Shown piece after piece: positions 1-64,000 of a stretch of DNA of 64,000 nt. The notes under the pieces are model-generated. The model was not told the DNA's origin. It saw only the letters and a program-made list of their open reading frames with translations, and did no database searches. The DNA comes from Solimonas fluminis (GTDB lineage Bacteria; Pseudomonadota; Gammaproteobacteria; Nevskiales; Nevskiaceae), in assembly GCF_002930645.1 (NCBI RefSeq), contig NZ_PSNW01000009.1:1-64000 (forward strand). Direction: 5' to 3'. Both the position numbers and the translations under genes were made by a program. The stretch's first letter is position 1. Every line of letters starts with the position of its first letter.

Positions 1-1864
1 CGTGCGCGTCGTGGTCGGTGATCTGCGTGACCTGCCCCAGGGCGTTGGTCACCTGACTCAGGTTGTTCTGGCCGTCATAGGCGAAGCTGCTGATGTCGCC
101 GACGTCGGTGCGAGGACCGTTGACGTACGTCAGGTTGACGCCGGTCCAGGTGTAGTTCGTGGTGCGATTGCCATCGCTGGTGTTGACGCTGGCCGAAGTG
201 GTCTGGCCCTTGCTGTTGTAGCTGTAGCTGCGCGTCTTGCCAGGCTCGACGATGGAAGACGGCAGCGTCCAACTGGCGTTCCAGTTGGTGGTGATGCTGC
301 GTTCCTGGGCCGAGCCCTTGGCTTCGATGCGGCTAGTTTCGCGGCCGATGCTGTTGTTGTAGACGTACTCCGTCAGCACGCCTCGTCGGTCGATGCGACT
401 GGCCGGCCAACCATTGCTGTCGTATCCGTAGCTCTCCGTGTTGTTGGTCAGGCTGCAGTCGGGGCAGGCGCTGTAGGCGACCGAGCTGATCTGGCGGCGC
501 TTGTTGGAGGGAGTGACATAGGTGACCAGGCTCTCGGTGTAACGCGTGGCATCCTGGTACTGGCGAACCCGCGTAGTGTTGCCGCTCAGGTATTCAAAGG
601 TGTGGCGCCGCGCGCCGCCGGCATGCTCGCTCAGCACCGCGCGACCCTGGCCGTCATAGGCGTAGGTGGCGTAGCGGTCGCCGTTCTCATCGACGATGCC
701 GGTGAGGGCATTGGGAAGGACCGGGTCTTCATACAGGTACTGCCGGACCGGGTCATCGGTGGAATCCGCGGGCGTGTCATCCGGATAGGTCGTGGATACC
801 AGGCGTCCCTGCGCATCCCAGGCATAGTCGGTGTGCTGTCCAGCGGCGTCGGTGAAGCGGCGCAACTGGTTGGCAATGTCGAAGTCGGCGGTATAGCTGC
901 GACCGTTGGCGGTGGTGTGTGTTTCGGTAGTTCCGCCATAGGCATTGCCACTGCTGTAGGCGATGGTGGTGCGGCGCCCATCGGCCTCGACCCGGGCGCT
1001 CAAGCGGCTTTGTGCATCAAACTCGAACTGCACGCCGGAAGGCAGCTTGTAGACCGGCAGTCCGCTGACATGAAGCAGGGCGCCGTCATCGTAGCGGTTG
1101 CGCTGCCAAGTGGTGCCGCCCAGGCTACGGATGAACACTCGCCGCATCTGACCATAGCTGAAGACAGCAACCTGGTAACTCAGGACATGGCTAATGGACA
1201 GCGTGGGACGAGAGGCGCGCCAAGCCAGGTCCGGAAGATCATCCCAGCCTGCCGGCTTGCCGAAGTAGCTGCGGCTGAAGCTGAAATCCGCGCTCCGGTA
1301 GTCGGTTTCCTGCTGATCCTTGAGGCCGTTGGTGCAGTTGACCGGATTGGCTTGCTGCTCCGAGACCCAGCCGGCGGGCTTCGGTGCTTCGCAGCCGCTG
1401 CTGTTCTGGGCCACCGTCAGGTCGGGCGGCGGTGCCGGGCAAGTCGCGGACGTGATGCTGGCGGTGCGATAGACGATGAGCTTGTCTTGTTCGTATCGCC
1501 AGTTCGCCGTGGTGGCAGAGGGACAGTACTGATATGTCAGCAGGTACGACTCGATGTTCGTGTTCAGGTCGCTATACCAGCCCGCCTCGTAGTACGCGTA
1601 CTCGCTATTCGAGAGCTTCCTGCAATTGGGGTTTTGCTGACCAATACCGTTGAAGAACGCAACGCAGCCAGCGAGCGCATCCGCCTGGTTGTCGCACTGG
1701 GCGTAGACGCGGAACTTGGTGGGGTTGGCTGGCAGGGGAACAAACGTGGGCGCGCTGCAGGTCGCCTCCGCCGAAGGGGCATATGCCAAGCCGCCAAATG
1801 CGAGCAATGCCAGGAAGAAAAAGCCTACGATGCCCTGCAGGCGCTGCGGCAGTCCCTTGCGCAT
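1..1864 (-). CDS. Exported RHS/YD-repeat protein, N-terminal part (runs off the left edge)
   Basis: I read an uninterrupted frame of about 621 codons with no stop before the window edge, so the C-terminus is missing. Residues 1-33 form a Sec signal peptide (MRKG n-region, hydrophobic core, likely cleavage after SAEA). The mature N-terminus is Cys-rich. Around residue 150 a NPVN...G...ETDY stretch followed by SFSRSYF resembles the DUF6531-type start of RHS proteins. From about residue 230 on there are repeated YD-type units (YAWDAQGRL, YAYDGQGRA, FAYDGQNNL). In this family the repeats build a shell around a variable C-terminal domain, often a toxin; that part lies outside the window. The start at 1864 is chosen because it gives the signal peptide. 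No immunity gene is visible here because it would lie further left. Confidence 0.85.
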   Translation of the reverse strand, partial: MRKGLPQRLQGIVGFFFLALLAFGGLAYAPSAEATCSAPTFVPLPANPTKFRVYAQCDNQADALAGCVAFFNGIGQQNPNCRKLSNSEYAYYEAGWYSDLNTNIESYLLTYQYCPSATTANWRYEQDKLIVYRTASITSATCPAPPPDLTVAQNSSGCEAPKPAGWVSEQQANPVNCTNGLKDQQETDYRSADFSFSRSYFGKPAGWDDLPDLAWRASRPTLSISHVLSYQVAVFSYGQMRRVFIRSLGGTTWQRNRYDDGALLHVSGLPVYKLPSGVQFEFDAQSRLSARVEADGRRTTIAYSSGNAYGGTTETHTTANGRSYTADFDIANQLRRFTDAAGQHTDYAWDAQGRLVSTTYPDDTPADSTDDPVRQYLYEDPVLPNALTGIVDENGDRYATYAYDGQGRAVLSEHAGGARRHTFEYLSGNTTRVRQYQDATRYTESLVTYVTPSNKRRQISSVAYSACPDCSLTNNTESYGYDSNGWPASRIDRRGVLTEYVYNNSIGRETSRIEAKGSAQERSITTNWNASWTLPSSIVEPGKTRSYSYNSKGQTTSASVNTSDGNRTTNYTWTGVNLTYVNGPRTDVGDISSFAYDGQNNLSQVTNALGQVTQITDHDAH

Positions 1865-2024
1865 GGTCCGGTCCGTTTATGGAAGCGTCCGCCGAGTTAA
1901 GCCTAGTCTCGCCGTAGTCGCAACGTGACGAATGAGTCGGGTTGCCGATACAGCTCGACACACCTTGGAAGTCGGGTAGCACCTGCACGAACCGATGATG
2001 CGTTTCAGGCTGCGGGGCCAACGC

Positions 2025-2050
2025 AAAAGCCCGGCATATGCCGGGCTTTT
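2025..2050. terminator. Bidirectional terminator downstream of the MscS-type gene
   Basis: This is a perfect 26-base palindrome with GCCCGGCA arms, flanked by A4 on one side and T4 on the other, so either strand gives a GC stem followed by U residues. It sits just beyond the stop of the minus-strand channel gene and upstream of the RHS gene, and should insulate the two. The rest of 1865-2120 holds the RHS gene's upstream region; I see no convincing -35/-10 pair there. Confidence 0.8.
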
Positions 2051-2120
2051 CGTTGCCGTGGAAGAATCCAGCAAGTGCCCAACACAGGCATGCTCGTGGA
2101 TTCCCTGTCCGATAGCCCCG

Positions 2121-3265
2121 TCAGTCGGCCTGCCTTGGTGCCAGCGCGCCGTCGGGCAGCGAGCGGATGTAGACATCCTGCTGCGGGAACGGCATCTCGA
2201 CGTTGGCCTGCTTGAAGGCCGAGACGATGGCAAAACGCAGGTCGCTGGCCACGCTGCCCTTGGCATCGCTGTCGATGATCGGTGCGGACAGCTCGAAATC
2301 CAGCGAGCTGGCGCCGAAGTTGGTGAACAGCACGGCCCCTTCCCCGCGCACCGCCGGGTGCTTCGCGGCCACTTCCTTCAGGAGCTTGCGGACCAGTTCC
2401 GGATCGCTGCCGTAGGCGACGCCGACGTTGAGCACCACACGGCCCATGCGCGTGCGCAGGCTGCGGTTGCGCACCGGATTCGACAGCAGGTTGGAGTTCG
2501 GCACGATGATCGTCTCGCGGTCGCCGGTCTCGATCTCGGTGGCGCGGATGCGCATCTTGCGCACGATGCCCTCGCTGCCGCTGACATTGATGAAGTCGCC
2601 GGTACGGATCGGGCGCTCGAACAGCAGGATCAGGCCGGAGACGAAGTTGCTGACGATGTTCTGCAGGCCGAAGCCGATGCCCACCGACAAGGCGCCGGCC
2701 ACGATCGCCAGCTTGCTCAGGTCCAGGCCGGCGTAGGACAGGCCCACTAGCACGGCGATGATGAAGGTGATGTAGCCGAACAGCGTCGCCACGGTGTCGC
2801 GCGTGCTCGGCTCCACGCCGGCGCGCACCAGCCAGTCGCGCTCCAGCTTGCGGCGCAGCCAGCGGGTGAAGGTGAACAGCGCCAGGAACATCAGCATGCC
2901 GGCCAGCAGCTTGCCGATCACGATGCGCACGCCGCCGACCATGAAGCCCTTGGAGAACAGCGTCCGCAGCAGTTCCTCGCTCTCGTCGTGCCAGCCCCAG
3001 GCGTGCATCAGCAGGTAGGCCACCCACTGCCACAGGAAGAAGTGCGCCGTCAGCAGCAGCCACTTGATCTCGTGGAACTTCTTGTCGGCCGGGATACCGA
3101 GGCGCGCGCGCAGCCGCTGCTGCCAGGGATGGCGGCCATCGTTGAGGCCGCGCGCCAGCACGTGCATCACCACCACCAGCAGCGCCGCGCCGGCCAGGAT
3201 GCCGATCGTCGATACCCAGGGACGTTCCGCCAGGGCGTGCAGCAGGCGGTTCGAGTCAAGGTCCA

Positions 3266-3266
<1 letters not shown>
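2121..3266 (-). CDS. Mechanosensitive ion channel family protein (MscS type)
   Basis: This 381-residue inner-membrane protein has a hydrophobic N-terminal half (TM segments near residues 20-40, 70-90, 105-130 and 160-180). The MscS core follows: a pore-lining helix rich in Gly and Ala (VAGALSVGIGFGLQNIVSN) and the beta domain with FERPIRTGDFI and VPNSNLLSNPV. MscS proteins open under membrane tension to release solutes during hypo-osmotic shock. Extra TM helices and length place it nearer YnaI/YbdG-type paralogues than classical MscS. The start shares its A with the TGA of ligA (TGATG), implying translational coupling. No exact paralogue is assigned. Confidence 0.88.
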
Positions 3267-6280
<3,014 letters not shown>

Positions 6281-6284
<4 letters not shown>

Positions 6285-9200
6285 TCGGCTTTCTCGGTCT
6301 CGGCTGGGTTGCTGGCCGTCATTTCCACTGCCTGGTCGATGTCCACGCTCACCAGGCGCGAGACGCCCGGCTCCTGCATGGTCACGCCGTGCAGCTGCTT
6401 GGCCAGCTCCATGGTGATCTTGTTATGGGTAATGATAATGAATTGAACGCCTTGCGACATCTCACGGACGATCTCGCAGAAGCGGCCGACGTTGGCGTCG
6501 TCCAGCGGGGCATCGACCTCGTCCATCAGGCAGAACGGCGCGGGGTTGAGCTGGAACAGGGCCAGCAGCAGCGCCACCGCGGTCATCGCCTTCTCGCCGC
6601 CCGACAGCAGCTGGATCGAGCTGTTGCGCTTGCCCGGCGGGCGGGCCATGACGCGCACGCCGGCGTCGAGCAGGTCGTCGCCGGTCAGCTCCAGGTAGGC
6701 CTCGCCCCCGCCGAACAGCTTGGGGAAGCGGTCGCGGAACACCGAATCCACGCGATCGAAGGTCTGCTTGAACAGCTCCTTGGTCTCGGCGTCCATCTTG
6801 CGGATCGCCTCCTCCAGGGTTTCCAGGGCGCCATGCAGGTCGGCGTGCTGGTCGGCCAGGTACTGTGAACGCTGCTGCGCCTCTTCCAGTTCCTGGATGG
6901 CGGCCAGGTTGATCGCGCCCAGGCGGTCGATGCGGCGCAGGATCGAGGCCAGCTTCTCCTCCCAGCCCTGCAGCTCGGCGTCCTCGGCCAGGCCGGCGAA
7001 CAGCTCCTCGCGGTTGAAGCCGGTCTCGACGAACTGCTCGTCCAGGCTCTCGCGGTGGGCGCGCAGGTTCTCGAACTCCAGCTTGGCCTGCTGCAGCCTC
7101 TCCACCGCCTCGTCCTTGGCGGACTCGGCGTTGCGCGAGGTCTGGATGGTCTCGGTCAGCGACTTGTCCATCTGCTCGACCTGCAGCCGCGCCTCGCGCA
7201 GCTTCTCGCGCGCCGCGTCCACGGCGGCGCGGGCGGCTTCCACGCCCTCCACCTGCTCGGCCAGCGGGGCGTCCAGCTCGCCGGCGCGGGCCTCTTCCTC
7301 GGCCTTGCGCTCGATCAGGCGCTCGCGGTTGGCGGCCAGGTCCTGGATGCTCTGCTCCAGGGCGGCGACCGAGGAGGCCTGGCTGGCGATGCGCACCTGC
7401 AGCTGGTTGCGCGCCGCCTGGGTCTGCTGCAGCACCACGCGGGCACGCTGCACCAGGTCGCGCTTGCGCGCCAGGGTCTGCTGCATCTCGGCACGCTGGT
7501 TGCGCAACTGCTGCGCCACGTCCTCCAGCGACACCAGCCGGGTGCGGGATTCCTCCAGTTCGCTGTTCTGCAGCTCGCGCTGCTCGCGCAGGGTTTCGAG
7601 TTCCTGCGCCAGCGCCGACTGGCGGCCCTGCGCCTGCTCCAGGCGCACGGCCTGGGCCTGGCGGAAGGCCAGCTTCTGGGCCTGGCGGTTGCGCGACTGG
7701 TCGAACTTGCCGGACAGCTCGCGGCGCTCGGTTTCCAGGGTGCGGATGCGCTGGTGCAGCTCGCCGAGGCGGGCCTCGTGCTCCTGCACGGCGGCGGTCT
7801 GTTCCTCGACCTGGGCCTTGAGCTGCTTGAGCAGCTGGCCGCGGGCGATGACACCGCTGTTGCCCTCGCCGCGCTTGGGATAGCGGATCCAGTTGCGGCC
7901 GCGCCAGACGCCGTCCGGCGTGATCACCGACTCGGCCGGCCCCAGGGTCTGGGCCATGGCCTCGGCCTCGCCCGGGTTGTGGGCGACCTGCACCGTCGAC
8001 AGCAGGTCCAGCACCGCCTGCGGGCCGCTGACCTTGGCGCCCAGCCCCACGCTGGCGCTGCCGCCGGCCTGGTTCAGCAGGGCGACGCCGGCCTTGGGCG
8101 ATTCGCCGATGCCGCGCAGGCGCGCGGCGAAGTCCGGCAGCAGCGGCGCCTGCAGCAGGCCTTCCAGCACCTGCTCCACGGCGGTTTCCCAGCCTCCCTC
8201 CACCTGCAGGGCGCTGGCCAGGCGCGGCGCCTCGGCGAGCTGGTGCTGGCGCAGCCATTGGTTCAGCTCGGCATCGTCCTGGCGCAGCGCGGCCTGCTGC
8301 AGGGTCTCCAGCGAGGCCACGCGGCCGCGCGCGCTCTGCAGGATCTGCCGCGATTCATGCAGGGCGTTCTCGGTCTGGGTGCGGTCCTCGCGCAGCGTCT
8401 GCAGGTCGGTGTCGAGGGTCTGCAGGCGCTCCTGCGCCACCTCGATCTCCTCGCCCAGCAGGCGCAGCTCATTGTCGGCATCGGCGAGGCTGGCCTGGAT
8501 CGGGCCCAGGTTGATGGCACCGTGCTCGGCCTCCAGGCGCTTGTAGCGCTCGTCGGCCTGGAAGCGCGCGCGCTCCAGCTGCTGCACGCGCACGCGCTCC
8601 GCCTCGGTCTGCATCAGCGGCGTTTCGGCGTCCTGCGCAAAGCTGTCCCAGCGCTTCTGCTCGGCGTTGGCGTCGTCGTCGGCCTCGATCAGGCCGGACT
8701 GGGCCTGCTCTTCCTGCGTGGCGGCCTGCTGGGCCTGGTCTTCCAGCTCGGCGGTCTGGCGGGCGGAATCCTGCAGGCGCTGCTGCTCGCGCTGCTGGCG
8801 CTGCTCCAGCTCCGCCACCTGGCGGGCCAGCTGCTCCAGCTCGCGCATCTTCATCTGCTGCAGCTGGCGCGCATGGTTGAGGCTCTGCTCCTGGCGCGCC
8901 AGGCCGGCCTCGGCCTCGTAGACCTGGCTTTGCTCGTCATTGAGCTTCTGCGCCAGCACGCGCTGCTCGATCTCGGCGGCGATGCGGGCGTCGGACAGTT
9001 CGCTGACGCGCAGGCGGGCAGCTTCCAGGGCCTGTTCCAGCTCGGCGATGGCGGCTTCGTGCCCGGCGCTCTGCTGCTGCAGCGTGCGGATGCGCAGGGC
9101 CAGAATCTCGGCGCGCAGCTGGCGCTCGCCGGCCTTGAATTCCTTGTACTTCTCGGCGTTGGCCGCCTGCTTGCCCAGCACTTCCAGGCGCTGCTGGATC

Positions 9201-9802
9201 TCCGAGCGCAGATCGTTCAGGCGCGCCAGGTTCTCGCGCGTGCCGCGGATGCGCGACTCGGTTTCCTTGCGGCGGTCCTTGTACTTGGAGATGCCGGCGG
9301 CTTCCTCCAGCCACTGGCGCAGTTCCTCGGGCTTGGCCGTGATCATCGTCGAGACCATGCCCTGCTCGATGATGGCGTACTGGTTCTTGCCGCCCAGGCC
9401 CGTGCCGAGGAACAGATCCGTGACGTCGCGCTTGAGGCACTTGCGGCCGTTGAGGAAGTACTGCGAGCTGCCGTCGCGGGTCAGTTCGCGGCGTACCGAG
9501 ATCTCGGCGTAGGCGGCGTAGGGACCGGCGATGGTGCCGTCGGAGTTGTCGAAGATCAGCTCCACCATGGCGCGGCCCACGGGCTTGCGCGACTTGGAGC
9601 CGTTGAAGATCACGTCCTCGGAGTCGGCGCCGCGCAGGTTCTTCATGCTGGTCTCGCCCAGCACCCAGCGCACCGCGTCGATGATGTTGGACTTGCCGCA
9701 GCCGTTGGGGCCGACGACACCCGTCAGGTTCGTCGGCAGGGGCAGGCTCGACGGGTCGACAAAGGATTTGAACCCGGCGAGTTTGATGCCAGAAAGTCGC
9801 AT
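6281..9802 (-). CDS. smc: Chromosome segregation ATPase SMC
   Basis: This 1,173-residue protein is the condensin-type ATPase that compacts and separates chromosomes together with ScpA/ScpB. It has an N-terminal Walker A (GPNGCGKSN, residues 31-39), a long coiled coil, a hinge near residues 500-660, a second coiled coil, and the C-terminal ABC signature LSGGEKA with the Walker B segment FCLMDEVDAPLDD. The presence of SMC rather than MukB is informative about lineage. It is the first gene of the smc-zipA-ligA-channel run and is divergent from queF across 153 bases. In this GC-rich gene the opposite strand has long open frames that are not genes. Confidence 0.97.
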
Positions 9803-9955
9803 GGAATGGTCGGGCCGGCCCTGGAGGGCCTTCTAGTGGGTTATGAAGTGAAGTCCGTAGTGTAAATTATTGCGGCCGGGGTGCAGCCCTGGAAAGCGTC
9901 ATTTTCCCGGTTTTGGCCGGAACAGGGCCACAACGGCCCGCGGAACCCCTGAATC

Positions 9956-10378
9956 ATGCCCAGCCTGCCCAGCAAGACCCTCGAAACCTTCCCCAACCCG
10001 GCTCCGCAGCGCGATTTCACCATCCGCATGCGCATCCCGGAGTTCACCTGCCTCTGTCCCAAGACCGGCCAGCCGGACTTCGGCACCCTGTACCTGGAGT
10101 ACGTGGCGGACAAGGCCTGCGTCGAGCTCAAGGCCCTGAAGATGTACATCTGGAGCTTCCGCGACGAGGGCTGCTTCCACGAGGCGGTCACCAACCAGAT
10201 CCTCGATGACCTGGTGAAAGCCACCAAGCCCCGCTACATGCGCCTGACCGCGGTGTTCAACGTCCGTGGCGGCATCTACACCCACGTCACCGCCGAGCAC
10301 CGCAAGAAGGGCTGGAACGGCAGCCTGCCGCCGCCGGCCTGGCACGTGGACCCCACCGGCGCCGGCCAGACCCCCTGA
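9956..10378 (+). CDS. queF: NADPH-dependent 7-cyano-7-deazaguanine reductase (short QueF)
   Basis: This 140-residue unimodular QueF reduces preQ0 to preQ1 in queuosine biosynthesis. The catalytic region is [13 protein letters not shown], with the thioimide-forming Cys at 34 and proton-donor Asp at 41. The family motif ELKALK(M)Y follows near residues 56-64, then a conserved FHE. Length and order match the B. subtilis-type enzyme rather than the two-domain E. coli type. It is divergent from smc and followed by a DUF4124 gene after two bases. A second queuosine-related gene, gluQ, lies 7 kb away. Confidence 0.95.
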
Positions 10379-10380
10379 GC

Positions 10381-10794
10381 ATGCGCCGGGCCGCCGCCCT
10401 GCTGCTCCTGGTGCCGGCCCTGGCCGGGGCCCAGGCCTACCGCTGGGTCGATGAGCAGGGCCGCGTCCACTACAGCCAGACCCCGCCGCCTCAAGGGGCG
10501 TACGGCCGGGTGGCCCCACCCCCGCCCTCGCCGGGCGCCAGCCCTCACTTGGAAGCCCTGGAACCTGCCGCGCCGGACCTGCAACAGCGGGCTCAGGAAC
10601 GGCAAAAGGCGGCGGCCGCGGAACGCGAGCGGCAGCGGGGCTGCGAACAGGCCCGGCGCCAGAGTGCCCAGTTCCAGGGGACCGGCCTGTACTACTCCAG
10701 CGGCCCGGAGGGCCAGCGGCAATACCTGAGCCCGGAGCAGATCGACCGGAAGCGGGCCGAAGCGCAGGCAGGCATCCGGGAACACTGCGACTAG
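10381..10794 (+). CDS. DUF4124 domain-containing secreted protein
   Basis: This 137-residue protein has a signal peptide (residues 1-18, cleavage near AGA-QA) followed at once by the DUF4124 signature YRWVDEQGRVHYSQTPP. The middle is Pro-rich and then charged, likely a helix (residues 60-100), with two Cys residues (near 90 and at the C-terminus). DUF4124 proteins are small periplasmic or envelope proteins of unknown function, widespread in gammaproteobacteria. It starts two bases after queF, so it is probably cotranscribed; the link is likely positional only. Confidence 0.85.
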   Translation: MRRAAALLLLVPALAGAQAYRWVDEQGRVHYSQTPPPQGAYGRVAPPPPSPGASPHLEALEPAAPDLQQRAQERQKAAAAERERQRGCEQARRQSAQFQGTGLYYSSGPEGQRQYLSPEQIDRKRAEAQAGIREHCD

Positions 10795-10867
10795 GGTCGC
10801 GCCAGACAGCCGCCGTTCATTTTGCATGCCCACAATCGGGCCAGACCAATCTTCAACGGAGTGAACG

Positions 10868-11119
10868 ATGGGCATCCTGTCCTGGATCGTGCTGGGCCTG
10901 ATCGCGGGCGTGCTGGCCAAGTGGCTGCTGCCGGGCAAGGACCCGGGCGGCTTCATCATCACCATCCTGCTCGGCGTCGGCGGCGCCTTCGTCGGCGGCT
11001 GGGTCGGGACCCAGCTGGGGATCGCCAGCTTCAACGGCTTCACCATGCAAGGCATCGTCGTGGCCACCGCGGGCGCGGTGCTGCTGCTGGTGATCTACCG
11101 GCTGCTGCGCAAGGCCTGA
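10868..11119 (+). CDS. GlsB/YeaQ/YmgE family stress-response membrane protein
   Basis: This 83-residue, almost wholly hydrophobic protein has three predicted TM helices and the Gly-rich pattern of the family (GLIAGVLAKWLLPGKDPGGF, then GVGGAFVGGW). Family members (transglycosylase-associated Pfam family) are small inner-membrane proteins linked to general stress responses; biochemical function is unknown. A GGAG Shine-Dalgarno precedes the ATG by six bases. It is convergent with the FGGY kinase 26 bases downstream. Confidence 0.9.
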   Translation: MGILSWIVLGLIAGVLAKWLLPGKDPGGFIITILLGVGGAFVGGWVGTQLGIASFNGFTMQGIVVATAGAVLLLVIYRLLRKA

Positions 11120-11145
11120 CGCTTCATAGGAGCGGCCTGCGACCC

Positions 11146-12705
11146 TCAGACCGGATAGCCCGTGATCCTGCGGATTTTCCGGTATAGCGGCCGCAGCCGC
11201 GGGTACATGCCGCGGTAGATCTCGCGGTACAGGGCGTCGTAGGTCTGCACCACCTCCGGCCGCGGCTCGAAGCGGCGGCCGATGCGGGCCATGGCGGCCA
11301 CCGCGCCCGGGTAGTCCGGGTGCAGTCCCAGCCCCACGGCGCAGCTGATCGCCGCGCCCAGGGCCGAGGTCTCGTAGTGCTCCGGCCGCTCGGCCGGCAG
11401 GTTGAAGACGTCCGCCGTGATCTGCAGGGCCTCGTCGGACTGCGAGCCGCCGCCGGCCACGCGCAGCAGGCGCAGGCGCCGCCCGATGCGCTTCTCGATC
11501 TGCTCCCTGCCCGCCCGCAGCCCGTAGACCAGCCCTTCGAGGATCGCGCGGTAGACGTGCGCGCGGGTGTGCACGTCACCGAAGCCGATGATCGCGCCCT
11601 TGGCCTCGGGGCCGGGCTCGCGGACGCCGGGGGTCCAGTAGGGCTGCAGCATCAGGCCCATGGAGCCCGGCGGCACGGTCTTCACCAGTTCGTCGAACAG
11701 GGCTTCCACCGCCACGCCGCGCTGCGCCGCCAGGGCTTCCTCGCGGTGCGCGAACTCGCGGCGGAACCAGCTCACCATCCAGAAGCCGCGGAAGATCTGG
11801 ATCTCGGTGTTGTAGGCCTGCGGCAGGCCGGCCGGATACGGCGGCAGCATGCGCTGCACCTCGACGTAGCGGCGCTGCGTGGTGTTGATGGTGGCGGTGG
11901 TGCCGAAGGACAGCTGGCCGATGTCCGGCTCCAGCACGCCGCAGCCCAGCACCTCGCAGGCCTTGTCGGCGGCGGCGGCGATCACCGGCAGGCCGGCCGG
12001 CAGGCCCAGCTCCGCCGCTGCTGGGGCGGCGAGCACGCCCATCGGCTTGCCCGGCGCCACGAGCCGCGGCAACTGCTCCGGCCGCACCGCCAGGGCCTTC
12101 CATTTGAAGTCGCCCGGACCGGCCCAGGCCAGCCGCTGGTAGTCGAAGGGAATGAAGCCGACCTGCGAGCCCACGGAATCGACGTACTCGCCGGTCAGGC
12201 GGTAGCCGAGCCAGCCTGACAGCAGCAGGAACTTCGCGGTCTCGCGCCAGAGCGCCGGCTCGTGCTGCGCCAGCCAGTTGGCCTCGGCCTGTCCCTGCAG
12301 GTGCCCGATCAGGTCGGTGGCGCCGGCCAGGCCGAACAGCGTGTTCCACAGCGGCCCCATCGGCGGCGGCCGCTCGCAGCGGCGCTGATCCAGCCACAGG
12401 ATCGCCGGGCGCAGCACCTTGCCGGCGGCATCCACGCAGACCACGGTGGCGCGCTGCGTGGTCAGGGCGATGCCGCTGATCTCCTCCGGCCGGACATCGC
12501 CCTGCCCCCACAGCCGGCGGCAGCAGGCGGCAACGCCTTGCCAGTAGACCTCGGGATCCTGCTCGGCCCAGCCGGGCTGCGGCGAGACGTAGGTCGGCTC
12601 GAACACCTGCTGCGCCTTGGCCAGCAGGCGGCCTTGCGCGTCGAACACGATGGCACGCGCGCTCTGGGTGCCGACATCGATCGAAAGCAGGCGGGCTTGC
12701 TTCAT
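11146..12705 (-). CDS. FGGY-family carbohydrate kinase (YgcE-like)
   Basis: This 519-residue sugar kinase has the N-terminal phosphate loop IDVGTQSARA (D10), the adenosine segment FGTTATINTT and the C-terminal VAGGGSQSD loop. The family transfers phosphate from ATP to glycerol, xylulose and similar polyols. The ending YRKIRRITGYP matches uncharacterised FGGY kinases rather than GlpK or XylB, so the substrate is unknown. It is the last gene of a four-gene operon and overlaps the GlpD-like gene by four bases (ATGA). E. coli ygcE, next to the AGPS-like ygcU, is a known parallel pairing. I choose the ATG at 12705 over longer in-frame starts because of that overlap and the fit of the N-terminus. 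Confidence 0.88.
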   Translation of the reverse strand: MKQARLLSIDVGTQSARAIVFDAQGRLLAKAQQVFEPTYVSPQPGWAEQDPEVYWQGVAACCRRLWGQGDVRPEEISGIALTTQRATVVCVDAAGKVLRPAILWLDQRRCERPPPMGPLWNTLFGLAGATDLIGHLQGQAEANWLAQHEPALWRETAKFLLLSGWLGYRLTGEYVDSVGSQVGFIPFDYQRLAWAGPGDFKWKALAVRPEQLPRLVAPGKPMGVLAAPAAAELGLPAGLPVIAAAADKACEVLGCGVLEPDIGQLSFGTTATINTTQRRYVEVQRMLPPYPAGLPQAYNTEIQIFRGFWMVSWFRREFAHREEALAAQRGVAVEALFDELVKTVPPGSMGLMLQPYWTPGVREPGPEAKGAIIGFGDVHTRAHVYRAILEGLVYGLRAGREQIEKRIGRRLRLLRVAGGGSQSDEALQITADVFNLPAERPEHYETSALGAAISCAVGLGLHPDYPGAVAAMARIGRRFEPRPEVVQTYDALYREIYRGMYPRLRPLYRKIRRITGYPV

Positions 12706-14219
12706 CGCGGGGCGTGCCGGAGCTGCCACAGGTCGATCCAGCCGGCGCGCTCGGCCTGCCAGCGCGCAGCATCCCAGCCCAGTTCCTGGCGGCACAGCAT
12801 GCCGATGCGCTCCAGCTCGGCCTCGGCGCCGCGCGGCAGCAGCAGTCCCAGCCGGGTGCGGCGCAGCAGCAGGTCGCCCAGGTGCCGCACGCGCTCCTGC
12901 CGCAGGGCCCAGCGCAACTCGGCCCAGGTGAAGGGCGTGCCTGCGATGGCCTGCATCGCCTCGCGCGGGAATTCACGGGCGATGTGCGCCACCGCGGCGG
13001 CGCCCAACCGCCCCTGCAGGCGCCGGCTGCCGCCGCCCGCGGGTGCGGAGAACACCGGCGCCTCTTGCGCGGGCCGCAGCCGCGGCTGCTGCTTCGCCGC
13101 CTCCGCCAGCACCTGGCGGGCGGTGACGCGGAAGGTGGTGAGCTTGCCGCCGGTGACGCCGACCAGCCCCGGGCCGCTCCACAGCGCCGACTCGCGCGAG
13201 GCCGCGGAAGGATCGCCCTCGCCGGCCGCGACGACCGGACGCACTCCCGCGTAGACCGAAAGGGCGTCACGGGCCCTCAGCCCCAGGGACGGGAACTGCG
13301 CCTGCAGCGCCTCGATCAGGTAGGCGGACTCGGCGTGGCTCATGCCGGGCCATTCCAGCGTGCCGTCGTGATCGAGGTCGGTGGTACCGAACAGCACCGC
13401 GCCCTCCCAGGGATAGGCAAAGACCGGGCGGCGATCGCGCGGATGCAGCCAGGATACGGCCCGTCCGATCGGCAGCCTGGCCGCCGGGAACACGAAATGG
13501 CTGCCGCGTAGCGGGCGCAGGGCCGGGGCCCCCGCAGGCGCACCGGGCAGGCCCGCGGCCCAGCAGCCGGCGGCGTTGATCACCATGCCGGCGTCGATGT
13601 CGCGGACGTCACCGCTCTCCACGTCACGCAGGCGCAGGCCGCGCACGCGGCCGCCCTCGTGCCGCAGTTCGGCACGGGTGTAGTTCAGCGCGATGCCGCC
13701 GGCGGCGACGCCGTCGAAGATCTGGCGCAGCACCAGCCGCGTGTCGTCGGTGCGCGCGTCCTCGTAGGCCATGGCGCCGAGCAGGTTCTCGCGGCGCAGG
13801 CCGGGCTCCATCCGCAGCAGTTCGTCGCGCGGCACCCAGCGCGAGGCCAGCCGGCCCGCCATCAGGTCATAGACCGCAAGGCCGGCGCGCAGGACGCCGC
13901 GCCCGGGCCGGGCGCCGCGGTAGACCGGCATCAGGAAGGGCTGCGCCTCGACCAGGCCCGGCGCATCCTGCAGCAGGCGCTGGCGCTCGCGCACGGATTC
14001 CAGCGTCAGCCGCCATTGGCCTTCCTTGAGGTAGCGCAGTCCGCCGTGCACCAGCTTGGAGGACCAGGCCGAGGTGCCGGAGGCGAAGTCGGCCTGCTCC
14101 ACCAGCAGCACCCGGGCGCCCGTGCGCAGGGCCTCGGTGAAGATGCCGGCACCGGTGATGCCGCCGCCGACGATCGCCAGATCGCAGGACGGCGGCAACG
14201 ACTCAATGCTTCGCGTCAC
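12702..14219 (-). CDS. Glycerol-3-phosphate dehydrogenase/oxidase family FAD protein (GlpD-like)
   Basis: This 505-residue flavoprotein has an N-terminal dinucleotide fold (GGGITG, residues 18-23), the GlpD hallmark SSKLVHGGLRYL and a C-terminal VTGGKLTTFR. GlpD enzymes oxidise sn-glycerol 3-phosphate to dihydroxyacetone phosphate at the inner membrane, passing electrons to quinone. The start is GTG and overlaps the upstream ABM-like gene by 17 bases, while its stop overlaps the kinase. Neither a glycerol facilitator nor a glycerol regulator is nearby. This argues for a dedicated pathway paralogue rather than the main glycerol catabolic enzyme, so I leave the symbol blank. Confidence 0.88.
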   Translation of the reverse strand: MTRSIESLPPSCDLAIVGGGITGAGIFTEALRTGARVLLVEQADFASGTSAWSSKLVHGGLRYLKEGQWRLTLESVRERQRLLQDAPGLVEAQPFLMPVYRGARPGRGVLRAGLAVYDLMAGRLASRWVPRDELLRMEPGLRRENLLGAMAYEDARTDDTRLVLRQIFDGVAAGGIALNYTRAELRHEGGRVRGLRLRDVESGDVRDIDAGMVINAAGCWAAGLPGAPAGAPALRPLRGSHFVFPAARLPIGRAVSWLHPRDRRPVFAYPWEGAVLFGTTDLDHDGTLEWPGMSHAESAYLIEALQAQFPSLGLRARDALSVYAGVRPVVAAGEGDPSAASRESALWSGPGLVGVTGGKLTTFRVTARQVLAEAAKQQPRLRPAQEAPVFSAPAGGGSRRLQGRLGAAAVAHIAREFPREAMQAIAGTPFTWAELRWALRQERVRHLGDLLLRRTRLGLLLPRGAEAELERIGMLCRQELGWDAARWQAERAGWIDLWQLRHAPR

Positions 14220-14559
14220 GCGGCAGGTCCAGTTGCGTCTGCTCCGGCACCAGGCGGTCGGATACCGTGGTCAGGAACATCGGCGACCAGGTCTCCTCCA
14301 CCGCGTCGAGCAGGCGCTGCGAGAACTCGCTGTCCTGCTCGTGCAGGGCGCAGGACTTCTCCCAGGTCTGCTGGTCGGGCCACTGCGCGTAGGCGACCAC
14401 GGTGCCGTTGTCGGTACGGTGCAGGCGGGAGCCCAGGGCGCCGCGCTTTTCCTGCATCCAGGCGGTAAGGTCCTCCCAGGCGGAACGGAACTGCGGCTCC
14501 ATGCCGGCCTTGATGCGCCACTGGTAGACCACGGCAAAACCGGTGCGCGACAGCTTCAT
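14203..14559 (-). CDS. ABM-fold (antibiotic biosynthesis monooxygenase-like) small protein
   Basis: This 118-residue protein has the dimeric alpha/beta-barrel pattern: a first strand VVYQWRIKAG, a helix ending in FRSAWEDLTAWM, then LGSRLHR and VAYAQWPDQQTWEK. ABM-fold proteins include cofactor-free monooxygenases, haem-degrading enzymes and binding proteins, so fold does not give reaction. It lies between and overlaps two FAD enzymes (four bases with the AGPS-like gene, 17 with the GlpD-like gene), so its role is probably in the same pathway. No catalytic residue can be assigned with confidence. Confidence 0.7.
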   Translation of the reverse strand: MKLSRTGFAVVYQWRIKAGMEPQFRSAWEDLTAWMQEKRGALGSRLHRTDNGTVVAYAQWPDQQTWEKSCALHEQDSEFSQRLLDAVEETWSPMFLTTVSDRLVPEQTQLDLPRDAKH

Positions 14560-16148
14560 GCGAACAGCTTCCCAGGGTTCATGATGCCGGCGGGATCGAA
14601 CTCGCGCGCCATCGCGCGGATCAGGTCCATGCCCAGTTCGCCCTTCTCCGCCGGCAGGTACGGTGCGTGGTCACGGCCCACGCCGTGCTGGTGGCTGATG
14701 GTACCGCCCTGGGCGACGATGGTTTCCGACAGCCGGGTCTTGAGCTTCTGCCAACGCTCGTAGTCCGCCTCCGGCGTGCCGGTGGAACGGAACACCAGGG
14801 TGGAGTAGATGCTGCAGCCCTGGCGGTAGACATGCGACAGGTGGGTGAAGGCGTGGACGCGCTCGCCCTGCGCCCCGAGCACGTCGTGCGCCGCCTGCTC
14901 GATCGCCCGCATCATCGGCGTGGCGCGGTTCCAGTTGATCGCGGTCTCGACCGTGTCGGCCGAATAGCCGGCCTCCCACAGGGAATTGCGCAGGTAGGGA
15001 CCGCGGAAGCGGTTCTTGGCCCAGCCCTTGCCGATGGTCTTGCCGACATGCACGCCGCGGTGACGCTTGGCGATGGCCAGCGCGTCGCGACGCATGCGCC
15101 GCGCCTCGGCCAGGGTGCCGGTGACGCCGAACACCAGCATGCACTGCCCTGGCCCGATGCCACGCACGCCGAGGTAGCGCTGCAGCCACTTGATCATCTC
15201 GGGGTGGCCGGCCAGGCGCAGCTGCGTCTCGGTCTCCACCTCGTTGGACATGCGCAGCATCGACAGCGGCACGTCGGCCTGGACGATGGCGCGCACCGCC
15301 TGCAGGCCCGCGTCCCAGCTCGGGAAGAACACCGAATGGAAGCTCTCCTGCTGCGGCAGCGGCCGCACCCGGACGGTGACGTCGGTCAGCAGGCCGAAGC
15401 GGCCTTCCGATCCCAGCACGGCCTCGCGCAGGTCCGGGCCGGCGGAGGATGCCGGGTGGCCGCCGACGCGCAGCTCGCCGCGCGGCGTCGCCAGGCGGCC
15501 GGCGGCGAACATCTGCTCGATGCGGCCGTAGCGGTAGGACTGCTGGCCGGAGGAGCGGGTCACCACCCAGCCGCCGACCGTGGAGTATTCGTAGGACTGC
15601 GGGAAATGCCCGAGCAGGAAGCCGTAGCGCGCGAGCTGCGCTTCCACCATCGGCCCCGGCGTGCCGGCGCCGATGCGCGCGAGCTGGCATTCGGCATCCA
15701 CGTCCACCAGCCGGTTCATGCGCTCCAGCGAGATGTTGACCACGGGACGGTCGCCGGCCGGCACGTCGAGGTGCCCCGCCACGCTGGTGCCGCCGCCGTA
15801 GGGAATCACCAGCGCGCCCAGCCTCTGGGCCTCGGCCAGGGCCTCGGCCGCTTCGTCGTGGCTGGAGGGCAACGCCACGCCATCGGCCACGGGACCGAAG
15901 CGGCCGCTCTTCATCGCGATCCAGTCCGGGAAGCTCTGGCCGCGGGCGTGCAGCATGCGCAGGCGCGCGTCGGTGCCGAACACGGTGGACTGCGGCAGGC
16001 GGCTGGCCGGCACCTGCGCCAGCGCCTGCTCCAGGCTGGCATCGCGGTTGGGCCGGGTCTCGCCCACGCGTTCCTTCAGGAACGCCAGGGCATCTTCGCC
16101 CAGGGGGTTGTGCTCGGCGTCGTCACCCCAGCCATTCCAGCGTCGCAC
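14556..16148 (-). CDS. FAD-binding oxidase resembling alkylglycerone-phosphate synthase (AGPS/YgcU-like)
   Basis: This 530-residue member of the vanillyl-alcohol-oxidase/PCMH FAD family begins with RRWNGWGD, the N-terminal signature of AGPS-like proteins. The FAD phosphate loop is PYGGGTSVAGH (residues 117-127). Near the C-terminus SHQHGVGRDH corresponds to the His-rich catalytic loop of AGPS, followed by the usual MNPGKLF ending. AGPS exchanges the acyl chain of acyl-DHAP for a fatty alcohol to make ether lipids, but bacterial homologues such as E. coli YgcU have unassigned reactions. The start is GTG. It heads the four-gene operon; the -10-like and palindromic elements upstream are described separately. 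Confidence 0.85.
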   Translation of the reverse strand: MRRWNGWGDDAEHNPLGEDALAFLKERVGETRPNRDASLEQALAQVPASRLPQSTVFGTDARLRMLHARGQSFPDWIAMKSGRFGPVADGVALPSSHDEAAEALAEAQRLGALVIPYGGGTSVAGHLDVPAGDRPVVNISLERMNRLVDVDAECQLARIGAGTPGPMVEAQLARYGFLLGHFPQSYEYSTVGGWVVTRSSGQQSYRYGRIEQMFAAGRLATPRGELRVGGHPASSAGPDLREAVLGSEGRFGLLTDVTVRVRPLPQQESFHSVFFPSWDAGLQAVRAIVQADVPLSMLRMSNEVETETQLRLAGHPEMIKWLQRYLGVRGIGPGQCMLVFGVTGTLAEARRMRRDALAIAKRHRGVHVGKTIGKGWAKNRFRGPYLRNSLWEAGYSADTVETAINWNRATPMMRAIEQAAHDVLGAQGERVHAFTHLSHVYRQGCSIYSTLVFRSTGTPEADYERWQKLKTRLSETIVAQGGTISHQHGVGRDHAPYLPAEKGELGMDLIRAMAREFDPAGIMNPGKLFA

Positions 16149-16157
16149 GGATCCAGG

Positions 16158-16183
16158 CTCCCTCGTATTTTCGAGGGAGTATA
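16158..16183 (-). promoter_or_regulatory. Palindrome overlapping a -10 box upstream of the AGPS-like operon
   Basis: On the minus strand TATACT (16183-16178) is a good -10, though I find no matching -35. It runs directly into an 8-bp inverted repeat, CTCCCTCG/CGAGGGAG (arms 16179-16172 and 16165-16158, loop six bases). The proximal arm contains the GGGAG Shine-Dalgarno for the GTG start. If transcription starts near 16171 the 5' arm is not transcribed, so an operator is more likely than an RNA hairpin. Confidence 0.45.
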
Positions 16184-16280
16184 GGGCGCGGCCGGACCAA
16201 TATGGAGTAGCTGTGCGGCGCCGGGTCCTGTCAAAGCGCGGGCGGACTTTTACCAGGCACTCCGTTCACGACATCAATTC

Positions 16281-16363
16281 CGTCATGCCGGCGAAAGCCG
16301 GCATCCAGTCGTGGAGGAATGGCAAGCTCGCGGGACCAGAACCGGCTTTCGCCGGTATGACGG
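16281..16363. repeat. REP-like inverted pair between AGPS-like and HAD genes
   Basis: Two imperfect copies of a short palindromic unit face each other: GTCATGCCGGCGAAAGCCGG at 16282-16301, and its inverted relative with core CCGGCTTTCGCCGGTATGAC at 16342-16361. The pattern matches the dispersed GTCAT-CCGGCGAAAGCCGG family seen in many proteobacterial genomes. The right copy ends just before the stop codon of the HAD gene, so it could serve as a transcript end. Copy number elsewhere cannot be seen from this window. Confidence 0.7.
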
Positions 16364-16369
16364 CGGTCT

Positions 16370-17197
16370 CTAGGCGGCCTGCGCGTGCGTCATCATCAGG
16401 GACGCGGGGGCCGGGATGGCGAGGCGCGCGTCGCAGATGCGGCGCAGCGTATCCAGCGTGACCCAGGGATACTCGCCCAGCTCGCCGCGGAGCACGCGCG
16501 TGGGCGCGCCCGGCTCGCCGAGGCTGCTGACCACCAGGGCGGCTTCGGAGAAATCCTGCGCCACGGTGTCGGAGTTGACGGTGACCACGGCCGGCAGGCC
16601 GGCAGCATAGGCGGCCTCGAGACCCATCTCCGAGTCCTCGAGCACCACGCACTCCTCCGGCGACACGCCGAGGCGCTGCATGGCCAGCCGGTAGAGGTCC
16701 GGCGCCGGCTTCTTGTGGCGCACTTCCTCGCCGCTGGCGATCACCGCGATCTCGGCCGCGAGCTCCGGCCCCATGCTGTAGCGCAGGACCGGCTGCAGCG
16801 TCTTGCGGCTGGCGTTGGTGACGATCGCCAGCTGCACGCCGGCCTCGCGCGCCTCGCGCATGATGCGGGCGATGCCCGCGCGCAACGGCACGCGGCCATG
16901 ACGCATGTAGCGCTTGAAATGGCGCGACTTCAGTTCATGGACGCGGGACACCCAGGCATCCATGTTGGCGTCGGCCTCGGCCTGGTGCTCGCCCAGGGGG
17001 GGACGCTCGGATTCGAAGTAGTACTTGAGCCGCTCGCGGCCGCCGGGCTGCTTCAGGAGACGGCGATAGAGCTTGGGCCCCCAGCGGAACTGCAGGCCCA
17101 GGTCGCGGAAGGCGCGGTTGTAGGCGGGGCGATGGCCCAGGGCCTCGGTGTCGGCGAGGGTGCCGTCCACATCAAACAGTACGGCCCGTAACGTCAC
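16370..17197 (-). CDS. HAD-IA family hydrolase (CbbY/phosphatase-like)
   Basis: This 275-residue protein has the HAD catalytic motif FDVDGTLADTEA (nucleophile D9, acid D11), motif II IVTNAS, the motif III Lys in HKKPAPDLY, and motif IV VVLEDSEMGLEAA. The alpha-helical cap between residues 20 and 100 places it with CbbY, beta-phosphoglucomutase and phosphoglycolate phosphatase subfamily members. Substrate is unassigned. It starts with GTG and is followed by a REP-like repeat, with gluQ divergent on the other side, so it appears to be monocistronic. Confidence 0.88.
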   Translation of the reverse strand: MTLRAVLFDVDGTLADTEALGHRPAYNRAFRDLGLQFRWGPKLYRRLLKQPGGRERLKYYFESERPPLGEHQAEADANMDAWVSRVHELKSRHFKRYMRHGRVPLRAGIARIMREAREAGVQLAIVTNASRKTLQPVLRYSMGPELAAEIAVIASGEEVRHKKPAPDLYRLAMQRLGVSPEECVVLEDSEMGLEAAYAAGLPAVVTVNSDTVAQDFSEAALVVSSLGEPGAPTRVLRGELGEYPWVTLDTLRRICDARLAIPAPASLMMTHAQAA

Positions 17198-17300
17198 GAG
17201 ACTGCTCCGACGTCACGGCAACGACTATGGCAAGGCTCTGATTCCATGGTGTCCTGCAACGGTGACACTGGGATTACTGTAGCATGATTTCGAACATTTT

Positions 17301-17348
17301 GTGTGATTCTCCGCACTTTCATCACACTTTCCGTTACGCACATCACAC
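17301..17348. promoter_or_regulatory. Phased TCACAC half-sites upstream of gluQ
   Basis: GTGTGAT (17301-17307) is followed by two copies of ATCACAC (17321-17327 and 17342-17348). The starts are 20 and 21 bases apart, so the half-sites lie on the same face of the helix, the first inverted relative to the others. They are within the 181-base intergenic region between the divergent HAD gene and gluQ. The half-sites resemble CRP half-sites, but the spacing is wrong for a CRP dimer. Confidence 0.4.
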
Positions 17349-17378
17349 CCGTACCTACTGTAGAGCCAGGCTTCCCGG

Positions 17379-18326
17379 ATGCAGCATTTCACCGACGACA
17401 GGGCCTCCACGGCCGATGGAAACCCCGACAAGCCCTACGTCGGGCGTTTTGCACCGACGCCGAGCGGCCCCCTGCATCTCGGCTCGCTGCTGACGGCGAC
17501 GGCCAGCTGGCTGCAGGCACGGGCCCGCGGCGGGCGCTGGTTGCTGCGCATCGACGACCTCGACCGGCCGCGCTGCCCGCCGGGCATGGACGCCGTCATC
17601 CTGCAGCAATTGGAGGATCACGGGCTGCATTGGGACGGGCTGCCACGCTACCAGACCCGCTGCCAGGCCGAGTACGACGCCGCGATGGAACACTTGCTGG
17701 CAGATGATCTGGCCTATCCCTGCTCCTGCACCCGGGCGCGGCTGCAGGAGACCTCCCTGCCCGGCCCGGACGGGCCGGTCTACGACGGCCGCTGCCGCCG
17801 GCAGCCGCCGGAACCCGGCAAGCCGCAGGCCCTGCGCTTCCGCGTCGGCACCGGGTGGCTGCGCTTCGCCGACCTGTGGCAGGGCGGACAGCAGCGACGC
17901 CTGGAGACCGATGTCGGGGATTTCGTGCTGCGGCGCAGCGACGGCATGACCGGCTACCAGCTGGCCTGCGCCGTGGACGAACAGCAGCAGGGCATCACCG
18001 AGGTGGTGCGCGGAGCCGACCTGCTGGGCTCGACCTTCCGCCAGCTGGCCCTGATGCAGCGCCTGGGCCGGAGCGCGCCGGCCTATGCCCATGGCCCGCT
18101 GCTGCTGGGCAGCGATGGCCTGAAGCTCAGCAAGCAGAACCATGCCGCGGCCCTGCAGGCACAGCAGGCCGGCCCCAGCCTCTGGCACTGCCTGCAGACC
18201 CTGCGGCAGGATCCGCCGCCGGCGCTGCGGGAAGCACCGCCGGCGGAAATCCTGGCCTGGGGCTTGGCCCACTGGCGTCCCGCTGCCCTTGCGGCGGCGC
18301 AGCATCCCAAGGTGGAGACTCCCTGA
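17379..18326 (+). CDS. gluQ: Glutamyl-Q tRNA(Asp) synthetase
   Basis: This 315-residue truncated glutamyl-tRNA synthetase paralogue attaches glutamate to the queuosine base of tRNA(Asp). It has the class I start RFAPTPSGPLHLGSL (HLGS in place of HIGH, residues 33-36), zinc-ligand Cys residues around 115-137 (PCSCTRAR, GRCRR) and the KLSKQN loop in place of KMSKS. It lacks the anticodon-binding domain, as expected for this family. The next gene is phaR, after 56 bases. The presence of queF in the same window is consistent with queuosine synthesis in this organism. Confidence 0.95.
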   Translation: MQHFTDDRASTADGNPDKPYVGRFAPTPSGPLHLGSLLTATASWLQARARGGRWLLRIDDLDRPRCPPGMDAVILQQLEDHGLHWDGLPRYQTRCQAEYDAAMEHLLADDLAYPCSCTRARLQETSLPGPDGPVYDGRCRRQPPEPGKPQALRFRVGTGWLRFADLWQGGQQRRLETDVGDFVLRRSDGMTGYQLACAVDEQQQGITEVVRGADLLGSTFRQLALMQRLGRSAPAYAHGPLLLGSDGLKLSKQNHAAALQAQQAGPSLWHCLQTLRQDPPPALREAPPAEILAWGLAHWRPAALAAAQHPKVETP

Positions 18327-18382
18327 CCGTTCTGGCATGATGCTATGCAGCAAACGCAGTGCAGCAAAATAGCCAGAGCGAC

Positions 18383-18904
18383 ATGTCCGACATCCGCATC
18401 ATCAAGAAGTATCCGAACCGTCGTCTCTACGACACGCACATCAGCCGCTACATCACGCTGGAAGAAATCCGGCTGCTGGTGCTGCAGGGCGCCAAGTTCC
18501 GGGTGGAGGACAAGCGCACGCACGAGGACATCACCCGCAGCATCCTGCTGCAGGTGATCGCCGAGCAGGAAGAAGGCGGCAATCCGATCTTCACCAACGA
18601 GTTGCTCGAGTCGATCATCCGCTACTACGGCGACCCGATGCAGAACAGCATCAGCCGCTACCTGGAGCTGTCCGCCCAGCTGTTCCAGGACCAGCAGCAG
18701 CAGTTCACCGAACAGCTGCGCACCATGCTCGGCCAGGCCCAGCAGCCGCTGCACGTGCTCAAGGAAATGGCGGACAAGCAGGTGCCGATCTGGCGCTCGG
18801 TGCGCCGCGAATTCCTCAAGAACCTCTCGACCAAGGCCAAGCTGATCAAGCGCCGCGCCGGCCTGGACGAAAACGGCGAAGAAGTCCCCCCGCCCTCCGA
18901 GTGA
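18383..18904 (+). CDS. phaR: PHA synthesis repressor PhaR
   Basis: This protein of 173 residues from the chosen ATG has the N-terminal PhaR DNA-binding domain RIIKKYPNRRLYDT (residues 4-17), followed by the PHA accumulation regulator domain (YITLEEIRLLVLQG, FTNELLESIIRYYGD) and a Gln-rich helical region (LFQDQQQQF). PhaR binds both DNA and polyhydroxyalkanoate granules and represses granule-protein genes and itself. An in-frame GTG at 18359 would add eight residues, but PhaR homologues begin close to RIIKKYPNRR, so I prefer 18383. GCA/TGC-rich sequence covers 18346-18366 just before the start and may be an autoregulatory site. No PHA synthase gene is in the window. Confidence 0.92.
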   Translation: MSDIRIIKKYPNRRLYDTHISRYITLEEIRLLVLQGAKFRVEDKRTHEDITRSILLQVIAEQEEGGNPIFTNELLESIIRYYGDPMQNSISRYLELSAQLFQDQQQQFTEQLRTMLGQAQQPLHVLKEMADKQVPIWRSVRREFLKNLSTKAKLIKRRAGLDENGEEVPPPSE

Positions 18905-19018
18905 ACCCCGCCCGGGCTCCCCGGGTGGCGGCCACCTTACGCTGCAGTGCACAAAAATACAGTCGTATTTTTGATGCAAGTGACTGATTGGCTTGTTATT
19001 AAATTTTCGTTAAATTGA
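18905..19018. other. AT-rich intergenic segment between phaR and a small RNA promoter
   Basis: This is the left part of a 453-base stretch (18905-19357) without a protein gene. It contains short GC stems just after the phaR stop without a U tract (weak terminator), TGCAGTGCACAA at 18943-18954, and a perfect AT-rich inverted repeat AAAAATAC/GTATTTTT (18953-18960 and 18965-18972). From about 18950 base composition drops well below the surrounding coding DNA. Confidence 0.5.
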
Positions 19019-19047
19019 TTGACAAGCTAGCTAACCATCCCTATACT
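19019..19047 (+). promoter_or_regulatory. Near-consensus sigma70 promoter driving a candidate small RNA
   Basis: TTGACA (19019-19024), a 17-base spacer and TATACT (19042-19047) form the best sigma70 promoter in the window, with 11 of 12 consensus positions matched. Expected initiation is near 19054. TGCACTGCA (19047-19055) overlaps the start site and is the reverse complement of a motif 100 bases upstream, a possible operator. Confidence 0.8.
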
Positions 19048-19053
19048 GCACTG

Positions 19054-19178
19054 CAACATAGAGCGGCAGGCAACAAAAAACCCGGCAACGGGTTGCGCTG
19101 CCGGGTCTTAACGGTCTCCTCCAGAAAGGCCTAGCGCCTTTCTCGCACCTTGCCCCCGGTCCCCCCGGGGGTTTTTTT
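19054..19178 (+). ncRNA. Candidate small regulatory RNA, about 125 nt
   Basis: The segment between the near-consensus promoter and an intrinsic terminator contains no plausible reading frame but clear RNA structure. The 5' part can fold into an extended hairpin (GGCAG 19065-19069 with CTGCC 19098-19102, GCAAC 19070-19074 with GTTGC 19092-19096, capped by a GCAA tetraloop). A single-stranded linker (about 19106-19122) carries TCTCCTCC, complementary to Shine-Dalgarno sequences. A perfect 8-bp hairpin, AGAAAGGC/GCCTTTCT (19123-19130 and 19136-19143), follows, then the terminator. This layout fits a base-pairing sRNA. I do not recognise it as a named family. It lies between phaR (upstream, same strand) and pnp (convergent). 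Confidence 0.65.
19153..19178 (+). terminator. Rho-independent terminator of the candidate sRNA
   Basis: CCCCCGG (19153-19159), a five-base loop and CCGGGGG (19165-19171) are followed by seven T residues (19172-19178). This is a textbook intrinsic terminator on the plus strand, about 250 bases beyond phaR and unrelated to the convergent pnp gene. Confidence 0.88.
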
Positions 19179-19278
19179 ATGGACCGCGCTTTTTCGAAAG
19201 CGACTCAAGCCACTCAGTTTTTATATTTTGCGCCGCCGTTATGGTTGTAATCGGCGCTTTTCCCCCTCTCCAGAAAGA

Positions 19279-19308
19279 CTTGTGGCGCACCTCGCGGTGC
19301 GCCACAAG
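19279..19308 (-). terminator. Hairpin terminator downstream of pnp
   Basis: A perfect 13-bp stem (CTTGTGGCGCACC with GGTGCGCCACAAG) has a four-base loop and lies 50 bases past the pnp stop. On the minus strand the stem is followed by TCTTTCT, a U-rich but not uninterrupted tail. A weaker GTGCG/CGCAC stem lies between it and pnp (19326-19345). Confidence 0.6.
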
Positions 19309-19357
19309 CTGCCACTACAATTATTGTGCGTTCATCGCAGCGCACAAATCAAGCCGA

Positions 19358-21466
19358 TCAGGCCTGGGCCTCGACATCCAAGGCCTTCATGGACAAGCGG
19401 ATCTTGCCGTCCTTGCTGACCTCGAGGACCTTGACCTTGACGATCTGGCCTTCCTTGACGACGTCTTCCACCTTTTCGACGCGCTTGTCGGCGAGCTGGG
19501 AAATGTGGACCAGGCCGTCCTTGCCCGGGGTGATCGTCACGAAAGCGCCGAAATCCATGATCTTGGCGACCTTGCCTTCGTAGATCGCGCCGACTTCGAC
19601 GTCACGGGTCAGCGCGTTGATGCGCGCGATCGCGGCCTCGGCGGCCTTGCCGTCGGTGGCGGCGACCTTGACGGTGCCGTCATCGTCGATGTCGATGGTG
19701 GTGCCGGTCTCGCGGGTGATCGCCTGGATGGTGGCGCCGCCCTTGCCGATGACCTCGCGGATCTTGTCCGGGTGGATCTTGATCGTGGTGATGCGCGGCG
19801 CGTGCAGCGACAGCTCGGTGCGCGGCTTGGAGATCACTTCGTTCATCTGGCTCAGGATCGAGAGGCGGGCGTCCTTCGCCTGCTTCAGCGCCTGGGCCAT
19901 GATCTCGCCGGTGATGCCGGCGACCTTGATGTCCATTTGCAGCGCGGTGATGCCATCGACCGTGCCGGCAACCTTGAAGTCCATGTCGCCGAGGTGATCT
20001 TCGTCACCGAGGATGTCGGTGAGCACGGCCCAGCGGCCCTCCTCCAGGATCAGGCCCATGGCCACGCCGGCCACCGGCGCCTTGATCGGCACGCCGGCGT
20101 CCATCAGCGCGAGGCTGGAGCCGCAGACGGAGGCCATCGAGGACGAGCCGTTGGACTCGGTGATCTCGGAGACCACGCGCACGATGTACGGGAACTCCTT
20201 GTTCAGGTCCGGCATCACGGCGGCGACGCCGCGCTTGGCCAGGCGGCCGTGGCCGATCTCGCGGCGCTTCGGCGCGTTCAGGCGGCCGGTCTCGCCCACC
20301 GAGAACGGAGGGAAGTTGTAGTGGAACATGAAGTTCTCATGCCACTCGCCGCTGATCGCGTCGATGATCTGGTAGTCCTTGCCGGTGCCCAGCGTGACCA
20401 CGGCCAGGGCCTGGGTCTCGCCACGGGTGAACACGGCCGAACCGTGGGTGCGCGGCAGCGTGCCGACGTTGATCGACAGCGGACGCACGGTGACCTTGTC
20501 GCGGCCGTCGATGCGCGGCTGGCCGTCCAGGATGCGGTTGCGCACGATCTTGGCCTTGAGCTCGTCGAGCTCGTACTTCACCTGGTTGACGGTGAAGCCG
20601 GCGTCGGCGGCGAGGGCCGCCTTGGCCGCCTTGGCCACTTCATCCAGCTTGCCGTAGCGGACCTGCTTGTCGGTGAAGCCGTAGGCTTCGGCGATCTGGG
20701 CCTCGAACGGCGCAACGAAGGCCTTGACGGCGGAACGGTCGCCGGCCTTCCAGTCCCACTTCGGCTTGCCGGCTTCGGCAACGAATTCGTTGATGGCCTG
20801 GATCGCGGCCTGCATCTGCTCGTGGCCGAACAGCACGGCGCCGAGCATGACCTGCTCGGACAGCATCTGGGCCTCGGACTCCACCATCAGCACGGCGTCC
20901 TTGGTGCCGGCGACGACGAGGTCGAGCTCGGAATCCACCAGCTCCGACACGGTCGGATTGAGGATGTAGTTGCCGTTCTTGTAGCCGACGCGGGCGGCGC
21001 CGATCGGACCCTGGAAGGGCACGCCGGACAGGGCCAGGGCGGCGGAGGCGCCGATCATCGCGGGGATGTCGCCATCCACTTCCGGATTCAGCGACACGAC
21101 CTGCGCGATCAGCTGGATCTCGTTGTAGTAGCCCTCCGGGAACAGCGGGCGGATCGGGCGGTCGATCAGGCGGGAGGTCAGCGTCTCCTTCTCGGTGGGA
21201 CGGCCTTCACGCTTGAAGAAGCCACCGGGGATGCGGCCGCCGGCGTAGAACTTCTCCATGTAGTCGACGGTGAGCGGGAAGAAATCCTGCTCGGGCTTGG
21301 CTTCCTTCTTGGCGACGACGGTCACCATCACGACGGTTTCGTCGACGCTGACCAGAACGGCGCCGGTGGCCTGGCGGGCCATGTGGCCGGTTTCGATGGT
21401 GACGTTCTGGTTGCCGAAACGGAACGTCTTCTTGACGGGCGCAACGGGATAGGCGGAGATCGCCAT
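19358..21466 (-). CDS. pnp: Polyribonucleotide nucleotidyltransferase (PNPase)
   Basis: This 702-residue 3'-5' exoribonuclease degrades RNA phosphorolytically and is a degradosome component. It has two RNase PH-like domains: [15 protein letters not shown] near residue 77, and the second, active one with [16 protein letters not shown] and the catalytic region around [28 protein letters not shown] domain ([12 protein letters not shown], about 560) and an S1 domain ([19 protein letters not shown], about 625 on) complete it. It is downstream of rpsO, the conserved arrangement. The leader between them holds a strong hairpin likely used in autoregulation. Confidence 0.98.
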
Positions 21467-21488
21467 AGGTCTTGTCCTCGTTAACTAG

Positions 21489-21517
21489 GCGGCCCGCCGA
21501 AGCTTCGAGCGGGCCGC
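21489..21517 (-). promoter_or_regulatory. Stem-loop in the pnp leader (candidate RNase III/PNPase autoregulation site)
   Basis: A perfect 9-bp stem (GCGGCCCGC with GCGGGCCGC) encloses a loop that is itself palindromic (CGAAGCTTCG), 23 bases upstream of the pnp start. In E. coli, RNase III cleaves a leader stem-loop at the equivalent place, after which PNPase represses its own translation. Position and structure support the same role here by analogy. Confidence 0.55.
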
Positions 21518-21570
21518 GTGGTATCCAATCCGCAGGAGGGGAAGCGCCGTGCGCGACCGCTCCACAAAGC

Positions 21571-21593
21571 AAAAGCGCCGCTATTAGCGGCGC
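21571..21593 (-). terminator. Attenuating terminator at the end of rpsO
   Basis: GCGCCGCT/AGCGGCGC arms (21575-21582 and 21586-21593) with a three-base loop include the rpsO stop codon. On the minus strand they are followed by TTTTGCTTT. This is the usual rpsO terminator that lets part of the transcription read into pnp. Confidence 0.8.
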
Positions 21594-21853
21594 AGGCCCA
21601 GCTCGGAGATGAGCTTGCTGTAACGGGGCTCGTCCTTGCTCTTGAGATAGTCCAGCATCTGGCGACGCTGGTTGACCATCTTGAGCAGGCCACGACGGGA
21701 GTGGTTGTCCTTCTTGTTCTGCTCGAAATGCGGGGCGAGGCTGTTGATGCGCTCGGTGAGGAGGGCAACCTGAACTTCCGGCGAGCCGGTGTCACCCTTG
21801 CCGCGGGCGAACTTCTTCACCACTTCGGCCTTCTGTTCAACGGTCAACGTCAT
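21584..21853 (-). CDS. rpsO: 30S ribosomal protein S15
   Basis: At 89 residues this is the standard length for S15, which binds the 16S rRNA central domain and helps form bridge B4. Recognisable segments are [17 protein letters not shown] near residue 20, [16 protein letters not shown] near 42 and the ending ISELGLRR. Its own promoter lies 47 bases upstream, and an attenuating hairpin overlaps its stop codon before pnp. Confidence 0.98.
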
Positions 21854-21899
21854 TGACTCTTACTCCAACTCTGATCTGTCGTCTGTCGTAAAGCGCGCG

Positions 21900-21928
21900 A
21901 TTATAGGGCCACGCCCCCGCCCTAACAA
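21900..21928 (-). promoter_or_regulatory. rpsO promoter
   Basis: On the minus strand TTGTTA, 17 bases, then TATAAT (perfect -10) are followed by the GC-rich discriminator CGCGCGC, as typical for ribosomal-protein and stable-RNA promoters under stringent control. The start would be near 21893, giving a leader of about 40 bases with a GGAG Shine-Dalgarno before the rpsO ATG. Confidence 0.75.
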
Positions 21929-21975
21929 GCGATTCCTGCGGGATTTTTCGCCCGTCCGACAGGCGGCGGGGCGGT

Positions 21976-22899
21976 TTACTGCCCGGCGCCCGGCACGGCC
22001 AGCCAGCGGCGCGGCGCCACCAGGCCGTCGGCGTCGACCTCGGCCAGGCACAGCAGGCGGCCCGCTTCGTCGAGCACCGCCACCCGCCCCTGCGGGGGCG
22101 CACCGGCCACCCGCACCGCCTGGCCGCGCCCCAGGTAGTGGGCTCGGGCCGCCTCGACGCGGACCTGCGGCCAGCCGCGCACGGCGGTCGCGGCGTCCAA
22201 AAGGCAGGCGTCCAGCGCCGCCTCGCCCTGCCCGGCCAGCGCCTCCAGCGCCTCCCAGGACAGGGGCTCGCCCTCGAAAGGGTCGACCGCAGAGCGGCGC
22301 AGGCCGACCAGGTGGGCGCACTGGCCCACGGCGGCCGCCAGGTCCTCGGCCAGGGTGCGGATGTAGGTGCCCTTGGAACAGCGCACGTCGATTTCGCACT
22401 CGCCGCCGCCGAAGGCGGTCAGGCGCAGCTCGTGGATGATGATCGTCCGGGGCTGGCGCTCGACCTCGACGCCCTCGCGGGCCAGTTCGTAGAGGCGCTG
22501 GCCCTGGTGCTTGAGCGCCGAGTACATCGGCGGCACCTGCGTGATGGGCCCGGTGAAGGCCGGGATCGCCGCCTCCAGGGCCTCGCGCGTCAGGCCGGCG
22601 GTATCGCTGCGGGCGACGATCTCGCCCTCGGCATCGCCGGTGACGGTCTTCTCGCCCAGGCGCAGGCGCGCGGTGTAGCGCTTGTCGGATTCGAGCAGCT
22701 GCCCGCAGAGCTTGGTGGCCTGGCCGAAGCAGATCGGCAGCATGCCGCTGGCCAGGGGATCGAGGCTGCCGGTGTGGCCGGCCTTCTCGGCGCGGAACAG
22801 GCGCTTGACGCGCTGCAGGGCGTCATTGGACGACAGGCCCAGCGGCTTGTCGAACAGCAGGATGCCATGGACCTGGCGCCGGGGAATCCGGGGCTTCAT
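21976..22899 (-). CDS. truB: tRNA pseudouridine(55) synthase
   Basis: This 307-residue enzyme makes pseudouridine-55 in the T-loop of tRNAs. The catalytic Asp is D47 in GHTGSLDPLASG. Other family segments are VPPMYSALKHQGQRLYELAR and CSKGTYIRTLAEDL. The ATG at 22899 gives the normal N-terminus (RRQVHGILLFDKP) and sits 16 bases after rbfA; an in-frame upstream start would overlap rbfA and add atypical basic residues. It is followed by the separate rpsO promoter. Confidence 0.97.
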   Translation of the reverse strand: MKPRIPRRQVHGILLFDKPLGLSSNDALQRVKRLFRAEKAGHTGSLDPLASGMLPICFGQATKLCGQLLESDKRYTARLRLGEKTVTGDAEGEIVARSDTAGLTREALEAAIPAFTGPITQVPPMYSALKHQGQRLYELAREGVEVERQPRTIIIHELRLTAFGGGECEIDVRCSKGTYIRTLAEDLAAAVGQCAHLVGLRRSAVDPFEGEPLSWEALEALAGQGEAALDACLLDAATAVRGWPQVRVEAARAHYLGRGQAVRVAGAPPQGRVAVLDEAGRLLCLAEVDADGLVAPRRWLAVPGAGQ

Positions 22900-22915
22900 G
22901 CGGGAGACGGGCAAA

Positions 22916-23320
22916 TTACCCGCCCTTGCTCTCGTCCTCGCCCTCGCCGCGTTCCTGCGCATGCTGCCGGTCGGCCTGCACGGCGCTGCGGATCATGCCG
23001 CTGACGCGGTCACCCTCGCGCAGGGCCAGGTCCGGCACGAAGCGCAGGTTGGGCACGGTGCGCAGCTTCAGGCGGTCGCCGAGGCCGTGGCGCAGCTTGC
23101 CGGCGGCGTGGTTGAGACCCTCCACCGCCGTCTTGAGCTGCTCGTCGGAGCCGAGCAGGCTGACCGTGACCCGCGCCTGGCGCAGGTCCGGCGCCACGTC
23201 GACGCCGGTCACCGTGACGCCGGCCACGCGCTTGTCCGACAGCTCGGTGCGAATCAGCTGCGCCAGCTCCGCCTGGATCTGGGTGTTGATGCGCAGCTTG
23301 CGCGCGTACTCCTTCGGCAC
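22916..23320 (-). CDS. rbfA: 30S ribosome-binding factor RbfA
   Basis: This 134-residue KH-like protein acts in late maturation of the 30S subunit, at the 5' end helix of 16S rRNA. It shows the expected start (RKLRINTQIQAELAQLIRTEL), a central GVTVTGVDVAPDLRQARV and RTVPNLRFVPD. The C-terminal tail is acidic and Gly/Lys-rich, a common disordered extension. It lies 20 bases after infB and 16 before truB. Confidence 0.96.
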   Translation of the reverse strand: MPKEYARKLRINTQIQAELAQLIRTELSDKRVAGVTVTGVDVAPDLRQARVTVSLLGSDEQLKTAVEGLNHAAGKLRHGLGDRLKLRTVPNLRFVPDLALREGDRVSGMIRSAVQADRQHAQERGEGEDESKGG

Positions 23321-23340
23321 GTCGTCTCCGGACTACCTGA

Positions 23341-26064
23341 TCAGGCCGCAGCCTGGACCTTGCGGCGCACTTCGATGCGCTGGAAGCACTCGATCTGGTC
23401 GCCGACCTTGACGTCGTTGTAGTCCTTCACGCCGATACCGCACTCGGTGCCGGCCTCGACCTTGGAAACGTCGTCCTTGAAGCGGCGCAGCGACTCCAGC
23501 GTGCCCTCGTAGATGACGGTCTGGTTGCGCAGCACGCGGATCGGCAGGCTCTTCTGCACCTGGCCGTCGATGACCAGGCAGCCGGCGATGGCGCCGAACT
23601 TGGAGCTGCGGAACACATCGCGCACCTGCGCGATGCCGACGATCTGCTCGCGCGTCTCGGTGCCGAGCAGGCCCGAGATGGCGTCGGAGACGTCGTCCAT
23701 GATCTCGTAGATGATCGAGTAGTAGCGTACGTCCACACCCGTGTCCTGGATGTGCTTGCGCGCGCCGGCATCGGCACGGACGTTGAAGCCGATGATGATG
23801 GCCTTGGACGCCAGCGCAAGATCGACGTCGGACTCGTTGATGCCGCCGATGGTGGTCGACAGGACGTTGACCTTGACCTCTTCGCTCGGGATCTTGCGCA
23901 GCGCTTCGGCGATGGCTTCCGCCGAACCCTGCACGTCGGCCTTGACCATGAGGTTGAGCTGCTTCTGCTCGCCCTCGCCCATGCGGGCAAAGACCTGGTC
24001 CATGCGCACGGCCTGCGACTGCGCCAAGCGCTGGTCGCGCTGCTTCTGCTCGCGCACGATCGCCAGCTCGCGGGCCTTGCGCTCGTCGGCCACCACGACC
24101 ACGTCGTCGCCGGCATCGGGGGCGCCCGACAAGCCGAGCACCTGCACGGGGATCGAAGGGCCGGCTTCCTTCACCGGGCGCCCGGCCTCGTCGAACATCG
24201 CGCGCACGCGGCCGAAATGCGGGCCGCTGAGGATCACGTCGCCCTGCTTCAGGGTACCGGCGCGCACCAGCACGGTGGCGACCGGGCCGCGGCCCTTCTC
24301 CACCGAGGATTCGAGGATGTTGCCGCGCGCGGCGGCTTCCACCGGCGCGGTCAGCTCGAGGATTTCGGCCTGCACCAGGATGGCGTCGAGCAGGTCGTCG
24401 ATGCCGGCGCCGGTGAAGGCGGACACACCCACGATCTGGGTGTCGCCGCCCCACTCTTCCGCGACGACCTCGTACTTGGTCAGCTCGTTCTTGACGCGAT
24501 CGAGGTCCGCCTCGGGCTTGTCGATCTTGGTCACGGCCACGATCATCGGCGCCTTGGCCGACTTGGCGTGCTGGATCGCTTCCTTGGTCTGCGGCATGAC
24601 GCCGTCGTCCGCCGCCACCACCAGGATGACGATGTCGGTCACCTGGGCGCCGCGGGCGCGCATCTTGGTGAACGCGGCGTGGCCCGGCGTGTCGAGGAAG
24701 GTGATGATGCCCTTGGGCGTCGTCACGTGGTAGGCACCGATGTGCTGCGTGATGCCGCCCGCCTCGCCCGCGGCGACGCGGGTCTTGCGGATGTGATCCA
24801 GCAGCGAGGTCTTGCCGTGGTCGACGTGGCCCATGATGGTGACCACCGGCGGACGCGTGATGCCCTCGGTCTCCTGGTCGCCGCCGGTGACGGCCTGCTC
24901 GAGGCTTTCCTCGAAGTCGCTGGCCTTGACCGTGCGGACCGTGTGGCCCATTTCCTCGACCATCAGCACCGCGGTGTCCTGGTCGAGCGTCTGGTTGATG
25001 GTGGCCATGATGCCGTTCTTCATCATGACCTTGATCAGCTCGGTGGCCTTGACCGCCATGCGGTTGGCCAGCTCGCCGACGGTGATCGCCTCCGGCACCT
25101 CGACCTCGCGCACGATCGGCGCCACCGGCTTCTCGAAGCCATGGACGTTGTCGACGCGGATCCTGCCGGTGGGCTTCTTGCTCTTCTTGTTGTCGCGCTT
25201 GCCGCCCTTGCCTTCCGACAGGTGCAGTTCGGTGCGGTGATGGCGGTCGTCACGGCGGCCGCCGCGGTCGGCGCCCGGTGCCGCAGGAGCGGCGGCCGGA
25301 GCGGCGGCGGAAGCCGCCGGACGCTCGGCCGGACGGCGCGGCGCCACGGGTGCCGGCGGCGGAGCCGCGGCGGCCAGGCGCGCCGCCTCGGCGGCACGGC
25401 GCACGTTCTCGGCGGCACGCGAACGGGCCTGCTCGGCCTCCCACTTCGCGCGGTACAGCGGATCTTCCTTGAGCTTGCGCTCGTGTGCCTCGCGGGCCTC
25501 GCGCGCGCTGGCCTCGGCCTCGGCGCGCTTGCGCTCCTCTTCGGCCTGCGCCTGCTGGCGCTCCAGGTCTTCCTGGGCGCGCTTGGCGGCCAGTTCGGCG
25601 GCCTTGGCGGCAGCGGCTTCGCGGTCGGCCGCCGCACGCTGGGCGGCTTCCTCGGCGGCGCGGATGGCTTCTTCATCCTGCGGCGCCGGCACCGGCGCGA
25701 CGGCGGCGGGAGCAGCACCGGCCTCGGCGCCGCCCTCCAGCAGGTCTTCCTTGACGTAGGTGCGCTTCTTGCGCACCTCGATGCTGACCGTCTTGGTCGG
25801 CGCGCCACGGCCGCCGCCGAGCTTGAGCTCGGTGGTTTCCTTGCGCTTCAAGGTGATGCTGCTGCCGCGCGTGCCCAGCGTGCCGCCGCCACCACCCGGC
25901 GCCTTCTGGCGCAGGTAGGCCAGCAGGGCCACCTTGTTCTCGGGCGTGATCGCGGACTGCGCGTCGGTGACCGACACGCCAGCCTCGCTGAACTGCGACA
26001 GCAGCTCGGCGACGGGCCGCTTCAGCTCATTGGCAAAATCCTGAACCGTGACATTGGTCGACAT
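23341..26064 (-). CDS. infB: Translation initiation factor IF-2
   Basis: This 907-residue GTPase places formyl-Met-tRNA on the 30S subunit and promotes subunit joining. The N-terminus has an IF2_N domain ([19 protein letters not shown]), then a long Ala/Glu/Arg-rich linker (about residues 100-320). The G domain begins near residue 410 with [17 protein letters not shown] and TKIDKPEAD. Domains II-IV follow, with the C-terminal fMet-tRNA-binding domain ending in [17 protein letters not shown]. It sits in the rimP-nusA-infB-rbfA-truB operon, downstream of an initiator tRNA gene, as in E. coli. Confidence 0.98.
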
Positions 26065-26093
26065 ATCGTTTCCTATCGCCTCTCCGCAGGGCC

Positions 26094-27584
26094 TCAGGCG
26101 TAGGCCTTGGTGCGGGCGGCCATGATCAGCGCCGACGCACGCTCTTCGCCCAGGTCGGGCAGCATTTCCACCAGCTCATCCGTGGCGAGGTCCGCGAGGT
26201 TCTCGCAGTTCGCGACGCCAGCCTCGGCCAGCGCGTAGGCGGTATCCTCGTCGATGCCATCCAGGGCCAGCAGGTCTTCGGCGGGAGTCGCACCGGCGGC
26301 GCGCTCGGCCTTGGCGATCGCCTTGGTCAGCAGCACGTCCCGTGCCCGGTTGCGCAGTTCCTCGACGATGGCCTCGTCGAATTCCTCGATCTGCAGCAGT
26401 TCCTCGGCCGGCACGTAGGCGATCTCCTCCAGCGAGGTGAAGCCCTCCTGCACCAGCACGCCGGCCACTTCGGCGTCGACGTCGAGGCTGTCCATGAAGA
26501 CCTGCAGGACACCGAGGTTCTCCTGCTCCTTCTTGGCCTCGGCCTCGGCCGCGGTCATGACATTGAGCGTCCAGCCGGTCAGCTCGGACGCCAGGCGCAC
26601 GTTCTGGCCGCCGCGGCCGATGGCCTGCGCCAGCTTGTCCTCGGACACGCCGATGGTCATCGCATGGGACTCTTCGTCGACGACGATGGTCTCGACCTCG
26701 GCCGGAGCCATGGCGTTGATGACGAACTGGGCGATGTTGTCGTCCCAGGGCACGATGTCCACGCGCTCGCCGGCCAGTTCGTTGGACACGCTCTGCACAC
26801 GCGAGCCGCGCATGCCGACGCAGGCGCCGACCGGGTCGATGCGCTTGTCCTTGGCCTGCACCGCGATCTTGGCGCGCAGGCCGGCATCGCGGGCGGCGCC
26901 CTTGAGTTCGATCAGGCCCTGCGCGATTTCCGGCACCTCGAGCTTGAACAGCTCCATCAGGTACTGCGGCGAGGTGCGCGACAGGAACAGCTGCGGGCCA
27001 CGGACCTGGGGGCTGACCTCGTAGAGGTAGCCGCGCATGCGGTCGCCCGGGCGCACCGGCTCGCGCGGGATCAGCTGGTCGCGCAGCACGATGGCCTCGG
27101 CGTTGCCGCCCAGGTCCAGGATGACGTTGCCGCGCTCGATGCGCTTGACCAGGCCGGTGATCAGTTCGCCGACACGGCCCTTGTAAGCCGCGACGATCTG
27201 CGAACGCTCGGCCTCGCGCACCTTCTGCACGATGACCTGCTTGGCCTTCTGCGCGCCGATGCGGCCGAAATCCACCGACTCGACCTTGCGCTCGATGACG
27301 TCGCCGGCCTGGGCGTCTTCCTTTTCCTTCAGCGCATAGGTCAGCTTGATCTGGCGCTCGGGGTATTCGAAGTCCTCGCTGTCGTCCTCCAGGACGGTCC
27401 AGCGGCGGTAGGTGTCGTAGTCGCCGGTGTTGCGGTCGATGGCGACGCGCAGTTCGGATTCGTCACCGTACTTTTCCTTGCCGGCGGAAGCGAGCGCGGC
27501 CTCGAGGGCCTGGAAAATCATTTCCTTCTCGACGCCCTTCTCGTTGGAGACGACGTCCACCATCAAGAGAATGTTCTTGTTCAC
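26094..27584 (-). CDS. nusA: Transcription termination/antitermination protein NusA
   Basis: This 496-residue RNA polymerase-binding factor controls pausing, termination and antitermination. The N-terminal RNAP-binding domain starts [18 protein letters not shown], followed by an S1 domain ([27 protein letters not shown]), KH1/KH2 ([29 protein letters not shown]) and two C-terminal acidic helix-hairpin-helix repeats (residues 360-490), as found in gammaproteobacteria. It is six bases downstream of rimP and 29 upstream of infB. Confidence 0.98.
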
Positions 27585-27590
27585 GCTCTG

Positions 27591-28055
27591 CTACTCCCGG
27601 TCATAGTCAGGAACGAGACGAGCCCGCTCCATCTCGGAATATTCGATATCGACGCGGCCCTGGTCGGTTTCAAGGGTCACGCTCCTGTCGCCCGCAGCGC
27701 GAATCCAGCCGATGAAGCGGCGGCGGCCGTTCTTGGGCGCCAGCAGCTGCACCTTGGCCTGCTCATTGAGGAAGCGCTCGAAATGCGACGGCTTGACCAG
27801 CGGGCGATCCAGGCCGGGCGAGGAAACTTCCAGCGAATACTGCGTGCTGATGGGATCCTCGACGTCGAGCTGGGCCGCCACTTCGCGGCTGACCTTCTCG
27901 CAGTCTTCCAGGCCGATGCCGCCGGCGCTGTCGATGTACAGGCGCAGCAGGGCGTTGTGGCTGTTGGGGCTGTACTCGAGCAGCACGAGCTCGTAACCCA
28001 TCGATTCGACGACGGGTTCCAGCATTTGTACCAGCCTTTCACGCAGCACGGTCAT
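27591..28055 (-). CDS. rimP: Ribosome maturation factor RimP
   Basis: This 154-residue protein is required for 30S assembly. The N-terminal domain contains YELVLLEYSPNSHNALLRLYID, then CEKVSREVAAQLDVEDPI and SPGLDRPLVKPSHF, followed by the C-terminal SH3-like domain. I use the ATG at 28055, preceded by a GGAAG Shine-Dalgarno, rather than an in-frame start ten codons upstream that would give a non-homologous extension. It heads the nusA-infB operon, directly after the tRNA-fMet gene. Confidence 0.95.
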   Translation of the reverse strand: MTVLRERLVQMLEPVVESMGYELVLLEYSPNSHNALLRLYIDSAGGIGLEDCEKVSREVAAQLDVEDPISTQYSLEVSSPGLDRPLVKPSHFERFLNEQAKVQLLAPKNGRRRFIGWIRAAGDRSVTLETDQGRVDIEYSEMERARLVPDYDRE

Positions 28056-28118
28056 CTTGCTTCCGGAAAAGAAAAAGGCCCTCAAGGGGCCTTGTCGGAG
28101 CCTACATAAATCTTAAAT

Positions 28119-28195
<77 letters not shown>

Positions 28196-28209
28196 CCAGA
28201 CAGACGACT

Positions 28210-28238
28210 ATTGTAGACCGGTACTACTGCTGAATCAA
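28210..28238 (-). promoter_or_regulatory. Promoter of tRNA-fMet (and probably rimP-nusA-infB)
   Basis: On the minus strand TTGATT, a 17-base spacer and TACAAT lie 15 bases before the mature tRNA 5' end; initiation would be near 28203. Transcripts may continue into rimP, since I see no terminator between the tRNA and rimP. Confidence 0.65.
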
Positions 28239-28276
28239 CCACTTTGCGTCACTTCGAAGCACATTTCCGATGCCGG

Positions 28277-28294
28277 AAAACGTCTTGCAGGACG
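28277..28294 (-). terminator. Weak hairpin with U tract after tRNA-Leu
   Basis: On the minus strand CGTC and GACG enclose a six-base loop followed by TTTT, about 25 bases past the tRNA-Leu 3' end. The stem has only four pairs, so termination may be partial and some transcripts may read into tRNA-fMet. Confidence 0.35.
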
Positions 28295-28317
28295 CCCCCT
28301 TACGGGGTTTTCTGGAG

Positions 28318-28402
28318 TGGTGCCCACGGAGAGACTCGAACTCCCATGGCTCTCGCCGTTACCACCTCAAGGTAGTGTGTCTACCAATTCCACCACGTGG
28401 GC
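28318..28402 (-). tRNA. tRNA-Leu (GAG anticodon)
   Basis: This 85-nt class II tRNA with encoded CCA has acceptor GCCCACG/CGTGGGC, D loop AATTGGTAGACA, anticodon loop with GAG, a long variable arm and T arm GTTCGAG. It closely resembles E. coli leuU, which also sits between secG and metY, so synteny supports the assignment. It decodes CUC/CUU. Confidence 0.95.
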
Positions 28403-28461
28403 ACTGCTTACCAAAACCGCCGGCGGATCACGATGTTGCGATGGTCCGTCGAGGGGCGCGG

Positions 28462-28490
28462 ATTGTAGCGCCCGCTTTGCGCTTTGTCTC
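28462..28490 (-). promoter_or_regulatory. Promoter of tRNA-Leu
   Basis: On the minus strand GAGACA (four of six -35 matches), 17 bases, and TACAAT are followed by the GC-rich discriminator CCGCGCCCC. That is typical of stable-RNA promoters under stringent control. It lies between the secG stop and the tRNA, so the tRNA does not depend on secG transcription. Confidence 0.6.
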
Positions 28491-28502
28491 TAGCTTTTTC
28501 GC

Positions 28503-28859
28503 TTATTCCGGCACGACCGGCGCCGCCGGGGCGGCGGGCGCGGGCGCCGGGGCGGCCGGAGGCACATCCGGGGCCGGGACCGCCGGGGCCTCGGTCTTGA
28601 CCGTGTCCACCACCGAGGTCGCTTCCTTGGTGCCGTGAACCAGGTAGGCCAGCGCCAGGCTGGTGGCGAAGAACACCGTCGCCAGCCAGGCCGTGGCCCG
28701 GGACAGGAAGTTGGCCGAACCGCGCGAACCGAACACCGTGCCCGAGGCGCCGCTGCCGAAAGCGGCGCCGGCGTCGGCGCCCTTGCCGTGCTGCAGCAGG
28801 ATCAGACCGACCAGGCCGATGCCGACCAGCACCTGCAGGATGACCAGAAACGTATGCAT
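28503..28859 (-). CDS. secG: Preprotein translocase subunit SecG
   Basis: This 118-residue inner-membrane subunit of the SecYEG channel has two TM helices (about residues 3-22 and 54-74) joined by a Gly-rich cytoplasmic loop ([25 protein letters not shown]), the family signature. The C-terminal 40 residues are an Ala/Pro-rich tail. It is 19 bases downstream of tpiA, the common tpiA-secG arrangement. Confidence 0.95.
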
Positions 28860-28878
28860 GTACTCGAAAATCCTTTGC

Positions 28879-29646
28879 TCAGCTCAGGGACTGCGCCGCA
28901 GCGCAGATCGCCAGGAAATCCGCGGCCTTCAGCGAGGCGCCACCGATCAGGCCGCCATCGACATCCGGATTGGCGAAAAGCGCCTGGGCGTTGTCGGCCT
29001 TGACGCTACCGCCGTAAAGAATCCGCGTGGAATCAGCAATCTTAGCACTACGACCGCGCAGTTGACCACGGATGAAGGCATGCGCGTCCTGGGCCTGCTG
29101 CGGCGTGGCGGTCTTGCCGGTGCCGATGGCCCAGACCGGTTCGTAGGCGATGACCGCGCCAGCGAAGCTGTCGGCCCCGCAGAGGTCCAGCACCGCGGCC
29201 AGCTGGCGCGCCAGCACCGCCTCGGTCTGCCCGCCTTCGCGCTCGGCCAGGGTCTCGCCGACGCAGAGCACCGGCACCAGGCCGGCCTTCTGGGCGGCCT
29301 GGTACTTCCTGGCCACCAGCTCGTCGGTCTCGCCGTAGAGCGCACGGCGCTCGGAATGGCCGACGATGACATGGCCGCAGCCGGTGTCGCGCAGCATCGC
29401 CCCGAGCACCTCGCCGGTGAAGGCGCCGGCCTTGTCCTGCTCGCTCAGGTTCTGGGCGCCGAGCAGCACGGCGGAACCCTGCAGGCGGGCACCGACCGAA
29501 TCCAGGTACGGAAACGGCGGGCAGACCAGGATTTCCACCTTGGCGTTGGCGCCGGCACCGGCCAGCAGGCCGTCCAGCAGCACCGCGTTCTCGGCGCGGT
29601 TGCCATTCATCTTCCAGTTGCCGGCAACCATGTAACGGCGGCTCAT
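28879..29646 (-). CDS. tpiA: Triosephosphate isomerase
   Basis: This 255-residue glycolytic and gluconeogenic enzyme interconverts DHAP and glyceraldehyde 3-phosphate. Catalytic residues are visible: K12 in GNWKMN, H97 in IVGHSERR and E169 in [11 protein letters not shown]. Phosphate-gripping loops are GIGTG-type and YGGSVK near the C-terminus. It is cotranscribed with secG and separated from glmM upstream by a hairpin. Confidence 0.98.
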
Positions 29647-29678
29647 TGCATTCCCCTGTATCGGTAGTTCGTTCGTTG

Positions 29679-29712
29679 AATGAAGAACGGCCGCCGCAGG
29701 CTGCGGCGGCCG
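29679..29712 (-). terminator. Terminator between glmM and tpiA
   Basis: CGGCCGCCGCA and TGCGGCGGCCG form an 11-bp perfect stem with a GGC loop (29688-29712). On the minus strand it is followed by the U-rich TTCTTCATT. It lies 19 bases after the glmM stop. Confidence 0.65.
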
Positions 29713-29730
29713 GATCGTCAGCCCGCTATT

Positions 29731-31086
29731 TTAAGCGGCTGCGGCGATGCTGTTGGCGGCTTCCCGCACGCGGTCGGCAATCATGCGGGCGCTGCTCTCG
29801 GCCAGTTCCCGGGCATCGGCCTCCACCATGACCCGCACCAGCGGCTCGGTACCCGAGGCACGCAGCAGCACGCGGCCGCGCTGCCCCAGGCCGGATTCCG
29901 CTTCCTTGACCGAGGCCTTGACCGAGGCGGCCTCCAGCACCGGCGCGGCCTTGCCGGCGACCGGCACGTTGATCAGCACCTGCGGATACTTCTGCATGCC
30001 CGAAGCCAGTTCGCGCAGCGTGCGGCCGGTCTCGGCGAGCACCTCCAGCACCTGCAGCGCCGTGACCATGCCGTCGCCGGTGGCGCTGCGGTCCAGGCAC
30101 AGCGTATGGCCGGAGGTTTCGCCGCCGAGCAGGCCGCCCTCGGCGCGCAGCATCTCCAGCACGTAGCGGTCGCCGACCTTGGCGCGGCGGAAGGCCACGC
30201 CCCGGTCCTGCAGCGCGTTCTGCAGGCCCAGGTTGCTCATCAGGGTGCCGACCACCGGCCCCTGCAGCAGCTGCCGGCGCAGGCGGTCGCTGGCGAGGAT
30301 ATAGAGGATCTCGTCCCCGTCCACCTCCCGACCCTGGTGGTCCACCATCAGGCAGCGGTCGGCATCGCCGTCCAGGGCGATGCCCAGTTCGGCGCCATGC
30401 TCGACCACCGCCCGGGACAGGGAGTCCAGGTGGGTGGAGCCGCAATGGTCGTTGATGTTGAAGCCGTCGGGCTGATTGTGGATCGCCACGACCTTCGCGC
30501 CGAGGCGCCGCAGGGTTTCCGGAGCCACCTGGTAGGCCGCGCCATTGGCGCAGTCGACCACGATCCTCATGCCGTCCAGGCGCGGCCCGCGGTAGGCGAT
30601 CAGGCAGTGGCTCACGTAGAGCTCGACGGCGTTGCCGATGCGCCGCGCCGCGCCGACCTTTTCCGGCTCGACGCAGCTCAGTTCCTGCTCCAGCAGGGCC
30701 TCGATCTCGAGTTCCACGGCGTCGTTGAGCTTGCCGCCGTCGGCACCGAAGAACTTGACGCCGTTGTCGTAGTGCGGATTGTGCGAGGCGGAGATCACCA
30801 CGCCGGCACAGGCCTTCAGGGCCTTGGTCAGCACCGAGACGCCCGGCGTCGGCAGCGGCCCCAGCAGGCCCACGTCCATGCCCGCCGCGGAGAAGCCCGC
30901 TTCCAGCGCGGACTCGAACAGATAGCCCGAACGGCGGGTATCCTTGCCGATCAGCACCTGCCGCCCCGGTTCGCCGCCCAGCACACGGCCGGCGGCCCAG
31001 CCGAGCTTCAGCGCGAATTCGGGGGTCAGCGGCTTCTCGCCGACGCGCCCGCGGATACCATCGGTTCCAAAATACTTGCGGCTCAT
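29731..31086 (-). CDS. glmM: Phosphoglucosamine mutase
   Basis: This 451-residue enzyme converts glucosamine 6-phosphate to glucosamine 1-phosphate for UDP-GlcNAc, hence peptidoglycan and LPS. The start MSRKYFGTDGIRG is diagnostic. The phosphorylated Ser is S101 in ISASHNPHYDNG, the metal loop is LDGDADRC, the sugar-binding loop GGETSGH, and the phosphate-binding loop RASGTEPLVRVM. Its start overlaps the stop of folP by four bases. The ftsH-folP-glmM order is conserved in gammaproteobacteria. Confidence 0.98.
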   Translation of the reverse strand: MSRKYFGTDGIRGRVGEKPLTPEFALKLGWAAGRVLGGEPGRQVLIGKDTRRSGYLFESALEAGFSAAGMDVGLLGPLPTPGVSVLTKALKACAGVVISASHNPHYDNGVKFFGADGGKLNDAVELEIEALLEQELSCVEPEKVGAARRIGNAVELYVSHCLIAYRGPRLDGMRIVVDCANGAAYQVAPETLRRLGAKVVAIHNQPDGFNINDHCGSTHLDSLSRAVVEHGAELGIALDGDADRCLMVDHQGREVDGDEILYILASDRLRRQLLQGPVVGTLMSNLGLQNALQDRGVAFRRAKVGDRYVLEMLRAEGGLLGGETSGHTLCLDRSATGDGMVTALQVLEVLAETGRTLRELASGMQKYPQVLINVPVAGKAAPVLEAASVKASVKEAESGLGQRGRVLLRASGTEPLVRVMVEADARELAESSARMIADRVREAANSIAAAA

Positions 31087-31952
31087 GGGGTCTGTCTCCC
31101 GGGCGGAGGATTGCGGCCGGTCCGGCCAGCCTGTTTGACCGATTGTGCGACCTTCAGTGCGTCTACGGTAGGCGCCACGTCGTGGACACGCAGGATGGCG
31201 GCACCCTGCACCACCGCCAGGACCGCGGCGGCCAGGCTGCCCGCCAGCCGGTCCTCGACGGGCCGGCCCAGCAACTGCCCGAACATGGACTTGCGCGACA
31301 GCCCCACCAGCAGGGGCAAGCCGAGATCGGCGAAGGCATCCAGGCGCCCGAGCAGGGCCAGGTTGTGCTCCAGCCGCTTGCCGAACCCGAAGCCCGGGTC
31401 GATGGCCAGGCGCTCCGGGGCGATGCCGGCGGCCAGGCAGGCCCCGACACGCTGGCGCAGGAAACCGTGGACTTCGGACAGGACATCCTCGTAGGACGGG
31501 GCCTGCTGCATGGTCCGGGGCTCGCCCTGCATGTGCATCAGGCATACGGCAGCGCCGCTGGCGGCCGCGGCCTGCAGGGCGGATTCAGCCCTCAGCGCAT
31601 TGATATCATTGATTATTTCAGCGCCGGCGGTGCAGGCCTCGCGGATCACCGCAGGCTTGGTGGTGTCCACCGAGATGACGATGTCGAGCTCGCGCGACAG
31701 GCGTTCGATCACCGGCACCACACGGTCCAGTTCCTCGGCCTCGCCGACCGGCGCGGCGCCGGGGCGGGTCGACTCGCCGCCGACGTCGATGATGGCGGCC
31801 CCCTCGCCCGCCATCTGCCGGGCACGCGCCAGCGCCTGCTCCAGCGAGGCGTGGCGCCCGCCGTCGGAGAAGGAATCCGGGGTGACGTTGAGGATGCCCA
31901 TGACGACCGGCGCATCCAGCGCCAGTCGCCGCCGGGGTAACTGGAGGAACAT
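31083..31952 (-). CDS. folP: Dihydropteroate synthase
   Basis: This 289-residue TIM-barrel enzyme condenses p-aminobenzoate with dihydropterin pyrophosphate and is the sulfonamide target. Family signatures are MGILNVTPDSFSDGG (residues 18-32), DVGGESTRPGA, IINDINAL, DPGFGFGK and the SRKSMFG loop. A short basic/Pro tail follows. It is translationally coupled to glmM. The ftsH terminator lies just upstream of its ATG, so folP may have its own promoter downstream of, or overlapping, that hairpin. Confidence 0.97.
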   Translation of the reverse strand: MFLQLPRRRLALDAPVVMGILNVTPDSFSDGGRHASLEQALARARQMAGEGAAIIDVGGESTRPGAAPVGEAEELDRVVPVIERLSRELDIVISVDTTKPAVIREACTAGAEIINDINALRAESALQAAAASGAAVCLMHMQGEPRTMQQAPSYEDVLSEVHGFLRQRVGACLAAGIAPERLAIDPGFGFGKRLEHNLALLGRLDAFADLGLPLLVGLSRKSMFGQLLGRPVEDRLAGSLAAAVLAVVQGAAILRVHDVAPTVDALKVAQSVKQAGRTGRNPPPGRQTP

Positions 31953-31960
31953 GCGGACGC

Positions 31961-31991
31961 AAAAAGACGGGGCGCGTCGCCGCGCCCCGTC
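31961..31991 (-). terminator. Terminator of ftsH
   Basis: An 11-bp stem (GACGGGGCGCG with CGCGCCCCGTC) with a four-base loop is followed on the minus strand by five T residues (+ strand A5 at 31961-31965), seven bases after the ftsH stop and nine before the folP start. Confidence 0.82.
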
Positions 31992-31997
31992 GTGACC

Positions 31998-33920
<1,923 letters not shown>

Positions 33921-33971
33921 AGCTCTATCCTTGATTCCCGATGTCACAACTGATGCCGCAGCCGCACGTTA

Positions 33972-34598
33972 CTACGCCCTGTACCCCCGCGCCAGCAGAT
34001 AAACCTCACTACTGCGGGCACGCGAGGCCTTGGGCTTGCGAATCGTCACCGATTCAAAGGCTTCGCGCACAGCCTTGAGGTAGGCCTCGAAGCCTTCCCC
34101 CTGGAAAATCTTGACCAGCAGCCCCCCCTTCGGCTTCAGGTGGGCCCGGGCGAACTCCAGCGCCAGCTCGCAGAGATAGATGCTCCCGGCCTGGTCGGCG
34201 GCGTCCACTCCGCTCAAGTTGGGGGCCATGTCGGACAAAACAAGGTCCACGGCCTGGCTGCCCACCGCTTCCTCCAGCTGCTTCAGGACGCTCTCCTCGC
34301 GGAAGTCGCCGAGGATGAACTCCACGTCGGGCAGCGGATCCATGGGCAGGATGTCCAGGGCCAGCAGGCGCCCCTTGGGCCCCAGCAGCGGCCGGGCCAG
34401 CTGGCTCCAGCCGCCGGGGGCCGAGCCGAGGTCCACCACCACCTGGCCGGGCTTCAGGAGACGGTCCTTGTCCTGGATCTCCTTGAGCTTGAAGACCGCC
34501 CGCGAGCGGTAGCCCAGGCGCCGGGCCTCCTGCACGTAGGGGTCCGACTCGTGCTCGGCGAGCCAGCGGGCGGAACTCGGGCGGCGTTTCTGGCTCAT
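33972..34598 (-). CDS. rlmE: 23S rRNA (uridine-2'-O)-methyltransferase RlmE
   Basis: This 208-residue FtsJ/RrmJ enzyme methylates U2552 in the A-loop of 23S rRNA. The SAM site is [13 protein letters not shown]. The K-D-K-E catalytic set is visible as K37 (FKLKE), Asp in SDMAPNLSG, Lys in VKIFQGEGF and Glu in SSEVYLLA. It is upstream of ftsH, the conserved rlmE-ftsH pair. The yhbY gene commonly next to it is absent here; greA follows instead. Confidence 0.96.
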
Positions 34599-34639
34599 GG
34601 CAGGAGCTTAGCGGAGCCGGGGCCGGAAGGCCCGGCGGC

Positions 34640-35116
34640 TCAAATGTAGTGCACCGCGATGATTTCGAACTCGCGGGTGCCGGCGGGAGTGGCCACCGCC
34701 ACCATGTCGCCTTCCTTCTTGCCAATCAGGGCCTTGGCGATCGGGGAGTTCAGCGAGATCAGGCCCGCCTTGGCGTCGGCCTCGTCCTCGCCGACGATCT
34801 GGTACTTGAGCTCCTCGCCGCTGTCGACGTCGGACAGGTCGATGGTGACCCCGAAGATGACCTTGCCGGTGGCCGGCAGCTTGGTGACGTCGATGATCTG
34901 GGCCATCGACAGCTTGCCCTCGATCTCCTGGATGCGGCCCTCGTTGAAACCGTGCTGCTCGCGGGCGGCGTGGAACTCGGCGTTCTCGCGCAGGTCGCCC
35001 TGCTTGCGGGCCTCGTCGATGGACTCAATGATCTTGGGCCTCAGCTCGCTCTTGCGATAGCGGAGTTCTTCCTGCAGCTTCTCGGCGCCGCGCGCCGTCA
35101 TCGGGGTCTTGCTCAT
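34640..35116 (-). CDS. greA: Transcription elongation factor GreA
   Basis: This 158-residue protein rescues backtracked RNA polymerase by stimulating transcript cleavage. The N-terminal coiled coil carries [14 protein letters not shown] and [15 protein letters not shown], with the conserved acidic tip (D/E residues) around 41-44. The C-terminal FKBP-like domain contains VIFGVTIDL and [14 protein letters not shown]. It is separated from carB by hairpins and 134 bases, so it probably has its own promoter; I could not place it with confidence. Confidence 0.97.
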
Positions 35117-35162
35117 ATCCGAATCTCGTTTTCTGACGTTGCCAAAAGCAAAAGCGGACCCA

Positions 35163-35223
35163 CCGCCCCTCCTCGGGGCGGCAGGTTCTGTCCGGGTTGA
35201 CCAAAAGATACCCGATCCGGGTA
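35163..35223 (-). terminator. Tandem hairpins terminating carB
   Basis: On the minus strand TACCCG/CGGGTA with a three-base loop (35209-35223) is followed by TCTTTT, an intrinsic terminator 28 bases past the carB stop. A second stem, CCGCCCC/GGGGCGG (35163-35181), follows, with TTTTGCTTTT some ten bases later. Confidence 0.65.
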
Positions 35224-35250
35224 CCGGTTTACAGGTTCAGCCTAACGAGC

Positions 35251-38466
<3,216 letters not shown>

Positions 38467-38483
38467 GGCTTCTTCGGGCGGGC

Positions 38484-39614
38484 TCAGGCGGCCATCATCT
38501 TGATGAAACGGTCGAACAGGACGCCGACGTCATGCGGACCGGGGCTCGCTTCGGGGTGACCCTGGAAGCTGAAGGCCGGCGCGTCGGTCAGGCGGATGCC
38601 CTGGTTGGAACCATCGAACAGCGAGCGATGGGTCACCACGACGTTGGCGGGCAACGTGGCCTCGTCCACCGCGAAGCCGTGGTTCTGGCTGGTGATCATC
38701 ACCGTGCCGTTCTCCAGGTCCTGCACCGGGTGGTTGGCACCGTGATGGCCGAACTTCATCTTCAGGGTCTTCGCGCCGGCCGCCAGGCCCAGGATCTGGT
38801 GTCCCAGGCAGATGCCGAACAGCGGCAGCTTCCTGGCGATGAACTCGCGCGCGGCGGCGATGGCGTAGTCGCAGGGCTCGGGGTCGCCGGGGCCGTTGGA
38901 CAGCATCACGCCGTCGGGCTTGAGCTTGAGCACCTCGGAGGCCTTGGTCTGGGCCGGCACCACGGTGATGCGGCAGCCGCGATCCACCAGCATGCGCAGG
39001 ATGTTGCGCTTGATGCCGAAGTCGTAGACCACGACATGGAACTTCTCGTCCTTGAGCGTGGTTTCGCGGTTGGTCGCCAGCTCCCAGGAGCCGGTGGTCC
39101 AGGGATAGGACTTGGTCACCGACACGACCTTGGCCAGGTCCATGCCCTTCAGCCCCGGGAATTCGCGGGCCAGCTTGAGGGCCGTCTTCTCGGAAATCTT
39201 CTTGCCGGCCAGGATGCAGCCGTTCTGGGCGCCCTTGTCGCGCAGCAGGCGGGTCAGGCGGCGGGTATCGAGGCCGGCGATGGCCACGACCTTCTGCGCC
39301 TTCAGGTACTCGCTGAAGTCCTGGGTCGAGCGGAAATTGCTGTGGCGGCGCGGCACTTCGCGCAGCACCAGGCCGGCGAGCTGCACCTTCTCCGACTCGG
39401 CGTCCTCGTCGTTGGTGCCGACGTTGCCGATATGGGGATACGTCAGGGTGACGATCTGCTCGCGATATGAGGGATCGGTCAGGATTTCCTGATATCCCGT
39501 CATTGCCGTATTGAAAACCACTTCGCCAACGGTCTGACCGTCAACGCCGATGGAGATACCGTGAAAAACAGATCCGTCGGCGAGTGCGAGCAGAGCCGGT
39601 TTGGCAGAGGTCAT
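38484..39614 (-). CDS. carA: Carbamoyl-phosphate synthase small subunit
   Basis: This 376-residue glutaminase subunit supplies ammonia to CarB. The N-terminal domain starts [16 protein letters not shown]. The C-terminal class I amidotransferase domain has the nucleophile Cys in [11 protein letters not shown] and the His/Glu pair near the end ([15 protein letters not shown]). It is first in carAB. Its leader and promoter carry unusual structure, described separately. Confidence 0.98.
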
Positions 39615-39621
39615 AGAGCTG

Positions 39622-39680
39622 GCCTAATCCTTGGGGCGGACACTAAAACGGGGGCTTTTGGCCCCCGTCGTGGATTAGGC
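39622..39680 (-). promoter_or_regulatory. Structured carA leader with SD-sequestering stem and inner terminator-like hairpin
   Basis: GCCTAATCC (39680-39672, the predicted 5' end of the mRNA) is complementary to GGATTAGGC (39630-39622), which spans both candidate Shine-Dalgarno elements (AAGGA and TAGG) of carA. Nested inside is ACGGGGGC/GCCCCCGT (39668-39661 and 39655-39648) followed by TTTT, a terminator-like hairpin. Both could limit carAB expression. Position at the extreme 5' end recalls E. coli pyrC/pyrD, where start-site choice decides whether an SD-blocking hairpin forms. Confidence 0.6.
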
Positions 39681-39684
39681 GCGC

Positions 39685-39713
39685 ATTCTAGTGTGTGCAG
39701 TGCACAACGTCCA
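39685..39713 (-). promoter_or_regulatory. carA promoter with a palindromic element in the spacer
   Basis: On the minus strand TGGACG (four of six), 17 bases, TAGAAT (five of six). The spacer contains the 13-base inverted repeat TGTGCA-C-TGCACA (39694-39706), a likely operator by position. Initiation is expected about 39678-39680. Confidence 0.6.
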
Positions 39714-39778
39714 TGGTTTTGGCGCTTTTTCGTGAAATATTTTTTGGTTCTGCCCGAGCAGCGGCCACGGGCGGACCT

Positions 39779-40873
39779 TCAGAACCCGAAGCCCATCTGC
39801 CCCTTGTCCGGCGGCGGAGGCGGCGGCGGCCGGAAAAGCGCCGTATCGAGCTTCAGCCGGCGCCCCCGGCCCAGCCCCAGCCGGGCGGCGGCGACCCGGA
39901 AACGCTGGGCGATGACCTGGGCGTACTCCCCCTCCCCGGTCATGCGCTTGCCGAAGCGCGGATCGTTGTCCTTCCCCCCGCGCATCTGCTGGACCAGGCT
40001 CATGACGTGCTCGGCCCGCTGGGGGTGATGCACCTGCAGCCATTCCCGGAACAGGCCTTTCACCTCGTGCGGCAGGCGCAGCATGATGTAGGAAGACTCC
40101 CTCGCCCCGGCCTCGTGGGCCGCCTGCAGGATCTGCTCGATCTCGGCGTCGTTGACGAACGGGATCACCGGGGCCACCAGAACCATCACCGGGATGCCCG
40201 CCTCGGCCAGCCGGCGGACGATCCGCAGCCGCGCCTGGGGACCGGCCGTCCGGGGTTCCAGGGCCCGCTTCAGCTCCGGCTGCAGGCTGGTGATGGAGAT
40301 CGCCACCTCCACCAGGTTGTCGCGGGCCATGTCCGCCAGCAGCGGGATGTCTCGCTCGATCAGGGCGGCGCCCTTGGTGACGATGGTCAGGGGGTGCCGG
40401 CAGCGCTGCAGCACCTCCAGGATCGAGCGCATCACCCCGTACTCCCGTTCCACCGGCTGGTAGGGATCGGTATTGGAGCCCAGGGCGATCGGCGAGCAGC
40501 GGTAGCCGGGCTTGCGCAACTCCTCTTCCAGGAGACGGGCGGCGTCCGGCTTGTAGAACAGCCGGGTCTCGAAATCCAGGCCCGGCGACAGGTTCAGGTA
40601 GGCGTGCGCCGGGCGGGCATAGCAGTAGATGCAGCCGTGCTCGCAGCCGCGGTAGGGATTGATCGACTGCTCGAAGCCGATGTCCGGCGACTGGTTGCGG
40701 GTGATGATGGTCCGCGAGGCCTCCGGCGTGACGGTGGTGTCCGGCCGCGGCCGGTCGGGCTCGTCCAGCAGCCAGCCGTCATCGAAATCCTCGCGCGTAC
40801 GGGTCTCGAAGCGGCCCTCCGGGTTGGAGGCCGCGCCGCGCGTCTTGATCGCTTCGGGAATGGGCTCTGGCAT
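39779..40873 (-). CDS. PA0069-family radical SAM protein
   Basis: This 364-residue protein has the radical SAM cluster motif in YRGCEHGCIYCYARP (CxxxCxxC), followed by a TIM-barrel-like region with IVTKGAALIERD and an ending rich in Pro and Gly. It belongs to the spore photoproduct lyase-related family represented by P. aeruginosa PA0069, whose substrate is unknown. The ATG at 40873 is the first that gives the typical N-terminus (IKTRGAASNPEGRFE); longer in-frame starts overlap the globin gene. It is probably cotranscribed with the globin. Confidence 0.88.
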   Translation of the reverse strand: MPEPIPEAIKTRGAASNPEGRFETRTREDFDDGWLLDEPDRPRPDTTVTPEASRTIITRNQSPDIGFEQSINPYRGCEHGCIYCYARPAHAYLNLSPGLDFETRLFYKPDAARLLEEELRKPGYRCSPIALGSNTDPYQPVEREYGVMRSILEVLQRCRHPLTIVTKGAALIERDIPLLADMARDNLVEVAISITSLQPELKRALEPRTAGPQARLRIVRRLAEAGIPVMVLVAPVIPFVNDAEIEQILQAAHEAGARESSYIMLRLPHEVKGLFREWLQVHHPQRAEHVMSLVQQMRGGKDNDPRFGKRMTGEGEYAQVIAQRFRVAAARLGLGRGRRLKLDTALFRPPPPPPPDKGQMGFGF

Positions 40874-40911
40874 GACCCGCGCATTATCCCATGCGCGGGC
40901 CCGTTCGCGGC

Positions 40912-41337
40912 TCAGGCCGCGCGCACGGATGCCGCGGCGCCGGCCTGGACCATGATGCCCGCCAGCAGGCCGTAGGCCGCCGCCCAGGCTTCGCGCACCG
41001 ACGCGGTGAATGCGGCGCCGAGTCCCTGCTCCAGGGTCCATAGCAGGGCGGCGCCCACGGTGTCGTAGTCCGCCTCGCGCACGCCGTAGCCGGCATGCCG
41101 GGCGCCCAGGGCCTGCACCGCCGGGACGATGCGCTCGGGCTGGTCCAGGCTGCGCACCACCAGGCCCAGCGTCTGCATCAGCATGCGGCCCTGCCCGGCG
41201 ATGTCGCCCTTGAACAGGGAGCGCAGGCCGGGGTCGAGGGTGAACAGGCGCTCGTAGAACAGCGCCGCCGCTTGCTCCGCGATGGGGGCAACCTGCTCGA
41301 AACTGTGCTGGACCTGCTGGATCTGTCCGGGGGTCAT
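40912..41337 (-). CDS. Single-domain globin
   Basis: This 141-residue protein resembles Vitreoscilla haemoglobin and the globin part of flavohaemoglobins. Candidate haem-pocket residues are Y28 (B10, in FYERLF), F42 (CD1, in LFKGD) and proximal H81 in LGARHAGYGV. There is no reductase domain. Roles in this family include oxygen delivery and nitric oxide or redox sensing. The C-terminus is Ala-rich. It precedes the radical SAM gene by 38 bases. Confidence 0.88.
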   Translation of the reverse strand: MTPGQIQQVQHSFEQVAPIAEQAAALFYERLFTLDPGLRSLFKGDIAGQGRMLMQTLGLVVRSLDQPERIVPAVQALGARHAGYGVREADYDTVGAALLWTLEQGLGAAFTASVREAWAAAYGLLAGIMVQAGAAASVRAA

Positions 41338-41455
41338 GTCGGTCGGCGAGGGGCGGCGCGGCGGGATGCCGCGGCTCTATCCCGCCTTATCGGCCTGCGC
41401 CGGCCGGACTGAAGCCCCGCGGAAGACCCGCCGTCCATCCGGGCTGCAGGACAGC

Positions 41456-42268
41456 CTAGCCGCCCAGGGCATCCCGCATCGAGTACAGCCCGGCGGGGCG
41501 GCCGGCCAGCCAGCCGGCCGCGTGCACCGCCCCCTTGGCGAAGATCGTCCTCGAGCTGGCCTTGTGCGTGATCTCCACGCGCTCGCCCTCGCCCAGGAAC
41601 ATCACCGTATGGTCGCCCACCACGTCGCCGCCGCGCACGGTGGAGAAGCCGATGGTCCGGCGCTCGCGCGCGCCGGTGTGGCCATAGCGCTCGTAGACCG
41701 CGCAGTCCTTGAGGTCGCGCCCGGCGCCGCGGGCGGCGGCCTCGCCCATCATCAGGGCGGTGCCGCTGGGCGCGTCCACCTTGTGGCGGTGATGCGCTTC
41801 CACCACCTCGATGTCGAAGTCCTCGGCCAGCACGCGCGCGGCGTCCTCCAGCAGCTTCAGGCAGAGGTTGACGCCAATGCTGAAGTTGCCGGCCTTGAGG
41901 ACGGGAATGCGCCGGGCCGCCTCTTCCACCGCTGCCTGCTGGGCCTCGGTGAAGCCGGTGGTGCCGATCACCACGGCCTTGCCATGCTCGATGCAGAAGG
42001 GCAACAGCGCCACGGTGGCCTCGGGGCGGGTGAAGTCGATCAGCACGTCGAAGTCGGCGGCCGCCTGGGCCGGCTGGGTCAGGACCTTGACGCCATTGGC
42101 CGCCAGGCCGGCCATCTGGCCGGCATCCTGCCCGGCCTCGGGGCAGCCCTCGCGCTCCAGCGCGGCACCGAGCCGGGCGCGCGACGAGGCGGCAGCGGCC
42201 TGGATCACGGCGCGGCCCATGCGGCCACTGGCGCCGAGGACGGCAATGCGAACGGGAGACTGGGACAT
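41456..42268 (-). CDS. dapB: 4-hydroxy-tetrahydrodipicolinate reductase
   Basis: This 270-residue enzyme of the diaminopimelate/lysine pathway uses NAD(P)H. The Rossmann loop is [12 protein letters not shown] (residues 10-21). The substrate-binding and catalytic segment is [15 protein letters not shown]. Further family segments are DFTRPEA and [10 protein letters not shown]. It precedes the globin gene across 118 bases without clear signals and follows the MazG-like gene by 35 bases. Confidence 0.97.
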
Positions 42269-42303
42269 GGCGACGGCGGCAGGTTCAAAAGCGGGGCGTT
42301 ATT

Positions 42304-42681
42304 TTAGCCTTTTGCCCGCTCCGCCTGCTTGGCCTGCTGCCAGTATTCTTCCATTGCCTCCAGCCGGCGCGGATCGCCCGGCGGCGGCAGCTCCGGCAGG
42401 TGCTTGAGCACATGGCCGAAGCGGCGCTCGAACTTGGCGTTGGCGCGGGCCAGCGCACGCTCGGCATCCACGCCCAGGTGGCGCGCCAGGTTCACGGCCA
42501 TGAACAGCAGGTCGCCGAGTTCGTCCTCGCTGCGGTCACGGCCCTCGCCCGCCGCTTCCCTCAGCTCACCGACTTCCTCGGCCAGCTTGTCCCAGAGCTC
42601 GTCGAGATGGCGCCAGTCGAATTCCAGCTCGGCGGCTTCGAGCTGCAGACGCAGGGCTTCGCGCAAGGGATTGGAGGTCAT
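42304..42681 (-). CDS. MazG-type nucleotide pyrophosphohydrolase, single domain
   Basis: This 125-residue protein corresponds only to the C-terminal, catalytic MazG domain: the metal-binding EEVGELREA and DELGDLLFMAVNLARHLGV motifs and the ERRFGHV segment. E. coli MazG has two such domains in about 263 residues; the N-terminal one is missing here. MazG enzymes hydrolyse NTPs to NMP and PPi. The start overlaps the stop of the NudL-like gene by four bases, so there is no room for the missing domain and the short form looks genuine. Confidence 0.85.
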   Translation of the reverse strand: MTSNPLREALRLQLEAAELEFDWRHLDELWDKLAEEVGELREAAGEGRDRSEDELGDLLFMAVNLARHLGVDAERALARANAKFERRFGHVLKHLPELPPPGDPRRLEAMEEYWQQAKQAERAKG

Positions 42682-43313
42682 GCGGTCTCCGCCACCTTGT
42701 TGGCCAGGTTCCACAGCATGCCGGCGGTGGCGCCCCAGATGCGATGACGGCCGAAGTTGAGTTCGAAGAACGGCAGGTTGAGCCCCTCGCGCGAAAGCAT
42801 CTTGTGCTCGAAGTTGCGCAGGTCCAGCACGAATTCCAGCGGTGCCTCGAAGACCTCCGCCACCTCGTCCTCGCAGGGCCGGATCTCCGGCTCGCCGCTG
42901 ATGATGCCGACCACCGGCGTGACCAGGTAGCGGGTCATGGTCGGGTAGTCGTCCAGGTAGCCCAGGACCTCGACGCTGGCCGGCGGCAGGCCCACCTCCT
43001 CCTCGGCCTCGCGCAGGGCATTGGCCGCGGCGCTGGCGTCGTCGTCGTCGCGACGCCCGCCGGGAAAGCTGATCTGGCCCTTGTGCGAGCGCAGGCGGTC
43101 GGACCGCACCGTGAACATCATGGTCAGGCCGTCGCCGCGCCGGATCACCGGCGCCAGCACCGCCGCCGGGCGCAGCGACTTCAGCAGCGCCGGCGTCAAC
43201 AGCAGCTTGTCCATGTTCAGCGGCAGTTCCAGGCGCGACATCGGCCGCGGCGGCTGCTCGGAGGTGCCGGTCAGCGCCCGTCGCAGGCGCGACTCCCAGT
43301 CGGTCATCGTCAT
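42678..43313 (-). CDS. NUDIX hydrolase, CoA pyrophosphatase (NudL type)
   Basis: This 211-residue protein has the NUDIX box GGRRDDDDASAAANALREAEEEVGL, split here as GGRRDD...REAEEEVGL (about residues 75-97), preceded by the CoA-pyrophosphatase-type KGQISFPGG. The family cleaves CoA and related compounds to 3',5'-ADP derivatives and acyl-carrier moieties. Two ATGs are six bases apart at the start; I use the first. It is coupled to the MazG-like gene, making a nucleotide-sanitising pair, and divergent from the thioesterase gene across a region with a long inverted repeat. Confidence 0.88.
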   Translation of the reverse strand: MTMTDWESRLRRALTGTSEQPPRPMSRLELPLNMDKLLLTPALLKSLRPAAVLAPVIRRGDGLTMMFTVRSDRLRSHKGQISFPGGRRDDDDASAAANALREAEEEVGLPPASVEVLGYLDDYPTMTRYLVTPVVGIISGEPEIRPCEDEVAEVFEAPLEFVLDLRNFEHKMLSREGLNLPFFELNFGRHRIWGATAGMLWNLANKVAETA

Positions 43314-43359
43314 TACCGGAGTGTCGATTTCTGTTCGCGAGTTTACCCCCTTCCCCGGA

Positions 43360-43407
43360 GCCTGTTGGCAAAGCCGTGCCGCAGCGGGCGCGGTTTTGCC
43401 AACAGGC
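43360..43407. promoter_or_regulatory. 13-bp inverted repeat in the divergent NudL/thioesterase promoter region
   Basis: GCCTGTTGGCAAA (43360-43372) and TTTGCCAACAGGC (43395-43407) are perfect inverted copies, extended imperfectly inward (GCCG/CGGT). A -10-like TACAAT begins three bases beyond the repeat (43410-43415). The element covers the region where a -35 or repressor site would lie. It may be an operator or a dispersed palindromic repeat. Confidence 0.5.
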
Positions 43408-43421
43408 CCTACAATCGCGGC

Positions 43422-43877
43422 ATGAGCACCCAGAACCTGGAAACCATCGCGGCAGCCTTCCTGGGCTACATCCCGCATATGCGCGAGTGCGGGCTGAGCC
43501 TGGTCCGGGGCTCGCCGGAAGGCGTGGAACTGCGCATGCCCTTTCGCGAGGACTGGGTCGGCGATCCCATCCGCGGCGTGCTGCATACCGGGCCGATCAC
43601 GGTGCTGGTGGACAGCGCCAGCGGCTTCGCCGTGCTGGCCGCGACCCCCGTGCCGGAAACCATCGCGACCCTGGACCTGCGCATGGATTACCTGCGCCCG
43701 GCGCTGCGCGACAAGGACCTCCACTGCCGGGCCGAGTGCTTCCGGCTGACCTCGCAGATCGCCTTCGTGCGCGCCACGGTCTGGCAGGACGACCGGGAAC
43801 AGCCCGTGGCGATCAGCCAGTCGGCCTTCATGCGCTCATCGACCGGCAAGCCCTGGAAGCCGGAAGCCCGCGCATGA
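43422..43877 (+). CDS. PaaI-family hotdog thioesterase (first of tandem pair)
   Basis: This 151-residue hotdog-fold protein has the central helix region GDPIRGVLHTGPITVLVDSASG, where Asp in VDSASG is the usual catalytic acid, and ATLDLRMDYLRP on the following strand. The family hydrolyses acyl- or aryl-CoA thioesters. TACAAT lies only six bases before the ATG with no Shine-Dalgarno between, so the mRNA may be leaderless. It overlaps a second hotdog gene by four bases. Confidence 0.85.
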   Translation: MSTQNLETIAAAFLGYIPHMRECGLSLVRGSPEGVELRMPFREDWVGDPIRGVLHTGPITVLVDSASGFAVLAATPVPETIATLDLRMDYLRPALRDKDLHCRAECFRLTSQIAFVRATVWQDDREQPVAISQSAFMRSSTGKPWKPEARA

Positions 43878-44344
43878 GCGACGCCGTGACGGATTCCCTG
43901 GCCGATCCTTTCCGCGAAGCCCGCCGCCTGGCCCGCGAGAGCGGCGACTTCTCGGTGCTGGTCGCCACCGTGCCCTACGCCCGCTATCTCGGCGTGCAGT
44001 TGTCCCTGCACGAGGGCCGGCCACGCGCGATGCTGCCGTTCCGGCAGGAACTGGTGGGCAATCCGCGCCTGCCGGCGCTGCATGGCGGCATCACCGCCGC
44101 GTTCATGGAGAACGCCGCGATGCTGCACCTGCTCTACCAGCTCGAGACCACCCGCGTGCCCAAGAGCATCGACTTCTCGATCGACTACCTGCTGCCCGCC
44201 CGCACCGAGGAGCTGTACGCCGACTGCGAGATCGGCCGCATGGGCAGCCGCGTGGCGCAGGCCACGATCCGCTGCTGGCAGAAATCCCAGGACCGTCCGG
44301 TCGCGGTGGCACGCGCGCATTTCCTGCTGATGACGCCGGAGTGA
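43874..44344 (+). CDS. PaaI-family hotdog thioesterase (second of tandem pair)
   Basis: This 156-residue hotdog protein has LPALHGGITAAFMENAAMLHLL in the helix, with the HGG loop and Glu (ENAA) where the first paralogue has Asp, and KSIDFSIDYLLPA on the strand. The tandem arrangement suggests a heterodimer or two related substrates. It is coupled at both ends: ATGA overlap upstream, GTGA overlap with the small gene downstream. Confidence 0.83.
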   Translation: MSDAVTDSLADPFREARRLARESGDFSVLVATVPYARYLGVQLSLHEGRPRAMLPFRQELVGNPRLPALHGGITAAFMENAAMLHLLYQLETTRVPKSIDFSIDYLLPARTEELYADCEIGRMGSRVAQATIRCWQKSQDRPVAVARAHFLLMTPE

Positions 44345-44601
44345 AATCCTTCCGCGAGCTGGACGAGGCCGCGGACCGGCCCAAGGGCAGTGCCTTCCGC
44401 GCCTTCAAGCACCTGGAGCCTGGGCTGAGCGAAGGGCGGGATTTCCTGCTGCTGCGGCCGGGCCGCGACGATGCGGGCATCGCCGAACTGCGTGCGCAGG
44501 ACCGGGTTTACCGCAACAGCGTCAACATCGTCCTGGTGGACGATGCCCTGGCCGAAAGACTCCTGAAACACTTGTCCGGCAGCCTGGAGCCGGGGCAGTA
44601 A
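44341..44601 (+). CDS. Small protein of unknown function in the thioesterase operon
   Basis: This 86-residue protein starts with GTG overlapping the thioesterase stop. I do not recognise the family. It is soluble, with a charged N-terminus (FRELDEAADRPKG), a central FKHLEPGLSEGRDFLLLRPG and a helical C-terminus (ALAERLLKHL). There are no Cys, TM segments or signal peptide. The overlap and coding-like composition support a real gene, probably working with the CoA thioesterases. Confidence 0.65.
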   Translation: MKSFRELDEAADRPKGSAFRAFKHLEPGLSEGRDFLLLRPGRDDAGIAELRAQDRVYRNSVNIVLVDDALAERLLKHLSGSLEPGQ

Positions 44602-44697
44602 TGCATCTTGTCCGCCGCCGTCCGCCCTGAAATTGCCAGACCGGCGCGCCGGGTTTACGATCCGGGCCTTCACAATTACCACTATCTGGAGAACACC

Positions 44698-45012
44698 ATG
44701 TCCGCCGCCGACTTCCTCAAGAAGCTGCCGTCCGCGTTCAACGCCGCCGAAGCCTCGGGCACCAACTGCACGATCAACTTCGTCTGCTCCAAGCCGGTCA
44801 ACGTCGTGATCAACAACGGCGCCTGCTCCGTCAACGACGGCACCGCCGGCGGCGCCGACCTGACCATCACCATGGAAGACGACGACCTGATCGCGCTGAT
44901 GAAGGGCGAGCTCAACGGCATGACCGCGTTCATGACCGGCAAGCTGCAGGTCGACGGCGACCTGATGCTGGCCCAGCGCATGGCCAGCTTCTTCGATGCC
45001 TCCAAGCTCTGA
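44698..45012 (+). CDS. SCP2 sterol-binding-domain protein
   Basis: This 104-residue protein consists of a single SCP2 domain: FLKKLPSAFN, then VNVVINNGACSV, DLTITMEDDDLIALMKGEL, and the typical MTAFMTGKLQVDGDLMLAQRMASFF. SCP2 domains bind fatty acyl-CoAs, sterols or similar lipids in a hydrophobic tunnel. It is 96 bases after the thioesterase cassette with a GGAG Shine-Dalgarno. Its 3' end overlaps rsmJ by 17 bases. Confidence 0.9.
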   Translation: MSAADFLKKLPSAFNAAEASGTNCTINFVCSKPVNVVINNGACSVNDGTAGGADLTITMEDDDLIALMKGELNGMTAFMTGKLQVDGDLMLAQRMASFFDASKL

Positions 45013-45715
45013 TCCCGCGATCGGTGCCGAACAGACCCTGGGCAGCGATGCCCGGGGTTTTTCGTTTGCGCTGCAGGAAAACCAGGGGCGGCTGGAACTG
45101 CGCGCCTTGCACCGGCCGGACTACGGCGCGATCTGGATCGACTGGGGCAGCGCCGAGTTGCGCCGGCGCATCGCCGGCGGACGCAAGCAGCTGCTGGCGC
45201 GCGCCCTGGGCATGGCCAAGCGGCCGGACCTGGAAATCCTGGACGCCACCGGCGGACTGGGGCGGGATGCCTTCACGCTGGCCGCCTTGGGCGCCCGCGT
45301 GACGCTGCTGGAGCGGCAGCCGCAGATCGCCGAATTGCTGGCGGACGCCCACCGCCGCGCCCTGGCCGACCCGGCGCTGGCGCCGGTGGCGGCGCGCATC
45401 GAGCTGCGCCGCGGCCAGGCCGCCGCCGTGCTGCCGGAAGGGCGCTGGGACAGCGTCTACCTGGACCCGATGTACCCGCATGCCGGCCACAAGACCGCCC
45501 TGCCGCAGAAGGAGATGCAGATCTTCCGCGACCTGGCCGGAGCCGACGAGGACGCCGACGGACTGCTGCAGCCGGCCCTGCAGGCGGCACGCCTGCGCGT
45601 GGCGGTGAAGCGGCCGCTGAAGGCGCCCTGGCTGGCCGGTCGCAAACCGGGGGTGGAATTCCGCGGCACACAGGCTAGATTCGACGTGTACATCACCGGG
45701 AGCAGCGCACCGTGA
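44996..45715 (+). CDS. rsmJ: 16S rRNA (guanine1516-N2)-methyltransferase
   Basis: This 239-residue SAM-dependent enzyme methylates G1516 in 16S rRNA. It shows the SAM loop ILDATGGLGRDAFTLAALGARVTLLER (broken here as DATGGLGRDAF...VTLLER) and the NPPY-equivalent YLDPMYPH, both characteristic of RsmJ, plus KRPLKAPWL near the C-terminus. The start overlaps the SCP2 gene by 17 bases. A four-base GTGA overlap leads to the VOC gene. Confidence 0.92.
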   Translation: MPPSSDPAIGAEQTLGSDARGFSFALQENQGRLELRALHRPDYGAIWIDWGSAELRRRIAGGRKQLLARALGMAKRPDLEILDATGGLGRDAFTLAALGARVTLLERQPQIAELLADAHRRALADPALAPVAARIELRRGQAAAVLPEGRWDSVYLDPMYPHAGHKTALPQKEMQIFRDLAGADEDADGLLQPALQAARLRVAVKRPLKAPWLAGRKPGVEFRGTQARFDVYITGSSAP

Positions 45716-46074
45716 TCGACCACGTCGCCATCGAGGTCAGCGATTACTGGGAAGCCAAGAACTTCTATACCGCGGTGCTGGGCGCGCTGGGGTATCAAGT
45801 GGTATCCGAGTACGAGGGCTGGGTCGGCTTCGGCCGCGACGGCAAACCGGAGTTCTGGATCCGCCAGGGCAAGCCCAGCCGCGGACTGCACCTGGCCTTC
45901 CGCGCCCGCAGCCGCGGCGACGTCGACCGCTTCCACCGGATCGCCCTGCAGGGCGGCGCCCGCGACAACGGCCCGCCGGGCCTGCGGACCCATTACCATG
46001 CCCATTACTACGGCGCCTTCGTGCTGGACGCCGACGACCGCAACATCGAGGCGGTCTGCCACGAGAGGGACTGA
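45712..46074 (+). CDS. VOC (glyoxalase/bleomycin-resistance fold) protein
   Basis: This 120-residue protein has two beta-alpha-beta-beta-beta modules: MIDHVAIEVSDYWEAKNFYTAVL at the start, with putative metal ligand H4, then LHLAFRARSRGDVDRFH and a terminal NIEAVCHE with Glu/His ligands. The RTHYHAHYYGAFV stretch is His-rich. VOC enzymes are metal-dependent lyases, dioxygenases or binding proteins; substrate is unknown. It starts with GTG overlapping the rsmJ stop, and its stop overlaps the sixA start by one base. Confidence 0.88.
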   Translation: MIDHVAIEVSDYWEAKNFYTAVLGALGYQVVSEYEGWVGFGRDGKPEFWIRQGKPSRGLHLAFRARSRGDVDRFHRIALQGGARDNGPPGLRTHYHAHYYGAFVLDADDRNIEAVCHERD

Positions 46075-46580
46075 TGCGCCTGCTGAGCCTGGTACGCCAC
46101 GCCAAGTCCTCCTGGGACTACGAAGAGCTGAGCGATTTCGAGCGCCCCCTGAACGAGCGCGGCCGGCGCGACGCGCCGCTGATGGCGCAGCGCAGCCTCC
46201 GTCTGCTGGGATGCCCGGACCGGCTGGTCTCCAGCCCGGCGCTGCGCGCGATCACCACCGCGCATGCCTTCGCCGATGCCTTTGGCCTGGGACGCGAGGA
46301 AATCCAGCTGCAGCCGCGCATCTACGAGGCGACGCCCGCCACGCTGGTGCAGATCCTGCGCCAGCTCGACGATGCCGACCGCCACGCGATGCTGTTCGGC
46401 CACAATCCGGGCTTCAGCCAGCTGGCCGGGTTGCTGGCGCCCTGTCCCTTCGACGAGGTGCCGACCTGCGCGGTGGTGCAGCTGGCCCTGGAGATCGACC
46501 AGTGGCGCGACGCCGGCCCGGGCCTGGGCAAGCTGCGCCACTACCTGTTTCCCAAGGACGGTGCCGACCAGGCCTCCTAG
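46074..46580 (+). CDS. sixA: Phosphohistidine phosphatase SixA
   Basis: This 168-residue histidine-phosphatase family protein has the RHA nucleophile motif LVRHAKSSW (H9), then LNERGRRDA, SSPALRA and the second His in LFGHNPGFS. SixA removes phosphate from phosphohistidine in signalling proteins (in E. coli, ArcB and the nitrogen PTS). The stop codon overlaps that of the convergent carbonic anhydrase gene (CTAG). Confidence 0.88.
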   Translation: MRLLSLVRHAKSSWDYEELSDFERPLNERGRRDAPLMAQRSLRLLGCPDRLVSSPALRAITTAHAFADAFGLGREEIQLQPRIYEATPATLVQILRQLDDADRHAMLFGHNPGFSQLAGLLAPCPFDEVPTCAVVQLALEIDQWRDAGPGLGKLRHYLFPKDGADQAS

Positions 46581-47104
46581 GCCTTCGCGACGGCCTGCAG
46601 CTTCGCCCGGTAGCGCTGCGCGTTCTGCACGTAGTGCTGCGCCTGCAGCTTCAGGAATGCCGCCTCCTGCTCCCCCAGCTCGCGCACGACCTTGGCCGGC
46701 GCCCCCATGATCAGGGAGTTGTCCGGGAAGCTCTTGCCTTCGGGGATCAGCGACTTGGCGCCGACGATGCTGTTGCGGCCGATCTTCACGCGGTTGAGGA
46801 TCACCGAACCGATGCCGATCAGCGAGTTGTCGCCGATCTCGCAGCCGTGAAGCATGACCAGGTGCCCGATCGTGCAGTCGCGGCCGATGCTCAGGCGGAT
46901 GCCCGGGTCGGTATGCAGGACCGAGCCGTCCTGGACATTGCTGTTCTCCCCCACCACGATCTCGTCGCAATCGCCGCGCAGCACGGCGTTGAACCAGACG
47001 CTGGCATTGTGCTCCAGCGTGACCGCGCCGATCAGGGTGGCGTTGGGTGCGACCCAGCAATCCCCCTTAAACTGGGGTTCCCGTCCATCGAGGGCGTAGA
47101 TCAT
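46577..47104 (-). CDS. Gamma-class carbonic anhydrase-like hexapeptide protein
   Basis: This 175-residue left-handed beta-helix protein has repeated hexapeptides and three zinc-ligand His residues at the expected places: H64 (SVLHTDPG), H81 (IGHLVM) and H86 (LHGCEIG). The C-terminal helix packs on the trimer. Homologues (YrdA/CaiE family) include carbonic anhydrases and proteins with no activity shown. The ATG at 47104 shares two bases with the ATG of the divergent SGNH gene, so their promoters must overlap the other gene's coding DNA or the start of one is further in. Confidence 0.88.
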
Positions 47105-47750
47105 GCGCGGCTTCCGTAAGGGGATGGTTGATTTCCGCAGTCTGGCGGGCGGCTTGCTGCTGCTGCAAGCCCTGCTGTTGCTGGCGGCCTGCGGCGACAA
47201 GACGCCGAAGCTCGCGGCGCTGCCGCCGGATGCGGTGGTACTGGCCTTCGGCGACAGCCTGACCTACGGCACCGGCGCCGGCCCGCGCCAGAGCTACCCC
47301 GCGTTGCTGGCGGAGTTGATCGGCCGCAAGGTGGTGAATGCCGGTGTTCCGGGAGAAACCAGCGCCGAGGGACGCGAACGCCTGCCGGAGCTGCTGGACG
47401 AAACCGAGCCGGGCCTGGTGATCCTCTGCCTGGGCGGCAACGACATGCTGCGCCAGCAGGATCGCGCGCAGATGCGCGCCAACCTCAGCGCCATGATCGA
47501 GGAAGTGCGCGGGCGCGGCATTCCCCTGGTCCTGCTGGGAGTGCCCGAGCCCAAGCTGCTGTCGCTGAGCGCCGAACCCAGCTACGCGGCCCTGGCACAG
47601 GAGTACGGCCTGCCGCTGGAAGCCCGGGTCATCGCCGAGGTGCTGGGCGACCGCGACCTGAAGTCGGACCCCATCCATCCCAATGCCAGGGGCTATCGCC
47701 AGATGGCGGAGAAGATCGCGGAGCTGCTGAAGCGGGCCGGCGCGGTCTAG
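47103..47750 (+). CDS. SGNH/GDSL-family esterase lipoprotein (TesA-like)
   Basis: This 215-residue protein has a lipoprotein signal peptide (LLLAAC, lipidated C30) and the four SGNH blocks: GDSL (residues 50-53), Gly near [13 protein letters not shown], and DPIHPN with the catalytic Asp/His. Related enzymes are TesA-type lysophospholipase/arylesterases. The ATG at 47103 gives a basic n-region (RGFRKG). An alternative ATG at 47124 would leave a shorter n-region but avoid the start-codon overlap with the divergent gene. Confidence 0.88.
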
Positions 47751-47754
47751 ACGC

Positions 47755-48249
47755 TCAGAGCGCGGCCGCCGGAAGGATGCGCGGGCGCGCAGCCAGGCTG
47801 AATCCATGGCCGTGCTCCAGCAAGTACTCCAGCCACTTGCCGAGCATGAGATTGCGCTGCCACTGCGCGCTGAGGAATTGCCCGGCCTTGGGGTCTCCCT
47901 CTTCCGTCGCGTCCCAGGGAGGACGCTGGCTGCAGGCCAGCGCCTCGGCCACCGCGGCGTCGCGGTAGACGCGAACCCAGAGGTCCGGCTGGCGACGAAC
48001 GCCGTCCTGGTCGACGAACTCGTAGGACAGCTTGAAGCTGACCGTGTAGCGGTCGCGATCGGTCACGCGCAGGTGCAGTGGCAGGTCGCTCTGGCTGCGC
48101 GAAACCGCCTCGTCGAAGGGCAGGTCCAGTTCCGGGATCAGCCGCTCCAGCAGGTGGTAGTTGCGTTCGTAGAGATCGAGCAGGTGCGCCAGCCGCCGCG
48201 GCTTGCCGCAGCAGGGACAGACGTAAGCTTGGCCAGTGGAGGCTTGCAT
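47755..48249 (-). CDS. DUF1249 family protein
   Basis: This 164-residue protein resembles the E. coli YqiB family: LDLYERNYHLLERLIPEL, then YTVSFKLSYEFVDQDGVRRQPDLWVRVYRDAAVAEALAC (shown as segments), and the C-terminal QRNLMLGKWLEYLLEHGHGF. An N-terminal CPCC motif may bind zinc. Function is unknown. TATAGT lies six bases upstream of the ATG with TTGTCC 18 bases before it, so the mRNA may be leaderless. Divergent from pgm. Confidence 0.85.
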   Translation of the reverse strand: MQASTGQAYVCPCCGKPRRLAHLLDLYERNYHLLERLIPELDLPFDEAVSRSQSDLPLHLRVTDRDRYTVSFKLSYEFVDQDGVRRQPDLWVRVYRDAAVAEALACSQRPPWDATEEGDPKAGQFLSAQWQRNLMLGKWLEYLLEHGHGFSLAARPRILPAAAL

Positions 48250-48255
48250 GGGCGG

Positions 48256-48285
48256 ACTATAAGATAGGGCTCACGACTGGGACAA
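48256..48285 (-). promoter_or_regulatory. Promoter for a possibly leaderless DUF1249 mRNA
   Basis: On the minus strand TTGTCC (48285-48280), 18 bases, then TATAGT (48261-48256). The -10 ends six bases before the ATG at 48249, placing the expected start on or next to the initiation codon. Confidence 0.45.
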
Positions 48286-48305
48286 ACAGAACAAAGGAGA
48301 GCATC

Positions 48306-49937
48306 ATGGCGATCCGAGAAATCTCCACCAAACCCTACCTCGACCAGAAATCCGGCACCGCGGGACTGCGCAAGAAAGTCGCCGTCTTCCAGCAGCCGCA
48401 CTACCTCGAGAACTTCCTGCAGTCGATCTTCGACTGCGTACCCGAACTGCGCGGCGCCACCCTGGTCATTGGGGGCGACGGCCGCTATTACAACCGTACG
48501 GCGATCCAGACCGCCTGCTCGATCGCCGCCGGCAACGGGGTGGCGCGCATCGTCATCGGCCAGGGCGGGCTGCTGTCGACACCCGCCGCGTCGCACCTGA
48601 TCCGCAAGCGCGGCGCCCAGGGTGGCCTGCTGTTCACCGCCAGCCACAACCCCGCCGGACCGGACGGCGACTTCGGCATCAAGTTCAACGTCGCCGGCGG
48701 CGGACAGGCAAGCGAAGGCCTGACCAACCGCATCTACGAAGCCAGCAAGCAGCTGGCGCGCTACCGCGTGCACGAGGGCGGCCAGGTGGACCTGGATCGC
48801 CGCGGACTGCAGACGCTGGGCGGTATGGAGGTCGAGGTGATCGACTGCGTCGATGACTACTCGCAGCTGATGCAGCAGCTGTTCGACTTCGACCGCATCC
48901 GCGACTGGTTCCGCCGGGGACACACGCTGCGCTTCGACGCGATGCATGCGGTGACCGGCCCCTATGCCGAGCGCATCTTCGTCGAGCAACTCGGGGCGCC
49001 GCTGCTGAGCGTCCAGAACGCCAGCCCCCTGGAGGATTTCGGCGGCGGCCACCCGGACCCCAACCTGATCTACGCCAAGCCGCTGGTGGACCTGGCCTTC
49101 GGCCCCAATGGCCCGGACCTGGCCGCCGCCAGCGACGGCGACGGCGACCGCAACATGATCCTGGGCAAGGACATCTTCATCTCGCCGGGCGATTCGCTGG
49201 CGATGCTGGCGGCCCACCTGCACGAGTTGCCGGGCTACCGCCGTGGCCTGGCCGGCCTGGCGCGCTCCATGCCCACCTGCCGCGCCGCCGACAAGGTTGC
49301 CAAGGCGCTGGCCATTCCCCTGTATGAAACGCCGACCGGCTGGAAGTTCTTCGCCAACCTGCTGGATGCCGGCAAGCTGACGCTCTGCGGCGAGGAAAGC
49401 TTCGGCACCAGCAGCGACCATGCGCGCGAGAAGGACGGCGTCTGGGCGGTGCTGGCCTGGCTCAACGTGCTCGCCGTGACCGGACTGCCGGTGAAGGAGA
49501 TCGCCCAGCGGCACTGGAAGCGTTTCGGCCGCCACTACTACGCGCGTCACGACTACGACGAACTGCCCGGCCCCGCCGCGGACAGCGTGATGCAAGCCCT
49601 GGCCAACCAGCTGGCGGAACTGCCGGGACGCCGACTCGGTGACTACACGGTCAGCGAGGCCGACGAGTTCAGCTATCGCGACCCGGTGGACAACAGCATC
49701 GCCGTGAACCAGGGACTGCGCGTGATCTTCGGCGACGACGCGCGCCTGATCCTGCGGCTTTCGGGCACCGGCACCAAGGGCTCGACGCTGCGCCTCTACC
49801 TGGAGCGCTACGAAACCCGCGAGAGCGCGCTCAACTGGGAAGCCCGCGATGCGCTGGCGCCGCTGGTGAACCTCGCGGACCGCATCATGCGCATCGGTGA
49901 ACTGACCGGCCGCAAGGCACCGAGCGTGATCACCTGA
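48306..49937 (+). CDS. pgm: Alpha-D-glucose phosphate-specific phosphoglucomutase
   Basis: This 543-residue enzyme interconverts glucose 1- and 6-phosphate for glycogen, trehalose and surface polysaccharide metabolism. It is of the eukaryote-like PGM1 type: RTKPYxDQKxGTxGLRKKV-type start (STKPYLDQKSGTAGLRKKV), phosphoserine S113 in TASHNPAGPDGD, metal loop DGDGDRNM, sugar loop CGEESFGT and phosphate loop RLSGTGTKGSTLRLY. A strong AAAGGAGA Shine-Dalgarno precedes the ATG. It is monocistronic. Confidence 0.95.
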   Translation: MAIREISTKPYLDQKSGTAGLRKKVAVFQQPHYLENFLQSIFDCVPELRGATLVIGGDGRYYNRTAIQTACSIAAGNGVARIVIGQGGLLSTPAASHLIRKRGAQGGLLFTASHNPAGPDGDFGIKFNVAGGGQASEGLTNRIYEASKQLARYRVHEGGQVDLDRRGLQTLGGMEVEVIDCVDDYSQLMQQLFDFDRIRDWFRRGHTLRFDAMHAVTGPYAERIFVEQLGAPLLSVQNASPLEDFGGGHPDPNLIYAKPLVDLAFGPNGPDLAAASDGDGDRNMILGKDIFISPGDSLAMLAAHLHELPGYRRGLAGLARSMPTCRAADKVAKALAIPLYETPTGWKFFANLLDAGKLTLCGEESFGTSSDHAREKDGVWAVLAWLNVLAVTGLPVKEIAQRHWKRFGRHYYARHDYDELPGPAADSVMQALANQLAELPGRRLGDYTVSEADEFSYRDPVDNSIAVNQGLRVIFGDDARLILRLSGTGTKGSTLRLYLERYETRESALNWEARDALAPLVNLADRIMRIGELTGRKAPSVIT

Positions 49938-50022
49938 ATTCCGCCGCCGCGAAGCCGGCCGGGGAAAACTGGCAAATTGCACGCCACCCCCGGACAATGG
50001 GCGCCGTCCACGGAGGCCGACG

Positions 50023-50658
50023 TTGAATATCCTGCTGGTCGACGATCACGAGCTGTTCCGCGAAGGCATCAAGCTGCTGCTGGCCAACCTGGCGGAGGAC
50101 GTCGTCTTCGCCGAGGCGTCCAGCTGCACCGCCGCGCTGGCCCATCCGGGCGCTTCGCCGCTGGATGTGATCCTGCTGGACTTCCACCTGCCGGGCATGC
50201 ATGGCTTCGAGGCCCTGCGGGCGCTGCGCGAGCACTTCGAGCAGCCGGCCATCGTGGTGCTGTCGGCGGAGGAGAACCCGGCCCTGATCGTGCAGGCCAT
50301 CGATGAAGGCGCGGCGGGCTTCATCCCCAAGACCTCCAGCCACGCGGTGATGATGGCCGCGCTGCGCCTGGTGCTGGCCGGCGGCACCTACCTGCCCCCG
50401 CATGCCTTGCTCGGCTCGGCCTCGCCGGCCGCCGCCGTCGCCCAGCCCCAGGGCGACCTGCTGGCGGAACTGACGCCGCGCCAGCTGGAGACGCTGAGAC
50501 TGGCGATGCAGGGCAAGTCGAACAAGGTGATCGCCCGCGAGATGGATGTCTCCGAGGCGACGGTCAAGGCGCACCTGTCCGCGTCGTTCCGCGCCCTGGG
50601 CGTGCGCAACCGCACCGAGGCGGTCTTCTCGGCGGCGCGGCTCGGGCTAAAGATCTAG
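50023..50658 (+). CDS. NarL/LuxR-type response regulator
   Basis: This 211-residue protein has a receiver domain (acidic pair D7-D8, phospho-acceptor D53 in LLDFHLPG, Lys in IPKTSS) and a C-terminal LuxR-type HTH (LTPRQLETLRLAMQGKSN then VSEATVKAHLSASFRALGV, about residues 147-195). It starts with TTG behind a GGAGG Shine-Dalgarno. Its last 12 bases overlap, on the opposite strand, the end of the large fusion gene, and the hybrid kinase lies just beyond that gene. The likely partner is therefore that kinase, although this is inferred from position. Confidence 0.92.
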   Translation: MNILLVDDHELFREGIKLLLANLAEDVVFAEASSCTAALAHPGASPLDVILLDFHLPGMHGFEALRALREHFEQPAIVVLSAEENPALIVQAIDEGAAGFIPKTSSHAVMMAALRLVLAGGTYLPPHALLGSASPAAAVAQPQGDLLAELTPRQLETLRLAMQGKSNKVIAREMDVSEATVKAHLSASFRALGVRNRTEAVFSAARLGLKI

Positions 50659-53600
50659 CGTTTCCCGGACCACGCGGTCCGGCGGCTGCGCGCGCGGCTC
50701 GTCGGTGCTGAACTCGCAGTGCAGCTGCCAGCGCCCGGACGGCTGCGGCTGCAGCGACAGCTGCGTGAATCCGCTGCCGCTGTAGACCCGGCTGTCGATG
50801 TCGCATTCCCAGGGTCCATTCACGCCCTCGAAATGCAGCGTCTCGGCCTGCGCCAGCTCCGCCGCCTCGGCGTTGGCGAAGCGGTAGGGCGTGTTGAGCC
50901 CGGCCGTATGGATCGAATGCAGGACGATCGTCTCCGATCCCCCCGGGCGGCGCAGCCGCGCCGTCGTGAACAGGCCCAGGTGTTCGTCGCCGGACAGGAA
51001 CACCAGGCCGCGCAGCCGGTGCTCGCCGATCAGTTCGAGCAGCGACAGCAGGGTTTCCGGGTAGCCGTCCCAGCCGTCGGAACGACGGCAGGCTCGCAAC
51101 CCGGCATCCTGCTGGCCGAAGGCCAGACGTGCAGGCATGGCATAGCGGTGCCGGGGCAGCAGCACCGCCGGCGAGACGATCACCCGCGGACGGTCGCGCG
51201 GCCCCTGCAGCAGCCAATGGCGCAGGGCCTGCCACTGCTCGTCACCCAGCAGCCCCGCGGCGCCGAAGCCGATATCGCCATGCCTCCCCTGGCGACGGCT
51301 GCGGGTATCGAGCAGGAACACCGGGATGCCCTCGGCCTCGAAGGCGCGCCACAGCGGCTGAGCCAGCGTCTCCTCGGTGCTGTTCGTCCGGAGCAGGCGC
51401 TGGTAGCGCAGGAAATAGCGCAGACCGCGGTCGAGCATCTCGCGGCTGCGCTGCTGCGACGCCTCCGGCGCCTCGGGAGCCATCGGCTCCCAGTTGTCGT
51501 CGATCTCGTGATCGTCCGGCAGGCAGACCACCGGCACGCGCCCCAGCGCGCGGCGCACGCCACGGTTGCGCAGCCAGGCCTCGTAGGGCTTGCGGTAACG
51601 GTCGTCGGCCAGGGTCGGATCGAACAGGCCGGCGGTGGCGTCGGCGTAGATCTGGTCACCGGTCAGCACCAGCAACTGCGGCGGCGCCTCGCCGTCGAGG
51701 CGATCGTTGAGACGGTCCCAGGGCTGCACGGGGCAGCGCTCGTTGAGGATGCCCGGAGGATAGCCGCAGCTGCCCAGCGCCAGCCGCAGGCCGGCCGCCG
51801 CCGTCGGCGCGGGCAACTGCACCAGGCCCGGCGGACTGGGCGGCGCCGACTGGTTGATCTGCTCCACGGCCTTCTCGATCGCGTCGGCCATCGCCGTCGG
51901 CGCCAGGTCCTCGGGCGCGGGAGCCCGTTCCTGCCACAGCTTCTGTGCCGCGTTGCTGTCGCCCGGGTCGAAGGCCTTCTGGTTCATGCAGGGTGGTTGC
52001 GGATAGACCGGCAGCACCAGCAGCTGACGCACCTCCCCCTTCGCCCACCAGGGCAGATCGCGCGCGAACCAGTCGGTGTCGTGTTCACCCTCCAGCCGGA
52101 ACAGGACGTCGCCCGGTCCCAGGCCGAGGCGCTGCATCAGTTCCCCATAGCGCCAGCGTCCGTCGGCGTCGCGCTCCACCGGCAGCAGGCACAGGGCCTC
52201 GGGCCGGCCCAGCTGAGGGCTGGCGCCGAGGCCGAGCCGCAGCGAGTCATCCGGCTGGCGGTTCAGCATCGGCCCCAGCCAGGGCGCCTCGGCGACATAG
52301 GGACGCTGCGCCGGAGGCTGCGGCGGACGCGCCCGCTCCGGGGCCTCGAGGAAGTCCAGGATATGGGCGCAGGTCTCCCGGGCGCGGCGGCCGATCAGGC
52401 TGTCCTGGTGTCCCATGCCCGGGAGGATGCGCTTTTCCACCTCGCAGCCGGCGTCGCGCAGCACCGCCTCCGCGCGATGCGCCGTGGCGACGTCGGCCAG
52501 GCCGTTGTCCTGGCCGTGCAGCACCAGGGTCCGGAAGCGCCAGTGCGCCTGCAGCGCATCGCGCGAGACGAAGCGGTTGCGGCCGCCGCGGTCGGTGATG
52601 GTCTGGTGCTGCGTGAAATGGATGACCTGCGCCACGGTGTCGAGGTTGAGCGGGCCGAACAGGTCGTCGATATGGTCGAGCACCTCGTCGCTCAAGGCTC
52701 CCAGGGAGAAGGTGCGGCCGTAGATCGCGTCCATGCGGTGGCGCGAGGCGATGTACTCGCTGCGCCGCGGCAGGCAGGAATTCTCCTGCAGCAGTTCTTC
52801 GTCGGGATACGGCAGGCTGCCGAGGAAGCGGTCCAGCAGTTCCATGCCCAGGCCCTGCTCGGGATCGGGGCGGAAGTCGTAGCGCAGCGGGCCGAACATC
52901 TGCTCCAGGTAGGACATGACGTAGCCGCGGAAGATGTTCTGCTGGCTCATCACCATCACAGGGCCGTTCTGCGACAGCACGACGCGGCGCAGGCGCTGCG
53001 GCATGACGCGGCGCGCGGCGGCATGTCGGTCGGCGCCGCTGTCGGTGGACGGGCCGCGCGGGCGCAGCAGTCGCTCGACCTCGGCCGCCGTCTTGCCGGC
53101 GGACAGGATCGCCTGGCTCAGCATCGCCGCTCCCATGCAGTGCGCGATCACGTCCAGCGGACGCTGTCCGCTGCGCCACCAGATGTAGTCCACCGCCGCG
53201 GGAATGTCGTTGAGCGCCACCTGCTCGAAGGTCCAGGGCAGGCAGGCCGTGGGCAGGCCGGCGCTGCTGCGCAGGTCGGCCACCCAGACGTCGCGGCCAC
53301 TGTCGGCCAGGAAGGCCGCCAGGCCGGGCTTCAGCACCGGGTGGGCATAGCTGGTGCCGCTGGCGCTGTAGCCGTGGACCAGCAGCACCGGCGGCGGCGC
53401 GGCGGCGCCGACGCCCGCCCCGGGGTCACGGCGATAGCGCGCCAGGCGCAGCCGCAGCGGGGTGCCGGCGGCCTCGCCCAGGTCGAGCCAGTGGATTTCC
53501 GGTGCCGGCAGGCCCGGCAGCTTGCCCGGCAGGCGCTGCACCGGACGATGCCGCGGCGTATCCGGCTTGCGCAGGTTCCAGATATGGATGCCGAGCATCA

Positions 53601-56397
53601 GGCGCGTGAAATAGCCGGCCAGCGAGACGAAGTCGGCCAGCGCCTCGACATGGCAGTCCTGCGCCTCGATGCGCATCAGCGGGCGGCCGCGCGATGCCAG
53701 GTACTGCGGATCCAGGGTCAGCCGCCGCGGCCCTTCGAGCGGCGCGCCGAGTTGCGTCAGGGAAAGCTCCTGCAACTGGCGCCAGGGATTGCTGGGCCGC
53801 GCATAGGTGATGTGCTTGTGTCCGAGGACATGGCCGCCCACCAGAGCGCCGGGCTGGAAGCCTCCCGCCACGTCCGGCGGCGTCAGGTCCTCGACGATCT
53901 CCAGGCGATAGTCGAAGCGGCGGCATTCGCCGGCACGGCTGGCGAGCTTGAACATGCCCCGGATGCGGTCCAGCACGCCGGGGCCGCTGCTGCGCTCGCC
54001 GGCGGCGGCGTTCTGCGCCCAGGCGGCCAGGCTCAGCGCGGTATCGCGCAGCCCGCGGTTGCGCCACCAGGCCCAGGCACCGCGCGCGGTACGCCGCAGG
54101 AAACCGCTGTCCTCGCGCTCCATCACGGTCAGGCTGCCCTTGACGCGGTAGACGCGGGCCAGGCGCTGCTCCTGACGCAGGCGCTCCTCCGGGGACAGGG
54201 CCTGCGCCTGCAGGCGCTGCCAATCGCCCAGCGCGAAGATGCGCAGCTGTGCCGGGCCTTCGCCGCCGACCTCGAGGCGGGCCTGGCTCAGACGCCCCTC
54301 GCGGTCCGGACGAAACAGCTGGTCCAGGCGCAGCGGCCGGTAGCCCAGGGTCAGCTCCACCCAGCAATCACGATCCAGGCCATGGACGTCGCGCAGGCCG
54401 ACCGGCCCGGCGAGCCGTTCGCAGACCCCGACCCGCGTGCCGGCGCGCGGCAGCGCCGCGCGCTCGATGATGGCCCGCTCCACGTTCGCGAACTGCGGAC
54501 GGACGACCGGCGGCGCGACCGGCGGCGCCTGCGGCGGCAGGCAGTTCCAGTCGCGGCGCAATTCCCGCACGGCACGCAGCGCGACGGCGGCGATCGTCAG
54601 GCCCGGATTGGTGCCCAGGGCCGAGCAGAGGATGGCACCGTCCAGCACGGCCAGGCCCTCGTGCCAGGGTCGCTCCCGGCCGCTGCGCGCGGGATCGAAC
54701 ACGCGCCCGCAGTCGTCCACCACGCCGCGATGGACGTCATCGGCCATCGCACAGCCGCCGAGCGGGTGCACGCTGACCAGCGGACCCCGCGCGTCCTGCA
54801 CCAGGAAACCCATGGAATCCGGCAGGAAGCGCCACAGCGGGTTGGGCATGGTGCGGCCGCCGAAACCGGCCGCGGCTCGCAAGGCGTCGATACGCTGCAT
54901 CTGCGCGTCGAACAGGGGCCGCTGCGGCAGGCCCGGCCACACCACCGCGACGTGGCCGTCGCCCGTCTGCGAGGCTGCGTCGCCTTCGAGCTCCAGGCTG
55001 CCATCCGCACCGTCGTCGCCCATGGCGGCAAACACCGACATGTGCCGGATGCGCTCGCGGTGCACCGCGAAGGGATCGCCGGCCGGATGACCCTCGCGGT
55101 GCCGGCTGTCGTCGAACCGCCCGAGATCATGCAGGGTATTGGCGGTGGTGATGGATTCTTCCGCGGCGCGGCGCAGGGAACCGGGCACGGCCAGTTCCTC
55201 GATCACGATGGGCTGCGCCGCCAGCCCGGGCCGCGCCTCGATCTCGGCATCGACCACCGCGGTGATGGTGGGGCCGACACGGCGCTGTGCCGGCGGCTGG
55301 TCCTCGTCGGCCACGGCGTTGGCCTCGGCCTGGGGGCCATAGCCGTAGCCGAAGGCGATGAGATCGCCATTGCCGGAGAAGCGCTGCCCGAGCAGCGGCG
55401 AGAACAGGGCGCGCGCGCTGCGCTGCTGCGTGCGCAACAGGATTTCGCTGGAGCCCAGCGCTCCCGCCGCCAGGATCACCCGCCGCGCCGTCAGCCAGCG
55501 CGGCCCGGCGTCCTGCAGGCGCAGCTTCTCGTCGGTGTGCGCCAGTTCCAGGCTCCAGCAGGCGGAATCCGCGGCCGGCCGCTGCAGCCGCAGCACCGTG
55601 GCGCCGCACCAGATTTCGGCCTGCCGCCGGGCGGCCCGCACCAGCAGGTTGGTGTCGAGCGATTCCTTGGCCCCGTAGTTGCAGCCGGTGGCGCAGTCGC
55701 CGCAAAGCTTGCAGGCGGAGAGCTGCACGCCCTCCGCATTGACGCCATCGCGCATGGCCACCGTCACGGCCGCCTCGCGCAGGGCACCGCGGCCCATGAC
55801 GCCAAGCACGCGCGTCTTGGCCAGCGGCCGCTCCTTCAGCTCCGCATGCAGGCCGATGCGGTTGTCGGCGCCGCCATGGGCGGCGCCGAGCATTTCCTTG
55901 GCCTCGGCGTAGCTGGCGTCCAGTTCCCTGCGGCCGCGCAGGGCTTCGGGCCAGCGCGCGTCGAACACCTGGCGCCGCGGAATTTCCATGACGCCGGCAT
56001 TGATCAGGGAGCCGCCGCCGAGGCCGTTGGCCACCAGCACGCCGAGGTCGCGGCCGGCACGGATGTCGAACAGCCCCTCGCCGCCCTTGGTCCGGCCGGC
56101 GAAACTGCCGCGCAGCTGGGTCGGCAGGTCGGCCAGTTGCGAGGGGAAGGCTCCGGGCAGGTACTCGCGGCCGCGCTCCAGCACGCAGACCTTCAGCGGA
56201 CGGCCGTTCTCGGTGCAGCCAGCCAGTTCGGCCGCGGCGATCGCCCCGCCGTAGCCGCTGCCGACGATGACGACGTCGTAGGCCGGCTGCGGCGCCGGCT
56301 CGCGGCGGCATTTGTCCGGGTCGGCAAGCAGCTCGGCGAATTCACGCGAAAGCCACCGGCTGGACGCCCCCCCCGGCGCCGGCCGTGGCCGCGTCAT
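50647..56397 (-). CDS. Giant three-enzyme fusion: GMC oxidoreductase - alpha/beta hydrolase - PhoD-like phosphoesterase
   Basis: This is a 1,916-residue single polypeptide without signal peptide. Residues 1-590 form a cholesterol-oxidase-like GMC flavoprotein: FAD loop GSGYGG (46-51), the four-Cys motif C229-x2-C-x2-C-x3-C239, and HPLGGC (H544). Residues about 600-960 form a connecting region I cannot name. Residues about 960-1350 form an alpha/beta hydrolase: oxyanion HG (1008-1009), nucleophile position C1087 in AHCMGA (Cys instead of Ser), D1297 and H1330. Residues about 1500-1916 form a PhoD-like metallophosphoesterase: GDQIYAD (D1581), DDHE (1628-1631) and GDEH (to H1806). GMC-hydrolase fusions are known in bacteria; the third domain is unusual to me. 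The start overlaps the kinase stop (ATGA). The frame continues open into the kinase gene upstream but is out of frame there, so 56397 is the start. Substrate unknown; a sterol- or lipid-like ester is a guess. Confidence 0.9.
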   Translation of the reverse strand: MTRPRPAPGGASSRWLSREFAELLADPDKCRREPAPQPAYDVVIVGSGYGGAIAAAELAGCTENGRPLKVCVLERGREYLPGAFPSQLADLPTQLRGSFAGRTKGGEGLFDIRAGRDLGVLVANGLGGGSLINAGVMEIPRRQVFDARWPEALRGRRELDASYAEAKEMLGAAHGGADNRIGLHAELKERPLAKTRVLGVMGRGALREAAVTVAMRDGVNAEGVQLSACKLCGDCATGCNYGAKESLDTNLLVRAARRQAEIWCGATVLRLQRPAADSACWSLELAHTDEKLRLQDAGPRWLTARRVILAAGALGSSEILLRTQQRSARALFSPLLGQRFSGNGDLIAFGYGYGPQAEANAVADEDQPPAQRRVGPTITAVVDAEIEARPGLAAQPIVIEELAVPGSLRRAAEESITTANTLHDLGRFDDSRHREGHPAGDPFAVHRERIRHMSVFAAMGDDGADGSLELEGDAASQTGDGHVAVVWPGLPQRPLFDAQMQRIDALRAAAGFGGRTMPNPLWRFLPDSMGFLVQDARGPLVSVHPLGGCAMADDVHRGVVDDCGRVFDPARSGRERPWHEGLAVLDGAILCSALGTNPGLTIAAVALRAVRELRRDWNCLPPQAPPVAPPVVRPQFANVERAIIERAALPRAGTRVGVCERLAGPVGLRDVHGLDRDCWVELTLGYRPLRLDQLFRPDREGRLSQARLEVGGEGPAQLRIFALGDWQRLQAQALSPEERLRQEQRLARVYRVKGSLTVMEREDSGFLRRTARGAWAWWRNRGLRDTALSLAAWAQNAAAGERSSGPGVLDRIRGMFKLASRAGECRRFDYRLEIVEDLTPPDVAGGFQPGALVGGHVLGHKHITYARPSNPWRQLQELSLTQLGAPLEGPRRLTLDPQYLASRGRPLMRIEAQDCHVEALADFVSLAGYFTRLMLGIHIWNLRKPDTPRHRPVQRLPGKLPGLPAPEIHWLDLGEAAGTPLRLRLARYRRDPGAGVGAAAPPPVLLVHGYSASGTSYAHPVLKPGLAAFLADSGRDVWVADLRSSAGLPTACLPWTFEQVALNDIPAAVDYIWWRSGQRPLDVIAHCMGAAMLSQAILSAGKTAAEVERLLRPRGPSTDSGADRHAAARRVMPQRLRRVVLSQNGPVMVMSQQNIFRGYVMSYLEQMFGPLRYDFRPDPEQGLGMELLDRFLGSLPYPDEELLQENSCLPRRSEYIASRHRMDAIYGRTFSLGALSDEVLDHIDDLFGPLNLDTVAQVIHFTQHQTITDRGGRNRFVSRDALQAHWRFRTLVLHGQDNGLADVATAHRAEAVLRDAGCEVEKRILPGMGHQDSLIGRRARETCAHILDFLEAPERARPPQPPAQRPYVAEAPWLGPMLNRQPDDSLRLGLGASPQLGRPEALCLLPVERDADGRWRYGELMQRLGLGPGDVLFRLEGEHDTDWFARDLPWWAKGEVRQLLVLPVYPQPPCMNQKAFDPGDSNAAQKLWQERAPAPEDLAPTAMADAIEKAVEQINQSAPPSPPGLVQLPAPTAAAGLRLALGSCGYPPGILNERCPVQPWDRLNDRLDGEAPPQLLVLTGDQIYADATAGLFDPTLADDRYRKPYEAWLRNRGVRRALGRVPVVCLPDDHEIDDNWEPMAPEAPEASQQRSREMLDRGLRYFLRYQRLLRTNSTEETLAQPLWRAFEAEGIPVFLLDTRSRRQGRHGDIGFGAAGLLGDEQWQALRHWLLQGPRDRPRVIVSPAVLLPRHRYAMPARLAFGQQDAGLRACRRSDGWDGYPETLLSLLELIGEHRLRGLVFLSGDEHLGLFTTARLRRPGGSETIVLHSIHTAGLNTPYRFANAEAAELAQAETLHFEGVNGPWECDIDSRVYSGSGFTQLSLQPQPSGRWQLHCEFSTDEPRAQPPDRVVRETLDL

Positions 56398-58232
56398 TCG
56401 TTGACGGCCTTGAGGATGGATTCGCGCAGGGTCATGGCATTGACCGGCTTGTGCAGCAGCTCGACGCCGGCATCGCGCGCCTCGCGAAGCCGGTCCGGAG
56501 CGGTGTCGCCGCTGATCAGCAGGGCCGGCAGCTCGGGCCAGGTCTCGCGCAGCGCGCGGATCGTGCGGATGCCGTTGTCCTCCCCGCGCAGGCGGAAATC
56601 GGCCAGGACGATGGAGGGCGTGAAGTCGCGCGCCTTCTCCACCGCCGCCGCCGTGGACGCGGCGGTCTCGACGGTGAAGCCCATTTCCTCCAGCAGGGTC
56701 TGCATGCCCAGGCGGATGGCTTCCTCGTCGTCGATCACCAGCACCTGCACGTGGCGCCACAGCGGCCCGGCCGGCATGGTGGCTTCCGCTGCGGGCAGCC
56801 CCGGGCTGCGCGTCACCGGGATATCCACGGAGAAACGGCTGCCCCGGCCGGGCACGGAGGCCAGCTTGAGGTCGATGTCGAGCAGTTCGGTCAGGCGGCG
56901 CACGATCGCCAGGCCCAGGCCCAGGCCCTTGCTGCGATCGCGCTCCGGATTGTTGAGCTGGTAGAACTCCTCGAACACCCGCTCCTGCTCGGATTCGGGA
57001 ATCCCCGGACCGGTGTCCGAGACGCTGATACGCAGCTTGTCGTCGAGCGGCTCCACCGACAGGTCGACGCTCCCCTGCTCGGTGTACTTGATGGCATTGG
57101 ACAGCAGGTTGCGCAGGATCCGCTGCAGCAGCATGGGATCGGTACGCACCACGCTGCCGGACAGGCCCTGCAGGGTCAGGCGCAAGCCCTTGCGATCGGC
57201 CTGCGGCTGGAATTCGTCCACCAGTTGCGACAGCAGGGCTGGCAGATCGACGCTGGAGATGGAGCGCTCGATCACGCCGGCATCCAGGCGCGAGATGTCG
57301 AGCAGCGCGTCGAGCTGCGAGGCCAGAGACTTGACGGCCTTGTCGATCTGCTCGGCGATGGCGGCGGTGCGGGCATCCATCGGCCGCAGCAGCAGCGAGC
57401 CACTGAACAGCGACAGCGCGTGGATCGGCTGGCGCAGGTCGTGGCTGGCCGAGGCCAGGAATCGCGTCTTGGCGCGGTTGGCCGTCTCGGCATTGCCGAG
57501 GGCGGAGCGCAGCTTGCGGTTGAGTTCCACGCGCTGCTGTCGGATGTTGTAGGACTCCATAAACACTCCGTAGACCCCTCGGGCGTGGCTCAGCATGGTG
57601 GTGATGTAGACCAGGATCAGCCCGGCGAACAGCAGCCGCTCGAACACCGCGACGTCGGCCACCGGCGTCAGCGTCCAGACCACGCCGACCGGCACCATCA
57701 TCACCAGGACATAGGGCAGGCAGACGCGCTGGTAGCCGGCGGTGGACTGGATCGTGGCGGAGCAGACGCCGACCACGTAGATCGTCACGATGGCGCCGAT
57801 CAGGACCGGCATCAGCGGAAAGAACAGCACGACCAGCGCCTGCACCGCGCCGGTTCCCAGGAACAGTGCCGAGGCCAGACCCAGCTTGGCCTCGTCGGAG
57901 CGGCTGCGATCCTCGGGCAGGCCGAGCAGCACGTGCGTCCGCAGGGCCACCGCCGCGATCACCACCGCCAGCCACAGCAGCGGCAGGACCGGCGAGACGT
58001 AGTAGGACAGCAGGGCAGCCATCAGCACGCTGGTGAGATAGCGCTGCAGCGGGATGCGCCGCGCCTGCTGGGCCATCAGCAGCACCAGTTCGCCCTGCAG
58101 GGAGCGCAGCTCGGCATCCCGTTCCCGCAGTTCGACAGGTAGGTGCGACATGCCCAAGTCCGTGGCGCTCCGGCTGGATGAATTGGCGTCTTTCAACGCT
58201 ACCGCTCCCGGCTCCTCGCGACCATTAGCCAT
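56394..58232 (-). CDS. Membrane-bound hybrid histidine kinase
   Basis: This 612-residue protein has an N-terminal membrane domain with about six TM helices (residues 60-220, no obvious periplasmic sensor), HisKA with H264 in ASHDLRQPIHALS, HATPase with NLLSNAIKYT, DTGPGIP and GLGLGLAIV, and a C-terminal receiver with D545 in VLADFRLRG. It starts with an ATG behind a G-rich Shine-Dalgarno. The stop overlaps the start of the fusion gene, so sensor and enzyme are made together. The divergent gene is crp. Confidence 0.92.
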   Translation of the reverse strand: MANGREEPGAVALKDANSSSRSATDLGMSHLPVELRERDAELRSLQGELVLLMAQQARRIPLQRYLTSVLMAALLSYYVSPVLPLLWLAVVIAAVALRTHVLLGLPEDRSRSDEAKLGLASALFLGTGAVQALVVLFFPLMPVLIGAIVTIYVVGVCSATIQSTAGYQRVCLPYVLVMMVPVGVVWTLTPVADVAVFERLLFAGLILVYITTMLSHARGVYGVFMESYNIRQQRVELNRKLRSALGNAETANRAKTRFLASASHDLRQPIHALSLFSGSLLLRPMDARTAAIAEQIDKAVKSLASQLDALLDISRLDAGVIERSISSVDLPALLSQLVDEFQPQADRKGLRLTLQGLSGSVVRTDPMLLQRILRNLLSNAIKYTEQGSVDLSVEPLDDKLRISVSDTGPGIPESEQERVFEEFYQLNNPERDRSKGLGLGLAIVRRLTELLDIDLKLASVPGRGSRFSVDIPVTRSPGLPAAEATMPAGPLWRHVQVLVIDDEEAIRLGMQTLLEEMGFTVETAASTAAAVEKARDFTPSIVLADFRLRGEDNGIRTIRALRETWPELPALLISGDTAPDRLREARDAGVELLHKPVNAMTLRESILKAVNE

Positions 58233-58357
58233 TTGGCTAATCCCCCCTCAACCTGAATTCACCGTCAGGCCAATTGTGCCGCACCCGGCCGGGGATCAGG
58301 ATGACCTGGCGTTCTGGGCAGGTTCGGATGCCTCGGGGTTCCAGGCGCGGGTTCAGC

Positions 58358-58382
58358 GGAATCTCCCCAGCGAGGAGATTCC
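58358..58382 (+). promoter_or_regulatory. Stem-loop in the crp 5' untranslated region
   Basis: A perfect 9-bp stem, GGAATCTCC/GGAGATTCC, with a seven-base loop lies 28 bases upstream of the crp ATG, ahead of the AAGGAGA Shine-Dalgarno. The rest of the 178-base divergent region (58233-58410) holds no certain promoter; an imperfect ACCTG...CAGGT repeat lies near 58301-58320. Confidence 0.45.
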
Positions 58383-58410
58383 TCCTTCAGGGATCTAAGG
58401 AGAGCGAGCG

Positions 58411-59061
58411 ATGCTGCACAAACCGGCGGTTCAGGCGTTTATCTGCCAGGCCCACAAGAAGAGCTTCGCGGCCAAGCACACGGTCATCCACGCGGGTGAC
58501 GAACCGCATTCGCTGTACCTGATCCTGGAAGGCTCGATCAGCGTCGTGCTGGAGGACCACGAGGGCCGCGAGGTGGTGCTGGCCTACCTCAACCCGGGCG
58601 AGTTCTTCGGCGAAATGGGCCTGTTCCCGGAACACAACCTGCGCAGCGCCGTGGTGCGCACCCGCACGCAGGCCCTGGTGGCCGAGTTCAGCTACCACAA
58701 CTTCCGCCGCTTCGTCCGCGACTACCCGGACATCATGTTCGAACTGTCGGGCCAGATGGCCTGCCGCCTGCGCGACCTCAACCAGCGCGTCGCCAACCTG
58801 GCCTTCATGGACGTGGCGGGCCGCCTGACCCACGCCCTGCTGGAGCTGAGCAAGAAGCCGGACGCGGTGCCCCACCCCAGCGGCATCGTGGTGCGCATCA
58901 GCCGTCAGGAACTGGCGCGCCACGTGGGCTGCTCGCGCGAGATGGCCGGGCGCGTGCTGAAGAAGCTGAAGAACGACGGCTTCGTGCACTCGCAGGGCCG
59001 CAACATCCTGATCTACCGCAATGGCCAGAACGGCAGCAGCATGATGCACGCGGCGGCCTGA
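58411..59061 (+). CDS. crp: CRP-family global regulator (Vfr/Clp-like)
   Basis: This 216-residue protein has the cyclic-nucleotide domain with PGEFFGEMGLF and RSAVVRTRT. E68, R78 and S79 match cAMP contacts E72, R82 and S83 of E. coli CRP, while the positions of T127/S128 read L and N. The HTH SRQELARHVGCSREMAGRVLKKL is nearly identical to Xanthomonas Clp and conserves the CRP recognition residues (RE..GR). It therefore probably binds TGTGA-type sites. An AAGGAGA Shine-Dalgarno is present. Ligand could be cAMP, or, as for Clp, cyclic di-GMP. Confidence 0.92.
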   Translation: MLHKPAVQAFICQAHKKSFAAKHTVIHAGDEPHSLYLILEGSISVVLEDHEGREVVLAYLNPGEFFGEMGLFPEHNLRSAVVRTRTQALVAEFSYHNFRRFVRDYPDIMFELSGQMACRLRDLNQRVANLAFMDVAGRLTHALLELSKKPDAVPHPSGIVVRISRQELARHVGCSREMAGRVLKKLKNDGFVHSQGRNILIYRNGQNGSSMMHAAA

Positions 59062-59071
59062 GCCCGCTGCC

Positions 59072-59395
59072 ATGGGCATGCACGAGCCGATGATGCCGCC
59101 GCCGTCCAGCCGCTTCAGTGCCGAAGAGCTGGCGGAATTCGCCTCCAGCTTCGAACGGATCAAGGCCCGCCTGCCGCGGCTGTTCCGGCCTTACTGGCAC
59201 CGCTGGACCTGCATGCCCGGCGACACCCCGGCCGTGCTGGTCTATGGCGAGGACGACCGCCTGGCGCTGTGCCTGGTCCGCGAGCGGCCCGATCTCTACG
59301 GCGCCATCGGCGTCACCGTGCCGGGGCACCTGCAGTACTGGCCGCCGCGCGGCTCCATCGTCGAGGCCCTGGGCGCCGCCGGCCTGCAGCTCTAG
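59072..59395 (+). CDS. Small protein of unknown function downstream of crp
   Basis: This 107-residue protein is one I do not recognise. It is soluble, with a helical LAEFASSFERIKARLPRLFRPYWHRW and a C-terminal half predicted as strands (AVLVYGEDDRLALCLVRER, AIGVTVPGHLQYWPP). It lies ten bases after crp and is likely cotranscribed. Its stop overlaps, on the other strand, the end of the next small gene by four bases. Confidence 0.6.
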   Translation: MGMHEPMMPPPSSRFSAEELAEFASSFERIKARLPRLFRPYWHRWTCMPGDTPAVLVYGEDDRLALCLVRERPDLYGAIGVTVPGHLQYWPPRGSIVEALGAAGLQL

Positions 59396-59598
59396 GTTTG
59401 CGACCCCTGCTCGGGCTGTGCCGCCAAGCCTCGGCGCAGCACCGGCTCCGGCAGCCACACCGGTGCCACCGGAATGCCATAGCTGGCCAGGCCGAAGCCA
59501 CCACAGGCCGCCTGCAGCCCTTCTTCCATCACCGACGTCTCGGCGCCCAGGTCCAGCAGGCGGCGCAGCAGCGCGGCCAGCGTCGCGAACGTGATCAC
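59392..59598 (-). CDS. Very small protein of unknown function
   Basis: This 68-residue protein starts with GTG behind a GAGGAGA Shine-Dalgarno. It has a helical N-terminus (TFATLAALLRRLLDLGAETSV) and a Gly-rich middle (ACGGFGLASYGIPVAPVWLPE). It is ten bases after the DUF4345 gene and likely in its operon. There is no homology I can recall; a real gene is supported by spacing and Shine-Dalgarno only. Confidence 0.5.
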   Translation of the reverse strand: MITFATLAALLRRLLDLGAETSVMEEGLQAACGGFGLASYGIPVAPVWLPEPVLRRGLAAQPEQGSQT

Positions 59599-59608
59599 GG
59601 CGGTCTCC

Positions 59609-59980
59609 TCAGGCCGACAGGCTGCCGGCCGGCAGCACTCCGAGCAGCACGACGGCACCGGCGGCCTCCACGAAGAAGAAGACCACCGGCCAGGGCCCCG
59701 GCCGTTCGCGCAGGGCGCCGATGACGCGGCCCAGGGCCATGCCGCCCAGGGCCAGGGCCACCGTCAGGGCGATGCCGTCGCGCAGCTGCGGCAGCCACAG
59801 CGGCAGCAGCAGTGCCAGGGCCATCGCCACCCCGAAACCGCCGTAGACCGCCTGGATCTCATTGCGCGCCGTGGGGGTCTCGGCCGGCAGGTCGAAACTG
59901 CCCAGGAAGCGCCTGGGCACGGCGAAGGCCGCCAGACCCATCAGCAGGAACAGGGCGGCGACGATGGACATCGGGATCAT
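59609..59980 (-). CDS. DUF4345 family membrane protein
   Basis: This 123-residue protein has four hydrophobic segments and the family motif NEIQAVYGGFGVAMAL. DUF4345 proteins are small integral membrane proteins of unknown function. The ATG at 59980 is chosen over one 19 codons upstream because GGAGGAG lies at the right distance and the N-terminus then begins directly with the first TM helix. Confidence 0.85.
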   Translation of the reverse strand: MIPMSIVAALFLLMGLAAFAVPRRFLGSFDLPAETPTARNEIQAVYGGFGVAMALALLLPLWLPQLRDGIALTVALALGGMALGRVIGALRERPGPWPVVFFFVEAAGAVVLLGVLPAGSLSA

Positions 59981-60108
59981 GGCGGACTCCTCCGGTAAGG
60001 GTGGAATCATGCTCATCCCCTGCCCGGGGGCCGGCAATTACCGGGCAGGTAATCGCCGCGGCGCAGGGATGGCTTAGTCTTGGCTCACCCGCCCCGCCGA
60101 GCCCCCGC

Positions 60109-60525
60109 ATGAGCACCGATCCGCACCCGCCCCTGCGCTACTTCCTGCTGATGTTCATGGCCGCCACCTCGCTGGCCAACGGCGTGGTGATGGTGGCGTT
60201 CACGGAACAATGGTACCTCTGCATCGCCAATCCGCTGCGCGCGGCGCTGTACAGCGCCCACTTCGTCACCGACGTGGGGACGGCCTACCTGACCGTCGGT
60301 GCCGCGCTGCTGTGGGCCGCGCTGAGCCCGTCCCGGGCCCTGCCGCTGGTGGTGACGGCGCTGCTGTTCTCGGCGCTGCACGTCGTACACCATGTCGGCG
60401 AATACCTGGGCTTCGGCATGCCGACCCGCAGCGTGCTGATCGAGCTCTTCGGCATCTGGGGGCCGGTGGCGATCCTGGCCTGGCTGGCGCTGGCGCTGCG
60501 TCGGGCCGAGGCGGGTGCCGCTTGA
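60109..60525 (+). CDS. Four-TM membrane protein of unknown function
   Basis: This 138-residue protein is hydrophobic throughout, with four TM segments (about residues 10-28, 48-68, 75-92 and 108-130) and a His cluster HVVHHVGEY at the third. The His pattern could bind metal or haem, but no family is assigned. It is coupled to the downstream NTF2-like gene (TTG start overlapping its stop). Divergent from the DUF4345 gene. Confidence 0.7.
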   Translation: MSTDPHPPLRYFLLMFMAATSLANGVVMVAFTEQWYLCIANPLRAALYSAHFVTDVGTAYLTVGAALLWAALSPSRALPLVVTALLFSALHVVHHVGEYLGFGMPTRSVLIELFGIWGPVAILAWLALALRRAEAGAA

Positions 60526-60932
60526 GCCGGCCCTTTGCCGAGCAGTTCGCACAGGCCTGGGCACGGCCCACCCCGGCGGGCCTGGTGGCGCTGCTGCAGC
60601 CCGACGCGCGGCTGCTGCAGCCGCACCAGCCGCCGATACAAGGCCGCGAGGCCGCCCTGGAGGAATTCCGCCGACTGCTGGCCTGGCTGCCGGCTCTTCA
60701 CGGCGAGGTGACACGCTGGAGCCAGAGCGGCGATACCGTGTTCATCGAGTGGCGGATGCGGCTGCCCCTGGGCCGCCGGACGATCACGATCCCGGCGGTG
60801 GACCGCTTCCTGCTGCGCGACGGCCTGGGGGCGGAACGCGTGGTCTACTTCGACCCGATGCGGCTGGTGGCGGCCGTGCTTTCCCATCCCCCGCTCTGGC
60901 CGGGATACCTGAAGTACCGTTTCGCCATCTGA
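60522..60932 (+). CDS. NTF2-like (SnoaL-type) protein
   Basis: This 136-residue cone-shaped alpha+beta barrel candidate has AEQFAQAWARPTPAGLVALLQPDARLLQP, then EEFRRLLAWLPALHGEV, VFIEWRMRLPLG and IPAVDRFLLRDG. This matches the polyketide-cyclase/NTF2 pattern of small-molecule binding or isomerising proteins. The TTG start overlaps the previous stop (TTGA). Function unknown; it is presumably paired with the membrane protein. Confidence 0.75.
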   Translation: MSRPFAEQFAQAWARPTPAGLVALLQPDARLLQPHQPPIQGREAALEEFRRLLAWLPALHGEVTRWSQSGDTVFIEWRMRLPLGRRTITIPAVDRFLLRDGLGAERVVYFDPMRLVAAVLSHPPLWPGYLKYRFAI

Positions 60933-61005
60933 GCCGGTCCACCGTCCATGGCCGGACGTTCGGCGGGACGGAGGTCCACCGGGCGTCCATCCAGTTCCGC
61001 TTCGC

Positions 61006-61794
61006 CTAGCGTGCCTTGTAGAAGCGGTTGGGCCGGAACAGTTCCGGCGCCAGCGGCTGGTCCATGCGGTCGTTGCGCAGCCGGATCTCGGTGGTGTTGC
61101 GCTCGCGCAGATCGGTCAGCAGCGCGCGGCCGATGGCCCAGCGGCCGTTGACCTGCCGCACCGAGGCCGGGTCGACCTCCAGCCGCTTCCAGGGCACGCC
61201 GCCGTAGAGATCGGCCTTCAGGGGCAGGCACCAGGTGTTGTCGATGGTCAGGTCCAGCCGGTCATAGAGGATGTTCGGGTCGTTGCCGGCCGGCAGGAAG
61301 CGCCACTGCTCCACCGCCCGCCCGCCGCTGTAGCCGCTGCCGATGCGCGTCAGGCGCCCGCCGTGCAGGCCGCTGAACAGGAATTTCAGGTCAAAGGCCG
61401 ACAGGCCGCTGCCGAACAGGCTTTGCGCCACCGTGGCACCGGTCACCTGCCGCACCTTGCGCACCGCCGGCAGGTAGACGTAGTAGTCCTCCCTGCCCTG
61501 GCGCGTCAGGAACAGGTAGGCGGCTCCGGCCAGGTCGGCCGGCGCGGTCAGCCGCAGCGTGGCCTGGTGCCCGTCGGCCTCGCGCTGCCAGTACCAGCTT
61601 CCGACCAGCTCGCGCACGGTGCCGCCGGCATCGGTCTGGCGCAGGGTGATGTCCTGGGCCAGGGACTTCTGCGGGAGATTGGCGGCCAGGCAGGCGCGCA
61701 GGGCGGTCTCGTCTCGCGCGGCCGCGGCCGGGCCCGGCAGGCCCGCGGCGAGCAGCGAGCCCAGCACCCAGGCGGAATGCAGCAGCTTGGCCAT
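61006..61794 (-). CDS. LolA-like outer membrane lipoprotein-sorting family protein
   Basis: This 262-residue protein has a signal peptide (residues 1-25, cleavage near AAA). It follows the LolA-like family pattern: short helix ACLAANLPQ, strands with LFLTRQGREDYYVYLPAVRKVRQ, a conserved FGSGLSAFDL, then KADLYGGVPWKRLEVD and a C-terminal LAPELFRPNRFYK. These periplasmic proteins often accompany exporter or membrane-remodelling genes, but none is adjacent. The hairpin and terminator upstream separate it from DUF445. Confidence 0.82.
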   Translation of the reverse strand: MAKLLHSAWVLGSLLAAGLPGPAAAARDETALRACLAANLPQKSLAQDITLRQTDAGGTVRELVGSWYWQREADGHQATLRLTAPADLAGAAYLFLTRQGREDYYVYLPAVRKVRQVTGATVAQSLFGSGLSAFDLKFLFSGLHGGRLTRIGSGYSGGRAVEQWRFLPAGNDPNILYDRLDLTIDNTWCLPLKADLYGGVPWKRLEVDPASVRQVNGRWAIGRALLTDLRERNTTEIRLRNDRMDQPLAPELFRPNRFYKAR

Positions 61795-61817
61795 GGTTCG
61801 CGACTCCCGTTTCAAGG

Positions 61818-61843
61818 AACGGCACGCGCTCTGGCGTGCCGTT
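61818..61843 (-). promoter_or_regulatory. Hairpin in the leader of the LolA-like gene
   Basis: AACGGCACGC/GCGTGCCGTT, a perfect 10-bp stem with a six-base loop, lies 24 bases upstream of the ATG. It has no U tract in either direction, so it is more likely an mRNA structure than a terminator. Confidence 0.4.
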
Positions 61844-61848
61844 TGCAG

Positions 61849-61883
61849 AATAAAGAAGCCCGGCGCCTTGGGGACCACCGGGC
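61849..61883 (-). terminator. Probable terminator of the DUF445 gene
   Basis: On the minus strand GCCCGG and CCGGGC enclose 14 bases and are followed by TTCTTTATT. The stem is short but the tail is U-rich. It lies 57 bases beyond the DUF445 stop. Confidence 0.5.
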
Positions 61884-61939
61884 AATGGCGGAAGGTTTGA
61901 CCCGTCAGGCTCGCCTCACGCGCGTCTGCCGCTGTCTGT

Positions 61940-63193
61940 TCAGTGAGCCGCGAAATGCAGCATGACGTGCACCTGCAGTTCGCCGACCAGGAAGCCGAGG
62001 ACCGCGCCGACCGCGATCAGGATCCACTCGTCCTGCTCGAAGGCCGGATGGAGCAGGTTCTCGAACTCCTCCACCGTCAGGTCCTGCATCTTGGTCGCCA
62101 GCGTCCGCTCGAGATCCATGGCGTCATGGGCATACTTCTCGATGTGCTGCATCGTCGCCGGCAGGCGCTTCATGATCTCCTGCGAGACCAGGCGCTTCAT
62201 CTCCTGGTACTTGGAGCTGCCGACCGCCATCACCACGAAGGGCTTGGCGACGCCCGACTGGGCATCGACCACGCGCTGCACCTGCTTCTGGATCATGCCG
62301 AACAGGCGGTCCGACAGCGGACCGCGCAGCACGGCGTCGATGATGTTGTGCGGCGTGACGATCTCGGCGGCGATCAGGCGGCCGTACTCGGCCGACACCT
62401 CGAGGCGGCGCTTCAGGAACAGGCCCTGCCAGGTGAACAGGCCACCGAGGTACTTGGTCGGCTGCTTGGGATTGAAGATCATCTTCAGCGCCAGCCAGTC
62501 GGTGAACCAGCCGGTGAAGCCGCCGAACAGCGGCATGACCCAGACGTTCTGCGTCACCGCCCAGACCACGGCCTGGACGCAGCCGATGGCGAAGCCGAAG
62601 AACAGTCCGGAATTGCGGATGAAGCGGAACTCGCCGTGTCCGGCCTCGAGGAAGATGCGGTTCAGCAGCGGCTTGTCGCGCAGCAGGTTGCTGACCACCA
62701 TGTCCTTGAGGTCGAACACCGAATTGATGTTGGATTTGATGTCCGTCATGATCTGGCGGACGATCTCGGGCGCCTCTTCCTGGATGCGGCTGATGATCAT
62801 CCGCTTGACGGTTTCCGGCGCCGCCTCCCAGAGCCCGGGGGCGTACTGTTCGGCGACGCTGCGGGTGATGTCTTCCACCGCCTCCAGCAGCGGCTTCTCG
62901 ATCTCCTGGGCGATGCGGTCCGGGTCGAGCTTGTCGAAGACATCCTCGGGCTTGATCAGCTTCTGGGTCATGGTGTCGCAGGCGATGCTGGCCATGATCG
63001 CGGCCTTGCGCGGCACGATGCCCTGCCAGCCGAGATACGGCGGCTTGATGCCGATGAACTCGATCGGCTCGAACATCATACGGATCGCGACGATCTTGGT
63101 GACGTAGCCGATGATGGCCGCCACGAACGGCATCGACGCATACAGGAACCAGTTCTTCTGTACGTCGACGACGATTTCTGCCCAGCTTTGCAT
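61940..63193 (-). CDS. DUF445 family membrane protein
   Basis: This 417-residue protein has a TM helix at each end (about residues 17-35 and 395-412) and one or two in the middle (about 200-235). It carries DUF445 signatures IGYVTKIVAIRMMF near residue 27 and the internal repeat GGFTGWFTDWLALKMIF near 232. The intervening regions are helical. Function is unknown; family members are inner-membrane proteins. It lies 47 bases after the Abi-alpha-like gene and is probably cotranscribed. Confidence 0.88.
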   Translation of the reverse strand: MQSWAEIVVDVQKNWFLYASMPFVAAIIGYVTKIVAIRMMFEPIEFIGIKPPYLGWQGIVPRKAAIMASIACDTMTQKLIKPEDVFDKLDPDRIAQEIEKPLLEAVEDITRSVAEQYAPGLWEAAPETVKRMIISRIQEEAPEIVRQIMTDIKSNINSVFDLKDMVVSNLLRDKPLLNRIFLEAGHGEFRFIRNSGLFFGFAIGCVQAVVWAVTQNVWVMPLFGGFTGWFTDWLALKMIFNPKQPTKYLGGLFTWQGLFLKRRLEVSAEYGRLIAAEIVTPHNIIDAVLRGPLSDRLFGMIQKQVQRVVDAQSGVAKPFVVMAVGSSKYQEMKRLVSQEIMKRLPATMQHIEKYAHDAMDLERTLATKMQDLTVEEFENLLHPAFEQDEWILIAVGAVLGFLVGELQVHVMLHFAAH

Positions 63194-63240
63194 GTTTCTC
63201 TCCCCTGCCTGTCGCTGTTTCTATTGCCTGCCTGCGCTCT

Positions 63241-63972
63241 TCAGCCCACCAGGCCGGCGAACGATTCGGATACGTCCTCGCTGACGCGTCCGTCTTCCCA
63301 GAATGCACGGCCAAGCGCCGACAGCATCAGCACCCGCCGCACGATGTGGCCCTTGAGCCCGCCCTTGTGAAGCCGGGCGATGCCGTCGCGTACGACCTGT
63401 TCGGTTTCCAGCATTTCGTACTGGACGCGCCGCGAGAGATCCTCGGGGCCGGTCTCCACCAGGCCCAGCGCCCGCAGCTGGCCCAGATAGACCGGCGTGA
63501 CATCGTTCCACTGCACGCCGGCATTGCGGCCGATGCTGCTGATCCATTCCACCACCGGCTCGGCGGTGAGGCCGATGCGCGAACCGGCCAGGACGTGGAT
63601 CAGCGGATAGGTGGAACCGTCCGACATGGCCGAGAGGATGCGCGCCTGGTCCGGCAGCAGCTGGGAGGTCACCCAGCCGAAGTATTCGGCCTTGGCCTCG
63701 TCATGGCCCTGCTCGGAGGACCGGTGCAGGAGGTCCTGCAGGCTGATGCCGCCGCCCGGCCCGGCCGCCGAGCGGTCGGCCACCGAGCGCATCGCTACCG
63801 CCAGCACCGACACCGAGCTGGGGGGCTCGAGCCGGTCCATGCGCCGCTTGAGTTGCTGCAGCAGGCCGCGCTCCACCGCCTGCAGGCGCTCGCTGGCGAA
63901 GTCCGCGCCCGGCAGGCGCCGCAGCAGGCCCGCGACCTTGCGGCCCGCGCCGTTGTCACCCAATGCCTTCAC
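63241..63972 (-). CDS. Abi-alpha/DUF4393-like protein
   Basis: This 243-residue, mostly helical protein has GADFASERLQAVERGLLQQLKRRM near the start and ISLQDLLHRSSEQGHDEAKAEYFGWVTSQLLPDQARILSAM (shown by its key segments LQDLLHRSS and FGWVTSQLLPDQ), similar to Abi-alpha family proteins. The family name comes from association with abortive infection, but function is largely unproven. The start is GTG behind an AAGGGGGAA Shine-Dalgarno. It is paired with DUF445, so a membrane role is equally possible. Confidence 0.65.
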   Translation of the reverse strand: MKALGDNGAGRKVAGLLRRLPGADFASERLQAVERGLLQQLKRRMDRLEPPSSVSVLAVAMRSVADRSAAGPGGGISLQDLLHRSSEQGHDEAKAEYFGWVTSQLLPDQARILSAMSDGSTYPLIHVLAGSRIGLTAEPVVEWISSIGRNAGVQWNDVTPVYLGQLRALGLVETGPEDLSRRVQYEMLETEQVVRDGIARLHKGGLKGHIVRRVLMLSALGRAFWEDGRVSEDVSESFAGLVG

Positions 63973-64000
63973 GATTCTTCCCCCTTTGCTTGCGTGGCCG

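Follow-up and report, generated by a model that had tools for sequence, protein, structure and literature searches.

Why would a bacterium carry one cytoplasmic polypeptide that joins a GMC oxidoreductase, an alpha/beta hydrolase and a PhoD-like phosphoesterase? The question is raised by a long open reading frame (ORF) in Solimonas fluminis, found in a 64,000-nucleotide stretch of contig NZ_PSNW01000009.1 (the window). A preliminary description of this DNA claimed a 1,916-residue fusion of these three enzymes, thought that the third domain and the connector looked new and suggested that one substrate might be handed along the chain. The frame, its domains, its relatives and its neighbours were analysed here.

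The fusion gene is intact

50647..56397, minus strand: three-enzyme fusion ORF, 1916 aa, ATG at 56397, stop at 50649-50647

The claimed fusion is real and lies on the minus strand, which the preliminary description did not state. The frame has zero internal stops, and its product gives Pfam matches over the gathering cut-offs to GMC_oxred_N (residues 121-322), GMC_oxred_C (542-606), Abhydrolase_1 (1002-1096) and PhoD (1572-1867). The resulting order is GMC oxidoreductase, folded connector, acid-lipase-like hydrolase and PhoD, the last made up of an Ig-like N-domain and a catalytic core. The start at ATG 56397 is supported by its overlap with the upstream kinase gene, as ATGA, and by the alignment of two congeners with the fusion from residue 1. 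Both congeners (83% and 74% identity) keep the fusion as one continuous ORF, so a local frameshift between the parts, a hazard named beforehand, is ruled out as its source. A third congener, Solimonas sp. SE-A11, carries the fusion as two overlapping ORFs because small indels interrupt the linker at about residues 1352-1365. No signal peptide or hydrophobic signal was found at the N-terminus as read, and the view of three catalytic units in one signal-less polypeptide was borne out. A 2081-residue open frame runs antisense to the fusion on the plus strand (window 50719-56964); it is a GC-rich shadow with no gene evidence.

The GMC domain carries a cysteine loop

54538..56289, minus strand: GMC oxidoreductase domain, residues 37-620 (Pfam, Foldseek, VIA)
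54768-54766 and 54609-54607, minus strand: catalytic pair His544/Asn597 of the GMC domain (alignment)
55681..55713, minus strand: CxxCxxCxxxC loop, Cys229/232/235/239, proposed Fe-S site (alignment, literature comparison)

Membership of the GMC family is indicated by scores above cut-off for both PF00732 and PF05199 and by conservation of G46/G48/G50 and E74. H544 and N597 are present in 85/85 aligned rows, and both align to the catalytic pair of cholesterol oxidase. That enzyme was the nearest match in profile searches (E about 1e-36) and in Foldseek (E 5e-24, TMt 0.76); in VIA, fructose dehydrogenase aligned with Z 36 (rmsd 3.6-3.7, about 477 residues) and cholesterol oxidase with Z 33.4 (rmsd 2.9, 456 residues). 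The domain is not a cholesterol oxidase proper by the equivalog model, scoring 146 bits against a cut-off of 850 (NCBIfam NF058674). A stand-alone GMC paralogue, a 553-aa open frame about 31% identical to the GMC domain, lies elsewhere in the same genome (G000:C1:646248-647837).

By alignment, cholesterol oxidase lacks the loop spaced C229-x2-C232-x2-C235-x3-C239. Conservation of this loop among the 80 loci described below is partly built in, because the scan that found them used the peptides SLINAGVM and CGDCATGC. Its cysteines are also present in two-domain relatives from Rhizobium, Leptospira and Azospirillum, which were found without use of the motif. In the FAD glucose dehydrogenase of Burkholderia, a 3Fe-4S cluster is bound by Cys212, Cys218 and Cys222 and lies at 12-13 A from FAD N5 (PMC6719666). 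By analogy, the loop of the fusion may bind an Fe-S cluster, and its resemblance to the Fe-S loop of this enzyme suggests dehydrogenase rather than oxidase chemistry. The four cysteines could instead bind zinc or be structural.

A folded connector leads to a cysteine hydrolase

53533..54537, minus strand: connector domain, residues 621-955 (AF2 model, hydropathy)
52333..53520, minus strand: acid-lipase-like alpha/beta hydrolase, residues 960-1355 (structure and alignment)
53137..53139, minus strand: Cys1087, nucleophile position in AHCMG (alignment, 85/85 rows)
52408..52410, minus strand: His1330, catalytic His of the hydrolase in GHQD (83/83 filled rows)
52504..52506, minus strand: Asn1298, conserved, in the loop normally holding the catalytic acid (80/83 filled rows)

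The connector had been described as unnamed, which holds insofar as Pfam and PDB profile searches returned no sequence match; the correction needed is that AF2 confidently predicts a folded domain (pLDDT about 90, blocks mostly 87-97). In the model a long helix links two beta-rich units, and hydropathy places a conserved hydrophobic helix near residues 916-942. The connector is conserved among 40 sequences. Structure searches used a 975-residue model, for which the GMC domain filled the matches, none of them informative on the connector.

That the hydrolase is an ordinary serine esterase was not supported. In VIA, its fold aligned with lysosomal acid lipase (Z 32.6, 326 residues, rmsd 3.0) and gastric lipase (Z 31.4). 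The GHSQG of the lipases aligns with AHCMG of the fusion, and the nucleophile is therefore Cys1087. The Ser of GHSxG is absent, being replaced by Cys in all 85 aligned rows, and HC also stands in six GMC-linked relatives that came from a second, independent set of genomes. The acid loop (HGxxN) has no invariant acid at position 1302 in the aligned rows. The domain could instead be inactive or regulatory.

The PhoD part is complete and apparently cytoplasmic

51808..52302, minus strand: PhoD Ig-like N-terminal domain, residues about 1366-1530 (2yeq aligned over 1366-1916)
50797..51780, minus strand: PhoD catalytic domain, residues 1540-1867 (Pfam, alignment)

The PhoD structure 2yeq aligns over residues 1366-1916, N-terminal domain included (VIA Z 29.9), and the stretch before the Pfam match is PhoD's own N-terminal domain. 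The ten active-site positions of Ramlibacter and Bacillus subtilis PhoD read C,D,Y,D,D,H,N,D/N,D,H (PMC5768637). They correspond in the fusion to C1544, D1581, Y1584, D1628, D1629, H1630, D1634, N1635, D1804 and H1806, the sole departure being N to D at 1634, and all except 1634 are kept in at least 95% of rows. The statement that all key motifs are present thus stands for the GMC and PhoD parts, and for the hydrolase only with Ser replaced by Cys. The PhoD already known is an exported protein with Fe3+ and two Ca2+ bound (PMC4223295). The Tat-dependent, extracytoplasmic trait is missing here, as the PhoD part is C-terminal in a chain that lacks an N-terminal hydrophobic signal. Free Ca2+ is scarce in the cytoplasm.

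The three parts occur as one gene or two

A named genome collection was scanned with a six-member profile, giving 158 relatives, the best 80 of which were taken as loci. These 80 come from alpha-, beta- and gammaproteobacteria, with carriers in Solimonas, Fontimonas, Cellvibrionaceae, Arenicella, Massilia, Janthinobacterium, Ramlibacter, Roseateles, Aquabacterium, Ensifer, Mesorhizobium, Bradyrhizobium and Ruegeria. The fusion is therefore not unique to this genome. Nor is its third domain new, as had been supposed, since dozens of proteobacteria have the PhoD part. When four loci from relatives of the window genome were added to the 80, a set that includes one duplicated genome pair (L032/L035), 43 were one-gene, with all three enzymes in one protein, 36 were two-gene and 5 were partial owing to contig ends or other incompleteness. 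The two-gene form consists of a GMC-connector-hydrolase gene followed by an adjacent PhoD gene on the same strand; throughout these split loci, L083 excepted, GMC, connector and hydrolase stay in one ORF. On a FastTree phylogeny of the shared part, which has some long branches, fused and split forms switched at least 8 times. The linkage of the parts is kept across the three classes, whether by fusion or by adjacency. In a draw of 398 Pseudomonadota genomes, the genome of the window and a single further one were alone in having the long type, which is thus rare though widespread. The fusion is the one-gene form of a widespread and apparently unstudied operon.

A shorter, PhoD-less two-domain relative (about 1100-1170 aa) occurs in Leptospira, Rhizobium, Azospirillum and Bernardetia. 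On the Leptospira borgpetersenii plasmid lbp2 its surroundings include genes for a hybrid sensor kinase and for a sphingomyelin phosphodiesterase (L026:1000-13327). On a Rhizobium leguminosarum plasmid a two-domain GMC-Cys-hydrolase adjoins a small SRPBCC gene, a CoA-transferase and class III phaC/phaE (L025:288-11473). In Azospirillum oryzae a metallophosphoesterase is encoded directly upstream of the two-domain form (L027:6137-7951), possibly an independent phosphoesterase pairing; it is not homologous to PhoD and was rejected as a Rosetta-stone partner.

The conserved neighbours are signalling genes

56394..58232, minus strand: hybrid histidine kinase, 612 aa, about 6 TM segments, HisKA, HATPase and REC; its TGA overlaps the fusion ATG
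50023..50658, plus strand: LuxR-type response regulator, 211 aa, REC and GerE; convergent, with a 12-bp overlap with the fusion 3' end

The upstream kinase spans the membrane with about six helices and has hardly any extracytoplasmic domain. Among loci with enough upstream sequence to be counted, a kinase with a related sensor region lies directly upstream in 12/15 gammaproteobacterial and 31/40 betaproteobacterial cases and elsewhere in the locus in 8 more from betaproteobacteria, so that about 50/55 beta and gamma cases have such a kinase in the locus. A LuxR-type regulator was found in 8/15 and 21/40, respectively. Between the window and the distant relatives L031 and L033, with 20 kb compared, kinase, fusion and regulator are the only shared genes. 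This kinase is absent from all alphaproteobacterial loci; in its stead a gene resembling soluble adenylyl cyclase adjoins the fusion in 16/18, usually divergently. The encoded protein has roughly 1350 residues with cyclase and AAA ATPase domains, and two cyclase regions are suggested. L064:5642-9679 and L024:5618-9628 are examples that diverge from the fusion gene. PADLOC gave no match for the fusion and only weak generic matches for kinase, regulator and cyclase domains; an anti-phage defence role was discarded, given that the fusion has no PADLOC match.

That regulators persist, and that they differ in kind between bacterial classes, suggests a role in a response and not in a nutrient pathway. 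Gene linkage of this sort is evidence of shared regulation or context, not of a shared substrate.

Competing interpretations

In the reading we favour, to which we assign a probability of about 0.45, a conserved cytoplasmic enzyme system here takes the form of a single chain, and its production is coupled to a membrane-sensing phosphorelay. Most likely the fusion is an enzyme of the cytoplasm under signal control, with a lipid-like alcohol or phosphodiester as its substrate. That the three activities belong together is argued by a gene order and adjacency that persist, fused or not. It is reasonable to guess at a hydrophobic alcohol or ester, since the relatives of two domains, cholesterol oxidase on one side and gastric and lysosomal acid lipase on the other, act on sterols and their esters; the enzymatic guess of the preliminary description was likewise reasonable. 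Against the favoured reading stand the export of known PhoD enzymes and their use of Ca2+, and the lack of conserved lipid or steroid genes in the neighbourhood.

The favoured reading could operate as follows. The kinase would sense a membrane or intramembrane signal, and its REC domain, together with the LuxR regulator, would switch on the kinase-fusion operon. The GMC domain may then oxidise a bulky lipid-like alcohol and hand the electrons from FAD on to a carrier by way of an Fe-S cluster bound at the Cys loop; since electrons would leave by this proposed route, it would act as a dehydrogenase rather than an H2O2-making oxidase. The acid-lipase-like domain would form an acyl-thioester on Cys1087, with His1330 and with Asn1298 in place of the acid, and hydrolyse or transfer the acyl group. 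PhoD would cleave a phosphodiester, either of this molecule or of a partner, so that all three steps take place at one site. Both the sequence of the three steps and the lipid nature of the substrate are our inference.

An unlikely alternative is that the three activities work on different molecules in one stress response, such as membrane repair or phosphate scavenging, and are joined for co-regulation only. The interchange of fused and split forms indicates that covalent linkage is dispensable, and the shared two-component or cyclase neighbours also speak for it. However, the single GMC-connector-hydrolase ORF of the split loci, with L083 as the exception, and the well-folded, conserved connector favour a physical role, at least for GMC and hydrolase.

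Distinctly unlikely is the kind of fusion proposed in the preliminary description, a catabolic one for a sterol-ester or lipid-phosphoester, in which the hydrolase frees the alcohol, the GMC domain oxidises it and PhoD removes the phosphate. Although the nearest structures, cholesterol oxidase and lysosomal acid lipase/cholesteryl ester hydrolase, agree with it, a Ser to Cys change is unusual in a digestive-type lipase, and many carriers, among them Mesorhizobium, Massilia and Roseateles, are to our knowledge not noted steroid users. Moreover, the conserved neighbours are signal-transduction genes, and no catabolic, transporter or regulator gene of lipid or steroid breakdown is conserved at the 80 loci, which speaks against the earlier picture of a free-standing catabolic enzyme.

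It is quite improbable that the domain is no hydrolase but an acyltransferase, resembling PHA synthases or thioesterases, to which the GMC step supplies acyl groups for loading or transfer. In its favour, PHA synthases have a Cys nucleophile in a lipase-like box, as does the fusion (Cys1087), PhaC structures align with the hydrolase (Z about 24, about 290 residues) and the Rhizobium two-domain relative sits beside phaC/phaE. Against it, the Cys trait is not confined to PHA synthases, the alignment with acid lipases is far better (Z 32.6), Z 23-25 is common to many ordinary hydrolases, the phaC neighbour is a single case and no PHA synthase family is among the Pfam/NCBIfam matches of the fusion.

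Under the favoured reading, what looked like an isolated fusion becomes one member of a defined family, which has conserved regulators and occurs naturally in one-gene and two-gene versions. The reading carries two chemical predictions, Fe-S-linked oxidation and cysteine-based acyl chemistry in an acid-lipase fold, and its signalling link suggests a regulated lipid response, as yet nameless. The many relatives detract from the novelty first claimed for the fusion, and the signalling link, the likely Fe-S site and the Cys nucleophile add to it. A search of the open-access literature found no description of a GMC+PhoD, GMC+hydrolase or GMC+kinase system; the mineral-weathering GMC enzyme of Collimonas is a three-subunit glucose enzyme and not the same system. 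It is a tentative and somewhat doubtful proposal that the locus encodes an undescribed signal-gated lipid-processing system, in which an Fe-S GMC dehydrogenase, an acyl hydrolase or transferase with acid-lipase fold and Cys nucleophile and a cytoplasmic PhoD would act on one substrate under the control of a dedicated membrane phosphorelay in beta- and gammaproteobacteria and of a protein resembling soluble adenylyl cyclase in alphaproteobacteria.

Comparison with known systems

Cholesterol oxidases are exported single-domain oxidases. Those of class I, with non-covalent FAD (1b4v, 1coy), have the GMC fold and the His/Asn pair in common with the fusion but not its CxxCxxCxxxC loop. The GMC fold is likewise shared with Fe-S GMC dehydrogenases, namely the alpha subunit of the Burkholderia glucose dehydrogenase (BcGDH; 6a2u) and the large subunit of fructose dehydrogenase (8jej). 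The likeness of the fusion loop to that of BcGDH is one of spacing, C-x3-C-x3-A as in Cys218/Cys222/Ala226. These dehydrogenases use three Cys for a 3Fe-4S cluster and have separate small and cytochrome subunits, whereas the fusion has a four-Cys, ferredoxin-like spacing and no small or cytochrome subunits nearby.

Two-domain GMC-hydrolases, annotated 'alpha/beta fold hydrolase', combine a Cys-loop GMC with a Cys-type hydrolase as the fusion does. Their connector, however, is about 150-200 residues shorter, and the loci read contain neither a PhoD domain nor a homologous PhoD neighbour. Gastric and lysosomal acid lipases (1hlg, 6v7n) share the whole fold of the fusion hydrolase, cap region included, but are secreted rather than fused and use a Ser nucleophile in place of the invariant Cys1087. 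PhoD (2yeq) has the Ig-like N-domain, catalytic core and active-site residues in common with the fusion, whose PhoD part differs in having no Tat signal and in being fused to, or encoded directly behind, a GMC-hydrolase.
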